Notes under the pieces: model-generated
Told to the model about the DNA's origin: nothing
Databases searched by the model: none
The model's input: the letters and a program-made list of their open reading frames with translations, nothing else
Shown here: in pieces, positions 1 to 64,000 of the stretch
How positions within the stretch are numbered: the first letter of the stretch is position 1
Layout of the letters: each line of letters starts with the position of its first letter
Position numbers and translations under genes: made by a program
Source: Stropharia rugosoannulata
Taxonomy: Eukaryota; Basidiomycota; Agaricomycetes; Agaricales; Strophariaceae
Assembly (NCBI GenBank): GCA_028532985.1
Contig: JANCIK010000010.1
Span: 868,001 to 932,000 of the forward strand
DNA: 64,000 bases
Direction of reading: 5' to 3'

Positions 1-2201
1 CTACCTAACTCATACATCCGTCCAATGGTACAATAAAGACACCTGGAATAATGTTGTCAAGATAACTCCAAATGCAAGGCGAGGTACAGAATTGCTATAG
101 CATTTGAGTTTCCAAATAGTGTCATAGCCTTTCTTTCTCTTGATAACTTGTTTCAAGTTTGTAGTATCTTTATTATGTTTATCATGAGTATTTACTTACA
201 GTATCTGTCTTAGCCGCAATGGGCAACGCTAAAGTCAGGGCTCAAATTACCGCCAGCAGATGTATACAATTTCAAGGACTTTCTTCAAGTTGTTGCCAAT
301 TGGATTGAATCCAGGCTTGACTTGGCCGATTCTAGAAGATTATCCTATGCATGTACTGTTATCAGAGGAGCAAATGAGGTATTTGGAGGAGTTGGAGTTT
401 ACACAATCAATGAAATATTCTTTGATGCAGGTATGTATTGTAATAATGTTTAACAGTCTCTTATAATCTAACCAGTGACTAGGACTGTCTCCATATCTTA
501 CTGAGTCGGAAATATTCAATTGTCCTTCTCGAGTGGCCCGGTTATGTGAGGCCTTCTGGGAATTTGCATACAAGTCGCACACTAAATTACCGTATGCAAC
601 TTATCCTTAAAATCATGTATGTAAATAACTAATTACATATAGAAACCTTTTGTCCAAGACATCGCAGGGGGGCATTATTGCTCCTACAAATAGGCAAAGA
701 AAGGAATACAATAGCTGGCTACATGTATATGCAAGAGAGTACTCTGCATTATCTCATCGCATGTATGCGCTAGCAGACACCTATAATGTATGTTGGCCTC
801 TATTGTTCATAATGTACATACACTAATATTGAGTCCAGAGTGTCTTAAATAATTTGGAGAACAATGGTCAGCCGTGGTATCGGAATGACAAAGGAAATGG
901 CTTGTTTGACATTTTCGATCCTGATTTAATTGAAAATGCACTGAATACTTCTCTGAAAGAGTTGAATCTTGGACACTTAATCTTTGGAGAAGAGCAGTGG
1001 AAGGGCTTCGGTCAATCTATGCCGACTAGAGATGATCCAATAACAGCATTGTATCGTAGGATGGGTATGTTCTTAAATTTACATTTGGTGTTATCTTAAC
1101 ATAATGCTCATGTTAAACTAGGCTGGATAGGTGTCTCAACGCACCTCAGCCAGTATGTGGATCTTTTTCAACAACAGAATCCAAAACCCGAAAGAAATGG
1201 ACAACAAAAACTTCCCGGATTAGCTCAAAACAAATCTGGTCAATATCTCCTCCTTTTTCTGCGAACTCATTTGCATATAAAGGTGCCGCACAGCCTAAAG
1301 GTCTTGAGCCCGTAGCAGAAGCTCAAAGATCATCAATGTTTTTCTTAAACATGATTAAAGCCAAGAATGGTGTTGCAGTAGGGCCATTGGAATATTGCGG
1401 CCATGGTTTAGTTGTGAAGACAACACACAGTAAAAAACGGTACACTCCTATTTCTTTTTCAATCCATATTTTGATTCCATATTTTTTAGTGTTTCTGCTA
1501 TACGTGCTACTCGAGACGAAATACTTGCACAGCCCATGTCTTCCACAAAGCCTATACAGTATGGATATTTGTCACCGAAGAAGAAATCTGTGCTGGACGA
1601 GAATAGGCCAGTATCCGATGATCAGCCTACCACAGAAGAAGAAAGCGACCATAGTGCAGCTGTCAATGATGCAGAAACCAAGGACAATAGGACAGAAGAA
1701 ACAGAGGACAAGCTAGAGTCCGAACAAAAACCAGAGTTATATTGGCAATATGGCCCAGAATACCCTCATGAGGAAACACCTCAATTTCCCCACCTATTGT
1801 CATCTTCTTCAGTAATTCAGTCTGAAGATCAGTACTCCTCAGAAGCTATTGATGCGTCCAGCAGTCAAGATGAAAATCAGTATTCCTCTGCAATTTCTGA
1901 GATTTCTGACAACCAAGACGACGACTTGCAGTCATTACTTAACCCTATTGAAAGGCTTTCATACTCATCAAGGAACGTCTCACCATCTTCTGCATTGACT
2001 TCAAACCTTTATGAATCTGAACCAAGCAGTCCTACTGCCGGACCGTCTCAACCGCCTCGCAAGAGAAAAACAAGTCATATATCTGCTGATAAAGCAATGG
2101 TTCAGGAAGCAACAGAAGTCTTACTGGGTAAAAGGCAGCGCAAAGAACAAGGAGCATATGCAAGGCCAAAAGATTGTACAAGAAGAAAATGTAGGAGGTA
2201 G
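1..2201 (+). CDS. Unrecognised spliced gene, 3' part (5' end outside window)
   Basis: I do not recognise this protein. Open frames join cleanly through exons 1-83, 239-430, 483-591, 643-787, 839-1064, 1122-1238, 1283-1439 and 1490-2201. Introns are 42-155 bases with GT...AG ends. The frame is already open at base 1, so the N-terminus lies to the left. The first two thirds look globular and rich in aromatic residues. The last 220 residues are low-complexity, acidic and serine-rich, with a basic end (KRKTSH, RRKCRR) that could be a nuclear localisation signal. It lies directly upstream of a Plavaka transposase gene on the same strand, so it may be an accessory gene of that transposon, but nothing in the sequence proves this. 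The 1239 donor (GTCAAT) is weak, so that intron is the least certain. Confidence 0.6.
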
Positions 2202-3012
2202 TAGAAGAAATCTAAGAAATTGTAATATATGAGATCTTTGCCTTATCTGATTGTGTCACAACTTGCTCTACTCCAGCATCCGGATCAATTATTGTATCAC
2301 GAAGTCAAAGAAGGTTACAAGTATAGTATCAACAGTAAACAAGTACGTTGCCATATAGCATCTGTAGCGATACGCAGAGACCTGCTTGGAAGAACCTATC
2401 TGTCAAGCCACTTACTAGTGGCATCATCAACAATAGTCCATATTGGAAATCCTATTCCGTAAAGCTTGTCATGCCCATCACCGCCCAGCGCTCATGAATT
2501 CCAATAGGCATCACATCTTGTTTCTACCATTCCAGATATGCAAATGTTCGTGTTAGTAAGGCTGTAGAAACAGACCAAGGTAGATCCATCAGATAGTCTT
2601 GCAACAGCAGCCACTAGTCTTAAAGCTATTTGGTAAAGAAACTTTATAATAGTTTCTACATACCGTTTGGTATCAGGAGGAGGCTGTGATTTATGTTTGT
2701 ATTGATACTAGACCCAATGATAATCTAAAGGAGGCTTCATTAAAAGGCCAATGTCATAGCGACACATTGCTTACTAGACCGTGGGACACTGACTTACGGT
2801 GGGAAACTGACTTATTGTGGGAAACTGACTTGCACAAAACAGTACAATGTGGGCTATGGACATAGGGGATAAGCTAAGAATATAATGAGAGGCACTATAG
2901 TAGTAATGTAATAGAGTACAACTACCATATCAGTGCTACTGTGATTGATAGGCAAGGCCCAAAAACATATATAATATCCTTAAACCTGATATACCAGCTG
3001 CATCAGCTTGCC
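2202..3012. other. Intergenic, AT-rich, no gene seen
   Basis: No convincing coding frame was found on either strand; the short open frames here lack splice partners. The only structured part is a short tandem repeat near 2781. A terminal inverted repeat of the neighbouring Plavaka transposon was looked for and not found. Confidence 0.5.
2781..2833. repeat. Three tandem copies of an 18-bp unit
   Basis: The unit GTGGGAAACTGACTTA-(N)2 occurs three times in a row: the first copy has GGGACACTG, the other two have GGGAAACTG. It lies about 180 bases upstream of the transposase start. It could be a subterminal binding array of the Plavaka transposon or part of its promoter; that is inference. Confidence 0.7.
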
Positions 3013-6000
3013 ATGACATCTCGACTTAAAGCAGCCTTTGCTAATTGTCAGTACTGTGGTGAATCTTTCAATGCCCGTGGAGTTGCATCACACGAGCGCC
3101 GATACTGTCAACAACGTCCACAGCCAGTGCATAATGATGCCAGAGACCACTCAAACTTTGAAGAGCTTCAAGCTGGTGCGCATATTTGGGTTTCACACAC
3201 TTGATTATCTCTATCTAAATAGATGCCCTTGAAGGCCGAGCATCAATGTTATCCCAGGCTGTGGAGCGTCAAGCTCAGCTACTCAATACCAATCATCTTG
3301 AGAACACAATTGGTCAAGGACAGTCTCTACTTCTTGGCACACAACTACTTCAGAACCAGTATGATGGTCTGGACATTTCTGGTGTGTAACTACTATTTAA
3401 CTTCTATATCTACATGTCAATTGTACATATTGGTTTATAAACCTACAGGACAACAAACAGCACAAATCTCTGAAATAATGGATGAGGATGTACAGAGTAA
3501 CATTGACGATGCCCATGACGATTCAGATCCTGCTAATGGCAATTCTAATACTGATTCTGATGATGAATCCGTGGACTCAGAGGCTCTTCCTACTGCCAAC
3601 TATAGATCATTGGAGCAGCAAAGCATTAGTGCGACTCTAGGCTATGCGGGTGAACGTTCTCTGACAACAATGGCATCCCTGAACGATATCCGGATTGAAT
3701 ACCACCCTCTTCAAATGAAGGACCAGTAACATATTCATTTAATGATTACTGCAACACAAGTGACATTGACCCTACGGATGAATACCTACGCTCAGTAGCT
3801 CTTGAATCAGCTTACATTCCAGGTAATAAAGACTTGCAGTCTAATGCAGAGACTTACAAGAACCGTCCATGGCACCCATTCTCAACCCGACTTGATTTTG
3901 ATCTTGCTGAACTCATCCTCGACTGCCATATGAATGGACAGCAAACAGGTGTTATTTTGTCAATAGTCAACAGCATTAAACAAACAATTATCGAGGCACA
4001 TGCAGAGTCTGTTACTATCCGAAACCAAGCACACCTCGACACACTTTGGGATCATGCACGTAGAACACGCACAGTTGGGGTGAGCTAATCATGTCTATTT
4101 ATTATAATTCTATTTAATCAACAATACCCTAACACATATTCTTTATCCACTAGTTTGTGAAACAATCCTTTCCAGTAATTTACAAGGGAGAAGAACTTGT
4201 ATATGATGTGTGGTACAGGCCATTATGGGACTGGTGTATCGAGCTGCTTACTGACAAAGCTCTCATACACGAGTTTCACTGGACTGCAGAAAGGCTTTAC
4301 AAGTTTAATGGCCAAGAGTTTGAGCGTTTTCTTGATGAACCTTGGACTGCAGATTTATGGTGGTCCCTGCAGGTAAAATCTCTCTTCTAATATGTATGAT
4401 CTAAGACAAGCTAACACAAGCTAAATTTTTATTAGAGTGGTATGCCTCCAACTGCATCACCTTTCTTTATAATCATGTATGCAGACAAGACTAGGCTATC
4501 ATCATTTGGCACAGAGAAGGGTTATCCAGTTCTTGCACGGTGTGCAAACCTACCCATATCCATTCGGAATAGTACAACATCTGGTGGTGGTCGTTTGGTT
4601 GGCTGGTTACCCATTGTATGTTTGACGCACACTTCTCAGTTATTATTAATCACTCATTATTTAAATCTCCATTTAGCCTGAGGAAACAGCACGAGACAGT
4701 GCTAAAAAGGATTTTGTAAATTTGAAACGTGTTATCTGGCACAAGGCATTCCATGAAATAATCAAATCTATCGAAGCATATGCATCCTTTGGGGCATCTG
4801 TCAAATGTGGCGACAATGTCGAGCGTCAAATCTTCCCACGTTTGTTAATGTTATCAGCCGACTATGAAGAGCAGTATGTATCACATATTACTAAATGAAT
4901 GTTTGTAGTAACAGACATAATTCTAATTCTACTTCTTTTGTTCTCTTAAAGATCCATGATTACTCTAATCCGTGGAGGCAAGAGCCATTTCCCGTGCCCA
5001 AGATGCCTTGTTCCAAAAGACGAAATCATAAACTTGTCTAAGCGGTGGATACCACGAACCTCGAGCTCAATGGAAAAGATCTGGAACGAGGCTCAAGACC
5101 TGAGCAAAACAGAAGCTGAGAAATTATTAAAGGCCCATGGCCTTCGGGATGTTAAGGTTAGCCACGCTATTCTACATGTCAAATTCATTAATCAGACTAA
5201 TAATGTTCCTGTGAACTTTAATTATTAATTGCATTGTGGCAGAATGTATTTTGGAGCTTGAAGGATGCTGATGTATATCAACTATCCTGTTGGGATCGCC
5301 TGCATGCATACCACGGAGGATTGTTTGAGGACCATCTTCTTGAAGAAGTCAAGCGTATTTTGAAAGAGGCATCAGGGCGTGTGCTTGCAGAGAAAATTGA
5401 TAAAGCGTGAGCTGTCCTAATTAATTTTAAAATCAGAGAATGCTCATAATATAATTAATTCTACATTAAAGCTTAGGCAAAATTCCGCCATGGAGTGATT
5501 TGAATCATTTTAAATCACTTGCTGCAACTGGAGAGTTTGCCGATGGAACAAAGTTTGAGGACCTTTCCAAGGTATGTAAATTATGTCTTGTATTAGCTTG
5601 CAAGACTTTCGTTTACTCAAAATATTATTGTGGCACTCTATCAGGTTATTATCTTTGCATCACTAGACGCATTCCAGTCCAACTCGGTCACACACTATGC
5701 CGAAGATGATCCTCGAAGTGGCCATGAATACTCACGAGAGGGATACAACCTATTAAGAGTTATACGCAGCTACCTTGAGCTTGACATGTATGCAGGATTG
5801 ACAGTCCATACAACATCAACTATTGCTGCTGGGGAAGCCGAACTTCTCACATTTGAAAGTGCACTTAAAGTGAGCTGCACCTTTTCTAATTTATATAACG
5901 TGAATACAGATAGCTAATAAATTGTGATTATGTTTTAGAAGTATCTGAAGGGCACATCAAATAAAAAAAAGAAATGGAACTTTCCCAAGCTTCATACTCA

Positions 6001-7029
6001 CCAGCATATGTTCCAAGACATAATTGAGAAAGGAGCAACTCGGAATTACAATACCAAACCAAGTGAGAAGGCCAATGGACCTTTGAAAAAATACTATCAA
6101 CGACATACCAACTTCAAGAATGTTGCAAAACAGGTAGTGTATAATAGCATGTATTTTTGACGCTAATATCTCATACAATCTGATAGGTTCTTGCAGTCCA
6201 AGAAAAGGATGTCATTGCAACATTAATACGAACAGATATTACCCTTTTTGATGCTGCAGCAGAAATTGCGAGGGAGAATAAAGCAGAGATTGTGGATCGA
6301 AACAACAATCAGGATGCAGGTAACTCAGGTGGTGATATAGAGACACCTCGTGTGCTTCATGGTTCACATCTTTCACCATGTACACTGGAGCAACTTGCAC
6401 ATGGCCATTCGGATGATTCTGCCTTTACTAATCTACGACGAAAATTAGGCAGGTCACTTGAACAAAAACTCAACACACCACGAATCACCTTGCATGATTC
6501 TGATATGGTATGCAAGTCTGCTACGCATGATTTGCTAGTTCTATTGACCAGCATCAATGTAATGTTTTTAGATCACACCTTATCAGAACATTAAAGCTAT
6601 GTTCACGTCAGTTGTTGACTGGCGCATTAACTCCAACATAATCAGAGCAAATCAAAGTTTCATAACAGGCCACGATACGACTTTGCCCTTGTGAAAATCG
6701 ATGAATCAAGCTCTGTTTTTGTCCAGGTTCTATTTATACTCCAGATTACATACAAGGACATCAAACATTTTATGGCACTTGTTCTGCCATATGATCGCCC
6801 TCTCTTGCAAATGCATCACCACCGTGACAGAGATCTACGACTCCACCGTGTATGTCCACGGCCTCGGGCATCAAGTGTGTTTATTGATACCAATAGCATT
6901 ATCCGTGGTGCTTTACTAGTTGAAGATCCATCTTCACCTGGTGGTGAACATTTGGTTGTTCCTTTTGTGGATGAAGATATGTGGATGCGATTGAAGTCAA
7001 TGAGCCTACCTACAAACATACCAATGTAG
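3013..7029 (+). CDS. Plavaka-family transposase, spliced, apparently frameshifted twice
   Basis: This is a DDE-type cut-and-paste transposase of the fungal Plavaka (CACTA-related) family. The start MTSRLKAAF precedes a zinc-finger-like CxYC...H...C motif. Later landmarks are WHPFSTRLDFDLAE, MYADKTRLSSFGTEKGYPV (acidic residue of the fold), LSADYEEQ, a CPRC knuckle, and a C-terminal PYDRPL...VDEDMWMRLK block, as in Plavaka proteins. Exons: 3013-3175, 3223-3381, 3449-4079, 4154-4372, 4436-4615, 4677-4873, 4952-5156, 5243-5406, 5472-5571, 5645-5869, 5939-6133, 6187-6507, 6572-7029. Two places need one extra base to stay in frame: about 3708-3711 (EYHP... to SNEGPVTY) and the T run at 6658-6660 (IIRANQ to FHNRPRYDFALV). 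No plausible intron bridges either. It is therefore probably a decayed copy, unless both are sequencing errors. Confidence 0.85.
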
Positions 7030-7819
7030 TTTACAAACTATGAACATTACACAAGGCTTTGAATGCTATTATTTTTACGTTGTCTTGGGAATTCTCACAG
7101 CTACAGTGCACTAGGAGTAGAATTAGGCAGGATTTTGGAGTTTGTATCACCTTCGGAGTATGCTGCTTATGCCCAAGGTATTATACCAACTAGATTGTAA
7201 TTGATTCTAGTGCAAAGTTCAAGCGTGATTTGGCCCCACATATAGGCGTGAGAGTTTACCCAGCAGTCTCTGATGCGCAATATTTCTACGGCTATGCAGC
7301 ATACTTGGGCTTTTTAATTATGTTATCGATGAGGGGTCCTCTTTACACACATATAGATGTCATCTGTATATGTATACCATCATATCTACAAGTTTTCTAA
7401 TAATACTGGTCCCGTTGGAGCGTGCTATGAGTAGAATTAGTTGAGTCCACTGAGGCAGTGACTGCTCATCGTTCTCACACGGTATCCAAGAATATATAAG
7501 TAGAAATAAATTGATCCATGTGCCATTTGGTTTAATTGCTTCTCTGGATGCAATGTCATGTGTACTGTACCCATGCCTTTGCTTGATAGCAATAGATGTC
7601 AATTGCACCTGATGGTTCACAGAGATTTTAGAATAGTTTTAATTAACCATAGATAGTAAAAATGTCCCGACAGTTGAGAGAGTTAATTATAGTCAAATTT
7701 CTCATTCACAAGCTCAGCAGCTGGTATAAACCTCAACAATCTGTCGTACTTGACTCCAGGGGATCTTTTTTACGCCAAAATTCTGAGACCTACACTTTGT
7801 TTTCTATTACTCTGAAACT
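7030..7819. other. Intergenic between transposase and next gene
   Basis: AT-rich sequence with no supportable gene. It may hold the 3' end of the Plavaka element and the promoter of the gene starting at 7820. I found no inverted repeat pairing with the 5' side. Confidence 0.4.
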
Positions 7820-10143
7820 ATGTCTCGCCGCTTGACACCATTATCTCGAAGCTATGCACAGTACCCTTTGAACATTTCTGGGAGCTCTCAGTCTTCTCAG
7901 TCTTCTCAGTCCTCTTTGTCGGCCAGCTCTACGGACACCTTGCTTGCTGATCATATATCAACCTCACCATCTCTATCCGGACAATCAAACTCACCTGCTG
8001 CTCAGCCATACATACACAGAACCGGAGAAAATGGTGAACCTGTTCCATTTGAAATGCCAACCAATCTTCATGACATATCTCGACTTTATGGGGTACGTCC
8101 CTTAACTATAATAGCGCCAACTATACTCTAAATATGATTTCTGTGTCCTAATTCTTCAAGATATATATGCAGACGTTTCGCGATATGCGCACCGCTCAAA
8201 CGGAGAACAAGGATCTCAAGCGTCATATTTCCGAGTTGCAACTTCGCATTGACTCTCTCGAGAACAAGGTTTCTGCTGATGCTAAAGAAGGGCTCAATAC
8301 ATTCGAGATTACATCTACGACTACTCCTAAAGCAATTCAGAAGAATGCTGAGAAACTTGGAAATCATTATGGCTTGTTCTGCAATTTGTACATTGACCCA
8401 TTAATTGCTACCACTCCCTGCCCATCGTTTCTCTCCAGTAATCCAATTCGCTACACTTCTGCAGAGAACATCCGTGCAGGATATGCTGCTGAATTCTGCG
8501 AGGCCATCCCCCCAGCTTACTATAACATCATGGCCATGCCGTCTGATCCTGGATACCAGTCTGACTACTTCAAAATAGTAAGCATAATTTTCTATTAAAC
8601 TTCGAAGGCTTTGAACAATTATACTGATACTGCTGTGAGTAAATTAGTTTTCTTCTGCATCATCTGCTAGTCGCTCTTCTACAATAACAAGGCTACGTGA
8701 ATCCGCAGCTGGAATCTTCTCCATGCAGGGAAAATATTTCAAAGATAAGTCATTCTTGCGAAGCACCGTTCCCGAGATCATGGAACTTCTTGGACATGGC
8801 GCCGAGGGTGAAGACAGCTCGGGTGGTTATGCACGCTTCCCACCGCTTCTATGCAAAAATGGTGATACAACTAACATAAGCGGATACTTTCTCCGAGATG
8901 AACTGTTCATGGTAAGTATACAAATATTATACACGTATTACACACTGATTAAAATGATTGCACATGCACATTATCTATGATATTAGCTTGCTCGCACTGT
9001 AGTCTTTGGTAAAGGAGCAACATTCAGTACACAAAGTGCTGTTTCGAGAAAGGCCAGCATGTACTTGCGCAATGATGTAGTGCCTGCAACAACATTTGGA
9101 TTTGTTGCATGGGTTTCAACCGTGGCAAGTACACTGTCGTCATAGATAACATTTTTAGTTCTGATGACTAAAGATTTGAATCAGGGGCGCTATGTTCTTT
9201 CGATCGACAAAGTCTTTGACACAATCACAGGCATCGGACCACAAACAGGCATTACTTATGCACAGGACTATCACTACTACAAGCAGTACCTCATTGAAGC
9301 GACTGTACATAATCCAGTCTGGGTAAAGAATCTTTTGCACACTTGGAATACTGAGGTATTTTTAAGCCACAACACCATCAAGGGAACCTTGATCCTCATG
9401 CATCGGGCTCGGGAACTGTCAATCTCAGCGGATCCAGCCAGGAGTCACTTTCAACCACTCAAATTCTCACCGCTTCTGCCTCTATTGAGTCCAAGATGCG
9501 CATGCTTAGCTTGCAAATGGAAGGTATGTAGTACATTTGCCTTATTATATTAAGTCAAATCACATTAAACGGCACTACAGAGGGCACTGAGAACACTGTG
9601 GGAGCCCTTGTCAAGATGTCGCCCATCAGCGAAAATGACAGTACAGATGACATGTACTTGTCAGATCCTGCATTATTGGATTCCCCTTCGACCGCAACAG
9701 CCCCTGATTATATTACCACAGCCATAACAGTTAATACTGGGCCTTCTAATGGTATTCACAATTCTTTATTAACAGGACATATAACATACTAATAATCTCT
9801 AGATCCACCGAGCTCTGAGGAGCAGCCATCGGTCACCCCGACTCACACAGCCGCAGACCTAAATATAGCAGCATTGATGGAATCCCCATCAATTATTGAT
9901 TCAATCATCACTGATAATAGCGGTAACATACCTGAACAGGTCTCTATACCACCACAGGCCAAGGACAAGCACTTGGGTAACAGCTCCGACTCCATAGAGT
10001 CTCGCACATTACCTAGCAGTCTGCCTGCCAAATCGTCGGGTCGCAATCAAACTAGATCTCAGGCTGTCAACCTGACAAATTCTTTGACTGATGGCCGCAT
10101 CTCGACAAATGAACTTCCATCAGCGCCGCCGCCTCCACCTTAG
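7820..10143 (+). CDS. DUF6698-like fungal protein, spliced, one apparent frameshift
   Basis: Exons: 7820-8092, 8173-8577, 8648-8911, 8987-9124, 9185-9523, 9581-9751, 9803-10143. The N-terminus is Ser/Gln-rich. Residues from about 100 form a coiled coil (TENKDLKRHISELQLRIDSLE). The central part (GYFLRDELFMLARTVVFG ... VARYVLSIDKVFD ... YAQDYHYYKQYLIE) resembles the DUF6698/DUF6532-type domain common in Agaricomycete genomes; this is from memory of the family pattern and moderately sure. The C-terminus is low-complexity. Function is unknown; such genes often sit beside transposons. Oddities: the intron at 9125-9184 has a GC donor (GTG|GCAAGT), and the T5 run at 9359-9363 appears one base short, since the downstream frame (GSGTVNLSG...) is clearly coding but shifted by one. 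Confidence 0.65.
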
Positions 10144-11163
10144 CTGTACAGCCTACCATTGATGCACCTGCCATGAGACTTAGGTCTGCACGGCGTGGTG
10201 CAAGCGTAAAAGTCGACTCGTGGGCGTGGTGGCAAATGAACTTACGGATCTGATGCACATATGTTAATTTACTTCACATCTACAATTAAATGAAGTTTAG
10301 TCGTACTTCCTTATTAGGACTTGTAGGCATGTGTACCTTCCGAAGGAGGCTGGTAAGTTGTAACCTCTGATTCTCTGAGCCCACCACACATAGCACTTTG
10401 TACACCTTACTCTCCTTACTACTTAGCGGAGATTAAAGGTGACTATTTATAGCCCAGTCTGAATTGACGACCCAGTCAGCCAACCTATTAAATATCACGA
10501 GACATTCTTTAGGGTGTGGCATATGGAAAATGTATAAAGGGGCTGACTTGTATCGCCTCTTGCATTCTGAGCCCCCCCACTGTTCCTTTACTGAGTCGAG
10601 TGTCGAAAGAATGTTTAGTAGTTAAATTGTAGTATTATTAGTGAAATCATGTAGTATAGTAATTGCTTTAGTCTCTGCAATGTACAGACAATGTATTACA
10701 GTAGTGTTTAATTAGTGAAATATAAATTTATTTTCCTATCTAATTTTTAAATCAACATCCAAGTATTAATACAAATAAGTGAAGGGACTATAATATCAGT
10801 AACTATAAGCAATAAAGTGTCAAGTAAGAGAATAAAACTGATAGGATATGACGTGTCGAAGTACTGTCTGATCACCATAGGTGATTATGTAAGCTTGATC
10901 ATACCCTGATCAGTCAGGCTAATCAGGCCGACATAGCCACGACCATAATCAGACTGCTAATATTATGTAGGCCGGGATGATCAGACTAAGCCGTCTATCT
11001 GATCAGACTAAGCCGTCTATCTGATCAGACTAAACCGTCTATCTGATCATGGTGACTTGTCCCTTGTTCAGGCATAATCAGGCCGGCACGTCTAAACGGC
11101 CATGATCGGCATGATCAGGGGCCTAGGGAGTTTCCGACATGCTTTCTTGAGAGACATACAGTA
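10144..11163. other. Intergenic; GATCA-rich upstream region of the NLR gene
   Basis: No gene seen. From about 10868 to 11120 the sequence is crowded with GATCA/CTGATCAG sites and short inverted pieces, including a three-copy tandem array listed separately. This is the likely promoter side of the NLR gene at 11164. The 10144-10860 part is AT-rich and otherwise featureless. Confidence 0.5.
10979..11044. repeat. 22-bp tandem repeat, three copies, CTGATCAG junctions
   Basis: Three perfectly spaced 22-base units begin GATCAGACTAA and end CCGTCTATCT. The third copy differs by one base (AAGCC to AAACC). Each junction makes the palindrome CTGATCAG. Further single CTGATCAG/TGATCA sites lie at about 10868-10912. 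The array is 120 bases upstream of an NLR start codon and could be a bank of binding sites for a dimeric regulator; that is inference. Confidence 0.85.
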
Positions 11164-13419
11164 ATGTTTGTGCAGATGTCCCAAAGGCTCGAGGTCGAGG
11201 GAATCCTCGACAACATTCTGCAGAAGACGAACGACATACATGAGGATATGAAAGAGGTAAAGGCGAAGGTCAACAAACTCGTGGAACTTCTACAGCCCCA
11301 CACATCCCCATACACCATTGGTCGACAAGATCTGCCACCTCTGTCCAAGATATTCTATGGTCGTGATACCGATGTCTCCAGTATTCTTGATCTTTTCTCA
11401 ACCGACGGTGGGTCTCGAGTATGTATTACTGCATCTGGTGGAATGGGTAAAACGACACTAGCACTCGCCGTAATCCACCATTCTTCCATCTGCGATATGT
11501 TTGGACGCTATCGTTTCTGGGTCCCGTGTATAAATGCAACAACAGCAGATGCCTTCCGCCGACTGCTGTACATCCAGCGTTCAATTACAGCTGAAACATT
11601 TGACAGCCTCGACATTCTCATAGACGAGCTGAAGGCTACAGAGGATAAACGGCTCATCCTTTTGGATAACTTCGAAACCCCGTGGCAGTCCAGTGGAGAA
11701 GGAAATAAAATTCATGACATCTTGATCAGGATCGCGCAAATTCCTCATGTTTCGCTTTTAGTCACGATGACCTCCGCATTTCCACCCACTCGTCACATCA
11801 ACTGGAAGCACCATCATCTCTCCCACCTAGATGCTACGGCTGCTCGTAAGGCCTTCTTAGCAGAGTGTCCAACCTCAGATCTGAGTGGCGTCGATAAACT
11901 CACGCACGTTGTTGGATACGTTCCATTGGCCATTAATCTTATGGCGCGCACTGGTCAAGAATCATATCTGCCAACAGAATCTCTTCTAAAGGAATGGAAA
12001 TCAAGTGGAACAGGCATGCTAAACGGCCTGAACGACCGTATTCAACGATCCATAGACCTGATTCGCGCAAATGACACCAGAGGCGACTCAGCACTAAAAC
12101 TCCTCGCTATCCTGTCGACGCTGCCCCTCGGGACAACAATCAAGAATTTAGAATCAGTGTGGGCCACCGTAATATCGTCATTGTCCGGTGCTCTTAGTGA
12201 TTTGCGCCGCACAGCGCTTGTAGAATGCGACGATGGAGAGTCTAGCCGTGTCTACATTATTCCGACTATTCAAGCATACATGAAGCAACATGGGCTCATA
12301 CCAAAGGATGTTCAAATACACGTACGACGTGCTTGTCAAGAATTTGTGCTCGTACACAAATTCTACACTGGTGACGAACCTGATTACAGAACAAGAGTGA
12401 CATCGCTTTCCGAGGAACACAACAACATAGAGGTTCTTTTGTTGCAGGATGATGTCGAAGACGACCAGGAACGTCTGCGGCGCGCCGAGGCACTCGTAGC
12501 GTTTTGTTTCTATTTACGCGACGTCAAACCGAGTATCACAATTGCTCAGATGGTGCTAGAAGCTGCGGAAGGCACAAAGAGCCGTCGCTGCATAGCTGAA
12601 GCACACGAAGTTCTTGCGGATATGTACGACATAGCTGATCAGTTCGACACAAGCTATCATCATTATGAGAAAGCCCATGAGCACTTCATTGATATAGAAG
12701 ACTTTGCGCGGGCAGGCGAGTGCACCTATAGCATGATGACTTGCTCCATGATTTCAGGCGGCTCTTTAGCACCAGGACTGACAGTCAAATCACTCGCTGA
12801 TCAAGCACAGGCCGAGCTATCCCATGACCAGGGTGATGAATACAGTATGGCTCGTGCCATGCTAGTACGTGCAGAATATTTTTGGTATACCAGAAAATGG
12901 GACGACGCTCGAACAACATTAACCAAAGTATTGGATGTACTCAAGATGTTGGGGTGTCCGACCAACACTGTTCGTTGTCTCCGGCTATTGGCTAGGACAG
13001 AGGCAATAAACGGATACTACAAACTCGCACTTGACCTATGTTGCGAAGCACTGGAAATTACAGAACGGCATGGTCTCAGCGCTGCATTGACTGGCTCAAT
13101 TTTACACCTACAGTCATCGTACTTGATAGTCCTGGAGCGCTATGACGAGGCTGAACATGCTGTTCAAAAGTCTCTCAAATTTGCACAAATTCAAGGCTCA
13201 TTCCTGAGCATTGCACATGTTCTGGACAAGCTTGCCTATATCTCTACCAAACAAGGGGATATAGACCAAGCAATTCAATTCTACACCGAGGCGAAGGTAC
13301 ATTTCAGCAAGGTGCAATCACAATCAAATGGAGAAGAGGAAAAGCAGAGATGTGAATGGAATGTTCAAATGCTAGCTAGTGGTTACCTTAATGATATTGA
13401 AGAGCCCATCCGCTATTAG
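11164..13419 (+). CDS. NLR-type NB-ARC protein with TPR repeats
   Basis: A 751-residue single-exon protein of the STAND class, expected to act as an ATP-switched sensor in non-self recognition or programmed cell death. Residues 8-45 look like a short coiled coil. The NB-ARC part follows: FYGRD (about 64-68), Walker A SGGMGKTT (91-98), Walker B RLILLDNF (163-170), a sensor-like LLVTMTS (198-204) and a GLPL-like VGYVPLAIN (250-258). From about 430 to the end there are helical tetratricopeptide-like repeats (YHHYEKAHEHF, ALDLCCEALEI, AIQFYTEAKVHF). No N-terminal effector domain is visible, so either the protein is a short form or an upstream exon is missing; none is obvious before ATG 11164. A related 3' fragment lies inverted at 26673-27340. 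Substrate or ligand cannot be told. Confidence 0.9.
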   Translation: MFVQMSQRLEVEGILDNILQKTNDIHEDMKEVKAKVNKLVELLQPHTSPYTIGRQDLPPLSKIFYGRDTDVSSILDLFSTDGGSRVCITASGGMGKTTLALAVIHHSSICDMFGRYRFWVPCINATTADAFRRLLYIQRSITAETFDSLDILIDELKATEDKRLILLDNFETPWQSSGEGNKIHDILIRIAQIPHVSLLVTMTSAFPPTRHINWKHHHLSHLDATAARKAFLAECPTSDLSGVDKLTHVVGYVPLAINLMARTGQESYLPTESLLKEWKSSGTGMLNGLNDRIQRSIDLIRANDTRGDSALKLLAILSTLPLGTTIKNLESVWATVISSLSGALSDLRRTALVECDDGESSRVYIIPTIQAYMKQHGLIPKDVQIHVRRACQEFVLVHKFYTGDEPDYRTRVTSLSEEHNNIEVLLLQDDVEDDQERLRRAEALVAFCFYLRDVKPSITIAQMVLEAAEGTKSRRCIAEAHEVLADMYDIADQFDTSYHHYEKAHEHFIDIEDFARAGECTYSMMTCSMISGGSLAPGLTVKSLADQAQAELSHDQGDEYSMARAMLVRAEYFWYTRKWDDARTTLTKVLDVLKMLGCPTNTVRCLRLLARTEAINGYYKLALDLCCEALEITERHGLSAALTGSILHLQSSYLIVLERYDEAEHAVQKSLKFAQIQGSFLSIAHVLDKLAYISTKQGDIDQAIQFYTEAKVHFSKVQSQSNGEEEKQRCEWNVQMLASGYLNDIEEPIRY

Positions 13420-13889
13420 CTTTTTTCGTTCATGTATGTATCAATTAACCTCTTTTTAGGCAACCAGTCATCAAAAATTGGCGGTTTACGTCATCCTGAA
13501 GACATCATAAATTGCTAGCTGAACTTTATACTATGACTTTCTGTTATTATCATTGTTGCATAACATTCAGAAAGCTTTCAGATGGAAAAATTATGTACAC
13601 CATATAGAACCGGCCACTTCTACACATCTTTCATGGCCGGTTGTTTGATCTCGTTGAATATACAATTATTGAGTAAATTAGGTCTACCATGTACCATGAT
13701 TAGCTCAAAACCACAGGCGCAATTACGGAAACGGCAGCATTTAATAACAGCACCATCCACTGCTCAATACCCGGACTGTCAACACTACATACTTGCGCAC
13801 GTGTACATAACAATTTCCTACCTCCCGTCACGCCCTGCGTTTCTGTCGCTCCTGCCTTGGCCTGCTACACTCCCAGGTAAGTAAATCAC
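13420..13889. other. Downstream region of NLR, no gene seen
   Basis: Low-complexity AT-rich sequence. A perfect 9-bp inverted repeat AACCGGCCA ... TGGCCGGTT (13608-13616 and 13634-13642) could form a hairpin in the 3' region of the NLR transcript. No supportable coding frame. Confidence 0.45.
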
Positions 13890-16080
13890 AGCCTCGGGGC
13901 CCACCGTACGCCATTTCCCCCGTTCCCATTAGTAATGTTCGCTGTGTGGGTTTATCACCAAATCAGAATACGCGCGGCCAGGGCTCAATGACGGGGAGCC
14001 CGAGGTACAGGGGGACTAAACATCGGTTAACTCAGAGAGCGTAGACGGATTAGAGCCGCTCAAATCGTGTCCAGGCGGGCAGGCATGTATAGACATACGC
14101 ATGTCGGAGAATATGTAGACAAATGAAATGAACGAGAAATAGGGAGGCCTGACCACGAGGCAAAGCGGCTACCCAGCCAATCTAACCAAGGGAACATGGA
14201 TGCGACACCCAGAGCGCGCCACAAATCTCACGTCAGTGTCGCGTCTTCACGAGGAGGGCGAGGGGACGGCGGAGACCTGCGAGTACAAAGGATGCGTAGG
14301 TAGAGACTAGACGGGAAACGAGGACCGATGAGGGAAAATGGGGTAGATGCACTCCACTCCGTAGTTCGGGTGGTAGACGTGTGGTCCCGGAATCTATATC
14401 GGAGCAGCCTTCAGGAAACAGTGAGAGATGTGGTGGGGTATGGACGTGAAAGCGAATGCGAACTCCGATGCAGGGATAGGCGTAGGGACAAGCATGCGGA
14501 GTACTTCCATGGTAGAGCAGGGAGAACGTGGGGAAAGCGAACTTTTATGCGGACCTCGGACGCTGGCGTGGTGTGTGGGCAGTCCCGGGCTCGAGATCGT
14601 GGCGCACCTCTGGACGTGGTGAGAGGCCAGGCCGTGGCGGGGTTATGCACGCAAATGGACGGGCTTCAGGGCGAAGGCGCCAGAGTGAGTCCATGATCTC
14701 GTTTTTCTTGCTGCTCGTGGTATACCCATGTCCGGAAATCTGTAGTCAAATAACAGATAAGTGCGGGAGCCTTACTATCAGATGAAGCGGCTAACCGGGT
14801 GCGCAGGCAAAAGCCTAAGAGCGCGGTGTATACGCCAATGTCGCGCAGAAGGAGAGGAGAGCAAGGCAACGTGCAAAGATGACGTGGGTCTCCTTCACGT
14901 TTACGTGCATCCTGCGTGCATTGTGTGATCCGTGCGCGTGATGGGTAGCACGACGTGAGTTATGCAGAACTCGACTCAGAGCTGGGATACGAAAAAATTG
15001 GGATGCGGAGAGTTGACCAGGACGAGGCGCGGACACGGATTCAGAAACGGCGTAAACGGGCGCCAGTCAAGACCGGCAGGACGCACTGTACACTACAAAG
15101 TTGCGTTATCGCAGCGGGGACAGACGTCATGGCCACGAAAGCGCGACGCACATATATTTGGGTGACCAGTGTATCTTGGGCGTGGAAGGGGACGCACAGG
15201 TCGACGAGACGTAGGTACGACGCCGGGAAAGGGAAGTAGATGCTGTCCGAAGAGACACTAGAGGTTGGAGTTGCTGGGGTGGTTCTTGCGCAGCTCCAGG
15301 CTCGGGAGGGCTGTGGCGTATTTCAGGGCGAGATGAGAGGCTTGGTCGCAGCGGGGGATATGCACACGAACGGGCTGGATTGACGGCAGTGAGCGTTGGC
15401 AGAGGGGTGGTATGGACAGTGCGAGTTCATGCTCTCATTTTCTGCTGCTTGGCGTACACACATGCCTGGGAGCATCTAGACAAATAACAGGTCGGTCAAT
15501 ATAGGGACCTCACTCCGAGATGGACCGGTGACTTGAATCAAGCCAATCGAAGATGCATGAGCGAAAACCCAAGAGTGCGCTGTATATACCAGTGTCACGC
15601 CTTCATGGGGCGAAGGAGGGGAGAGCAAGGTAACGTGCAGATATGGCGGGGGGTCGATGGAGCCGAGTTGGGTGCGTCGCTAAGTAGCAGACCATTTTCC
15701 TTCGTGACTACGTGGTAGGCGTGTGGGAACAACCAAGAGCCTTGTATTCCCCAATGTCGCGCCGTCACAGGGAGAGGAGGAAGAGACGACGTACATGCAC
15801 GTCCGAGAAGAGGGGATGCAGAGTTAGAGACTAGATGTGAGACGAGGAGGTATGCAGGGAAAGGAATGGGTGGACGGTGTATGGTCTCGGACTCGGGACT
15901 GGGGCCATGCTTCAGGACGCAGTCAGAGATGCGATGGGGCGGTGTTATGGACGCTGTGAAATCAAATGCAGGGAGGGAAATAGACCCGGATGAAGAATCC
16001 TGCGATGGGCTGAGACTGGCAGAGCGAATGATGGAGGTAGTGCCAAGGTATTGAATGAAGCAGCCAGCATGACGTCTGCT
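13890..16080. repeat. Degenerate GC-rich repeat family, no gene seen
   Basis: Blocks such as GGATTCAGAAACG-GTAAA, CCAATGTCGCGC and GAGGAGAG-AAG recur in diverged form (for example near 14230, 14835, 15045, 15590 and 15755). They match parts of the direct repeats at 17741-19740 and 24611-26655 and the inverted-repeat core near 22600. Open frames here overlap on both strands and have no family signature, as expected for GC-rich non-coding DNA. Confidence 0.55.
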
Positions 16081-16359
16081 TCACCGCTTTATACATTTAT
16101 TTATCTGCCGAAGCGGTACAGAGAGAATGGGAATGAAATCTGACGTTAGTAGAGAACTAGGGTACAATGTATGCGTGCTTACCATCATGGAAGCCTACTA
16201 GGCATTCCACCGCTACCTATTAACATGCGTACTCCATCAGCGTGATTTGAGTCGCGTCCGGTCAGTGTATTGTGATTTTTTTTGGAGACATCGAGGAGAC
16301 GTCGCACTTGTGTTGTGGTGGAAGCAATGTATAAGAGGTTGGTAAGAGGGGGTTGAAAG

Positions 16360-16670
16360 CAGTGTTGGCAGTCCCACGAAAATGTGTGGGGCCCACCCCA
16401 CGAAATCCGTGGGCCCCACGTGTGTTCCCACATGGGCAAAATGTGAGCGTGGAGATTCCCACAACCGGTGAAGAGAGACACGGGTTCGTGGGATTTCATA
16501 GTGCGGCGGGCCGACTACGGGGCTTGTCCGGGCCACCCAAGGCCACCCACTAGAGGCATAAAGCGTGGGCTGACTAATTCTTGATCTCCACGCCCACACT
16601 TTTCGTGGGGTGGGCTACATGTGGGATTATGTGAGCCACACGTGGGATTCCACATGGACTGCCAACACTG
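16360..16670. mobile_element. hAT-type MITE with 8-bp target-site duplication
   Basis: The ends are CAGTGTTGGCAGTCC (16360-16374) and its exact inverse GGACTGCCAACACTG (16656-16670). Both sides are flanked by the identical 8-mer GTTGAAAG (16352-16359 and 16671-16678). An 8-bp duplication with CAGTG... termini is the signature of hAT elements. At 311 bp it codes for nothing and must be mobilised in trans. The inside is packed with CCCACG/CGTGGG and GTGGGATT subrepeats, giving strong hairpin potential. The duplication is perfect, so insertion is fairly recent. Confidence 0.88.
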
Positions 16671-16678
16671 GTTGAAAG

Positions 16679-17740
16679 GGAGAGAAGGGCGCGTATGCCG
16701 GGCCGCGCTTAATTATGTCATCAGTTGGCACCATTGAGAATTCCAAACAACGCGACGCGTGTTCTTGGCGTTCCGAGCTGGTCACTGCGTCCACGTGTCT
16801 CTATGCCCGTTCTCCTCGCTTCTTGCTTGAAACGTACCATTGTCTATGGTACACGTCCTATGTGTCGATGTTCCCTGAAGACGTGTCCCTTTATACCATA
16901 ATGCATGTTCCCCAGCACGCGGCCCTGCTCCAGAGTCAGAGTTAAATATAGAAATGGACCCGCGACTACTGTATGCTGCTTCGGAGTTGCTATCCTACCT
17001 CTCGCATATGTCCGTCGTCCACGTCGCAGGCCTCTCCCTACATCACTCTTGTCCCATAACCCTATCCCTCAGGCCTCAGTTCTAACTTTTCTCCTGTACG
17101 TGCTGACGGCTGCGCCTGCCGCTTGCTGCGAAAATATCTAGTCTCTCCCCACCTCACCATACTCACATGGCCCATCCTGCCAAGAGCAAGTCCCGTATCT
17201 CGACATGTCCCATCTGCTTGGCCGTTGCCCCGAGTCTCGCCGCCGCGTCGCGCCCGCCCCATGCTTTAGGACCCGCCCCGCCTGGTCACAGCAATTCCTT
17301 TCCTGTCTGTAGCCTTCCCCGCGTTCCAGTCTTTTTTAATGCCCAAATGGTGCGATGATGGCCCCACCGTCTCCCGCGCTGAGCATAAGCGTCTTTCCAA
17401 GGTCTTTCCTAGTTCTCTCTGTTGTCACAGACCGCACCTGTGTCCGTTCTCGCCCCGGACTCACGGTTACTTGATCTGTATTTAGTGTGGCTCTAAAGAG
17501 GTCAGAATCTCATATTCAAATCGCATTTTGTTCGAGGAAGCAATACACACTATTACTACTACCAGATGGTTCCAACTTCGAGACTCGGTAGAGAGCTTTT
17601 CTTTCCCATTCTTGACCTTTTAAATACTAATACAAAAGTATCTCGACTACGTCGGTGCATGGTTCTTGCGTAACAGACACAGACTCGAAGCCACACAGGA
17701 ATTATACGGAAGACTGCTACACACTTCCCTTGTCACTTCT
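16679..17740. other. Gene-poor stretch, nothing convincing
   Basis: Short frames (for example 17167-17358, Pro/Ala-rich) show no family signature, no splice partners and overlapping frames on the other strand. I see no gene here. Confidence 0.4.
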
Positions 17741-19740
17741 GTGGGACATTCAGGGCTTTGCCACCTCGAGCGCATGCTCTGGCTATTCTCGAACCGACCA
17801 TTTTCTCTTTAATTCATGCGTGTCTGTACCTCGTAGATATAATGTGATCTTGCTGTGATCTGCTAATTCCCCACTTTAAAGCTCTTCTAAACCTGTAGAA
17901 AACACCAGCTCGCAATAGCCTTCACTGACCATATTCCGGCCTTTGCACTGCCACACACCGACATAGACTGACTTTGGTTTATCCGTACACTGACCTTTAC
18001 ACTGCTCTTTAATGACCTATCAGTTAGGACGAAGCAAGGTCGGACATGGTCCAACAGTCAACCACCTGCGGGAGCAGAGGACGTGAATGAGCCCATTAAC
18101 TGAGCTTGTCGCTGCATCACCATGGGAGGGAGATGGACGCGAGCTGCAGATGGCCACGGGCGCAACGTCGGGTGGGAGAGCACCGGGGGGACATGCTTAC
18201 GGGGACTGTGAGGGTCGATATGGTGGTCAGCCAAGTTGGCGGGGGCAACAGTGTCGGCGTAGGCGATGACGGTGTGAGTATATGCTCGGGCCTTTAGGCA
18301 TGCACATCTCAGGGAACACGTTTTTGAATGCGGATGCGGGCCTGTCACTATTGAAAAGCAGGAGGAGCGCATACTTACTGAGCCAAAAGACCCAAAGGAA
18401 CGGAGATTACAGCTTCAATCTCAAGTCAGCAGCGCCCGCTGTACAGCCTGTACACTCCATAGTCGTGTACCTTCAGGGGGACGAGAGTAGGACGACAGTA
18501 TGGCTGCAAGGATGCGAGGGCATGTTCACGCTTTTCTCAGAGCTTGGGAACACGTAGGAAGATGACAAGAGGAGAAGCGGGTACGGATTCAGAGAAGATG
18601 TAAACGCATGTGTGCGGACTAAGGCCAACAGTATGTGCCGTACATCCGACAAAGTCGCGTTCTGCAACGGAACTCAGGAGGAGACGACCACGCGACGTGC
18701 AGACGACGATGGGATGCCTAGGTCGATGGGAAGCAGGGACGAGGCGATCAGAGCTAACCTCGCGGTGGACGTCCCGAGAGTCGTGCGTGCGCGGGCCAGT
18801 GTTCAGAATCGGGGCGTACTTCAGGACGTACGTGATGAGGAATGTGGCTGTTGCACCGGCAGGGCGTATGGGCGCGAGAGCGAACTCATATGCAGGGACA
18901 AGGCAAAAGCGAACGCAGGATCCGACTCGAGGCTGGGATTTACGCAGATGCAGATGCTGAAGCTTGACCAGAGCGAGGCACGGGTATGGATTCAGAAACG
19001 ACACCAAAAGAATGATTCAAAAACGCGGGCCAAGATCAGCAGGATGCGACACACAAGAGTCACGTTTCTGCATGGGGCATTGGGGAGATGGCCACGAGAC
19101 CACGACGTGCATTTAGTTTGGGGGACCAAATGTGCCCTGAGGATGCGTAGGCAAACGGAACGTAGGGACGAGGACGGGCGGGATGCAGATAGGCCCGTTG
19201 TACGTCCTCGGGCTTGAGCTTGAGAGCGTGGCGTACTTCAGCACGTGCGTGGTTGTGGCGAGGCGTCTGCTCGCAAATGCGAAGACGAGCTTGTACCCAG
19301 GGACCGAGGCAAAAGAGAATGCAGAGTATGTCTATGAGCTGGGAGTATAGCAAAGCGGACAGAGTGATGATGCATGTCACGGAGAGGATGGATATGAGGT
19401 CTGGCATTTGGGTAGTGGGTATATGCGTGCTTACCATGGCATCCTGCCCATGCCTACTAACTAATTGTATGCGTATTCCGCGTTCAATACATGTCTGCGT
19501 AGGAATATATCGGCAGTAGCAAAATTGGTAGTGGAAGGAGTAGAGAGAGATTCGGCCGCCGGCGACTATTAGGCCATGCCGCGCTTATGTCATTGCTTGA
19601 CACGGTCGGGCATTCCAAACAACGCCCCACCTTATCCACATACGGTGCACCAAATAATTAAAGAAAAAATGAGTTATCTTGTGGGATTCCAGAACTACAG
19701 CATTGCGTGAGTGCGTGATAAATGCGTGAGATCTTGAGAT
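17741..19740 (+). repeat. Direct repeat A, left copy (about 2.0 kb)
   Basis: Nearly identical to 24611-26655 in the same orientation, from GACATTCAGGGCTTTGCC through to the block ending near GATAAATGCGTGA. Differences are scattered substitutions and small indels. The sequence is GC-rich in the middle. Open frames in it are disrupted differently in the two copies, so they are not read as genes. The left arm of a large inverted repeat follows immediately. Confidence 0.85.
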
Positions 19741-21590
19741 TGACTCAATGGCTCACTCACGCACGCATCACGGCTTTTTCGCTTTGCCGAGCCATGTTAT
19801 ATATTTAGCTGTGAGATCAATGTGGGATACAAATAGGGAGACCAAGACGATTGGTATGGCTTTTGATTGCTCATTCGGAGCAAGAAAGAATACCAGAATA
19901 AATTACACCTTAAAATGCTTACTCGCTCCTGCAAATCACTCACAAGAACGACAACGACGATTGAAATATAGATTTGTTTTACAAAATAGCGTGCCAGTAT
20001 GTACCGCTTCAGCACGAGACCGTGACAAGCCTACTACGGGTATACTAGTTGAGAGAAACATCTTTGCACGCTCAGCTCAAATACACAACTCGGCGATACA
20101 CAGACTATCAATCGATGTTAATAGGCTGGCCTGGGACGGCAAGGACAACTTCAAGGGGCGTTCCTCCGGTCGTGTCACTCGCAATGAAAGCAGCCTGCCA
20201 CTTGCCCCTTCGCCACACGTCAGCGTTGTCTGCGGGGACCGCGAAGAAGGAACTATCGCCGCCATCGTTGTTTTTGGTGATACGGACATTGACAACCGCA
20301 CCGGAGTTGTTTGTAACGGTAACTGGGTCCATGGTTTATATGTCTGAAGGTCAAGCGAACATTACAATCTGTATACATCGTCAACAGGTAGTAGTGGTAG
20401 TACTCACTGTGATACAAGTCAATTTATCGGGTGGGGTGCACTGTGTTATGCGTGAGATGGCGTATTTTATCAGAGCAGGAGTGAAGATCGCTTACAGTTG
20501 TTCGTCGTCTGCAACACTGGATGAGGTCCTTGATGATTTTCAAGACATTTTATACATCGCAGCACACGTAAAGTTTATTATTATCTTTGCTGTTTTACGT
20601 GTTGTACCGAATAGTGGTACCTACCCGTTTGCTTCTTGGATGAATGTAGAGCCATGCCATAGAGTCACATTCTATGACTTGCCTGATGTATTCCTCATCA
20701 GGTCACATCGTTCACTTGCACCAGTAATGCGGCGGAAAGCCAGAATTTCAATGTTACTCTTCTGTCGAAGTTAGAGATCTGTAAAGGAACAAAGTATCCC
20801 CGTGTTAATCTATTGCCACAAGCTCAGGCAAGTACAAATCCTATTTGAGCAACCGTCAACGTACGTAGATGGCTAGACTACTCATTCCAGTCTGAGTTGG
20901 ACATCACCTACGTAAAAGGTTATGAAGAGAAGGGGTCGAAATGATTAACAAAACGGTTAGCTCCGGAGTCAAACAGTATCAGCACATTGCACATTGTATT
21001 CTGATCAATTCATGTATTTTTCACGGAAGCTGTTATGCGCCGAGTACTAACTGAACTGAATTGCTTGAATGAATGGAAGTATCACACTCTCTGGTCTTGT
21101 TCAATAGAACAAATAGTTCCATCGATTTTCAAATATAATTGGCGCTGCTTCTTGTTATCTGAGCATCTTCTACAGTGTTGAACTTCACGGAATTTAATAT
21201 CAAGGACCATATGATTTACTAAGACAGGGCTTTTCAACCGATTCTTTTTGTATCGATGCGAGTAAGTCCGCCGCAATACACTTTTTCTGGCAAGTGGTGA
21301 AGTGGAATATTCCAGTCTTTCATATCATGATTACGATACCCATCGCAGGATGTAGTAAGCGAACACTTTCATCGTACCAAACATTTGTTCATAAGGCAGG
21401 GGGTGCGGTCATATACTCCAAGGATCTGATTAGCATTGTGGGAAATTCACAGTTCAAAATCACTCAATAAGCTAGGTTTATATGAATGGCTTGTTAAAAC
21501 TATGTACAGTTGTCGAGCAGGGCTTGGTCTATTTGTTCGTTGCGTAGTAGACTGGGTACATGAAGACTGAAAATGTTCCACGGCGAGCGT
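19741..21590 (+). repeat. Large inverted repeat, left arm
   Basis: Reverse-complement match to about 22737-24575. The outer end starts at ACTCAATGGCTCACTCACG; the inner end fades near GGCGAGCG about 21585. The 250 bases beside the 74-codon gene (20333 onward) differ at only two positions between arms; the other side differs by a few percent and one roughly 25-base indel. The arm contains the minus-strand 74-codon gene. Confidence 0.85.
20108..20332 (-). CDS. 74-aa small protein, fast-evolving, copy 1
   Basis: A single-exon frame starting MDPVTVTNNSG and ending QPINID. Alternating polar/hydrophobic residues (VTVTNNSG, VNVRITK, LEVVLAVP) predict a compact beta-sandwich. There is no signal peptide, membrane segment or cysteine. 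The pattern NNSG...V.V...W.R..W resembles small basidiomycete proteins of unknown function; I cannot name a family. It matches copy 2 (23948-24172) at 54 of 74 residues with no length difference. Of 24 nucleotide differences by my count, 23 change an amino acid and only one (CCA/CCT) is silent, while the flanking arm is almost unchanged. That preservation of frame with replaced residues argues that this is a real gene under diversifying selection. Confidence 0.75.
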   Translation of the reverse strand: MDPVTVTNNSGAVVNVRITKNNDGGDSSFFAVPADNADVWRRGKWQAAFIASDTTGGTPLEVVLAVPGQPINID

Positions 21591-22736
21591 CCGCGGCTCT
21601 GTCTACTACAAAGTTGGCGTGACAGCGGGATGCGACCAGAGGACGCCGGCTAGACGGTGATGCACGGATATGGCAAATCATGCATCAGGCTACGCGAGCT
21701 TAAGCTTTGGGATCACAATATGCGTGAGAAATGATTTCTGCGACTGATGTAAAGAGTATAACCCCTCGAGAGAGCACAGTCAGATAGCAGACACGAGAAG
21801 ATATGGCATATTTGTACTACTCAAAATGAACGGGATGAGAGGAAAGAAGGTTCTGCGTACCAAGAGCGTTAACAATGGGCAGGACCGGAGACACTGTAGC
21901 AGCCACTACATCGCTAGCACCACGTATGAGCACTGTTTTCTATATATGGAGACCCCACCAGACATGGTACGCAAGAACAGTGGAAGCGAAGCTAGCAGTG
22001 AAAATCAACCGTGCAGTTCTGGAACGCAGACGCGGCTGTCAAATCAAATTACCAAGCATTCATTAAAGGGCCGTCATACACTTGCTGAAAATCCTAGCCA
22101 GGTGTGTGAATGGGAAGTGGGACGAAGTCATTGGTCGACTTGAACTGCGATGGAGGAATCGGCCTAGTATGGAATGGCAGCGTTATCCTGCCCCATGCCC
22201 ATTCTCAACCGGAGATTGCGACGAAATAGAAGTGTTTTTGTACAGCTGAGTCTGCTTGTGTATTGTCATGAGCGGAGATATGTGAGCATAGTCATTCTCA
22301 GAGAAACATAGAGAGAAGAAATTATGCGCCGCACAGAAAATGCGTGCCAATAATGACGCACACGACAAGGCAAGAACAATGGGATCCCAAGGAGCAGGGG
22401 CTAAGCAGGGTGTCCATGATACAGCGGTACATTGGCCCGACATAAGCGCACGCAAGACGACTTAGAGGCGCTGCATCCCTCTTCTTTCCCGCATACTGTA
22501 CTATTTTAAGTGGTTACTCCAGCCGGTGGGCATGGGACGTGTTGTTATGTGCGTCGGAAACGTGTACCAGGCAGGGGGATGCACAGACTTGACAACTAGA
22601 GAAAGCGGGTACCAATTCAGAAACGATGTAAAACAACACGGGCAAGGCCAGCGGTATGTGGCGTACGCTCCGGAGTTTCATCTCTGCAGGGGAGCCGGGG
22701 AAGATGGCCGCACGAGCAACTGTGCCGAGGGGACGC
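21591..22736. other. Spacer (core) of the inverted repeat, no gene seen
   Basis: About 1.1 kb between the arms. The right part (22545-22740) again belongs to the GC-rich repeat family (GCGGGTACC-ATTCAGAAACGATGTAAA). The frame 21826-22143 has no family signature. No gene is supported. Confidence 0.5.
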
Positions 22737-24575
22737 GCTCGCCCTGGAACATTTTCAGTCTTCATGTACCCAGTCTACTACGCAACGAACAAATAGACCA
22801 AGCCCTGCTCGACAACTGTACATGGTTTTAACAAGTCATTCATATAAACCTAGCTTATTGAGTGATTTTGAACTGTGAATTTCCCACAATGCTAATCAGA
22901 TCCTTGGAGTATATGACCGCACCCCCTGCCTTATGAACAAATGTTTGGTACGATGAAAGTGTTCGCTTACTACATCCTGCGATGGGTATCGTAATCATGA
23001 TATGAAAGACTGGAATATTCCACTTCACCACTTGCCAGAAAAAGTGTATTGCGGCGGGACTTACTCGCAGCGATACAAAAAGAAACAGTTGAACAATCTT
23101 GTCTTGATATTAAATTCGGTGAAGTTCAACACCCGGGTAGAAGATGCTCAGATGACAAGAAGCAGCGCCACTTGCATTTGAAAAATCGATGGAACTATTT
23201 GTTCTATTGAACATGACCAGAGAATGTGATAATTCAAGCAATTCAGTCCACTTAGTACTCGGCACATAACAGCTTCCATGAAAAATACATGAATTGATCA
23301 GAATACAATATGTAATGTGCCGATACTGTTTAACTTCGGAGCTAACCGTTTTTTTAATCATGTCGACCTTTTCTCTTCATGACATTTTACGTAGGTGATG
23401 TCCAAGTCAGATCGGGATGAGTAGTCCAGTCATCTACATACGTTGACGGTTGCTCAAATAGGATTTGTACTTGTCTGAGCTTGTGGCAATAGATTAACAC
23501 TAGGATACTTTGTTCCTTTACAGATCTCTAACTTCGACAGAAGGGTAACATTAAAATTCTGGGTTTCCGCCGCATTACTGGTGCAAGTGAATGATGTGAC
23601 CTGATGAGGAATACATCAGGCAAGGCATAGAATGTGACTCTATGGCATGGGTCTACATGCATGTACTATTCGGTTCAAAACGTCAAACAGCAAAGATAAT
23701 AATAAACTTTACGTGTGCTGCTATGTATAAAATGTCTTGAAAATCATCAAGGACCTCATCCAGTGTTGCAGACGACGAACAACTGTAAGCGATCTTCACT
23801 CCTGCTCTGATAAAATACGCCATCTCACGCATAACACAGTGCATCCCACCCGATAAATTGACTTGTATCACAGTGAGTACTACCACTACTACCTGTTGAC
23901 GATGTATACAGATTGTAATGTTCGCTTGACCTTCAGACATATAAACCATGGCCCCAATTACCGTTACAAACAACTCCGGTGCGGATGTCAATGTCCGTAT
24001 CACCAAAAAGAACGATGTCGGCGATAGTTCCTTCTTCACGGTCCCCGCAGGCGCCACTGAGGTGTGGCAAAGGAACAAGTGGCAGGCTGCTTTCATTGCG
24101 AGGAACCCGAACGGAGGAGCGCTCCTTGAAGTTGTCCTTGCCGTCCCAGACCAGCCAATTAACATCATTTGATAGTCAGTGTATCTCCGAGTTGTGTATT
24201 TGAGCTGAGCGTGCAAAGATTTTTCTCTCAACTAGTATACCCGTAGTAGGCTTGTCACGGTCTCGTGCTGAAGCGGTACATACTGGCACGCTATTTTGTA
24301 AAACAAATCTATATCTCAATCGTCGTTGTCGTTCTTGTGAGTGATTTGCAGGAGTGAGTAAGCATTTTAAGGTGTAATTGATTCTGGGAATTTGATGGGT
24401 ATGGCGTTCACTTACTTGCTCCGATTGAGCAATCAAAAGCATACAAATCGTCTTGGTCTCTCTATTTGTATCCCAGATTGATCTCACTGCTAAATATATA
24501 ACATGGCTCGGCAAAGCGAAAAAGCCGTGATGCGTGCGTGAGTGAGCCATTGAGTATGGCATGTACCCATACACC
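22737..24575 (-). repeat. Large inverted repeat, right arm
   Basis: Reverse complement of 19741-21590. It begins inside the block reading GGAACATTTTCAGTCTTCATG and ends at GTGAGCCATTGAGTA. It carries the plus-strand copy of the 74-codon gene. Direct repeat A (right copy) follows after about 35 bases. Confidence 0.85.
23948..24172 (+). CDS. 74-aa small protein, fast-evolving, copy 2
   Basis: A single exon starting MAPITVTNNSG and ending QPINII, followed by TGA. Predicted all-beta, soluble and cysteine-free. The invariant blocks shared with copy 1 are TVTNNSGA, VNVRITK, GDSSFF, KWQAAFIA and LEVVLAVP; replacements cluster between these blocks, which in a beta-sandwich would be the loops. The function is unknown. 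Its position in a repeat zone bracketed by an NLR gene and an NLR fragment makes a recognition or effector role conceivable, but that is inference only. Confidence 0.75.
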   Translation: MAPITVTNNSGADVNVRITKKNDVGDSSFFTVPAGATEVWQRNKWQAAFIARNPNGGALLEVVLAVPDQPINII

Positions 24576-24610
24576 TCTTTTCATGTGAGCAGGAATTGAA
24601 AAGTCGGTTC

Positions 24611-26655
24611 TTGTGGGATATTCAAGGCTTTGCCACCTCGAGCACATGCTCTGGCTATTCTCGAACCGACCATTTTCTCTTTAATTCATGCGTGTCTGTA
24701 CTTCGTAGATACAATGTGATCTTGTTGTGATCTGCTAATTCCCCACTTTAAAGCTCTTCTAAACCTGTAGAATACACCAGCTCGCAATAGCCTTCACTGA
24801 CCATATTCCGACCTTTGCACTGCCACACATTGACATAGACTGACTTTGGTTTATCCGTACACTAACCTTTACACTGCTCTTTAATGACCTATCAGTTAGG
24901 ACGAAGCAAGGTCGGACATGGTCCAACAGTCAACCACCTGCGGGAGCAGAGGACGTGAATGAGCCCATTAACTGAGCTTGTCGCTGCATCACCATGGGAG
25001 GGAGATGGACGCGAGCTGCAGATGGCCACGGGCGCAACGTCGGGTGGGAGAGCACCGGGGGGACATGCTTACGGGGACTGTGAGGGTCGATATGGTGGTC
25101 AGCCAAGTTGGCGGGGCCAACAGTGTCGGCGTAGGCGAGGACGGTGTGAGTATATGGTCGGGCCTTTAGGCATGTACACCCCAGGGAACACGTTTTTAAT
25201 GCGGATGCGGGCCTTTGACTGTTGAAAAGCAGGAGGAGCGCGTACAGAGCCAAAAGACCCAAAAGAACGGAGGTTCCAGCTTCAAGCTCAAGTCAGCAGC
25301 GCCCGCTGTACAGCCTGTATACTCCATAGTCGTGTACCTTCAGGGGGACGACAGTAGGACGAGAGTATGGCTGCGAGGATGCGAGGGCATGTTCACGCTT
25401 TTCTCAGAGCTTGGGAACACGTAGGAGGATGACAACAGGAGAAGCGGGTACGGATTCAGAAAAGATGTAAACGCATGCATGCGGAATAAGGCCAGCAGTA
25501 TGTGCCGTACATCCGACAAAGTCGCGTCCTGCAACGGGACTCAGGAGGAGACGGCCACGCGACGTGCAGACGCCGATGGGATGCCTAGGTCGATGAGAGC
25601 TAACCTCGCGGTGGACGTCCCGAGAGTCGTGCGTGCGCGGGCCAGTGTTCAGAATTGGAGCGTACTTCAGGACGTACGTGATGAGGAATGTGGCTGTGGT
25701 AGGACGTATGGACGCGAGAGCGAACTCAAATGCAGGGACAAGGCAAAAGCGAACGCAGGATCCGACTCGGGGCGGGGATTGACGCAGATGCAGATGCGGA
25801 AACTTGACTAGAGCGAGGCACGGGTATAGATTCAGAAACGACACCAAAAGAATGATTCAAAAACGCGGGCCAAGATCAGCAGTATGCGACACACAAGAGT
25901 CACGTTTCTGCATGGGGCATTGGGGAGATGGCCACGAGACCACGACGTGCATTTAGTTTGGGGGACCAAATGTGCCCTGAGGATGCGTAGGCAAACGGAA
26001 CATAGGGACGAGGACGGGCGGGATGCAGATAGGCCCGTTGTACGTCCTCGGGCTTGAGCTTGAGAGCGTACTTCAGCACGTGCGTGGTTGTGGCGGGGAG
26101 TCTGCTCGCAAAGGCGAAGACGAGCTTGTACCCAGGGACTGGGGCAAAAGAGAATGCAGGGTATGTCTATGAGCTGGGAGTATAGCAAAGCGGACAGCGT
26201 GATGATGCATGTCACGGCGAGGATGGATATGAGGTCTGGCATTTGGGTAGTGGGTATATGCGTGCTTACCGTGACATCCTGCCCGTGCCTACTAATGAAT
26301 GGTATGCGTATTCCACGTTCAACACATGTCTGCGTAGGAATACATCGGTAGTAGCAAAATTGGTAGTGGAAGGGAGCAAGTAGCGAGAGACTCGGCGAGT
26401 AGGGCGCATACACTATGCCGTGCCGCGCTTATGTCATTGCTTGACACGGTCGGGCATTCCAAACAACGCGTGCGCGTTTCCTTGGCGTTCACGGTTCTTG
26501 CTCGGACTGACGGTACTCTCGCCCCAGAATGAATCCCGACTATTATTTTGATACTCCTTATCCAAATACTGTGCACCAAATAATTAATGAAAAAATGAGT
26601 TATCTTGTGGGATACCAGAACTAAAGCATTGTGTGATAAATGCGTGAAATTGACA
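24611..26655 (+). repeat. Direct repeat A, right copy (about 2.0 kb)
   Basis: Same orientation as 17741-19740 and very similar over its whole length, with small indels (for example a gap near 25600 relative to 18730). Together with the inverted repeat it gives the order A, arm, core, reversed arm, A. The NLR fragment on the minus strand begins directly after it. Confidence 0.85.
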
Positions 26656-26672
26656 TAAACAAAAATGAATCG

Positions 26673-27340
26673 CTAATAGAGCATGGGCTCTTCAATATCT
26701 TCCAGATGACCACTGGCTAGCACTTGGATATTCTTTTCACATTTCAGCTTGGGGCCCTCTCCATTGGTTTTCGATTGTACCTTTCCAAAGTGCACCTGTG
26801 CCTCGGTGTACAGCTGGATAGCTTGGTATGAATCCCCTTGTTTGGTAGAGATGTAAGCAAGCTGATCCAGAACCTGTGTGATATCCAAGAATGAGCCCTG
26901 AGTTCGTGCCAAGTTGAGGGACATTTGAAGAGCATGTTTTGCCTCGTCATAGCGCTCCAGGACTATGAAGTAAGACGACTGTAAGCTGAAAATTGAGCAA
27001 ATAAATCCAGTGCCGAGACCATGCTCTTCTGCAATTTTCAGTGCTTCGCAACTTAGATCAAGTGCAAGTTCGTAGTTTCCACTTCTGGCTTCTATCCTAG
27101 ACAATACACGGAGGCATGTAACAGCACTGGCTGGACTCTTCAACCTTTTGAAAATGTTCAATGCATTGGTTAACGTTGTTCGAGCGTCATCGTTTTCCTG
27201 AATATACCAAAGATAGTATCCATGTACTAGGATGCCACGAGCCATATTATATTCATCTCCTTTGTCATGGGATAGCTCGGCCTGTGCCCGATCAACGAGT
27301 GATTTGAGTGTCAGTTCTGGTGCCCCAGAGTCAGGTAGTG
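26673..27340 (-). pseudogene. 3' fragment of an NLR (TPR part)
   Basis: The minus strand encodes about 220 residues homologous to the C-terminal TPR part of the NLR at 11164-13419: KSLVDRAQAELSHD, DDARTTLTNALNIF, ALDLSCEALKI, LQSSYFIVLERYDEA, LAYISTKQGD and the end EEPMLY. Homology fades near 27340, and no NB-ARC domain follows on the upstream side. The frame itself is still open, so truncation (probably by rearrangement) came before decay. It lies in opposite orientation to the full gene. Confidence 0.85.
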
Positions 27341-27652
27341 TCGTTACAACTCAATGTACCATATGGTCCAGGGGAGTCCCCGATGTGGTCGAACCAGTCG
27401 CATCGAGGGTATCCCCTCCGTCCCTCATTTGCCCATTCCAAACATGGGCAACCATAGTCTAGGCTTATATAATAATGAGTCTACACTGTTAGTAAGTATA
27501 TAATAATATTACTAGTAGTAAATTCAGGCCGAACATCACTCAATATTTCGGCCACATATCATGAATACAATATAAACATCAATGACTACAACGACTACTG
27601 TATTGTATGTATGTATATTAAATTAAATACAAAAGGGAAGAGGGCAAGAATT
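27341..27652. other. AT-rich intergenic, no gene seen
   Basis: Sequence between the NLR fragment and the exon interrupted by the LTR element. It contains TATTA-rich runs and no coding frame of note. Confidence 0.4.
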
Positions 27653-27764
27653 TCAAGACATTTGCAGACGAACTGAACGACAAATTTCGGCATCGGCATC
27701 GTTTTGGTCATCGGCCTTGTGAGACTCCAACGTAACTGATGCACTGCGACCGGCCCCAGAACGG
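27653..27764 (-). pseudogene. 3' end of a coding exon split by the LTR element
   Basis: The minus strand reads from the target duplication into SGAGRSASV ... RLQMS and stops at TGA (27653-27655). If the element and one copy of the 4-bp duplication are removed, the frame joins without break to the fragment at 43765-44094 (...SVKPKSR). The intact exon would end about 37 residues after the insertion point. The protein is not recognised. Confidence 0.7.
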
Positions 27765-28976
27765 TGAGAGGTCTACTGCGTAGCTAGACTCGAAATCGCG
27801 AAACACAACACACACACACACCCAGCGGAGCAAGATCCTATCCTTTAGATCGAGCGAACGCCCTCAACTAAACGGCTAGTATAATCTTTGCTCTGCTCTG
27901 GTTCCCGGTCTGGGCGTGCGATGCGCGCACCTTGTGTCCTCTAGTCTTTGTAATAGCAAGTAGTGCCTGCAAGTTCGTTTGTAAGGAGGGGTTTAATTCT
28001 AGTAAATCTCGGATAGAGCCCGGTTGCTAGTGGCGTGCGCTAGGCAAAATGATAAATGAAATAAGTTGTTTTAGCGAACGGCTTCGCTGCACGCACTTCC
28101 GGGTCCGGTGACCTCGTACGATGCGCGGACTCTCCAAAGTCCAACAATCCAAGACTCTCCAAAGTCTTTCACCCGGTGGTGCAGTCTCAGTCTAAACACT
28201 ACAGTGCGAGTTTCCATACACGGTTGTACTGACTCCTCACTGAGCTCTCCAATTGACCCGGTGGCCAGAAGCTATCCAAAACTCCTATGATTCACAAAAC
28301 ACTTCACAGTTAAGACCCTAACAAAAGCTAAACACAGCCCGCTGACGGCCTGGGACAGAACCCAGCACACAGATCTAGTGGGTAGACAATTGCTTAATTA
28401 CTATAGACAAGGATACAGGTTTATATGCGATGCATGCATGTGTACTAATAATAAGGTAAAGTAAATACTAGCAACGCACGGCCAAAGGCCCGCGCATCGC
28501 ATCCGGGCTTCCCTTCGAGTGTCCTGATCCCTTGGCATTCGCTGCGCGCATGTTGTTTATTCCCTCGGGCTTTTGCACGTCTTTTGATGCGCGCCGCCAC
28601 GGTCACATGATGTGTGGACTTAGACAAATTTTGCCTTGCGATGTGCGCATAGGAGATACGCGCACAGCCCTTCACACCGCCCTTGGTATCCGCTCAGCTG
28701 TACTCACACCGCTCTTTGCTGGTGCTTAACCGTTCTACGCTTTCCTGATCGCTCGCACAGATGGCCAAACTATGCACTCTAGACTGTGCAGCTCGCTGAC
28801 CAATCTTTCTCGCGATACGGTGCGTGCAGGCGCTTGTAGTCATGATGCTCGCGCGCTGATAGCTATAGACTATGAGGCAGGCTCAACTCTAGTCTCTCTG
28901 TGTTTTCCCGCGCGCAGCTATCCCACTAACGGACCTTCTGACTGTTTACACCCGTAGCCAAAAAGCAGCCCTGTCA
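27765..28976 (-). repeat. 3' LTR
   Basis: 1,212 bp, bounded by TG/CA. It matches 42553-43764 base for base as far as I could compare. Short frames inside it occur identically in both copies and are not genes. It contains two TGCGCGCA palindromes (27922, 28543). Confidence 0.95.
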
Positions 28977-28990
28977 TCTCCCCCCCACTA
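28977..28990 (-). other. Polypurine tract
   Basis: On the minus strand this reads TAGTGGGGGGGAGA and abuts the 3' LTR (TGACAG). This is the expected primer for plus-strand DNA synthesis in an LTR element. Confidence 0.85.
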
Positions 28991-28995
28991 AAATC

Positions 28996-29013
28996 TTGAC
29001 TGTCCTCAGTCAA
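28996..29013. promoter_or_regulatory. Hairpin next to the polypurine tract, copy 1
   Basis: TTGACTG-TCCT-CAGTCAA: a perfect 7-bp stem with a 4-base loop, six bases from the polypurine tract. A second hairpin with two compensatory stem changes follows the internal tract at 32162. Confidence 0.6.
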
Positions 29014-29583
29014 CTTCAAATGCGCGCATCGCTTCCATAGTAGCAGGCCACTATCTTCCCCATCCTACTGTGTCCTGGCTTAGTTACTGCCGTCTGTGGC
29101 TACCCAGAGCTCCCTTCTTCCTACATCCTATCTCTATTCAGCGCCCTGATTTTCCTCTTCGGGCATTCCTTACTGGGCCTCCACCGAAATAGACTTGTTT
29201 TAGACAAACCCCCTCTTCTGCGTGCACTGCGCCTATCGTCTTTTTCTAATTTCTTACTCCTAATGGTCCCATTATTACTATTTCGGGCCAGCCTACATCC
29301 CTTCTCGAGTCACCTTCCTGATCAGGCCTTGCCCTTTCCTGTTCTGGGCCCTGCTAGTTCTTCCTTTTTACTGCACGCTATTCTAGTATGTCGCCGGTAA
29401 GTTTATTCGACATGCGCTCATCGCCGCCCCGCTTCTCTCATGCTCCAGAATTTTCTTTCTCTACTCTCCCCTGCTGTATATAACTAGTTCCAACGCCCCT
29501 CCTGTTCTTCCTTTCTTTTGCTTTCCTCTAGTCCTAACTGCTTCCCTTTCTTATCTTCTTCCACTCTGAATCACACAAGCTTC
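29014..29583. other. Leader region of the antisense genes
   Basis: Pyrimidine-rich on the plus strand, with no open frame of note; probably promoter and 5' UTR of the gene starting at 29584. Confidence 0.35.
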
Positions 29584-31698
29584 ATGGCTTTCCGTGGTGT
29601 CGACAAATTTCTCAAGACACAAAAGGCCGAGCGCTCTTTGGACCGCGCAGACCATTTCCATAGGCTCCGCCCCGTGCTAGCCCAATACGACACCTTCGAG
29701 GACTTGGGCGGCCGTGACAAGCTGAGTCCCGAGGACGTTAACCAGTTCGTGTCCCTCCGCGAACAGTTCGGCCTCGCAGTGGAAAGCCATGTGCGCGCAT
29801 TTCCTATTGACGCCACTCACCACACGGGGACGCACGAATTGGCCCTTTTGTTGTCCCTCCTGGCCATTGGTGATGACGACCCCGTTTTCGGATGGAGTTC
29901 CGAGGACATAACTCAGCGCGCATTATGGTTCGTCGAGCCCGAGCCCGGGCTAAAACCCGTAAGTCCCCTTTTCCCTTTTCTTTATAATGTGCGCTAACGG
30001 TTCCTCTGCAGCTGACTTCTTACAAGGTCGCTTTCGCTAGCACCTTTCCTCTATCTTGGTCGCCTGGGGCTCAGCCCGAGCCCTGACTTCAGTACCTGCC
30101 CCTCGAGCCGCCCGAACGCGACGTGGAGATGCTGGGGCCAGAGGCAGAGATGAGCGGCCCTGCCGGAGCCATGGGCATGCCTCCACCCGAGCAGACGCTT
30201 GCCTCGTCTACGCCCCCGCCCCCTTCCCCTGATCCCCCTTCTAGACCCCTTTCCCCCATAGTCGTCGATCTGACCCCTGCTGCGCTTACCAAACGGAGGC
30301 GCTCTTCTCCTGCCACCCCTCCACCTCCTTCTGCGCGCGCCTCACCAGAAGTGGTCGATGCCCCTATCGCCGCTTCCGTCAAGCGTAAGCGCACCGCACT
30401 TGTCCCCATCTCGTCTTTGCCCGTGCCTCCAGTTCCCAAGGCCAAGCACGCGCGCAAAGATGCTGCCCAAACCGGTATGTGATCTTTTTCCCCAACTTTT
30501 GCCTCGTACTTAATACCTCTCTAGCTACCCCACAGGCTGTGGCTGGGCCTTCTAAGAAGCGCGCATCGGCCCCCGCTTCTTCTTCTGGTGCGCGCACCAA
30601 GGTCGTCCCCCTGGTCCCTTCTTCAAGCGGTGTGTCCGAGCTCTCCCGTCTCGAGGGAGTCGATTCCTCTAAGGTCACCTATGAATCCACATATCCCGTG
30701 TATAATCTGCTCCCCGGAGTTTACTCAGCTTCTCTGGCCTTAGCTGGCAAACCCCTTCCTGACGCCATCTCCATGGCTCAGCTCCCTTCTCAAAACCAGT
30801 TAGAGGCTGCAGTTGTGGTAAGCTTCTCTTTTTCTTTTGGGTTACTTCTTGTTGTTTTAACTTGTGTTTTATCTAGCCTGGTCTTTCCTGCTCTCTATGT
30901 GACCGCTCTTCCAATAGTTCCGGCAAGTTGGCACCACATCGCATATTCTGTTTACTGCGCGGCCCTGGTAAAAAGTGCACCAAATGCCGCCTCGATAGTC
31001 GGGGGCCTTGCTTTCAGGCAATGACTGGTCCAGAACTCGACTGCGCCTTGGAGGGGTCTGCTGGTTGGCACTGCACATCCCCCGCCGGTGCGCGCCTTCT
31101 TCTTTCTTATTTTATCCATTACTGACTCGTTCTTTTAGAGCTGCATGCATCGTTCGCTCGTCTCGAAGCCTACCGTCAACAAGCGCACGCTGCGGAGGAG
31201 GCCCGTCGAGGCCTCGAGCGTCTACACTTTGCAGAGCTCATCCAGCTCGTGCAATTGGCTCAGGCAATGGCAGCGACCATGCCTACTAATGTTATCATTG
31301 GGTCCCGTTTTGCCGATTGTGAGACCTTCGACGCTCTCAGGTCCATGGATCTTACTGCCCTCTGTGCCTCGTATGATGCGCTTTGCCAACCCCTGGATCC
31401 CGAGCGCCCCGTTGACTTCGTTCCCCTTACTTCTTTCTATGATCCCGCGCATCCCCGTTTCGAACCTTCCACCTCTGGGTCCGCAGAACAACCCTCTGCT
31501 GCTACTAAAATCGTCCCGCGTGCGCAGCGCACCTCCAGCCCTGCCGCCTCCAAAGCGAGTTCTTCAAAAGGCAAGGGGGTGAGTTCTTCGAAGGGCAAGG
31601 GGAAAGCTCCCTCTCGTCCCCACAAGTCCGCGTCCGTTGTTCCCGAGTCAAGCCTTGAGGCTTCCTGTGATGAGGACAGGCACATAACAGAGGCCTAG
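29584..31698 (+). CDS. Antisense gene A: Cys-rich, coiled-coil protein inside the LTR element
   Basis: Exons 29584-29958, 30012-30474, 30525-30817, 30877-31087 and 31139-31698 give one consistent frame of 634 codons on the strand opposite to gag-pol. Order of parts: globular N-terminus (MAFRGVDKFLKTQ), Pro/Ser/Lys-rich linker, a cysteine cluster likely to bind zinc (CSLC...FC...KKCTKC...PCF...C), a helical coiled coil (YRQQAHAAEEARRGLERLHF) and a basic Ser/Lys tail (SSKGKG). The layout resembles the Cys-cluster/coiled-coil protein of the KDZ element at 58438-59880, so a nucleic-acid or chromatin role is possible. One in-frame TGA at 30084-30086 would end translation, unless a 66-base intron ending at CTTCAG removes it. 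The LTR element sense RNA would not splice these introns, so they survive retrotransposition. Confidence 0.6.
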
Positions 31699-32199
31699 GT
31701 GTTTCACGATGCGCGCATTGAACGCCCCCTTTTGGACTTCTTTTCTTTTCTTGCCCTCTCTTTTCTTCCTTGTCTTGACCCTATTTTACCTAGCATATGT
31801 AAAATAGGCCTGTACTATGTATTAAGATATGCTTCTATATATGCTTTTCTTTTCTCTTCCTTGTGTGAACCTAAGTTCTTTCTGTCTTCTAAGATATCTA
31901 ATAGCCTGGTTCCTCTTAAGCTGTTACAAGTGCCATGCGCGCATATGACCAATGTCCACCTGCTTATATGTATCCACCAACTTTTGCTCCTGTCTTTCTA
32001 CTGTGGGCGAGTGTAGGTGCGATGCGCGCATATGAAAGATGTGCCTATGCGTATACGCTAACCAACTGCTACTTCTGCCCTTTTTGTATTATCTCCTTAT
32101 CTCCTTAAGCTCCTGGATTTATCTCTGCTTGGCAAGGCCATCTCTCCCCCCCACTATAAATTCAACTGTCCCCAGTTGACAGTTTCTTTACTGCCTTCC
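31699..32199. other. Spacer between antisense genes A and B, with second PPT-like module
   Basis: Pyrimidine-rich on the plus strand, no gene. It has TGCGCGCA at 31710, 31936 and 32023, and near its end repeats the polypurine-tract-plus-hairpin module (32143-32179), listed separately. Confidence 0.5.
32143..32179 (-). repeat. Internal copy of the polypurine tract plus hairpin
   Basis: TCTCCCCCCCACTA (32143-32156) is identical to the tract at 28977-28990. It is followed by TCAACTG-TCCC-CAGTTGA (32162-32179), a perfect 7-bp stem. Relative to the first hairpin, stem pairs 2 and 3 changed on both sides (T-A to C-G, G-C to A-T). Confidence 0.7.
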
Positions 32200-32681
32200 A
32201 TGGCTCTCCGATATCAGCGCACCGCTGTCGCTCGCCAATTCACTGTTTTACTGAGACAACTTGCTATTCATGCAGAGCTCGCAGAGGACTGCCACAACGG
32301 CCCTTTTCACTTTCCTCTACAGTCTGCTCAGTCCCTCGTGCGCGCACTGGTAACCTCCTTAGGTTCATGCAGGCACTTCTTTATGCTAATGCTTTCCTCC
32401 AGGATCGGATTACACTGCCTTTGCATTTTATCGACTTCAACCGCCAATTCCTGCCTTTAGTCATGATGATCGTGTTTTACAAAGGCCGTGCTCAGCGCAG
32501 ATTTAGCGATGATCATTTCGATGCACGCATGCTCAGCAACGCCGCTCTTCACATTCTCGATCGGTACAGCCATCTTGGCATGCCTTTTCACAATCTCCCA
32601 CCCTCGGAACCAACAGGGACCGCCATTCTAGACGTAGATCCCGATGCTGCCCTTGTAGTAGATGATATTAGCTACGATTGA
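32200..32681 (+). CDS. Antisense gene B, small spliced protein
   Basis: Exons 32200-32349 and 32403-32681 (intron 53 bases) give 142 codons, starting MALRYQRTAVARQF and ending DDISYD. Mostly helical, acidic end, no recognised domain. It starts 20 bases after the internal hairpin. It might continue into the next frame (32678-33115) through an unrecognised intron. Confidence 0.45.
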
Positions 32682-33115
32682 GCCCGTGCACGGCTCTGAT
32701 GGATTGTTTAGTGATATATATGATCCCTCAAATGAACATGTCTCTTATCATCATGCCCTCCTTCGATACCGAAAGTAATCTCCTTCAACGCACAAGGTCT
32801 GATCCTTCCTTCTTGCGCTTAGCTGCTCTACCCAAGCGGGCGCTAGCTGATATTCCGCTCGATGATCATGAGCGTGTCTGCCGCATCTACATAGGCGCCC
32901 TTCATTTTATTCTTGAGGCTGCGACTGAACCGCTGCTTCCCATGACCATCTGCCTAGACATGATGCGCCACGTTCAAGACCATGCGGTGCGCGCATGTCC
33001 CTTCTCCACCCTTTTCGTCCGCGACTCTGACATCCTTGTAGCGGGCTCTGGCGCTGACCGAAGCTACCTGTCACTCGCCTCGCCTATCACACTTGTGCGC
33101 TCAGCTTCACTATAG
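32678..33115 (+). CDS. Antisense open frame after gene B, possibly part of it
   Basis: The frame overlaps the end of gene B by four bases. Its later part (MPSFDTESNLLQ ... FILEAATEPLLPM) looks protein-like; the first part does not. Beyond 33100 a different frame (LHYSELILRLCGTTDAERYG, to 33212) looks coding, so either a frameshift or an intron lies near 33100. Function is unknown and it may be degenerate. Confidence 0.35.
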   Translation: MSPCTALMDCLVIYMIPQMNMSLIIMPSFDTESNLLQRTRSDPSFLRLAALPKRALADIPLDDHERVCRIYIGALHFILEAATEPLLPMTICLDMMRHVQDHAVRACPFSTLFVRDSDILVAGSGADRSYLSLASPITLVRSASL

Positions 33116-33212
33116 CGAGCTCATCCTGCGCTTGTGTGGTACTACAGATGCTGAGCGCTACGGCACCCTCCCTCACTCTGAACACTTCCAACAACTCCAC
33201 TATGCCGCCTAG

Positions 33213-33798
33213 GTCTTTTACCAGGAGGAATTCTTTCCTGTGGGTCTTTCTCCTCGTGCACTGCGCTGACCCTGACAATCACTTCTTAGGATGTCTAATT
33301 CCCGAACTGACATTTTGCTGTCTTTCCATTGATAGCTATCTATAGTTATAGCTAGCATCTATTCCTTGGTACATGTGTCATGACCCTGTATTTGAAATAA
33401 GACTGTCGGGTAACATTGTTATGCATTTTCGGCATCAATCCCAAAACAGACATCACTTTGCCAAACAGGGAAAGACCTGCATCTCTTCTGATGCGCTCAC
33501 TCTTTTGCTGCGATGCACGCACGATCTTCCCCCTTCTTCTCGTTGCTATATGGGCTCTTGTATTCAGGTCCCTTCCATCCCACTCAATCTCCGTGAATGT
33601 AACGTTAGACGGGTGTAGCCCTGTGCTATGACCCATTTGGACCCTTTTGTAAAGTCCCTCCTTTAACTCCTTGGGCCTGCTGTTCGGTCAGTCACCAGCT
33701 GCGTGCAGCACTGATCAAACCAGCGAATGCTATATAAGACGCTCGCCGTCTCTGTATGAGCGCATCGCACTTTATTCCTACTGCTCTCAACCACTACC
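33213..33798. other. Spacer before antisense gene C
   Basis: No consistent coding frame; probably the promoter and leader of gene C. Nothing else is recognisable. Confidence 0.35.
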
Positions 33799-35116
33799 AT
33801 GGCTACTACTCATGCTCCTCTTTTTAACTTCACCAATGTCAAGCATCAACTCTCGCTGATCCAGGACATTTGTGGGTTGGCCTCTGCTACTCCTGCCAAT
33901 TACACCGGCAGCCTGGAGCTGCTTGCTGTCGATTTGGTGCGTGCATCGCGCGGTTCCCTTGTTGTATGTTACTGACTTCGTCTGGCACGATTGCAGAACC
34001 GCTGGCGCGACGCGCACGGCAGTATCACTCGCGTTATAAACAACAATGAAGCTATCGAGATCCTCAATGAGACTCGCGCCATATACACGTCGCTCGAGGC
34101 TGACCACCACATTTGCTCCTTCTCTCCTGCCGCCAACGCATTTATCAACTTGCATGAACAAGTCCTCAAGGCCAAGGCTGCCGCTTCTCGTCAGCGCACC
34201 CATACCCCCACTGGACCGGTATGTTCATCTTCCTTCCCTAACCCTTTCTATACTTAATCTCCCTTTTTGGTGCGCGCAGCGCAACATTCGCGTTCTTACG
34301 CGTTCCGCAACCGCGGACCTTGAGACCGCCTCCGCGCCTGGAGGTACTACATCTCCTGACTCTGACGATGACAAGGTGTGGCTAACCTTGGTTTCTTTAC
34401 CAGACATCACTAACATGCAACTTTACATGCTCCTCAAAAAGATGGCCCTTGACGATAAGGTTGAAGCCGCGACTGAGGGAGGTCCTCCCAGCAGGCAGCA
34501 TACTCCCGAGCCGAGTCCTAACAAGAAGCGCGCTGCGCCTCCTGATACTCCTAAACAGGTGTGTGTTTGACCCGTCTCCGCTGCGCGCACTTAGATTCTT
34601 ATAGAAATACCAGTGCGAGCGCGGAGACACTCCTGGTTACCACTCTCGTCCCCTTGGTCGAGGCATGACTTATCGTCAGACCGAGCTTCGTCGCTCATTC
34701 CGTGACGCCGCTGCAGGTGAAGCCTCTCCTAAGAAAGCCAGGCTGGGCTCAGAGGGCGTTCCTACGTTCCCCGACTCTCCTTTTATTATGCAAGGTGCGC
34801 GCACCGCACCACTCTCTTACTAATCTTTTCTAACCTTTCTCCCTCAGGCACTTCTCTCGTTTTGGACAATGACAAGGTCAATGCTTGTCTTGATGCCGCC
34901 GCTAACCTCCTTAAGGAACCCCTTAATACGGGTAACCCTTCCGAGTTGGTGACGCGCCGCCTCATTGGTGATTTACAAGCAGAGATCATTTGTGATCTCC
35001 ACAAGGTTGACTTCATCCTCAAGCGCCGCGCGCTCCTCGTCGAGCAGCTTGTCATCTTGCAGCGCAGCCTCGACGTTACTGGCATTACTGCCGCCGAGGA
35101 CAAACCGGCCCAGTAG
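33799..35116 (+). CDS. Antisense gene C, spliced, inside the LTR element
   Basis: Exons 33799-33936, 33997-34218, 34280-34558, 34605-34794 and 34848-35116 join without a break into 365 residues. It starts MATTHAPLFNFTNVKHQL and ends AAEDKPAQ. The N-terminal 130 residues look helical. The middle is Ser/Pro/Lys-rich with basic clusters (NKKRAAPP, PKKARLG), possible nuclear signals. The C-terminus is a helical segment (LQAEIICDLHKVDFILKRRALL). No family recognised. Several splice sites coincide with the TGCGCGCA motif (donor GTGCGCGC at 34795, acceptor TGCGCGCAG at 34271). The five in-frame joins argue strongly that this is a real gene. Confidence 0.65.
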
Positions 35117-35241
35117 ATAGCCTGGCTCTATGTGCGCTGCACGCCTTAAAGGGGCGTCTGTAGCTAGCTCTCTTTGTATTCCCATCTTCTTTACCCAATA
35201 TATTATATTGTGGTCGCTTTCTTCCTACGATGCTCGCATCC
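35117..35241. other. Convergent gap between gene C and integrase
   Basis: The antisense gene C and the gag-pol strand end about 125 bases apart, tail to tail. A polyadenylation-type TATATTATATTG lies near 35198. Confidence 0.4.
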
Positions 35242-37497
35242 CTAAGTGTCTTCTTCGCCCCAGTCATCATCATCTTCTTCATCCTCTTCTACTGTAAGCG
35301 CACCGCTACCCGAGGGTACACCGGGCTCATCAAAGATATAATCTTTGGGAATAGCTGGCTCATAGTCCGGCGCCTCTAACATTTTAGCTAGGTTCTCCTT
35401 GGTCTGATCAATTATATCATCCAAGCCGTCCGGTAAGCGCAGCTGCCTTCGCGCAAAGTAGGGAATGAGGCGGAACGCCGCCACCTTATCCTTCAACACA
35501 GAGCCATCCATCTCTGCCACTAAGTATGCTCCACCGTCTTTTCGTGCGATAACAATGTAAGGCCCGTTCCATCGTGCGAGCATCTTACGGTTCAGACTGG
35601 ATTCTATGCCCGAGTTCCTCATTAGCACCACATCTCCTGGCTTAAACACATAATCACGGATTTTAGCCGAGTGCTTCTTTTCAAATGCCCTGATCACATC
35701 TCTTTTCGTCTTTGATACTCGTGCGTGCATCTCCTCTACTGTGTCGCGATGCTTGGCTAGTGCGCGCGCGCGATACCCTACTAACTCCTCCGTAGTCAGT
35801 ATGCGATCTGGTAGTTTCACCAGCCAAGTCGCTTCTGCTATGTCGAATGGTAGTATGGGGTGCGCGCCTGTTACCATGAAGAATGGGGAACACCCGAATC
35901 CTCGTCGCACAGTGATACGATCCGCCCACAATACATGGTAGAAGAATCTACTCCAACACTTATGCGCGCCTTCTGTCCCTCCACACGCTTTCCACAACAT
36001 CTGTCTTATGTCCCAATGAGGTCGCTCTATTTTTCCATTTGCTTGCGAGTTGTATGCGGAGATAGTAATCCCTGTAATCCCATACTTCTTTTCTAAATAC
36101 TTGAGCGCTGCGCGGAACGGTCCACCGTTATCTGTGATGATTTCTTGTAGACAGCCCCAACAGCAGATAATGTCCTCAAATATCCACTGCGCTATCGCAC
36201 GGGCATTCTCTTTCTTTAATGGCCGCCCTTCCGCCCATGAGCTCAGCGCACATCTTCTGTGCACTATGTAATTATACCCATTGGAGGCCGGGGACATGTG
36301 CATAGTGTCCGCATGTAGTTGCTGGAAGATAGACGGTGTGTGTGTCTCGGTGCGCGGGATCTGGATGATCGTCTTCTGTCTTAACTGACAGACATGACAT
36401 GTTTTCACATACCAGTAGACATCCCTTTCCAACTCAGGCCACCAGAAGCGCTCAGCTAGCAGTTTGTGCGTAGCATACGCTCCTCTGTGTCCCAAGCTGT
36501 CATGCGCTGAGCGCAGCATGTGTGTCCGCTGCGCCTGATCTATCACCAACTTATGCGCGTCATCTATGGATCTCCGGTACATCCGCCCATCCTTGTCTAA
36601 GAAGAAGTTACGAGCATTCCTCGTAAAGTTCTGATATTCTCGCTCTGTCATGCCTTTAGGCATAGTGGTTGGATTCTGCAACCAGTAGCGTATCATCGGC
36701 AATTTCTCATCCATGTCTTTCCCTGCTGACGTCCTGTTGTGCTCATCGTACTCTTCATCCTCCAGATCCTCTATTCTGGAGTCGGGTATCGCATGCGCCA
36801 GCACAAATTTCTCTAAGTACTCGCGCTGCGCGAGTGGCACACTCTCTTTCTGTATGAAGTCCTGCACGGCCCGCTTTTCCGCTTCCGTCTCTTTCCGTGC
36901 GTGCTCGAGCTCCTGCTGGAAACAGCCTATAGAACGCGCTTCTGGTAACTTGCGTGCCGTGGGACCTTCAAACAACTCGTTGAGGAGTCCTGTATATAGA
37001 TACCCTCCGCGATCATCGATCTGTTCCTTGAATTCCTCAAAGTCCAGGGGATCTGGGTCATCTTCATAGACTTTCTCATATTCGAGCGGTCCCACTTCCT
37101 GATCATCATCTTCTTCGGAGTGCGCGTACGCCTCATCTCCAGGTTGCCCTTCCCTACGCGATAGACCATCTGCTCCAAAGGTTTTGCCCGCAACATGTTT
37201 CAACTGGAAGTGATACATAAGTATTTTATCTATCCAGCAATTAATAGTCGCATTAGGGCCCATGCCCGGATTATCCAACATGCCCTTCAGGTATTTGGCA
37301 TCCGTTTCCACCACCAGCTTGCGTGCACCGATGAGCCAGTAATAACAGGCTTGTAGCGCACGTAAGAGTCCATACAACTCCCGTTTGGGCTGTGAGAAGC
37401 GCTGCTCGCATTCCGTTAACAGTATTGATCCGAAGCGCGCATATACCCTCTTCTTCGAATCTTGTGGGTCCTGCTGGTAAATGTAGAATCCTACTGC
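35242..37497 (-). CDS. Retrotransposon RNase H and integrase (after an in-frame TGA)
   Basis: Continuation of the pol frame after the TGA at 37498-37500, about 751 codons. RNase H comes first (ETDAKYL, KTFGADGLSR). Integrase follows with a zinc-binding HHCC motif (GHRGAYATH, CHVC) and the catalytic triad: D in LHADTMH, D in ITDNGGPF and E in GKIERPH. The C-terminal part (LARWNGPYIVI ... RLIPY) is the usual DNA-binding region without chromodomain. The end is very acidic (EEDEEDDDDW). All catalytic residues are present. As annotated, it would need readthrough of the TGA to be made as part of Pol. Confidence 0.9.
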   Translation of the reverse strand, partial: AVGFYIYQQDPQDSKKRVYARFGSILLTECEQRFSQPKRELYGLLRALQACYYWLIGARKLVVETDAKYLKGMLDNPGMGPNATINCWIDKILMYHFQLKHVAGKTFGADGLSRREGQPGDEAYAHSEEDDDQEVGPLEYEKVYEDDPDPLDFEEFKEQIDDRGGYLYTGLLNELFEGPTARKLPEARSIGCFQQELEHARKETEAEKRAVQDFIQKESVPLAQREYLEKFVLAHAIPDSRIEDLEDEEYDEHNRTSAGKDMDEKLPMIRYWLQNPTTMPKGMTEREYQNFTRNARNFFLDKDGRMYRRSIDDAHKLVIDQAQRTHMLRSAHDSLGHRGAYATHKLLAERFWWPELERDVYWYVKTCHVCQLRQKTIIQIPRTETHTPSIFQQLHADTMHMSPASNGYNYIVHRRCALSSWAEGRPLKKENARAIAQWIFEDIICCWGCLQEIITDNGGPFRAALKYLEKKYGITGITISAYNSQANGKIERPHWDIRQMLWKACGGTEGAHKCWSRFFYHVLWADRITVRRGFGCSPFFMVTGAHPILPFDIAEATWLVKLPDRILTTEELVGYRARALAKHRDTVEEMHARVSKTKRDVIRAFEKKHSAKIRDYVFKPGDVVLMRNSGIESSLNRKMLARWNGPYIVIARKDGGAYLVAEMDGSVLKDKVAAFRLIPYFARRQLRLPDGLDDIIDQTKENLAKMLEAPDYEPAIPKDYIFDEPGVPSGSGALTVEEDEEDDDDWGEEDT

Positions 37498-39177
37498 TCA
37501 CCATGATGTGTCTACAGCCAAACTAATCGGTCCTGGTAGGGTGTAGTCCAGTGGTTTCACACAATGTGCGTTGCGCGCACCGTCTTTCAGCGAGTCCATG
37601 CTAGCTTGTTGAGCGGGCCCCCACTCAAAGGGCTCTTTCCCACGCAATAGCCGCTGTATGTGCTCTGCGCGCTTCGCATAGTCTGAGATGTAAATACGGA
37701 GCAGACCCATTGTACCCATGAATGCGCGCACATCACTGATGTTCTTGCATGGCCCCCAATTGAGGATCACATGCACTTTATCAGGTGCTGGCTTTCGCCC
37801 TTCGTATGTACACAAGTGCCCCACCACTACTATCTCAGCCGCGCACAGTATGGACTTCTTTCCACTAAATGTTCCTCCCGAGTACTTCATGCGCTGCACG
37901 ATTCTGTTGACATTCAACATGTGCTCCCATACGAATTTCCTTATTCCCTTATTCTCTGGTATCATCTCATATCCTCCTCCTTCTAACTCGTAGCGCGTTT
38001 TAGGTCCCCTAATAGGTACATCGTCTATATAGGGCTCTGTAACTTCAGGTATTTCCTCGCGTAATATATATGCGACATCCTCATGAAAGATGGGCACGGA
38101 GTTTGTCCATCCCATAGGTAGGGTTACTAAGCGCAGCGCACCGAACGGCGTTTGGAATGTAGTCAGGTCTCTAGAGGACTCAGCTAACAGCCGCTCATCG
38201 TACCCAACATACAAGTCCAGGATGCCGCCACATGCGCGCCCCGCAAAGTGTTCCGCTAGACTTTCCGCTGCTGGAGGTAGTCCTGAATGTGCAATGGTTA
38301 CCGCATTTAACGGTTCGAGACTGTGCACAATTCTGAACGAGACCCCGTCCTTCTTAGTCACTGTAAACCAGCGCGACTGGTACGATGAGCTCGAGGGCTC
38401 ATACGTGCCTGCGCGAATCTTGGTGGCGATGAATTCACATACGCACTCATACATCCCTGGTGGTATCGGAATGTTCTTCAATACCCAAGGCGTGTGCTCT
38501 ACAGTGGGAATATCTACTGGAGGGAAGAAGTCCGTACGGAATCTACCCTTCTCTGTGTCATCCCACGCGAACGCCTCATTCTGTTGCATGAAGACTTGAT
38601 GCACCAGCTTGCGCTCCTCGGCCCACAGGAAATCCCCTTCATGCGCCTTGTCAATTCCCTCCATGCGCTCAGCGGTGTACCGACCTGTAGGTACGAAGTC
38701 CGGCAGATGTGGTGACAATTGCGGCATGTCCTTTAGTGGGTCTCCTTTTATCTCCCTCACTATTCTAAACTTCTCTGGTAAATCTTGATAGACGGGCCTG
38801 ACTTTCTCAGCCACTGGCTTATACTTCTTTCCTGCGAGCACCGTAACGGTTGTGGCATTCTTGCCAGTCAAGCGCTTATGTGTTACTCCTTGTTTCTTAC
38901 TAGGGACCTGTTCCTCGTGCGATGCGCGGAACTGCCCTCTAGGCTCTCCCTTGACTACTTCCTCTTTGCGCCATTCGCGCTGCTGAAAATACTTGTATAT
39001 TCTTTCTTTTTCATCATCCTCCATCTTAGCTTCATGTACTGCTTGAGCCATGTATACATCCCTGAGCTCAGCGCTCCCAAACCGCTTCTTATTCTTTGGT
39101 AGCGCGTACCCCGCTATCTCTATTTTCCCCGTGCGATCATCTCTGTCAAACATCAACGCGACCTCTCCTTGACGCAT
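37498..39177 (-). CDS. Retrotransposon reverse transcriptase
   Basis: Starts at the ATG that overlaps the protease stop (TGATG, 39175-39179). About 220 residues of linker precede the RT domain. RT motifs: RWFTVTKKDG, catalytic LDLYVGYD and YIDDVPI (YIDD in place of the usual YVDD/FVDD), and PMGWTNSV. The connection part with FMGTMGLLR follows. It ends AVDTSW then TGA at 37498-37500; the next codons (AVGFYIYQQD) carry on the RNase H fold in the same frame, so TGA replaced a sense codon, probably TGG. All RT catalytic residues are present. Confidence 0.92.
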   Translation of the reverse strand: MRQGEVALMFDRDDRTGKIEIAGYALPKNKKRFGSAELRDVYMAQAVHEAKMEDDEKERIYKYFQQREWRKEEVVKGEPRGQFRASHEEQVPSKKQGVTHKRLTGKNATTVTVLAGKKYKPVAEKVRPVYQDLPEKFRIVREIKGDPLKDMPQLSPHLPDFVPTGRYTAERMEGIDKAHEGDFLWAEERKLVHQVFMQQNEAFAWDDTEKGRFRTDFFPPVDIPTVEHTPWVLKNIPIPPGMYECVCEFIATKIRAGTYEPSSSSYQSRWFTVTKKDGVSFRIVHSLEPLNAVTIAHSGLPPAAESLAEHFAGRACGGILDLYVGYDERLLAESSRDLTTFQTPFGALRLVTLPMGWTNSVPIFHEDVAYILREEIPEVTEPYIDDVPIRGPKTRYELEGGGYEMIPENKGIRKFVWEHMLNVNRIVQRMKYSGGTFSGKKSILCAAEIVVVGHLCTYEGRKPAPDKVHVILNWGPCKNISDVRAFMGTMGLLRIYISDYAKRAEHIQRLLRGKEPFEWGPAQQASMDSLKDGARNAHCVKPLDYTLPGPISLAVDTSW

Positions 39178-40445
39178 CAAATCATCGAGGATTGAAAATC
39201 CTGATCTGCGCTAGGGTTTTCCGTCGTGCCAGGGTCCTGCAATTTAGGTTCGCGCTGCACAATCTTGGGACCGCACCCTCGGTTATAGGTGGGTACTACC
39301 AGCTTGCGCTGTGTGTTGGGATCGGTGAGCGTAAGCTCAACCGTTCCATTGCCGCGCATCTTCACATTGCTCTCCGTGAGGATCTCGAACGGCCGGCCCA
39401 AGAGCACCTCGTAAGCCGCTGCGCTGATGACATGCACTTGTAAGTACACTGTCAGTCCGTTGAACACAAATGGTACGTTGCGCGCTAAGCCCTTGGTGGA
39501 TTCCACCTGCTTATTCGCGCTCTGCATCCGTATAGTGAAGTCCGGGTCCCAACTAAGTCCTAAGCGCTCAGCGGTGTCTTGTGCCATTGACACAATCTGC
39601 GACCCACTGTCGAGCAACGTCTCCGCGTGTCCCTTGCCGTTGATGAGCAGAAATACCGCCTTCAGATGGTGCGATTCGCGCGCCACAATAAGCCCCTTAG
39701 GCTTTTCGCCCGGCTGCAGAGTCGAGACGTACTGCTCGTACGGGTCTTCCATGATGATGGTCCCCGGTTGCAGTCCGCTGCGCTCATCTGAGCAAGTAAG
39801 GAAAGTGGCCACTGGTAGCTCATCCATCTGCATAAACTCCTCTTCCTCTTCTTCCTCTGCTAACCGCGCAATAGCTTCATCTACCTCGCGCTCTTCTTCA
39901 TCGTAGTCTAGTTGTAATACGCGCATCGTATTCAAATCCAATGGTACCTTTCTTGGTACTATGCGCTCAACGAATTTTCTTCTGAAGCCTGCAGTCGAGA
40001 TGCCTAACAACTGGCCCTGCGTGATCTCAATTTTCTGATTTTCTAAGTGCTTGAGGACTGCGTCAGCCTGTGCCTCATCTTCGATAGGTGCACGCAGCTT
40101 ATAGGCCAGCTTCCTCTTCTCTACTACAGGTATGGGCTCCTCCCTAACCTTAGGTTTTACTTTCTCTGGCACGCGCAGCGGAGGTACCATTACATATGGC
40201 ACTGCTGCTGGTCGTGCACTAGGCCCAGCCTTTGCAGGAACCTCAAACACTACTTTTTTCTTTACTGGTGCGCTGCGCGCACCTTGCTCCTCCACTACTT
40301 CTCGCAACTCATCTTCCTCATCATCACTCGCGTCCTCAACTGATGCTCTGGGTATATTTCTGATTGGTAACTTCTTATTTGCGCCCTCCGGGTTCTTGGG
40401 TTTATCAGAGCCGCTACGCATAACTCTGCCCGTGTTTCCCTTCAT
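39177..40445 (-). CDS. Retrotransposon protease ORF
   Basis: The frame is open from 40454; the first ATG is at 40443-40445, just after the gag stop. About 270 residues of charged linker (a run of Glu near residue 200) precede an aspartic protease core with active site LLDSGSQI and the flap-side AAYEVLLGRPF. It stops at TGA 39177-39179, overlapping the RT start codon by one base. It processes the Gag and Pol proteins in such elements. Confidence 0.88.
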   Translation of the reverse strand: MKGNTGRVMRSGSDKPKNPEGANKKLPIRNIPRASVEDASDDEEDELREVVEEQGARSAPVKKKVVFEVPAKAGPSARPAAVPYVMVPPLRVPEKVKPKVREEPIPVVEKRKLAYKLRAPIEDEAQADAVLKHLENQKIEITQGQLLGISTAGFRRKFVERIVPRKVPLDLNTMRVLQLDYDEEEREVDEAIARLAEEEEEEEFMQMDELPVATFLTCSDERSGLQPGTIIMEDPYEQYVSTLQPGEKPKGLIVARESHHLKAVFLLINGKGHAETLLDSGSQIVSMAQDTAERLGLSWDPDFTIRMQSANKQVESTKGLARNVPFVFNGLTVYLQVHVISAAAYEVLLGRPFEILTESNVKMRGNGTVELTLTDPNTQRKLVVPTYNRGCGPKIVQREPKLQDPGTTENPSADQDFQSSMI

Positions 40446-40450
40446 CAGAC

Positions 40451-41923
40451 TCAATCGAAACCCTGACTGAGCGCAGCGTCGCGTTCGGCTTTCATAGTCG
40501 CTATTAACTGGCGCTGTTCCTCTATCACTTCCTCAGGCGTCTTCGCCGATGTGTGCTCCTTCAGGAACGCCTTCTTACTTTCCAACTCTTGTTGAAGCGC
40601 GCGTATCTGCTCCTCATAGGTCTCGTCCAAGGAACTGGCTGGTTGGTACATCTGCGAGTATACCATGCTAGGAGGCATACCCATGTACGAAGGGTGGACA
40701 GGTGCCATATACGCTTGCTGCGCGGGCTGCCCGTTCTTCTTATGCCATTCGTCGACGCGCTCTTTAATCGCGCGCGAAGGGTCCCAAGGTATCGATGACC
40801 CATCAGGTAGCTGTAAGCGCCCCGCCTCTGTGATGACAATCCTCCCCGCTGACAAGTCTTGCTGCCGTACGATGCACTCAGCAACCACATGTCCCGTCTG
40901 CTTGCAGTAGAAGCAGCGAGGCTCCGGGCGTTGTTGGTATTGGAAGGGCCTAGGTGGCGCTCCACCAAAACTCGGTGCGCTCATGGGCATCATGGGGGCT
41001 ACTGGTTGCACAGGCACCGACATCGGTGCGGCGCGCGCAGCCATGACATTGCGGATAATGTCCTCCAACTCTTTCTTACTCGACTCCTTTGACTTCGCCA
41101 CTGTCTTCTCCACTAGCGACAAGGTATCCTTGAAGGAAGCGACGAACCCTTTCAGGTCCTCAATCTCTCCGCGCAGCGAACCAACATCCGCGGCCTCAGT
41201 CTTGATGGCAGGCACCGGCATAAGTCCATCAGTGCTATCGCACCCTAGACTCAGCGTAGTGCTTGGGTTCTTGGTGCGGGCCATTTGTTCCGCCATCTCG
41301 GCTACCTGTTTGAGAGGGTACATGTCCTCGGTGCGCGCTTCTACCGTCACCCCAGTAGGTGCAGTGAACTGTATATTGCGCTCAGTCAAGAACTTGTCGA
41401 ACGATGCGCGCGTCGTGTAATCAATGTCCAGTTTATTAAACAATCGATCCCTGAACCCCGCAGTGAGACTATTGGTGAAGTAAGTCACCAAGGTATGATT
41501 CGCAAGCAGGGTAGGCGCCTTCGTGAGCTTAGCGGCCTCGGCCAAGAATGTGCGCTTGAAGTCCAGCAACACCTGGAGGTCTTCCTCCGAGATGCGCTGA
41601 TTCTCCTTGCAGAGCTTCTTGAGCCGCGCGATGGACCCTGTCTGAATGCTGATCACCTCCGGGTACTCGTTGAGAATCATTTTCTTGAGCTCCGCGTACC
41701 CTTTGGTATCATAACCTGGTAGATTCTTCCACTCCTCCGCCGTCTGCATGGGTACATATTTTATTACATATCCCCTCTTCTCATCGTCCTCCGTCACCTC
41801 CGCGCGCTTAAACCAATCCTCCAGGTCCTCGAAGTACCGCGGCAGCTCATCGCGCTCTGCAGCAGGATCGAAGCTCGGCGCACCGCGCGCACCGCGTACT
41901 GGCATGGACATATCCTTAGGCAT
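40451..41923 (-). CDS. Retrotransposon Gag with zinc knuckle
   Basis: 490 residues starting MPKDMSMPVRG. The capsid-like helical region covers about residues 25-190. A coiled coil lies at about 250-290. A CCHC knuckle CFYCKQTGHVVAEC (337-350, CX2CX4HX4C) binds nucleic acid. A helical C-terminal part (LQQELESKKAFL) ends at TGA 40451. The start overlaps the stop of the leader ORF by the bases ATGCCTAA. It forms the virus-like particle. Confidence 0.93.
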   Translation of the reverse strand: MPKDMSMPVRGARGAPSFDPAAERDELPRYFEDLEDWFKRAEVTEDDEKRGYVIKYVPMQTAEEWKNLPGYDTKGYAELKKMILNEYPEVISIQTGSIARLKKLCKENQRISEEDLQVLLDFKRTFLAEAAKLTKAPTLLANHTLVTYFTNSLTAGFRDRLFNKLDIDYTTRASFDKFLTERNIQFTAPTGVTVEARTEDMYPLKQVAEMAEQMARTKNPSTTLSLGCDSTDGLMPVPAIKTEAADVGSLRGEIEDLKGFVASFKDTLSLVEKTVAKSKESSKKELEDIIRNVMAARAAPMSVPVQPVAPMMPMSAPSFGGAPPRPFQYQQRPEPRCFYCKQTGHVVAECIVRQQDLSAGRIVITEAGRLQLPDGSSIPWDPSRAIKERVDEWHKKNGQPAQQAYMAPVHPSYMGMPPSMVYSQMYQPASSLDETYEEQIRALQQELESKKAFLKEHTSAKTPEEVIEEQRQLIATMKAERDAALSQGFD

Positions 41924-42482
41924 AGTTTCTGGTTCTCGTGGGGGTGAATTTCGTTCTATCTCTCGCTACGCGCTCTGCTTCACTTTCGCTATTTTCCGCC
42001 GTGCGCTGCACGGACGTCTTAGCAGTCCCAAATACTTCCGAGAATGGAGGAGGGGTGTCTTGGGTAGCTTGGCTATCAGAAGTACCGAATGGTGCGGTTT
42101 CAAGTGTAATATCACCGTCCACTAATTGGTCTTCTGATTCAATGCCAGATGGTGGTCCCCAAAATCCACTAGTCCCTACTCTTAATTCCGAGTCGCTTTC
42201 GGTGAGCGCACCTGGGATGCGCTGCGCTAATCCCTGAGTCTCGATCTGCAACTGTGCTTCCTCCCTCGCTCTTTTCTTTGCTTTTCTGTCTCGTGTCGGT
42301 GTAATTACCAACAGCTCTACCAGCTCAGCGTCTTTCTTGCTCCTCGTGGTTCTCTCGTGTGAAGGCACCGTTCCAAAGGATGGTCTGGCTTCTTCTGGCT
42401 CGGCGAGTGATGAAGGCGCAGGAAATTTGCCTCGCTTATTACTCGTCCCTGTTTTATTTGAAATTTTTGTAATTTATTGTAA
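41916..42482 (-). CDS. AUG-less leader ORF upstream of gag
   Basis: An open frame of about 188 codons without any ATG, running from about 42482 to a TAA (41916-41918) that overlaps the gag start codon. The product would be low-complexity, charged and Thr/Ser-rich (TRSKKDAELVELL ... TPTRTRNYA). Protein-like composition and length suggest it is used, by splicing from the LTR or a non-AUG start, or that it once was. It could instead be a by-product of GC-rich leader sequence. Confidence 0.4.
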
Positions 42483-42533
42483 TAGGCACAAGCCGTAGTT
42501 CCCGAAACACTAAGTGAGATTTCTGAACCTTCC

Positions 42534-42550
42534 CCTCGCGGTGGGCTCCA
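42534..42550 (-). other. Primer-binding-site-like sequence
   Basis: On the minus strand, two bases after the 5' LTR end (CTCTCA-TC), it reads TGGAGCCCACCGCGAG. A start with TGG pairs with the CCA end of a tRNA, and the complement looks like a tRNA 3' end. I cannot assign the tRNA. Confidence 0.6.
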
Positions 42551-42552
42551 GA

Positions 42553-43764
42553 TGAGAGGTCTACTGCGTAGCTAGACTCGAAATCGCGAAACACAACACA
42601 CACACACACCCAGCGGAGCAAGATCCTATCCTTTAGATCGAGCGAACGCCCTCAACTAAACGGCTAGTATAATCTTTGCTCTGCTCTGGTTCCCGGTCTG
42701 GGCGTGCGATGCGCGCACCTTGTGTCCTCTAGTCTTTGTAATAGCAAGTAGTGCCTGCAAGTTCGTTTGTAAGGAGGGGTTTAATTCTAGTAAATCTCGG
42801 ATAGAGCCCGGTTGCTAGTGGCGTGCGCTAGGCAAAATGATAAATGAAATAAGTTGTTTTAGCGAACGGCTTCGCTGCACGCACTTCCGGGTCCGGTGAC
42901 CTCGTACGATGCGCGGACTCTCCAAAGTCCAACAATCCAAGACTCTCCAAAGTCTTTCACCCGGTGGTGCAGTCTCAGTCTAAACACTACAGTGCGAGTT
43001 TCCATACACGGTTGTACTGACTCCTCACTGAGCTCTCCAATTGACCCGGTGGCCAGAAGCTATCCAAAACTCCTATGATTCACAAAACACTTCACAGTTA
43101 AGACCCTAACAAAAGCTAAACACAGCCCGCTGACGGCCTGGGACAGAACCCAGCACACAGATCTAGTGGGTAGACAATTGCTTAATTACTATAGACAAGG
43201 ATACAGGTTTATATGCGATGCATGCATGTGTACTAATAATAAGGTAAAGTAAATACTAGCAACGCACGGCCAAAGGCCCGCGCATCGCATCCGGGCTTCC
43301 CTTCGAGTGTCCTGATCCCTTGGCATTCGCTGCGCGCATGTTGTTTATTCCCTCGGGCTTTTGCACGTCTTTTGATGCGCGCCGCCACGGTCACATGATG
43401 TGTGGACTTAGACAAATTTTGCCTTGCGATGTGCGCATAGGAGATACGCGCACAGCCCTTCACACCGCCCTTGGTATCCGCTCAGCTGTACTCACACCGC
43501 TCTTTGCTGGTGCTTAACCGTTCTACGCTTTCCTGATCGCTCGCACAGATGGCCAAACTATGCACTCTAGACTGTGCAGCTCGCTGACCAATCTTTCTCG
43601 CGATACGGTGCGTGCAGGCGCTTGTAGTCATGATGCTCGCGCGCTGATAGCTATAGACTATGAGGCAGGCTCAACTCTAGTCTCTCTGTGTTTTCCCGCG
43701 CGCAGCTATCCCACTAACGGACCTTCTGACTGTTTACACCCGTAGCCAAAAAGCAGCCCTGTCA
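42553..43764 (-). repeat. 5' LTR
   Basis: 1,212 bp, apparently identical to 27765-28976. Reading on the minus strand it starts TGACAG at 43764 and ends CTCTCA at 42553. It should hold the promoter of the element. Confidence 0.95.
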
Positions 43765-44094
43765 ACGGGACTTTGGCTTGACCGATGTCGACCTTGCCTG
43801 GGACTTTGATGCAGCGGGAGCCTTCGCAGAAGTAGACCGTCCCCTTGACTTGGGCGCTGCTGCAGCCCTCACCAAGGCGGACCTTCCTCTATGCTTTGGG
43901 GAAGTAGGAGTGTGGCCATCCATGCCGACAGGAAGAGGCAGACCAGCACTACCACTTCCTGCCATAGCCTCCGACAACTGGGCCACAGCAGTAGCATCAG
44001 CCCTGATCACAGCCGGCCCTACACTTTCATGAGGGCCACTTTTGGATCCTTCTTCCACAACATTCTCCCAGCCGACATGCTGCCTTTCCTGTGG
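43765..44094 (-). pseudogene. Upstream part of the exon split by the LTR element
   Basis: Begins after a likely splice acceptor (CACCACAG, about 44095) with ERQHVGWENVVEEG and runs through an Ala/Ser/Lys/Arg-rich tract with short repeats (PKSRGRSTS, SKSQARSTS) to the target site. It joins in frame to 27653-27764. No upstream exon could be found in 44110-44950, so the gene may also have lost its 5' part. Not recognised; low-complexity basic tails like this are frequent in transposon-associated proteins. Confidence 0.6.
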
Positions 44095-44109
44095 TGAGTT
44101 CAGAAACAC

Positions 44110-44952
44110 AATACATCAGTAAATGCAGACACCATTATACAGCATAGTACAATGATGTATAGTATCATAGTCCTATAGCATGGGTTCTTGTCTTTCTTAT
44201 GCTGTATAATGTACACCCACTTTATATAGTAGGCAGACTTTACTATATAGCTTTATACATTCTTAGCTAACTCAGAGACTCCAATACATAGAGCCATTTA
44301 ATGTTGCATAACTTATGACAGCCTTTATTGAATTGTTATACAGTACTGTCTCATAACTATCTACTATTGGCTCAGCATTGTGTAGCACTGTAGAATATTA
44401 TAGAGTATAGGTAGGGTTCTGTGAAAACAGACATAGAAGAACCTATATCATGTATATCACTCAATAATAGCATATACTAAACCACTACCTTGTATAGAGC
44501 TGCATATACCCAGCTTAGACCATTTATAGTACACCATAGCATCAGCATATTCCTCAATCCAGCCGGCAATAATCATAGAACATTTTTAAAAAAATTGTAT
44601 TAAAAGGATTTACTAGATTACACATAGCTAAGAGCAGTAAACATATGTGACTAGAGGAAGGACAAAATTAGTGAGCTATAAGTATGTGACCATATGAATG
44701 CATGAAGGATAGACAAGGGACAGATGACAGAAGACAATATCAATATTAGACAAGAAAAAGCAAATATTAAAAGCAAGCTAATATACCAAGACAACAGCTA
44801 AAGCTGATACAAAGACCCAAACAAGACCGAAAAGCAGCCAGGAAAACTATATGCAAAGAAATAAAATCAGTATAACAGGACATAGATATTTAATCATTAC
44901 TGCAATAGAAGAGCACATCCGGTGAGACTTCCAACACTGTGTGGCAGCTTCA
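44110..44952. other. AT-rich non-coding stretch
   Basis: Rich in TATAG/CTATA words and A runs (for example 44583-44600). No coding frame, RNA gene or clear repeat boundary seen. Confidence 0.4.
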
Positions 44953-47472
44953 TTAATCAATAACCAAAGCAGGATGGTACGGGTTTTCCTCGGCAATGCA
45001 TGACTTGTTGAGAAGTCTCCTGAATTAGATAAAGGAATGTTAGTGGACTCAAGTAAGTAATACCAATACATACATTCCATTTCTTGCCCACTCTTCTCGA
45101 TGCAACAGGTACTTTGTCCAATGATATTCATTACTCTTCAATGTATTTATAAGCCGGATATATGAACTGTAAATCCCCTTGTAATTTTCGGCACTAAACG
45201 TCGGTCCTCGGAAGTTGAATGCAGGCTGTAATCCATGCAACTCCCATTCAGCAATGCAATGGTGCAGCTAACATTAGGCCATGAACAATGGTGAATTAAA
45301 ACATCAAATAAAGGCTGCTTACACAGGTCATTACAAGTGCAACAGCATGATCAGGAACACTATTCTTGAAGTCATTGGGGTAAAGCCTAGCAAGACTGTC
45401 AGGAACATAAAACACAGCATGTATGAGCTCTTCAATGGCAGGATGTGCGATGTTCTGAGTTTTTCCCTAAAGAGACGAAACTATGAGCTTAAAATTGTAT
45501 ATGCTTAATGTACTCACATTTTCATCCTTGTCAGGATGTAAAAGGAACTTTGCATTCTCCAGCAGATCAGCAGCATTGTCGGTAACAACCTGCTGCTGGT
45601 GTAGCTGATTGGGAAAGGTTGCGTCTGGTACCATGTACTGACGGTACCCAGAAATGACCACTGCACGCCCTTTAAGCCTCATTGCTGAGCGAAAAGTAGC
45701 ATGCTCATTGAAGACATGCATAGACAACCCTATTAGCCCATAGCAGTACATCACCCGATTCAATCTTACAAAGACACTTTGTGCCCGGGTGATATCTAAA
45801 ATAAAAACAGACACAATAAGCAAATAACCATCATAGTATTGATTGAAACTCACCTCCTTTCAACTGTAAATTAGACATGGCAATAAACTTCTTCCTTGCC
45901 TGCACTATCATCTCATCTGCTGTATGGAGATCAGACCCTATTTCCGGAAACATGTTTATCAAAGCAACATGTTTGCACATCCCCTCCTTGGCCCACTCAA
46001 GGACTCTCTTCCAATTAGGTGAATAATACCTCATTGTGGTGGGCTTTGCTGCTGCATTCCGGGGCGTTTTGGAGTGATGCTTGGCTCTGTGCCAGGGTCT
46101 TTCATCTTCAGATGACGTACCATCCTCACAGTCTTCATCTCCATCATTCCCTTCTTCATCATTTGTGAACGGATTATTGGATCCAGGGGCCTGTGCGGAT
46201 GTAGAAGCACTAGCTGCTGCAGGAGTCAGAGCAGCAGGACTGTTTGTGTTATTGTTGGCAAGATTGCCTTGTTGGGTCTGGACTGTCTGGTTCTGAGTCT
46301 GGGAGGCAGCGAGAAGGGCACCAACTGATGGTGGTTGAGCTGGGGGGTTTCATTGGTAATGATGCTGAAGTAAGTCAGAGCCACTGCTATTGTCGATTTC
46401 CTGTACATAATTTAAAATAAGTAAGCACTTGAAACTTGTAGCACAGTGAATAAAAGGCTACTTCAGCATTAAGGTCATCATTACCGCTGATGTCATACAG
46501 GTCCTCAGCAGGTATACTCTGGCCAGCTTCACCTTCGGAGAGTCTCATATCTGATTCAGTGTTGTCTTCAAGTTCAACACCACTGAACACAACATTGGAC
46601 TTGTTGTCGCTGCCCTCATCCATCCCTAGCTCAGGGGATCCATCATGACTGTTCACACTGCTGGTATGGTTACTCGTGGCGGCAGCTGCTGCAGACAGTG
46701 ATCTGTGATTATCACCCTCTTCTGCATCACTATCCGGGATAGTCTTGCGTATTCTTGTTTTGGTAATAGGGTGCGCATATTCATTCAAGTCCATATATTC
46801 ATCGTTGTCGGATGTAGGATCTGGGTCACGGTAAACATTAATAGAGATACGATAATCCATGGCACAAATCATATACCTTGCTGGGTTGCACGACCTTTTC
46901 CTTGACCAGCAATACCATAACATGTTTAGTAACTATGCATGCTCATAAAAGGATACACACTCTCACCTTTCAGAGCGGCTGAATGCTCTTTATTGTTGCT
47001 AGTACTGACGACCAAAGCTTTAATCATTTGAGTCTCGGACTAGTACGGGTTGAAAAGCATAACAACAGACCTTTGGGGATAACAGTATACTCTTTACCTT
47101 TACCTTCCTCTTTAAATCACCTTGAGTTTCTCGTACTTAAATCAATGCAAATATAATAGTGACTTACCTTTTGGGACCGCGTGCTGTTTCCCTTTACCAA
47201 TGTTAGATTCCATGGATACATTGTCCAACTGACTGGACTCCTTGTCACTCATATCCATGAATGAATCATCTGAGAACTAATTAGAGCCGCAATTGAACAC
47301 CAATATCAGAGGACGTACTTTGTATGATTGAGGATGAATCAACTAGAACAGGAGATGGGTCAAACCCAAACCTGGAATGGGAGCCTAATGCTACCAGCTG
47401 TACTTGGCTCGTCGATGGAGCTATCTGTTGTTGTGGCAATTTTGACTTGATGAGAACGGCCTTTGATTCCAC
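44953..47472 (-). CDS. DUF6532-type protein, spliced
   Basis: Minus-strand exons join into one protein. It has a low-complexity acidic N-terminal half (DPDPTSDNDEYMDLNEY, QTQNQTVQTQQ) and a C-terminal DUF6532-like domain: NWKRVLEWAKEGMCKHVAL, SVFVRLNRVMYCYGL, NAADLLENAKFLLHP, HPAIEELIHAVFY, DHAVALVMTCLHHCIAEWE, FSAENYKGIYSSYIRLI, ending NPYHPALVID at 44953. DUF6532 proteins are abundant in Agaricomycetes, often near transposons; function unknown. The frame is open at 47472 without an ATG, so the first exon or start is missing or lies under the repeats at 47495. A paralogue with the same domain order lies at 60674-62609. Confidence 0.75.
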
Positions 47473-47494
47473 ATAGGACAGTGGCTGGGTACTG

Positions 47495-47900
47495 TAGTAT
47501 ACGGGACCTCAGTAAACTATTAGTATACCGTAGATCACAGGCCCATTTTCAACAAATGGCAACCTAGTATAATACTGTGATCTACGGGGCTAATGGCAAC
47601 CTATCTTAGTACCGTGTTTCACGGGGCCATTTTCAACAAATGGCATCCGCATAAATAGGTAGGTAAATCCGGCGGAACCAGAAAGTTAAATAATTAAAAA
47701 GCGGTAAAATCGGCGGCGATGTGCGTAAAAAGAGGTAAATTCGGCGGCATTATAATTTTCACAAAATGAATTCCGGCAGTTGTACTGAAAACACCATTTC
47801 TATCCGGCGGATATAGTCACATGATTTTCTCAAATTTTACGGGGCTAGTGGTAAATATTTTAATACCGTGTGCTATAGACTCATTTTCAACAAATGGACT
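47495..47900. repeat. Subterminal repeats with palindromes
   Basis: ACGGGGC-TA(G/A)TGG...AGTACCGTG units recur near 47581, 47621 and 47836. The self-complementary CCATTTTCAACAAATGG occurs near 47551 and 47632, with a variant near 47881. A perfect inverted pair CCGTAGATCACAG/CTGTGATCTACGG lies near 47530 and 47575. It looks like the subterminal zone of a DNA transposon, at the left edge of the KDZ element. Confidence 0.6.
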
Positions 47901-48621
47901 TCTGAGAGTTTCGATGAGCCGGCTGGAAAAAATCCGGCGGCGAGCTGATGGTGGATGAGAATGGCCTGTCACTCCTCTCCGACTTATCCAAAGCTGATGG
48001 AATGTACCCAAACTGCCCATAATACTTCCACCCAGCTATCCTTTACGGAGTGGACCAATTGGGTTACCAGGGGCATGTATTCCTTGCCTGGAACAGGGAA
48101 TCATTTTAGCAGGTGAAGCTAAGTGGTCTGCCAATCCAGCAAACTGGCTTTGTCCGCCGGTGAATGCGATATTCCCGGCGAGAACCTGGCGCAATTCAGC
48201 GTCAGAGGAGCGAAGAGAGTCAGTCACCAGCATCATAAGGGTTTTCGGGAGATTTGGAGTTGATGCCTACAACAGAGACATAACTCCCAATGTTATCCAT
48301 GATTGGTCTGTCTTCATTAGAAAAAATACTCATAGAGCATTACAGCGCAGACCGTTGAAGAGGCACCAGAGGTTGGTATGGAGACGGCAGCTAACGCTTA
48401 CCTGCTCCTCCTTGGGTCACCTTGCACCCCTTTGAGGCCCCTTGGGGCGTTTTGCGGGACTTTTGAGCGTTTTCTTTCGCCGAATGGCCGGCGGTGTACT
48501 CCGCTGCTTGGGCCCCCGCCGCCTTTGGGTCCCTGCTCTCGCACCCTCCCCCTATACCTGATGAGAAAATCAAGAAATATTTCAATCACATGATCAACAC
48601 ACCTCTTTCCTTCAATCAACC
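47901..48621. other. Left spacer of the KDZ element
   Basis: No supportable gene. It contains motif copies at 47934, 48154 and 48488, and a GC-rich block near 48400-48540. Probably the promoter side of the dioxygenase gene. Confidence 0.4.
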
Positions 48622-49864
48622 ATGACTCCCAAATTTTCATATAGCCCAAGAGAGATGACAGAGGTTGTGGCTGCATATATGCATACCTCATTCTTGTGCC
48701 ATGTCAACAAGACCAGCCCCCCTGAGTCACCAAAAGCATTGACAGCACATTTGACATGGGAATGCGAGCATATTATTGACTCTCTGGTGACAGCGTTCAA
48801 GAACAAATGTAAGACATTAATAGATGATCAATTTAAGTGTTACTAAAATAAATCAGATTCAACATCTTGGAGTGTCCATGACTACAAACAGAGCATGTCG
48901 AGTAAACAAACAGGGAAGAATGAAAATGTTGAAAATAAAATGCTGAAGAAGTACCCACCAATATTTACGGAGACACGGCATTTAAGGAAGCCTTGCTTGG
49001 TGACCAACAAGGAGGGCAACATATTAGTATGGTACCTTCCAAATGCAATAATGTCATATCTGCAGGTAAGATTGCGTCATTTCTCCGCCGGCCTAGAGAG
49101 TTAACCAGCAGAGAAAGGAGGAACTATGGCGAAGTGTGGACAAACTAACATGCTTGATGAAGACCACCAAATGTAAAGCAAATTGGAGAAGCGGGCTTGA
49201 TCATTATCATCAGAGAGATGGGTGGAGAAAGGCGGGCAATGTTAGCCTTGCGATTGCATGGTTTGAGATGGGGCATGGGGTACGTCCGGCGGAAGAAATA
49301 AATACTGTGTCTGACAAAAACTAGTGCTTTGGGCCACCCGTTGTTGGTCGCAAACTTAGGATGTCCGGCGGCCGAGCATGGATAAAGAAGCAAAAGGATT
49401 TTTTTGCGCTGATCGGTGGTCTCCTCAGTATTGTCAACCCCAGCCAGTATGCTGCCGGACTGAAAATGCTTAGCTGGCTAAGTGATCACCCTGATGAAGT
49501 GCGGCATGGTCCAGAGTTGGAAGGACTACTTGAACATTGGAGTGTTCCATTTGGGGTGCTTACGGTCATCAACAATAGAGACTCGCCGCTGCATCGAGAT
49601 TCCGGCGGAAGCCATTCAATGTTCGATATCATCACTAGTTTGGGTCCTTACAAAAAGGGTAAAATGGCTCTCCCAGGGTTGGGTTTGGATTTAGAGTATA
49701 AGGCTGGAACATTTGTTGCCTTGACTAGTAGGCTAGTGGTTCACAGTGCTCACTGTGAAGGTGACAGGACTTGTTTAGTTTTTCACTCAAAGTCTGCAAT
49801 ATCAGATTTGACTGACACTGTTAGCACTTGGGCAAATGTAAATATGTTTAGACAGATAGAGTAG
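48622..49864 (+). CDS. TET/JBP-family 2-oxoglutarate/Fe(II) dioxygenase
   Basis: Expected to oxidise 5-methylcytosine (or thymine) in DNA, using Fe(II) and 2-oxoglutarate, in the nucleus. Exons: about 48622-48809, 48859-49064, 49111-49279 and 49325-49864. The catalytic double-stranded beta-helix is in the last exon. HRD (iron-binding HxD) sits in NNRDSPLHRDSGGSHSMFD. GTFVALTSRLVVHSAH supplies the distal histidine, and EGDRTCLVFH the arginine for 2-oxoglutarate. The layout matches the fungal TET/JBP genes that travel with KDZ transposons. All key residues and the frame appear intact. It is transcribed away from the left edge of the element. Confidence 0.88.
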
Positions 49865-50074
49865 AAATATTATAATTTTTATTATTAAAATTGGCCAGCA
49901 GGCCAAACTCATTACAATTAAGATATTACGAAGGCCTAAAGGCCTTGAGCAAGCGACAAGAAACGAAAAAAAAATGGAAAAATAGATGAGGCCGGCGGAT
50001 TCGATGACAAGCAAAAATTAATCCCACTGTCTGCGTCACATCTCAGTGTCGCTTTCGCCATCTGCATCGGCCTC
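49865..50074. other. Short tail-to-tail spacer
   Basis: The TET/JBP gene (plus) and the acidic protein gene (minus) converge here. One CCGGCGG copy at 49992 and A-rich sequence; no gene. Confidence 0.4.
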
Positions 50075-52032
50075 CTAATCAGAAAAGTCAGAACTGGAGC
50101 TTGAGTTGGGGCTCCAGGAATTGGGAATAGAAGTGCATACCGAGCTGATGTCATCCATATTTTTGTCATTGTGCACATCTAGTGTCTATTTATTAGTATG
50201 TAATATATAAGTAATAAATGTGAGACTTGCCCAGTGGTGCATCATCGTCATTGTCCGATCCGGCGGAAACATTCAGAGGGGCGTCATCCTCATCCATAGG
50301 ATCATCCTCAGTAGGCTGAGAGCCAATGGGGACATCGAGGGGGGCCTCTTCATCTTCATCAGGACCCTCCCTCTCCTGTGTGCCCTCTGGTGCTTCGAGG
50401 GGGGCATCATCATCATCTTGTTGATGGCCGGCGGATGTATGGGGAGGCTTGTCATCCATTTGCTGATCATCAGTAACCTGAGAGCCTACTGGGACATCGA
50501 GGGGGGCCTCTTCATCTTCATTGGCAGGCCCGGGAACATTTAAGGGTCCCTCACTTTCCTGTGTGCCCTCTGGCGCATCGAGGGGGGCATCATCATCGTT
50601 TTCCATTTCGCCGGCGGATGTATGGGGTGGCTGCTCATCCATTGGCAGATCGTCAGTATCCCGAGAGCCTACTGTGACATCGAGGGGGGCTTCCTCTTCT
50701 TCATCGGCACCATCACGTGTAACGCTGAGTCTGTCCTCTGTCTGCTGTGTACCCTCTGGTGCATCCAAGGGGGCATTGTCTTCGCTGTCTTCTTCGCTGG
50801 CGGGTGCGTCATCCGGCGCCTCATTGTCTGATGAGATATATATGGGTGCATCCCTGTTGCAGGGCACTGAATAGTCGACCAGAGGCAGGGATACTTCCGG
50901 GGATGGGCTCCAACGACGGTAGCGTGCAGCATACATTGCCTGCATTTCGGCTTCAGACGCATGCCCTGGTTTTGTGACTCTGGGAATGGGTCGTGCGATG
51001 CCGCCGGATGGGCCGGCGGAACGATTCCGTTTTGGGTGGAAGGGAGAGGGAGATCGACTTATCATACCCGTTTGATTATCTGATTTGCTCGGAGACGGCG
51101 AATGTTTGATATGTTGGTGTCTTTAAAGCGAGGGAGATGGGATGACATAAGGATCTGACAGTGAATTTACATACCTTATGAGTAGACACCCTGGGAGAAT
51201 GTCGTGGATGTTCAATTCCGGCGGCGGAATATCCGCAGGCTCCCCTCTCATTTCCCACAAAACTTCTCTTGGCTCGCTTCTCTGAACACATGGCTCCCTA
51301 TCGAATTCTTCTTCCATCATGTTATGGTAGAACTTCAGCCACCAAATTTTCTTCTGGTAGGCCTGGCATGAGAGGCACATTGTAACTGGCGGAGCTAATT
51401 CCGGCGGACGTTCTGTGAGCCCAGGAATGTACTCGTATGGGTAGTCGCAACCGGCTAGCAAGTCAGGGATTTTCTTTGTATCCTTGTACATGTCCTGCAT
51501 GACCTCCAAGAATTTGCAGAAATGATGGTGAAGGTCGTCCCAAGTGACATCCTGGTCATAAAGCTCATTGTCATCCATCAGCCACCATGTGGGCAGATTA
51601 TCTGTGACAGCAATGTGAATAATGTCTTCCCCTTGCATGAATTCGGGATCGTAGGCTGGTGGAAGTGGGAATTCGGTCGGCCGGCAGGTGACGCCATATC
51701 CGGCGGACACGATTTGATCGAGAAGGTACGGTTTGCACATCTGATAACCCTTCAAATTACAAGCGCCAATGTGCATGAGAGTCAATTCCTGAAAAGATGG
51801 TTTTTTCAGTTAATAATATACTGATATCATAAATATTCCCTACAATTTCTCGCAGGAATAGCCTTGAATACATGTGTGTTGGTGAAATGTCCTGGGGGGT
51901 AGGATGGCAGCGGAGCACGCAGCGGATTCGTACCATGCAAATATACAAAAAGATGTTGCATTGAATCTTGTCAATGAGAGAGTCTTCGGTTGTCCCGGCC
52001 GTGGAATTCTCAATGGAGATGGAGGAGGACAT
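50075..52032 (-). CDS. KDZ-element accessory protein with acidic tandem repeats
   Basis: Starts MSSSISIENSTAGTTEDS. The N-terminal half is globular (RCHPTPQDISPTHMYSRLF, IGACNLKGYQMCKPYL) with a CLSCQAYQKKIWWLKFYH segment that may be a small zinc or membrane-facing motif. The C-terminal half is built of about four copies of a roughly 55-residue acidic unit (DDAPLDAPEGTQ, EEAPLDVPVGSQ, HTSAG). The HTSAG and NVSAG steps are where the DNA motif CCGGCGGA falls in the coding sequence. Introns are short; the last one uses a GC donor (CTGG|GCAAGT). Not a known family. The acidic repeats suggest a histone- or DNA-mimic or an interaction platform; that is inference. Confidence 0.65.
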
Positions 52033-52133
52033 TAGTAGATAGATGATGACAAGGTGTTAGGAGTGTCGAAGAAGAAATTTTGGAGGATTGTTGATGTTGA
52101 TCACAGATCAATAAGGTCACATGTATTCATTTC

Positions 52134-55100
52134 TCAGGCCACATGATACCAGTGGCTTATATAATGTACATATGCCTTACTAAATCTAGCATCCGCTACC
52201 CTACCTAACTCATTCCATAAGTTGATCTGTGCCTGCGCGTAAGCCTGGAAACCTAGTGGGTGAGCATTAAATTGGCCGGCGGCGTCATTTGATGGGTTTT
52301 GAATGGCGGTCACTGCATCTGCCCAGACGTTCCGCCGGTCTTTCCACATATTTGCCATATGCACATAGAACCGGACTGTCCAGTCCATTTCATGCTGACA
52401 TAGCACAACCTCTTCCTCCCAGCACATCTTCTGTGCTCTTGCTCATAGCCAATGAATTCGATAGACTACAATTGTATTTAGTCACAGCTTGATGAATATC
52501 AATAAAACTTACAATCATTGATTCTTTCGCAATTGAGATTTCCTGCGACCGGCGGATTACCATCCGGCAGATCCATATTATGTTCTATTCTCCATATCCA
52601 AGACATTTGAGAACTGCTACCCCCTCTTGCATTCGGTTCAGTTATTGATGCACTAGTATTTGTATCAGCTTTTGACATGATGGGGAATTGTTGATCAATG
52701 GCAGCCCTATCAGTGTCATCCCTTGCAAGGCATAGCATTGACAATCGATTGTGATTATATTTCCACCGGTGTGTACTGGTTGCCTGTGCCAACACGACCA
52801 CACGATCCTGAGCTCTGGTGTGATGTGCACCATCTGTCCTCCTGACGTCAAATGCATATAGCCAAGATTTCTGAATAATTTCCCCACGAATGGATTCTAA
52901 TAAATCATCAGCATGAGCTTTTCTGATCTTTAGCTCTGTTTTTTGCAACCGGCAGAGAACAGATTTATCCTGGGCAGATGCACCGGCGGATGTCAAAATC
53001 TCTTTGGTGATTTCTGAAGGGAATGCCATCAGCTGTCTTTCAGGGTCAGCATAACTGACTTCTTCATTAGCCACCTCTGCTTCTTCATCTGTTTGTGCAC
53101 CATCCAGGATAGGGACATCATGTTCATCATTGAAAGAATTCACAATATCAATGCCCATGATGTCGACAGCATTGCGAGCAAATTTGTCCAGCTGCTTGCG
53201 AAGTGTGTGCCGGCGGCGTACAAGATCCTGACGCTGAGCCACAGTAGGATCTCGAGGCATACGGCGGACGTGCGACCGCAATTCATTTCTAAATAATGAA
53301 TACATTGTCTGGTAATAATGATTGATACTCACTGCAATTGCTCAGCTTGAATACCTTGTGACAGCCATACAGCTCGACCGCCTGTCTCCCCATGTCGAAT
53401 TTCATTCTCTGAAAGCTGCACCTCAATTTCTCGCATGGTGGCAGCCTTCTGCACAGCCAGTCGATAAATGTCCATTGCTTCTGGGTCCTCATCTTGCCGG
53501 CATTCAGCAGCCTCGATCTGTTCCAACCATTCTGGGAGCTTATCCGCCGGCATACTTACAGTAATATCGTTATAGTACACAATGGAATCAATTTCATGAT
53601 TCACTGCTCGAATATATTTCTTGATGATTGTAGATGGCATATTGACCGTCTTCTTCCAATTAGAATCACCCATGTGATCATCGAGTACTTCAGCTCTATG
53701 GCCGGCAGTCGCAGTCCGAACACTGCGAGATGTCTTGTTTAGCAGGCTCCATAGTGTTTCCAGAATCTCTCCGTCTACCATGCCAACACCTGGGATATAG
53801 GTAGATGCCCATCTATATAGACATTCTGTCTTGTGGCCATGTACATGCCAGAGACCGACTGCACGTATGCATCGAAGTCTTTGTGGCCAAGTGAGACCCT
53901 TCATTAGTCGAAATCGCCTAGTCATATTCTTGTAGAACTGACACATAATGTCATAAATGAACATGACAGTCTCGATGCCGCCGGTGTTGGTATGCTTGAG
54001 TGCTTCAGAAATACTGTAGTCCATGCACATTTGACGTTCGCCCAATTCAAAGTCAACGAGACTGCCTGGACAGAAGCAGCCGTGTCTTGCACATGCCTGT
54101 ACCCCAATCCCTCTGACCCGGCAGCCAGAAACAACCTTTTCACTGTCAAGCTGCGCACGATGAGAATGGCAAGTCGGCGGCTCTTTGAAATTCCTGGAAT
54201 ATTTTTTTGCATCCTTCAAATGCTCCTGGTATGGACCGGCAGCTGTCATGAATGCCTGGCCGGCTGTCAAATCAATATCGTCATGGGCATTCTTTTGATT
54301 TAAATGGTCAGCCTTGAAGTTCCCATCAGCACAGTACTTGTGAATAAAAAGAAACTTCTTGTCATTCTCTTTCCAGTCTTCAGGGAGGTTGATTTCTGGT
54401 TGAGGACAAGCAGGGCAAAATAGAGCCAGTATATCGCCGTACATCGATGGTGTCATTTTAATCCCTCCGGCAGTGTTACCGGCAGCGTCTTCTGGTGTCC
54501 CATCTTCACTGTCTGATTCACACTGATCTGCAACTGGTGGAGGCATAATATCCTCATTTGGTATTTCATTATCAGCAAGAATCTGTACTTCCAGGATAGC
54601 TGGTGGGTCAGGGTTTGGGCGCCATAGTCCATGAGCTCGGCCATGCATGGTCCACATCTTTATGTTGCGAAATTGTCTACTCAGCCGGCGGAGCTCACGA
54701 TATCGATCCAATACTGCCTGTGGGAAGGCAGGGCATGTCAACCGGCGGAGCTTCGTGTAATACTGATATGCAGATGTCTTGCACTCCAGGTTAGACAGCC
54801 TGAAGTCTCTAAGAACAGCAAATGTGAAGACAGTCTTGACCACATCGAAAGAGGTTGGGAATAGTGCCAGCTGCATGTATTGATTATCCTCCGGCGGCTG
54901 ATTGTTGCAGTGACATTTGACAGCCGGCAGGTGATGGATTCCATTTACTTCGACAATTGTAACAAATGGATTACCATGGGTATCATTTTGGGCTGGCCTC
55001 GGTAAGACTCGAGGGTAAGTAACATCAATATCAAAGACAATTGTGTCTTCATCAATATATTCATCGGCAGCTTCCTCAGCTTCAGGTTGCAGACCAGCAT

Positions 55101-55834
55101 TGTAAGCCCGGCAGATATCACCTTCATGTTCATCGCCATACTGCGCCTCTTGCATTTCTTGTATATCATTGTAGTCGACCATTGTATTAGGACATCTATT
55201 TCCTTGATGGCCAAGATGAAGCTTTACACCGACTTGCCATAGGGCCGCCGGTGTGAAAGCACTACCATCCCAACGAAGAATACAATGAAATGGCATGAAA
55301 TCATGAATCCGCCGGCAACATGTCGTGCATAAGAGTCGTCCTCCAAAGCATGCCTTACACTTCCATTTGGCAGCAGGTGCATTGCAAGCATTGCATGTAT
55401 CGATCCCTCTGGCAGGTGCATGAGATGCCATAACAATCTTCAAGTGGGTATCCCTTCTGACAAGCCATTCTCTAAGAAAATTGTTTTGCGACTGCATGAT
55501 TTAATATATGCAGTGTGCAATTCATGTGGGTGATACAACATACCTTGCCTCTGTATACTGGTAGATCCAAGTTTTGTAGGTTTTCGATAACCTGATCCTC
55601 AGTTATATCTCCAGCATAGTCAAGACGGTCAGGTACTTCCTGTGGTTCAAAGCCTGGTGGAACGTCTGGAATAGCAGGAATAGCAGGAATAGTCGGTGCT
55701 ACATTCTCTGCAACAGGTTCACCACCACGTTTACGCTTCTTTGTGATGACCTTTCCTCTATGGTCCCGCTCTTCTATCTGGATGCCACCAGCTTGATTGG
55801 GAACATTGTGCTGGGTTATACAGACACGGCACAT
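52134..55834 (-). CDS. KDZ transposase with CxC2 cysteine cluster
   Basis: Exons run about 55834-55548, 55494-53333, 53290-52518 and 52430-52134. A basic N-terminal part (TKKRKRGGEP) leads into the CxC2 cluster: CNACNAP...CKAC...LLCTTCC...H...C, then LGH...CP. The RNase H-fold KDZ transposase domain follows, with candidate catalytic residues D in CADGNFKADH, D in IYDIMCQFYKN and E in DGEILETLWS, plus the domain hallmark LWHVHGHKTECLYRW. The C-terminal part is helical and arginine-rich and ends YISHWYHVA. No frameshift or early stop was seen, so the copy may be active. It mobilises the element by cut-and-paste. Confidence 0.9.
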
Positions 55835-56006
55835 TGGGAGTAGACAGTTGCATGTGCATTTGGTGTTCGAACTTATATTAAGAAACCAATGCCACATGTG
55901 TACTGCTTCATAATAATCGATATCGATACACATGTCTGTATGTATATATATACTGCGTATACCATTGTGACATTCATTCATCGAACCAATTTATACCCCT
56001 CCTCCA

Positions 56007-58268
56007 ATGACACTACCTGTAGAAACTGCTGCATCGACATACATCTGGACTGCACAAGAATTGAAAATTCTACGAAGCAATGTTGAGGGTTATCGTGCAC
56101 AGGTGAAGGAGAGAAAGGGAACATTTGTTGCTGAGAAGGTTATCAAAATGATCAAGGCACTGTGGGGCACAAGGTACCAGAGAAACAATCCAGATTTCAA
56201 CGATAAGGTCCAGGAAGAGTGGAAGAAGAAGAAAAAGGCAAGTACAATATTATATTATGTGCACATTACTCAATGTTGATACTTTCAGTCAATATTTAAT
56301 TGGTTTAAGAACAATGGAAAGACCTCCAGACGTATGAAAATCAAAGGCTTCAATATGGAAGTTACTTTCGATTCAGTACTGATAGCGCACAAAAGCAAGG
56401 AGATTGAGGAAGAAGCAAAGCGTCGAGCGCGAGAGGCAGCTGCTGATTCTGATGAAGATCTCATTCCCGATCCGGCGGACGATCCGGCGGAATCTGGCGA
56501 TGATGACGCCAAGACCGCCTCCCTTGGTGCTGGCTATAGCAGCCGATCCTGGATCAGGTACTATGCAGGGGCGAAGAAATATATCAAGGAAATGCTTACG
56601 GAAGAGGAGCAAGCCAAGTATCAAAATGAGGTCTCGGAGTGGAAAGCAAAGGGTGTTCTGCCGGATGTCCAAGCCAAGTATGTGAATTGTCTGAGCAGCA
56701 GCTTCATTCTGATATGTTTTTAGACAGGCTGTAAAACATTGTGCAGACATTTGTCGTGAGGTTGACAAGAAGATGTTTGATAGCATGGGTGTACGCTCCT
56801 TCTGGATCACAACATTCACCAAACCTGACGGAAATGCGACATTCACAGTGTATGTAATAATTATGACTACATATATGCACTAGGCCCTGACTGCCTTCGA
56901 GTTATGACACACAGGTTGTGCAGCCCAATGTGCCAATGCATTTCCCCAGCTTCCAAGAATTTGATCCGGCTGCATATGATGGCATCCGGGCCAGTTATAT
57001 CAAATATATTGAACACATCACTGAACTCAAACGTAGCTCTGCCGGCGACCCTAACCATGCAGGGGGTAGGAGTAATACACATCCATCTGGTCTCCCTTGG
57101 GTGCCGTCATACAATCCGAAGGTACGAAAGGAAAGTCTCAGGGTCATGCAAGGAATGATACGAAAATATTATGGTTTACATTACTGTAAGCACATATTTA
57201 TTTGTTGGGGAGACGATAGTCTAACCTGTCACAGGTCTAGCAACACAGTCATCGAGGGGACCACCCTATACACATCTGGCAAAGGCTGATGCTTGGCAAG
57301 AGTTAGTAGACCCACTCTATATGCCTCGTGGGGTGACATTCAAAGATCCGTCCAAGTACACAAGGGAAACAGCATTTGCAATTCTCGATCTCATCCGCCG
57401 GCGACAGGCTGCTAATCAAATTCCATTTAAATTCAAAGCTGTTATCGGTGAGAAGATGACTTGTATCCCTGCAGTCTATCCCGCAGATATATTTACAACA
57501 TTCTCAATTCCTCCGCCGGACATGGGTAGGCCAGTAGAAGAGGATATTGGACTTTCCGAGCTGGAGCGTCAGGCAGACTATGCAGAAAACTCATCATTAT
57601 ATTCGTCATCATCATCATTGGAAGAAATTCCGCCGGCCGATCCTGTTTGTGATGATCATCAGCCAGATGATGAAATTGCACCCTCACCAAGGCATCGACT
57701 GCTACGGAAAGATGAGGTGAAAACTCATGAGAGTGATTCTTCAGGGACAGAATCGATCCGGCGGAAGAAGGTCAAGAAGGTCCATAAGCGTTTTGTGGCG
57801 ACCAACTTCATTTTGAAGCCAAAGAAAGATAAGGGAAAAGAGAAAGCTGCTACCACAGAGTCTAATGCAGATAGCGATGTATCCATGGGTACTCACCAGC
57901 AGACCAATTCAAGTGGGCAAGACAGCAATGCTGAAGAGAATGCAAAATCACCTGAGCCACCCAAGTCCGCAATAGCTGTCAAGAACATCGATATTCCGCC
58001 GGCACGCCGCCGGGGAAGGGGTAGACCACCTGGACTTCGTGATGTATCCAATATCGGAGGGAAAAGCAAATTGAAGGCAAAGAAAGTAGCAGGTGGTGAA
58101 GAGAATGATGACAAGGAGAACAAAGGCAGGGGGAAGCGACATAGGCGAGAGATTGTAGTTGGTAAGACTTTCTGCTGTTCAACACGTTCAAACACAAAGG
58201 TTCCGGCGGACGGATTGCGCACACGAAGTATGACCAAGTCGAGCAACAAGAAGTCTGCTAGACATTAA
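56007..58268 (+). CDS. KDZ-element AT-hook protein
   Basis: Divergent from the transposase, with only about 170 bases between the start codons, so the two may share a promoter. Exons begin at 56007, 56289, about 56726, 56911, about 57236 and join in frame to 58268. The N-terminus (YIWTAQELKILRSNVEGYRA) looks like a helical DNA-binding segment. A long acidic/basic tail carries an AT-hook core (RRRGRGRPPGLRD) and many Lys/Arg runs (KKVKKVHKRF, KKDKGKEK). Predicted nuclear DNA-binding partner of the transposase or dioxygenase. The first intron has a GC donor (AAAAAG|GCAAGT). Confidence 0.75.
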
Positions 58269-58437
58269 TGTTGCTTGTTCTTAATTTACTTAATAGACTT
58301 ATATTCTCTGCCAAACACAAAAATATGAATTTGCCCTTGACTCTGGGTCAAGAGCTCAACTGACTACTGGAACAAAATGTAATATATAAAAAAGGGCCAA
58401 ATGCCCACAAGATACCGGACAGGGAACAAGCAATCTA

Positions 58438-59880
58438 TCACTTGTTCACGCGACGACCTCGCACCCTCTTCGCCGGCGGATCAGCGTCACCTTCCTCATG
58501 CGCACGTTTGTTCCCGGCAGTGTCCTTCGCCTTGGGCACACGTACTGCTGCTGCCTTCACCTTCGCCTTTGTCTTACTACGGGTGTGCTTCGGACTCCCT
58601 TGCTGGGCCTTCTTGCCAGCCCACGAAATTGACTCCTCTGCTTGTCCGTCGTCCTCGCCAGCAGTGTCATCGTCGTTGTCATCCTCGCCATCCTGTTCCA
58701 GCTCATCCTCCTCATTATCATCCTCCTCCATGTCCTCGTGAGCAGATGGTGCCGGTGGTGAACTTGACCTTGGCTTTGTTGTGGGGGCGGGTGGTGTCGG
58801 GGCAGCAATGGGTGGTGGTGGGGGAATGGTGCCTGCATCCGCCGGTGTACATCTGGCAGCGGCATGAGCATCTTGACGCTTGAATATTGCCGTCGAGATT
58901 GGGAACAACTTTTGCAAGTTGTCCTGTCTCGATGCGCCATCGTCTTCCCGGCGGAATTCGGGATCGGTTCCGCCCACCTTTCGCCCCAAAGCCCTCAACA
59001 GCATCACAATGGCTGCCTGCCCCTCCACAATGTGGAGGAGCATCTCACCATGCTCTGTTATCGCCGCCTGCATCGTCTCCACCTTCTTCTCCACCGTCTC
59101 GACCTTGTCCTCGACGTTTTCGATCGCGATGACGCCATCTTCAAACTTCTTCGACAGTGCCTTGTGCTGCTTCTGCACTGCCTGAACTTCGGTGCTGATT
59201 TCGTCGACGCCATTCTCGAGGCCTGACACTGCCTTCTGCGCCGCGTCAAGAGTCAGTAGGAGGGTATCTCCCACAGTTGTCGGTGTGGGGAATGCCCGTG
59301 CCCCATCTGGGGTGATGAATCGCGTGAGGTGCTTTACCCACAGCTTGACCTTGTCATCGAGGGTGATCGCACCGGCCGTCTTCAAGCAAGGCTTCTTGTA
59401 TAGCTGGCATGTCGTGCAGGGCTTGATGGGGTCCTCGAGCATAGCGGCCTCGTGTTCCGGCGACTCGACGTGACAGGTTGTCCCGCGGTTGATGCAAGAC
59501 CAGCAGGGAGTCTGGCTTGCATAACAGCCCTCAGGGATGGGCAACCCCTTCGAACGCAAGCCCTTGCCCTTTGCTTTCCCCTTGCCGGCGGCCGGCGGAA
59601 CGTCGCTATCCTCGTCTTCGGTCTTCCTGCTCCTGCTTCTCCTGGCTGGGGTCGCCGCCGCCTGCGGGCTGGGTTCATCCACCTCCATTGCCCTTGCCTT
59701 TCCTTTTCCCTTTCCCTTGACTTTCACAGTGCGAGCAAGGGGCGGGTCTTCGTTGTCATCACTCAAGGTTTCACTTGCTCGAACTGGCGGAAGTCTGGAG
59801 GGACCTGCAACTGCTGGCTGCGTTGCGGGTCCCTTTGCATTCTTCCCCTGCGTCTTCTTGCCCTTGGGCACCTCGACCAC
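58438..59880 (-). CDS. KDZ-element Cys-cluster, coiled-coil protein
   Basis: About 480 residues, one exon; the first ATG of the frame is at 59688, so the true start (or an upstream exon) is uncertain. Order: Lys/Gly-rich basic N-terminus (KVKGKGKGKARA), a cysteine cluster CWSC...TTC...KPCTTCQLYKKPC likely to bind zinc, a coiled coil (ENVEDKVETVEKKVETM), a Pro-rich and very acidic part, and a basic end (PPAKRVRGRRVNK). Motif copies at 58473, 58839, 58948, 59585 and 59592 place it in the KDZ element. It shares its overall layout with antisense gene A of the LTR element. Function unknown; nucleic-acid binding is likely from composition. Confidence 0.65.
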   Translation of the reverse strand: MVEVPKGKKTQGKNAKGPATQPAVAGPSRLPPVRASETLSDDNEDPPLARTVKVKGKGKGKARAMEVDEPSPQAAATPARRSRSRKTEDEDSDVPPAAGKGKAKGKGLRSKGLPIPEGCYASQTPCWSCINRGTTCHVESPEHEAAMLEDPIKPCTTCQLYKKPCLKTAGAITLDDKVKLWVKHLTRFITPDGARAFPTPTTVGDTLLLTLDAAQKAVSGLENGVDEISTEVQAVQKQHKALSKKFEDGVIAIENVEDKVETVEKKVETMQAAITEHGEMLLHIVEGQAAIVMLLRALGRKVGGTDPEFRREDDGASRQDNLQKLFPISTAIFKRQDAHAAARCTPADAGTIPPPPPIAAPTPPAPTTKPRSSSPPAPSAHEDMEEDDNEEDELEQDGEDDNDDDTAGEDDGQAEESISWAGKKAQQGSPKHTRSKTKAKVKAAAVRVPKAKDTAGNKRAHEEGDADPPAKRVRGRRVNK

Positions 59881-59949
59881 AACCTTCCTCTGCAGCTGGA
59901 CAACATCTTGGAATGCTGCCGGATGTGCGCCAGTTGGGGATGGAGTCCA

Positions 59950-60650
59950 TCAGGAAAAACACTTTTTTGAAAAAAGTCTTTTAATTTTTCAAAAAGACTT
60001 AAAAAGACTTAAAAAGACCCCAGGAGACCTGGGTCTCTAGGAGACTTAAAAAGCAAAGTCTCCAGGTATAAAAGTTAAAAAGACATTAAAAAGACTTTAT
60101 GAAGCAATAAAAGACAATAAAAAGTGTACTTTAAGACATCACAGTTCTTTAAAAAAAGCAAAAAAGAGTAATTTAAAGCACTCTTGAAGCAATCAAAAGA
60201 CATCAAGTGCTTCAAATAAAGTATAATAAAAGACCTGGCTAAACATTTAAAAGATATAAAAAAACCACATTAATACATTATCAGGCATATTTAAAGATCC
60301 TAAAAGATTCAAATAAGGTCTTTATATAGCATATTAATAGCTTTTGTAGACACTAAGAGAAACAAATAAACCCACTTAAAGATATAAAGGCACAACATAA
60401 TGTCTTTTTTTAAAAAATATAAACATTTTTAGAGCTTTAGAAAGACCTAAAAGAGTACAAAAGAAGACTCTTGTGATATCTCGTAGTATCTTTAAAATAC
60501 TTCTCTATAGCACATTAGCAACCTTAGAAAGCTATTTAGAGATCTTATGAGACTCTGCAATTGCTCAAAATAGTGTATTAAATGTCGCCTTTTATCTAAA
60601 ATAAGTATACAGGGAATCAAAAGAACGATTATAAAAGAAGGCATTATAAA
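59950..60650. repeat. A-rich low-complexity tract of AAAAAGACTT-like words
   Basis: About 700 bases dominated by AAAAGAC, AAAAAGACTT and TTTAAA words; near 59990-60070 they stand almost in tandem, with a small palindrome (CCAGGAGACCTGG). No gene. It marks the right outer side of the CCGCCGG field. Confidence 0.7.
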
Positions 60651-60673
60651 AGAAGGCTAGATAATAGTATGAA

Positions 60674-62609
60674 CTACAAATCCAGTGGTAATGCTGGCTC
60701 TGCCTCTGGTAGTACTGGTATAGTCGCATTCAAAGTTCCGAAATCAAAATCTGCTAAATCATCTGTTTCGTCATACCCAATAAACATATCTGACGAGCTA
60801 TAAACATAATTAGTAAGGGAAAAAACCAGCGAACAAATTAAACCTACCATAGCTGTTGGAAAGCATCTTGCCTCCACTTTAAAGCCCATCCACTAGACTT
60901 CTGCTCGAGAACCATCCAGTTACCCATATGGCGACTATATCTATAGCAATATGATTAGTAGTGCAAGGTAATAAGTAATAGCAGAAGCACTGTACAAAAC
61001 TCTAATAGTCGCTTTCACAAAATTCTTCCGACTCTTTGTACCATGGCCTTCCTTGAGCTCTTGTAATGAATGCTCCATCTAAACCAATTGTGAGTAAGGA
61101 TAGACTAGCGATAAAGTAACATTAATAGAAACATACAGCTGCTAAAGTAATTGCAAACATTGATGGTGGTAATGCCTTGTCTATTGCTAATTGCCGAGTA
61201 ACCAGAGTCGTCGAACTATTTGCTCGTGTTGCAGTCTTGAACCACAACTCTTCAATTATATGAAGCATCTTCTCTGACTTGAATGGCTGTCCTCCAGTCA
61301 TCTTGGCCTAATACTCCTATTAGTATGTTAAATTATGAAAAAATATTACTTACAGTTGTATCGACTTGATCGTACATGAACTTCGCCTTTTCCAGGAGCC
61401 AGGTGATAATTTCTTGATCTTTCTTCTTATTGATACCAAGCCCATATGCATTCTGGGTCGCACTTCGGGCAGCAGTAATTACCGAGCTCATGAATTGTGA
61501 ACGAGCATAGGAGATCTAGTACTAGTCAAAATACTTAACCAAATGAAATAATATAACTTGTACTCACATAGCAAATGACAAGTGGCTTTGTAGCTCTTTC
61601 CTTTGAAACCTGGATAACAAGGGGGGTATTATCACCTTGCTTAGCAGCTTCGCAGAAAGCTGTCCAGCAAGCATCGATTCGGTCTGGACCTACCCCAGCA
61701 GTCCAGAAGCTTGGGCTATACACCATGTTAAAGCAAAGATACTTCTTCGCCTCTATAGCTGTATCCATAACATATGGTGGCAAACTACGCTTCGTCACCT
61801 TCTTTGAGTGCAAGGAAAACCCACTGTTCTGACTTTCCAAAAACGAAGCAGAAGTCTTAGAGGAGGTTGTTGACGATGGTGCAGAGCTCTTGAAAGAGGT
61901 TGCCACAGACTCCTGGGATTGCCGAGTCCCAAGCCTCTTCGATGACTATAGAATATTATTCAAGATTAGTTCTATATTGAATAGCTACAAAGTGCTTACT
62001 TTATGCTCGGAATCCGATAAAATAATAATCTATATACGATAAGAAGAATAAGTATAACATATACTGATAGTACTAGTAGAGAACATACCTCATTTCTGGC
62101 CATAGGAATATCATTAACCCCATCATCATGATCCTCTTCATTGCCTTCATTTTCCCCATCTTCCAAACTATCGTCAGTAGTATCCCCATCGTGCCTGTTA
62201 GTATTTGTCGCTTTGCCAAAAACCTGATTGCCTATGTCGAGTTCTTCCCTGTCGAGATTGTCAACTCTTGGTCGTTTAGCTGCTCTATTGCTGTCTTCTT
62301 CATTACCATCAGAGTCTTTTTCATTCTCGTTTTCCTCGCCCATAAGTCTTTTGTTGCGAGCAGTAATCTCTAGCCAAACCCATTAGTATCGTTTCAGCAA
62401 GGAGACAAATACATACCTTCTTCTTTCTCAGCCTCAGCTTGCTTTGAAGTACTCACATGCTGCTTGAGTATCTGTTGTATCATGTCCTGAGGTATATCAT
62501 TTATAGTTAAATTCTTTCCCTTGTTAGAAGCTCTTGGCTTCCTTTTCGATGCTGCCGACTTGCTGGAACCAGACTTCGCTTGGGAGGTAGTGCTTCTGGT
62601 GTTGGCCAT
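60674..62609 (-). CDS. DUF6532-type protein, second copy, spliced
   Basis: Starts MANTRSTTSQAKSGSSKS (ATG 62607-62609). Exons 62609-62417, 62369-62099 and several shorter ones join in frame down to TAG at 60674. A basic Ser/Lys N-terminus and an acidic stretch (DDSLEDGENEGNEEDHDD) precede a DUF6532-like domain: VMDTAIEAKKYLCFNMV, QEIITWLLEKAKFMYDQ, SEKMLHIIEELWFK, PPSMFAITLAAMDGAFI, WALKWRQDAFQQLW. The order of blocks matches the copy at 44953-47472, so both are one family, on the same strand on either side of the KDZ element. No disabling change seen. Function unknown. Confidence 0.72.
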
Positions 62610-62793
62610 AGGGATAGAAAACAAATAGAAAGCAGTATGAGTAAGCTTGAAAAAATGAATGCTTATAAGCAGGAAGTAATTGCCAGGTGTATATTTTACG
62701 AAGGGAAAGACACGATACAAGCAACTATTTCCGGTCTGACTAAGCTGGAATGGCTTATATAATATAAAAAGATAGCGACTACCGAGTACAGCT
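62610..62793. other. Spacer between DUF6532 gene and Plavaka-type gene
   Basis: Short intergenic sequence, the probable promoter of the DUF6532 gene; no other feature seen. Confidence 0.4.
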
Positions 62794-64000
62794 CTACCAT
62801 ATAGTTTGGTATGCATATTTACTAGACCAGTTATTAATTAAAAAGGATGTGCATCTATCAAGTATATTATCAGATGTCCATTCATTAGGCATTGGGGCAA
62901 GCTTGGGAAATACTGGAAATAGCATGCAACTTTGCCGAATATTTGAGACTGGAATAATTGAGCACCAGGCTTGAGTACCTGTCGGATTGGCACCTGCTAA
63001 AGGTTCCATCTTTTTGATTAGATACATGTTACCATTAGAAACAGATGGCTGGGATGGTATTGGTGAGTACCACTCAATATATGCTAATGGCGAAGTTGGC
63101 CAATTGTGAGGGGCATCTTGTTGCCCTAAGCGAGTATCCAAAACCTTCGGAAGAGTAAAAATAACCTTTACTCTTCCTATTCTTGTGCCTTGATTAAAAG
63201 AATTAGAAGTGCTATAGCAACATATAATCTACATACCTATAAGCCCAGTTGACTCTGCTTTATCATTAACCATAGCTATAACAGTATCAAATTTTCCTAA
63301 ACTGTTCTGTTGTGATATTGGAATAGCTTTCACTGAGTCTTTTTCCCCTGTATTATCGTCATCAAGACTGGTAGGACTAAAGCGAAGTATGTTGTAGACA
63401 TCAACTCGTGTAAAGGGTAAAGTAGCCTCAGCTAAAGCTTGTTGCGATAAAGGCTGGGACCGGAGACCATTAATAAAGACCTTCAGTGAGTGAATAAAGC
63501 CACGAGCATTATGCTTCTCCTGGATTAGAGAAAGCATTCTTTTAGGATAATTGGGATATTTTGCAAGGGATTTGACTGATTTTGGTGGTTTATTTAATGG
63601 TGTATTCATTTGTAGATTTGCTTCAAAGCCAGTAACTTTTTCCTGTCGTGAAAGCCAAGTAACCATTTGAGGAAACTCATCCCGTTGATTACTTGCTCTC
63701 CAACCATCCTTTGCAAAGTCGATGTGTAGTCGTTCAAACATCTCAGTGTTATAGTTGTCTGTTGTCCCAAAGAGCTTGATAGAATCAACATAATGCAGCA
63801 AAGAGTGAAACTTGGGGATATTGAAGTTGTCTCGTACACCAACATTGAGAAAGTATGCTTTGTGTTGGTGAAACCGCTTCAGAGCATCGGTCAAATACTC
63901 TAAAGTAGTTGTATCATGGGTGGGATATTGGGCAATATAGATAAAGTCTAGCAGTGCTGTAATTGCCTGGGCAGCTTGAGTTGGAATACTTCCGACTAAG
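62794..64000 (-). CDS. Plavaka-type transposase, C-terminal part (cut by window edge)
   Basis: Minus-strand exons about 64000-63235 and 63176-62794 join in frame. Signature blocks of Plavaka transposases and the following DUF6830-like region are present: NIPKFHSLLHYVDSIKLFG, NTEMFERLHIDFAKDGWRASN, DTRLGQQDAPHNWPTSPLAYIEWY, SNIRQSCMLFPVFPK and SFLINNWSSKYAYQTIW at the end. The catalytic N-terminal part lies beyond base 64000. Unlike the copy at 3013-7029, no frameshift is visible in this part. It is a different lineage from that copy, since the two C-termini do not align. Confidence 0.88.

Follow-up and report, generated by a model that had tools for sequence, protein, structure and literature searches.

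Diversifying selection in a palindrome-borne family of small proteins that shares a genomic region with NLR genes in Stropharia rugosoannulata

In the mushroom Stropharia rugosoannulata, codon-level comparisons show strong diversifying selection within a clade of small proteins encoded as divergent gene pairs in palindromes. The pair under study lies in a 64,000-nucleotide window, the whole stretch of DNA that was analysed (contig JANCIK010000010.1, positions 868,001 to 932,000). Gene-wide dN/dS values near 3 are seldom seen, and this one belongs to a protein small enough for complete folding, mutation and assay. To our knowledge, little has been established about which molecules govern somatic incompatibility in mushroom-forming fungi, and a hypervariable small protein that shares a region with an expansion of NLRs offers a concrete candidate for such a determinant. 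The locus also offers a natural case in which gene conversion in palindromes would oppose diversifying selection.

A divergent gene pair and its palindromic setting

A genome search recovered 14 family members, ten of which form five divergent palindromic pairs on the contig of the window (C10), with members also on C1 and C12. The two copies in the window (Table 1), each of 74 codons plus a stop and without indels, show 24 differences in 222 bases; all but one (23) change an amino acid and 20 residues are replaced, exactly as counted in the initial annotation, whose coordinates and frames were also right. The sole silent codon difference is at codon 70 (CCT/CCA). Upstream of the start the copies differ at just 2 of 250 bases, at -104 and -226, as had also been noted, with divergence going up past -260, and downstream at 4 of 150, in keeping with the few percent given earlier. 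One or no silent change among 24 has a binomial p of 0.012, or 0.006 at a transition/transversion ratio of 2. The case for selection is moderately convincing from this pair alone and strong when the family is included.

Table 1. Features of the window around the gene pair
Feature	Position	Strand	Description
Gene copy A (g06)	20108..20332	-	Single-exon 74-aa ORF, without cysteine, start context AACCATGG
Gene copy B (g07)	23948..24172	+	Single-exon 74-aa ORF, 73% protein identity to copy A
Left palindrome arm	19743..21589	.	Contains copy A and its promoter region; 91% identity to right arm
Right palindrome arm	22736..24555	.	Contains copy B and its promoter region
Loop separating arms	21590..22735	.	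87-97% identity to loops of the other four palindromes
Conserved promoter/5' leader, copy B	23726..23839	+	TATAAAATG box and intron-like GTAAGC...ACACAG stretch
Conserved promoter/leader, copy A	20441..20554	-	Counterpart of the copy B promoter/leader
1.9-kb outer repeat, left of palindrome	17740..19625	+	Direct orientation to right repeat; 93% identity
1.9-kb outer repeat, right of palindrome	24612..26469	+	Partner of left repeat
NLR-type gene	11164..13419	+	751 aa, NACHT/NB-ARC-like NTPase and C-terminal TPRs
TPR piece	26673..27245	-	Kin to C-terminus of the NLR-type gene, 64% protein identity

The arm sequence is found again at all five gene pairs, and the outer repeat has four near-full-length copies on C10, including the two of the window. 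A coding gene was sought in the loop and none was recognised. The GTAAGC...ACACAG stretch points to a putative intron in the 5' leader, and a stretch overlapping the copy B promoter/leader is 85% identical upstream of g12.

The flanks of family members carry a clear and significant recombination signal; inside the ORF there was none (p=0.46, from 37 informative sites with limited power). Comparison of the copies shows that gene conversion or ectopic exchange homogenises the promoters and arms, while the coding sequences remain different in several pairs. Exchange of this kind might itself have imported diverged alleles into homogenised arms with no selection on the protein, which was the second alternative of the initial annotation. 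Besides the recombination in the flanks, this explanation draws on the pair 842/857, in which divergence is 0.4% at -301 to -900 and 2.1% at -1 to -300, and then jumps to approximately 10% of bases in the ORF and downstream. However, imports would also carry silent changes, and in the coding region silent differences number at most four in any pair drawn from the ten palindrome members, as against about 17-30 when members are compared with g01, g12 and g13, the outgroup paralogues. We therefore rejected import of alleles, and consider it highly improbable as an account of the coding differences. In one pair a conversion-like tract ends close to the start codon.

Selection in the palindrome clade

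Codon models, run in our own implementation rather than PAML on eight distinct palindrome members, gave a gene-wide dN/dS of 3.12 (2dl=13.1, p=3e-4 against 1), and the value stays at 3.1-3.7 whichever of three topologies is used and when codon frequencies are set equal. The comparison of M8a with M8 is likewise significant (p=3e-6), with half of the sites at dN/dS near 5.8. In the branch model dN/dS is 2.93 in the palindrome clade (p=6e-4 against 1) versus 0.27 on other branches (p=1e-10 for the difference), and the low value shows that these other branches are under purifying selection. Taken singly, clade A is borderline (2.75, p=0.05) and clade B falls short of significance (2.10, p=0.10), and the g06/g08 pair, with a dN/dS of 0.80, does not favour selection. 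Over the 28 pairs formed by the eight members, mean pN (0.151) exceeds not only pS (0.050) but also the divergence upstream (0.057-0.065) and downstream (0.094). Variable sites number 25, 28 and 13 at the first, second and third codon positions, with 72 of each, a distribution that purifying selection on a different frame would not produce.

Decaying ORFs under relaxed constraint, or a real gene lying in another frame or strand, might also give an excess of replacements. The in-register antisense frame is open in all eight members, with a pN/pS of 0.53, a second antisense frame is likewise open in 8/8, and the lack of stops is by itself weak evidence for coding, having a probability of 0.17 under random change. 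Relaxed constraint was nevertheless rejected, as dN/dS is significantly above 1 and not near it. A six-frame test also rejected a gene in the antisense or any other frame: second codon positions, at which changes are replacements in both in-register frames, are the most variable, which argues against purifying selection on the antisense strand. A misread frame also fits poorly with a frame conserved to other phyla, a conserved promoter, and CCATGG at the start of 10 of the 14 members. Taken together, relaxed constraint and a misread frame are barely credible. Thus, dN/dS, the shift between branches, and pN above both pS and the flanks all argue for diversifying selection, and against both relaxed constraint and the import of alleles. 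Of the two alternatives in the initial annotation, the first, diversifying selection, is now backed by codon models, flanks, branch test and the frame of the homologues, and the second is not supported for the coding region.

The protein family and its predicted fold

Profile comparisons place the protein in a widespread fungal family for which there is no Pfam model. A profile of six members (the older ones), two of them earlier matches, retrieved 33 proteins at E<=0.1 among 246 candidates (best 5.6e-35, weakest 4.6e-14), and 32 of the 33 matches span 96% or more of the query. N8, W40, R42, Q46, G57 and L64 are invariant in an alignment of 40 sequences, comprising 8 of our 14 members and 32 of the matches (P0033 was left out); identity of P0002-P0032 to the window protein is 28-42%. 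The family type is that of uncharacterised fungal proteins of 75-80 aa from Lentinula, Hypoxylon and Xylogone, to which the profile similarity is significant along the entire protein. For instance, Lentinula edodes F5879DRAFT_954845 (P0005) and Hypoxylon K449DRAFT_388597 (P0010), both uncharacterised and of 80 aa, share the N/W/R/Q/G/L positions and are each 36% identical to the window protein; neither is known to be paired in palindromes or under such selection. The spread of homologues is patchy, across Basidiomycota, Ascomycota and one Nocardia. The initial annotation had raised the prospect of homologues lacking the frame; what we found is a frame conserved in many fungi and in other phyla.

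A protein search with a single member as query found no homologue, and a profile of 12 members found two, scoring only the 7984 candidates that share most words. Searches with the small protein found no Pfam family at a meaningful score and no meaningful match among PDB sequences, and PADLOC, run with copy B, P0001 and P0002, gave no family at a meaningful score. Likewise, literature searches on positively selected or palindromic small families in basidiomycetes, and on NLR/incompatibility genes and VHL-like small fungal proteins, brought up none recognised as this family among the matches listed.

The predicted fold is a compact beta-sandwich (pLDDT 92); the protein looks cytosolic, and cysteine is absent from 13 of the 14 members. 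Solved structures that may be related to this fold are those of the VHL beta domain, thaumatin-like proteins, MoHrip2, plant SPH and CBM25. Replacements had been described as falling between strand-like blocks. This holds only as a tendency: residues variable among the eight members comprise 14 of 35 in strands versus 28 of 39 in loops (p=0.009), but in the focal pair the counts are 6 of 35 versus 14 of 39 (p=0.11), and for sites with a posterior above 0.9 they are 5 of 33 versus 9 of 38 (p=0.55).

NLR neighbourhood and candidate function

The NLR-type gene in the window matches TPR_12 and TPR_2 above cut-offs, with NACHT (19.7 bits) and NB-ARC (18.8 bits) below the Pfam cut-offs, and its relatives cluster on C10. 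Mapping shows that the small genes and this expanded NACHT-TPR NLR clade share approximately 450 kb of C10. The earlier remark that an NLR lies nearby stands for the region as a whole, but closeness within it does not exceed chance: of 12 small genes in the C10 interval, 8 have an NLR match within 10 kb (p=0.15 under random shifts) and 5 have one within 5 kb (p=0.40). Most of the NLRs arose by much earlier duplication, with a NACHT pS of 0.32-0.53 in 9 of 10 pairs from five copies as against 0-0.08 for the cassettes; their history is therefore not one of simple joint spread. Both results count against the recognition reading given below. In the same 10 pairs, pN/pS of the NLR TPRs is 0.40-1.04, never clearly above 1.

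We find it plausible that the small protein is a recognition or conflict gene. Each of the five palindromic cassettes holds two divergently transcribed copies of a predicted beta-sandwich protein of about 74 aa, and would keep two variants in cis. A variable surface of the protein may be bound by a partner, most likely a TPR domain from one of the clustered NLRs, and particular combinations of small protein and NLR would lead to cell death or immunity, like HET-C sensed by HET-E/HET-D. That the pair is a recognition determinant in a palindromic cassette, with such a TPR domain as its most likely partner, is a tentative reading to which we give somewhat less than an even chance. It is rather unlikely, though conceivable, that this is a hitherto undescribed recognition system of a mushroom-type fungus, with two variants of a hypervariable mini-beta-sandwich ligand in every palindromic cassette beside an expanded TPR-NLR cluster. 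Promoters would then be held similar by gene conversion while selection maintains differences between the coding halves, and each haplotype would carry a repertoire of self markers read by linked NLRs.

The selection could instead act on a cytosolic lectin- or toxin-like defence protein that diversifies in track with its target in external enemies (for example nematodes, insects, mites, bacteria or viruses). On this view the NLR neighbourhood would be incidental, the region being plastic and both gene groups having expanded there, and NLR proximity no greater than chance agrees with this. So do the small size, the near-general lack of cysteine, the multiple copies under strong diversifying selection, the patchy spread over two fungal phyla and one Nocardia, and the presence of a carbohydrate-binding module and toxin domains in the weak-score fold list. 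However, for known lectins and toxins the libraries searched yielded nothing meaningful by sequence and nothing confident by structure, and no conserved binding site was recognised. We regard a defence protein as possible but doubtful.

Selfish toxin-antidote pairs of the meiotic-driver type, with diverged copies in different roles and fast turnover, would also be multi-copy, fast-evolving and divergently paired, with exchange between copies, and the cassette pairs presumably bear a resemblance to fungal drivers. However, two of the five pairs are identical or nearly so: the g10 and g11 proteins are identical and g02 and g03 differ by one residue, so fixed poison and antidote roles suit them ill. 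Purifying selection on branches outside the palindrome clade also stands against such pairs, which we consider very unlikely.

For the recognition reading, known fungal systems offer partial parallels. According to PMC10197012, fungal NLRs respond mostly to small endogenous proteins, e.g. HET-C and SEC-9. As described in PMC1805685 and PMC10197012, HET-C of Podospora anserina, acting with HET-E/HET-D, is likewise a small endogenous protein whose coding sequence varies more than its flanks, with replacements in excess, and which has a repeat-domain NLR family in the same genome. In contrast, HET-C, a glycolipid transfer protein of 208 aa, varies between alleles, whereas the protein here is a 74-aa predicted beta-sandwich, multi-copy in palindromes and varying between paralogues of one genome; HET-E/HET-D are NACHT-WD NLRs, and those here are TPR NLRs. 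Similarly, as described in PMC10890737, the Podospora het-B locus pairs Bh, a HET/lectin-fold gene, with the adjacent Bp, a small PII-like gene, and thus has a small protein (115-132 aa) with highly divergent variants beside a cell-death-type gene. The protein families differ, however, Bh being of HET-domain/lectin-fold type and not a NACHT-TPR NLR.

Outside C10, the NLR matches listed are on C9 only, plus one 25%-identity match on C12. C9, which has the only arm homology outside C10 among the matches listed, carries a palindrome-arm remnant with a degraded copy of the NLR approximately 4 kb away, which favours the recognition reading; no family ORF was found in the stretch with arm homology. 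Against that reading, inspection by eye of ORFs of at least 110 aa near the C1 and C12 members (20 kb and 10 kb examined) recognised no NLR. One C12 ORF near a family member resembles a WD-repeat protein.

A family of small genes with an excess of replacements

A recount confirmed that the two divergent 74-aa ORFs singled out by the initial annotation differ at 24 of 222 coding bases, with 23 nonsynonymous changes altering 20 residues and zero indels, as against 2 differences in the first 250 bases upstream and 4 in the first 150 bases downstream. Each lies in one arm of a palindrome that has 1.9-kb direct repeats on both sides (see table). A protein search of the 48-Mb genome (20 contigs; the window is C10:868001-932000), to judge by homologues and neighbouring genes that of a basidiomycete-type fungus, recovered at least 14 places of this family, 12 of them on contig C10 (689-1120 kb) and one each on C1 and C12, the C12 member being the weakest match (E=0.022). 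An open single-exon ORF with ATG is present in all 14 members, with a CCATGG start context in 10, and ten of the 12 C10 members form five divergent (minus/plus) pairs, at all of which the arm and loop sequence is present again. In the 842/857 palindrome, about 10.9 kb of additional sequence (C10:843646-854564, outside the window) interrupts the structure where arm meets loop; despite this insert, the stretch between about -1100 and -200 relative to the start codon is 99-100% identical in its two arms.

Coordinates of the gene pairs, NLR matches and other features (window positions unless a contig is named)
Feature	Position	Strand	Remark
Copy A ORF	20108-20332	minus	
Copy B ORF	23948-24172	plus	
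Palindrome left arm	19743-21589		contains one ORF of pair
Palindrome loop	21590-22735		between arms
Palindrome right arm	22736-24555		contains other ORF of pair
Divergent pairs	C10, kb: 723/728; 842/857; 888/891; 1008/1013; 1078/1083	minus/plus	888/891 in window
NLR	11164-13419		
NLR matches	C10: 18; C9: 4; C12: 1		C10: 17 at 682-1136 kb, one at 1436 kb
Degraded NLR copy	C9:3325460-3332082		close to contig end
1212-bp repeats	27765-28976; 42553-43764		100% identical
Acidic tandem-repeat ORF	50193-51065	minus	
277- and 722-aa ORFs	52499-55497	minus	neighbouring

The substitution patterns indicate that the palindrome members of this family are very probably under diversifying selection, as had been proposed for the pair. 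By the Nei-Gojobori method, dN/dS is 1.6-7.9 in 40 of all 45 pairs among the ten palindrome members; three of the remaining five are identical, g02/g03 has one replacement and no silent change, and g06/g08 gives 0.80. Comparison of the ten with three outgroup paralogues (g01, g12 and g13; 30 pairs) yields 0.39-0.77, and silent sites are saturated relative to g14. Codon models (our own code, a single starting point per run) were fitted to the eight distinct members over 71 codons, leaving out g10 and g11, which are identical to g09. The one-ratio estimate is 3.12 (2dl=13.1, p=3e-4), and the site models assign dN/dS of 5.7 to 51% of sites (M1a/M2a, p=2e-5) or 5.8 to 50% (M8a/M8, p=3e-6). The estimate stays at 3.1-3.7 whether the tree is built from coding sequence or from either flank, and also when codon frequencies are set equal; the two subclades analysed apart give 2.75 (p=0.05, borderline) and 2.10 (p=0.10, not significant). 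With three outgroups included, a two-ratio model places the palindrome clade at 2.93 versus 0.27 on all other branches, clade stem included (two-ratio versus one-ratio p=1e-10; foreground versus 1 p=6e-4).

Silent sites, reading frame and exchange between arms

Neither the silent sites nor the choice of frame accounts for the replacement excess. Over 28 pairs, mean pN is 0.151 and pS 0.050, with flank divergence of 0.057 (upstream 1-300), 0.065 (upstream 301-900) and 0.094 (downstream 1-350); replacement divergence is therefore above even the fastest flank, and pS is somewhat lower than the downstream value. Replacements also exceeded flank changes in three hand-picked single comparisons (Fisher p 9e-6, 5e-5 and 5e-11, uncorrected). 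All eight members have an open in-register antisense frame (pN/pS 0.53); however, variable sites at codon positions 1, 2 and 3 number 25, 28 and 13 of 72 each, and since position 2, a replacement site in both frames, is the most variable, constraint on the antisense strand was rejected as the cause.

The other source suggested at the outset, import of diverged alleles by recombination, fared less well. Conversion-like tracts are seen in the flank profiles: identity is complete from about -500 to +300 in g10/g11, a single difference occurs from about -1100 to +700 in g02/g03, and g04/g05 hardly differ upstream of the ORF, with divergence of about 10% in the ORF itself and in the sequence that follows it. 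A PHI-like test gives p=0.001, the minimum attainable from 1000 shuffles, for both the whole region and its upstream part, whereas within the ORF no recombination signal was detected (p=0.46, 37 informative sites only). Thus, the arms exchange sequence, and import does not explain the coding differences.

The pairs and g12 have in common a TATAAAATG box as well as a leader whose intron-like GTAAGC...ACACAG stretch is inferred to be an intron; g01 has both with small changes. About 172 bases of this promoter/leader region retain 85% identity to g12 despite coding-region silent divergence of 0.48-0.62 from it, which supports the small genes being functional transcription units.

The NLR neighbourhood and a possible role

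In the NLR noted near the pair, the TPRs score over the Pfam cut-off and the NACHT/NB-ARC region under it. This 751-aa gene has 23 genome matches at E<=1e-10; the C12 match has 25% identity, and the four on C9 together form one degraded copy. About 4 kb from that copy is a palindrome-arm remnant, the sole arm homology off C10 among the matches listed, at which no small gene of the family was found; the two are perhaps a fossil of a linked arrangement. The 12 C10 small genes lie 0.4-33.6 kb from the nearest NLR match, and 8 are within 10 kb, not significantly more than under circular shifts (p=0.15; NLR matches merged into 16 places, without the one at 1436 kb). Among five NLR copies compared, nine of the ten pairs have a NACHT pS of 0.32-0.53 and the tenth 0.04; TPR pN/pS is 0.40-1.04. 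Thus, NLRs and small genes occupy one plastic region and were probably linked ancestrally, but they did not spread jointly as one recent unit.

In a compact, soluble protein, such diversifying selection implies that a changing partner reads its surface. Passages in the literature state that known fungal NLRs respond mostly to small endogenous proteins (PMC10197012), that HET-C, like the small gene, varies more in its coding region than in its flanks (PMC1805685), and that TPR, ANK and WD repeats of Podospora NLRs are under diversifying selection (PMC4986451). These parallels favour a HET-C-like role with a clustered TPR-NLR as reader, a reading by analogy to which we give slightly less than even weight. 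Its main rival, a small protein directed at an outside target, seems rather less probable. The logic of a HET-C-like role is of a known kind; the genomic arrangement, in a family without a Pfam model, is new as far as our searches show.

Other observations

A protein (P0001) in the bacterial record of Nocardia sp. CDC153, listed on a contig of 892711 bases, is a family member 76% identical to g01, which may reflect horizontal transfer or a chimeric assembly. Within the window, the 1212-bp repeats surround minus-strand ORFs that we take to resemble Gypsy-type gag/pol and, being identical, look like a very recent LTR retrotransposon insertion, its type judged by eye. The 277- and 722-aa ORFs presumably resemble a KDZ/CxC-type transposase, and another ORF carries an acidic repeat unit (DDAPLDxPxGTQ-like) in tandem.
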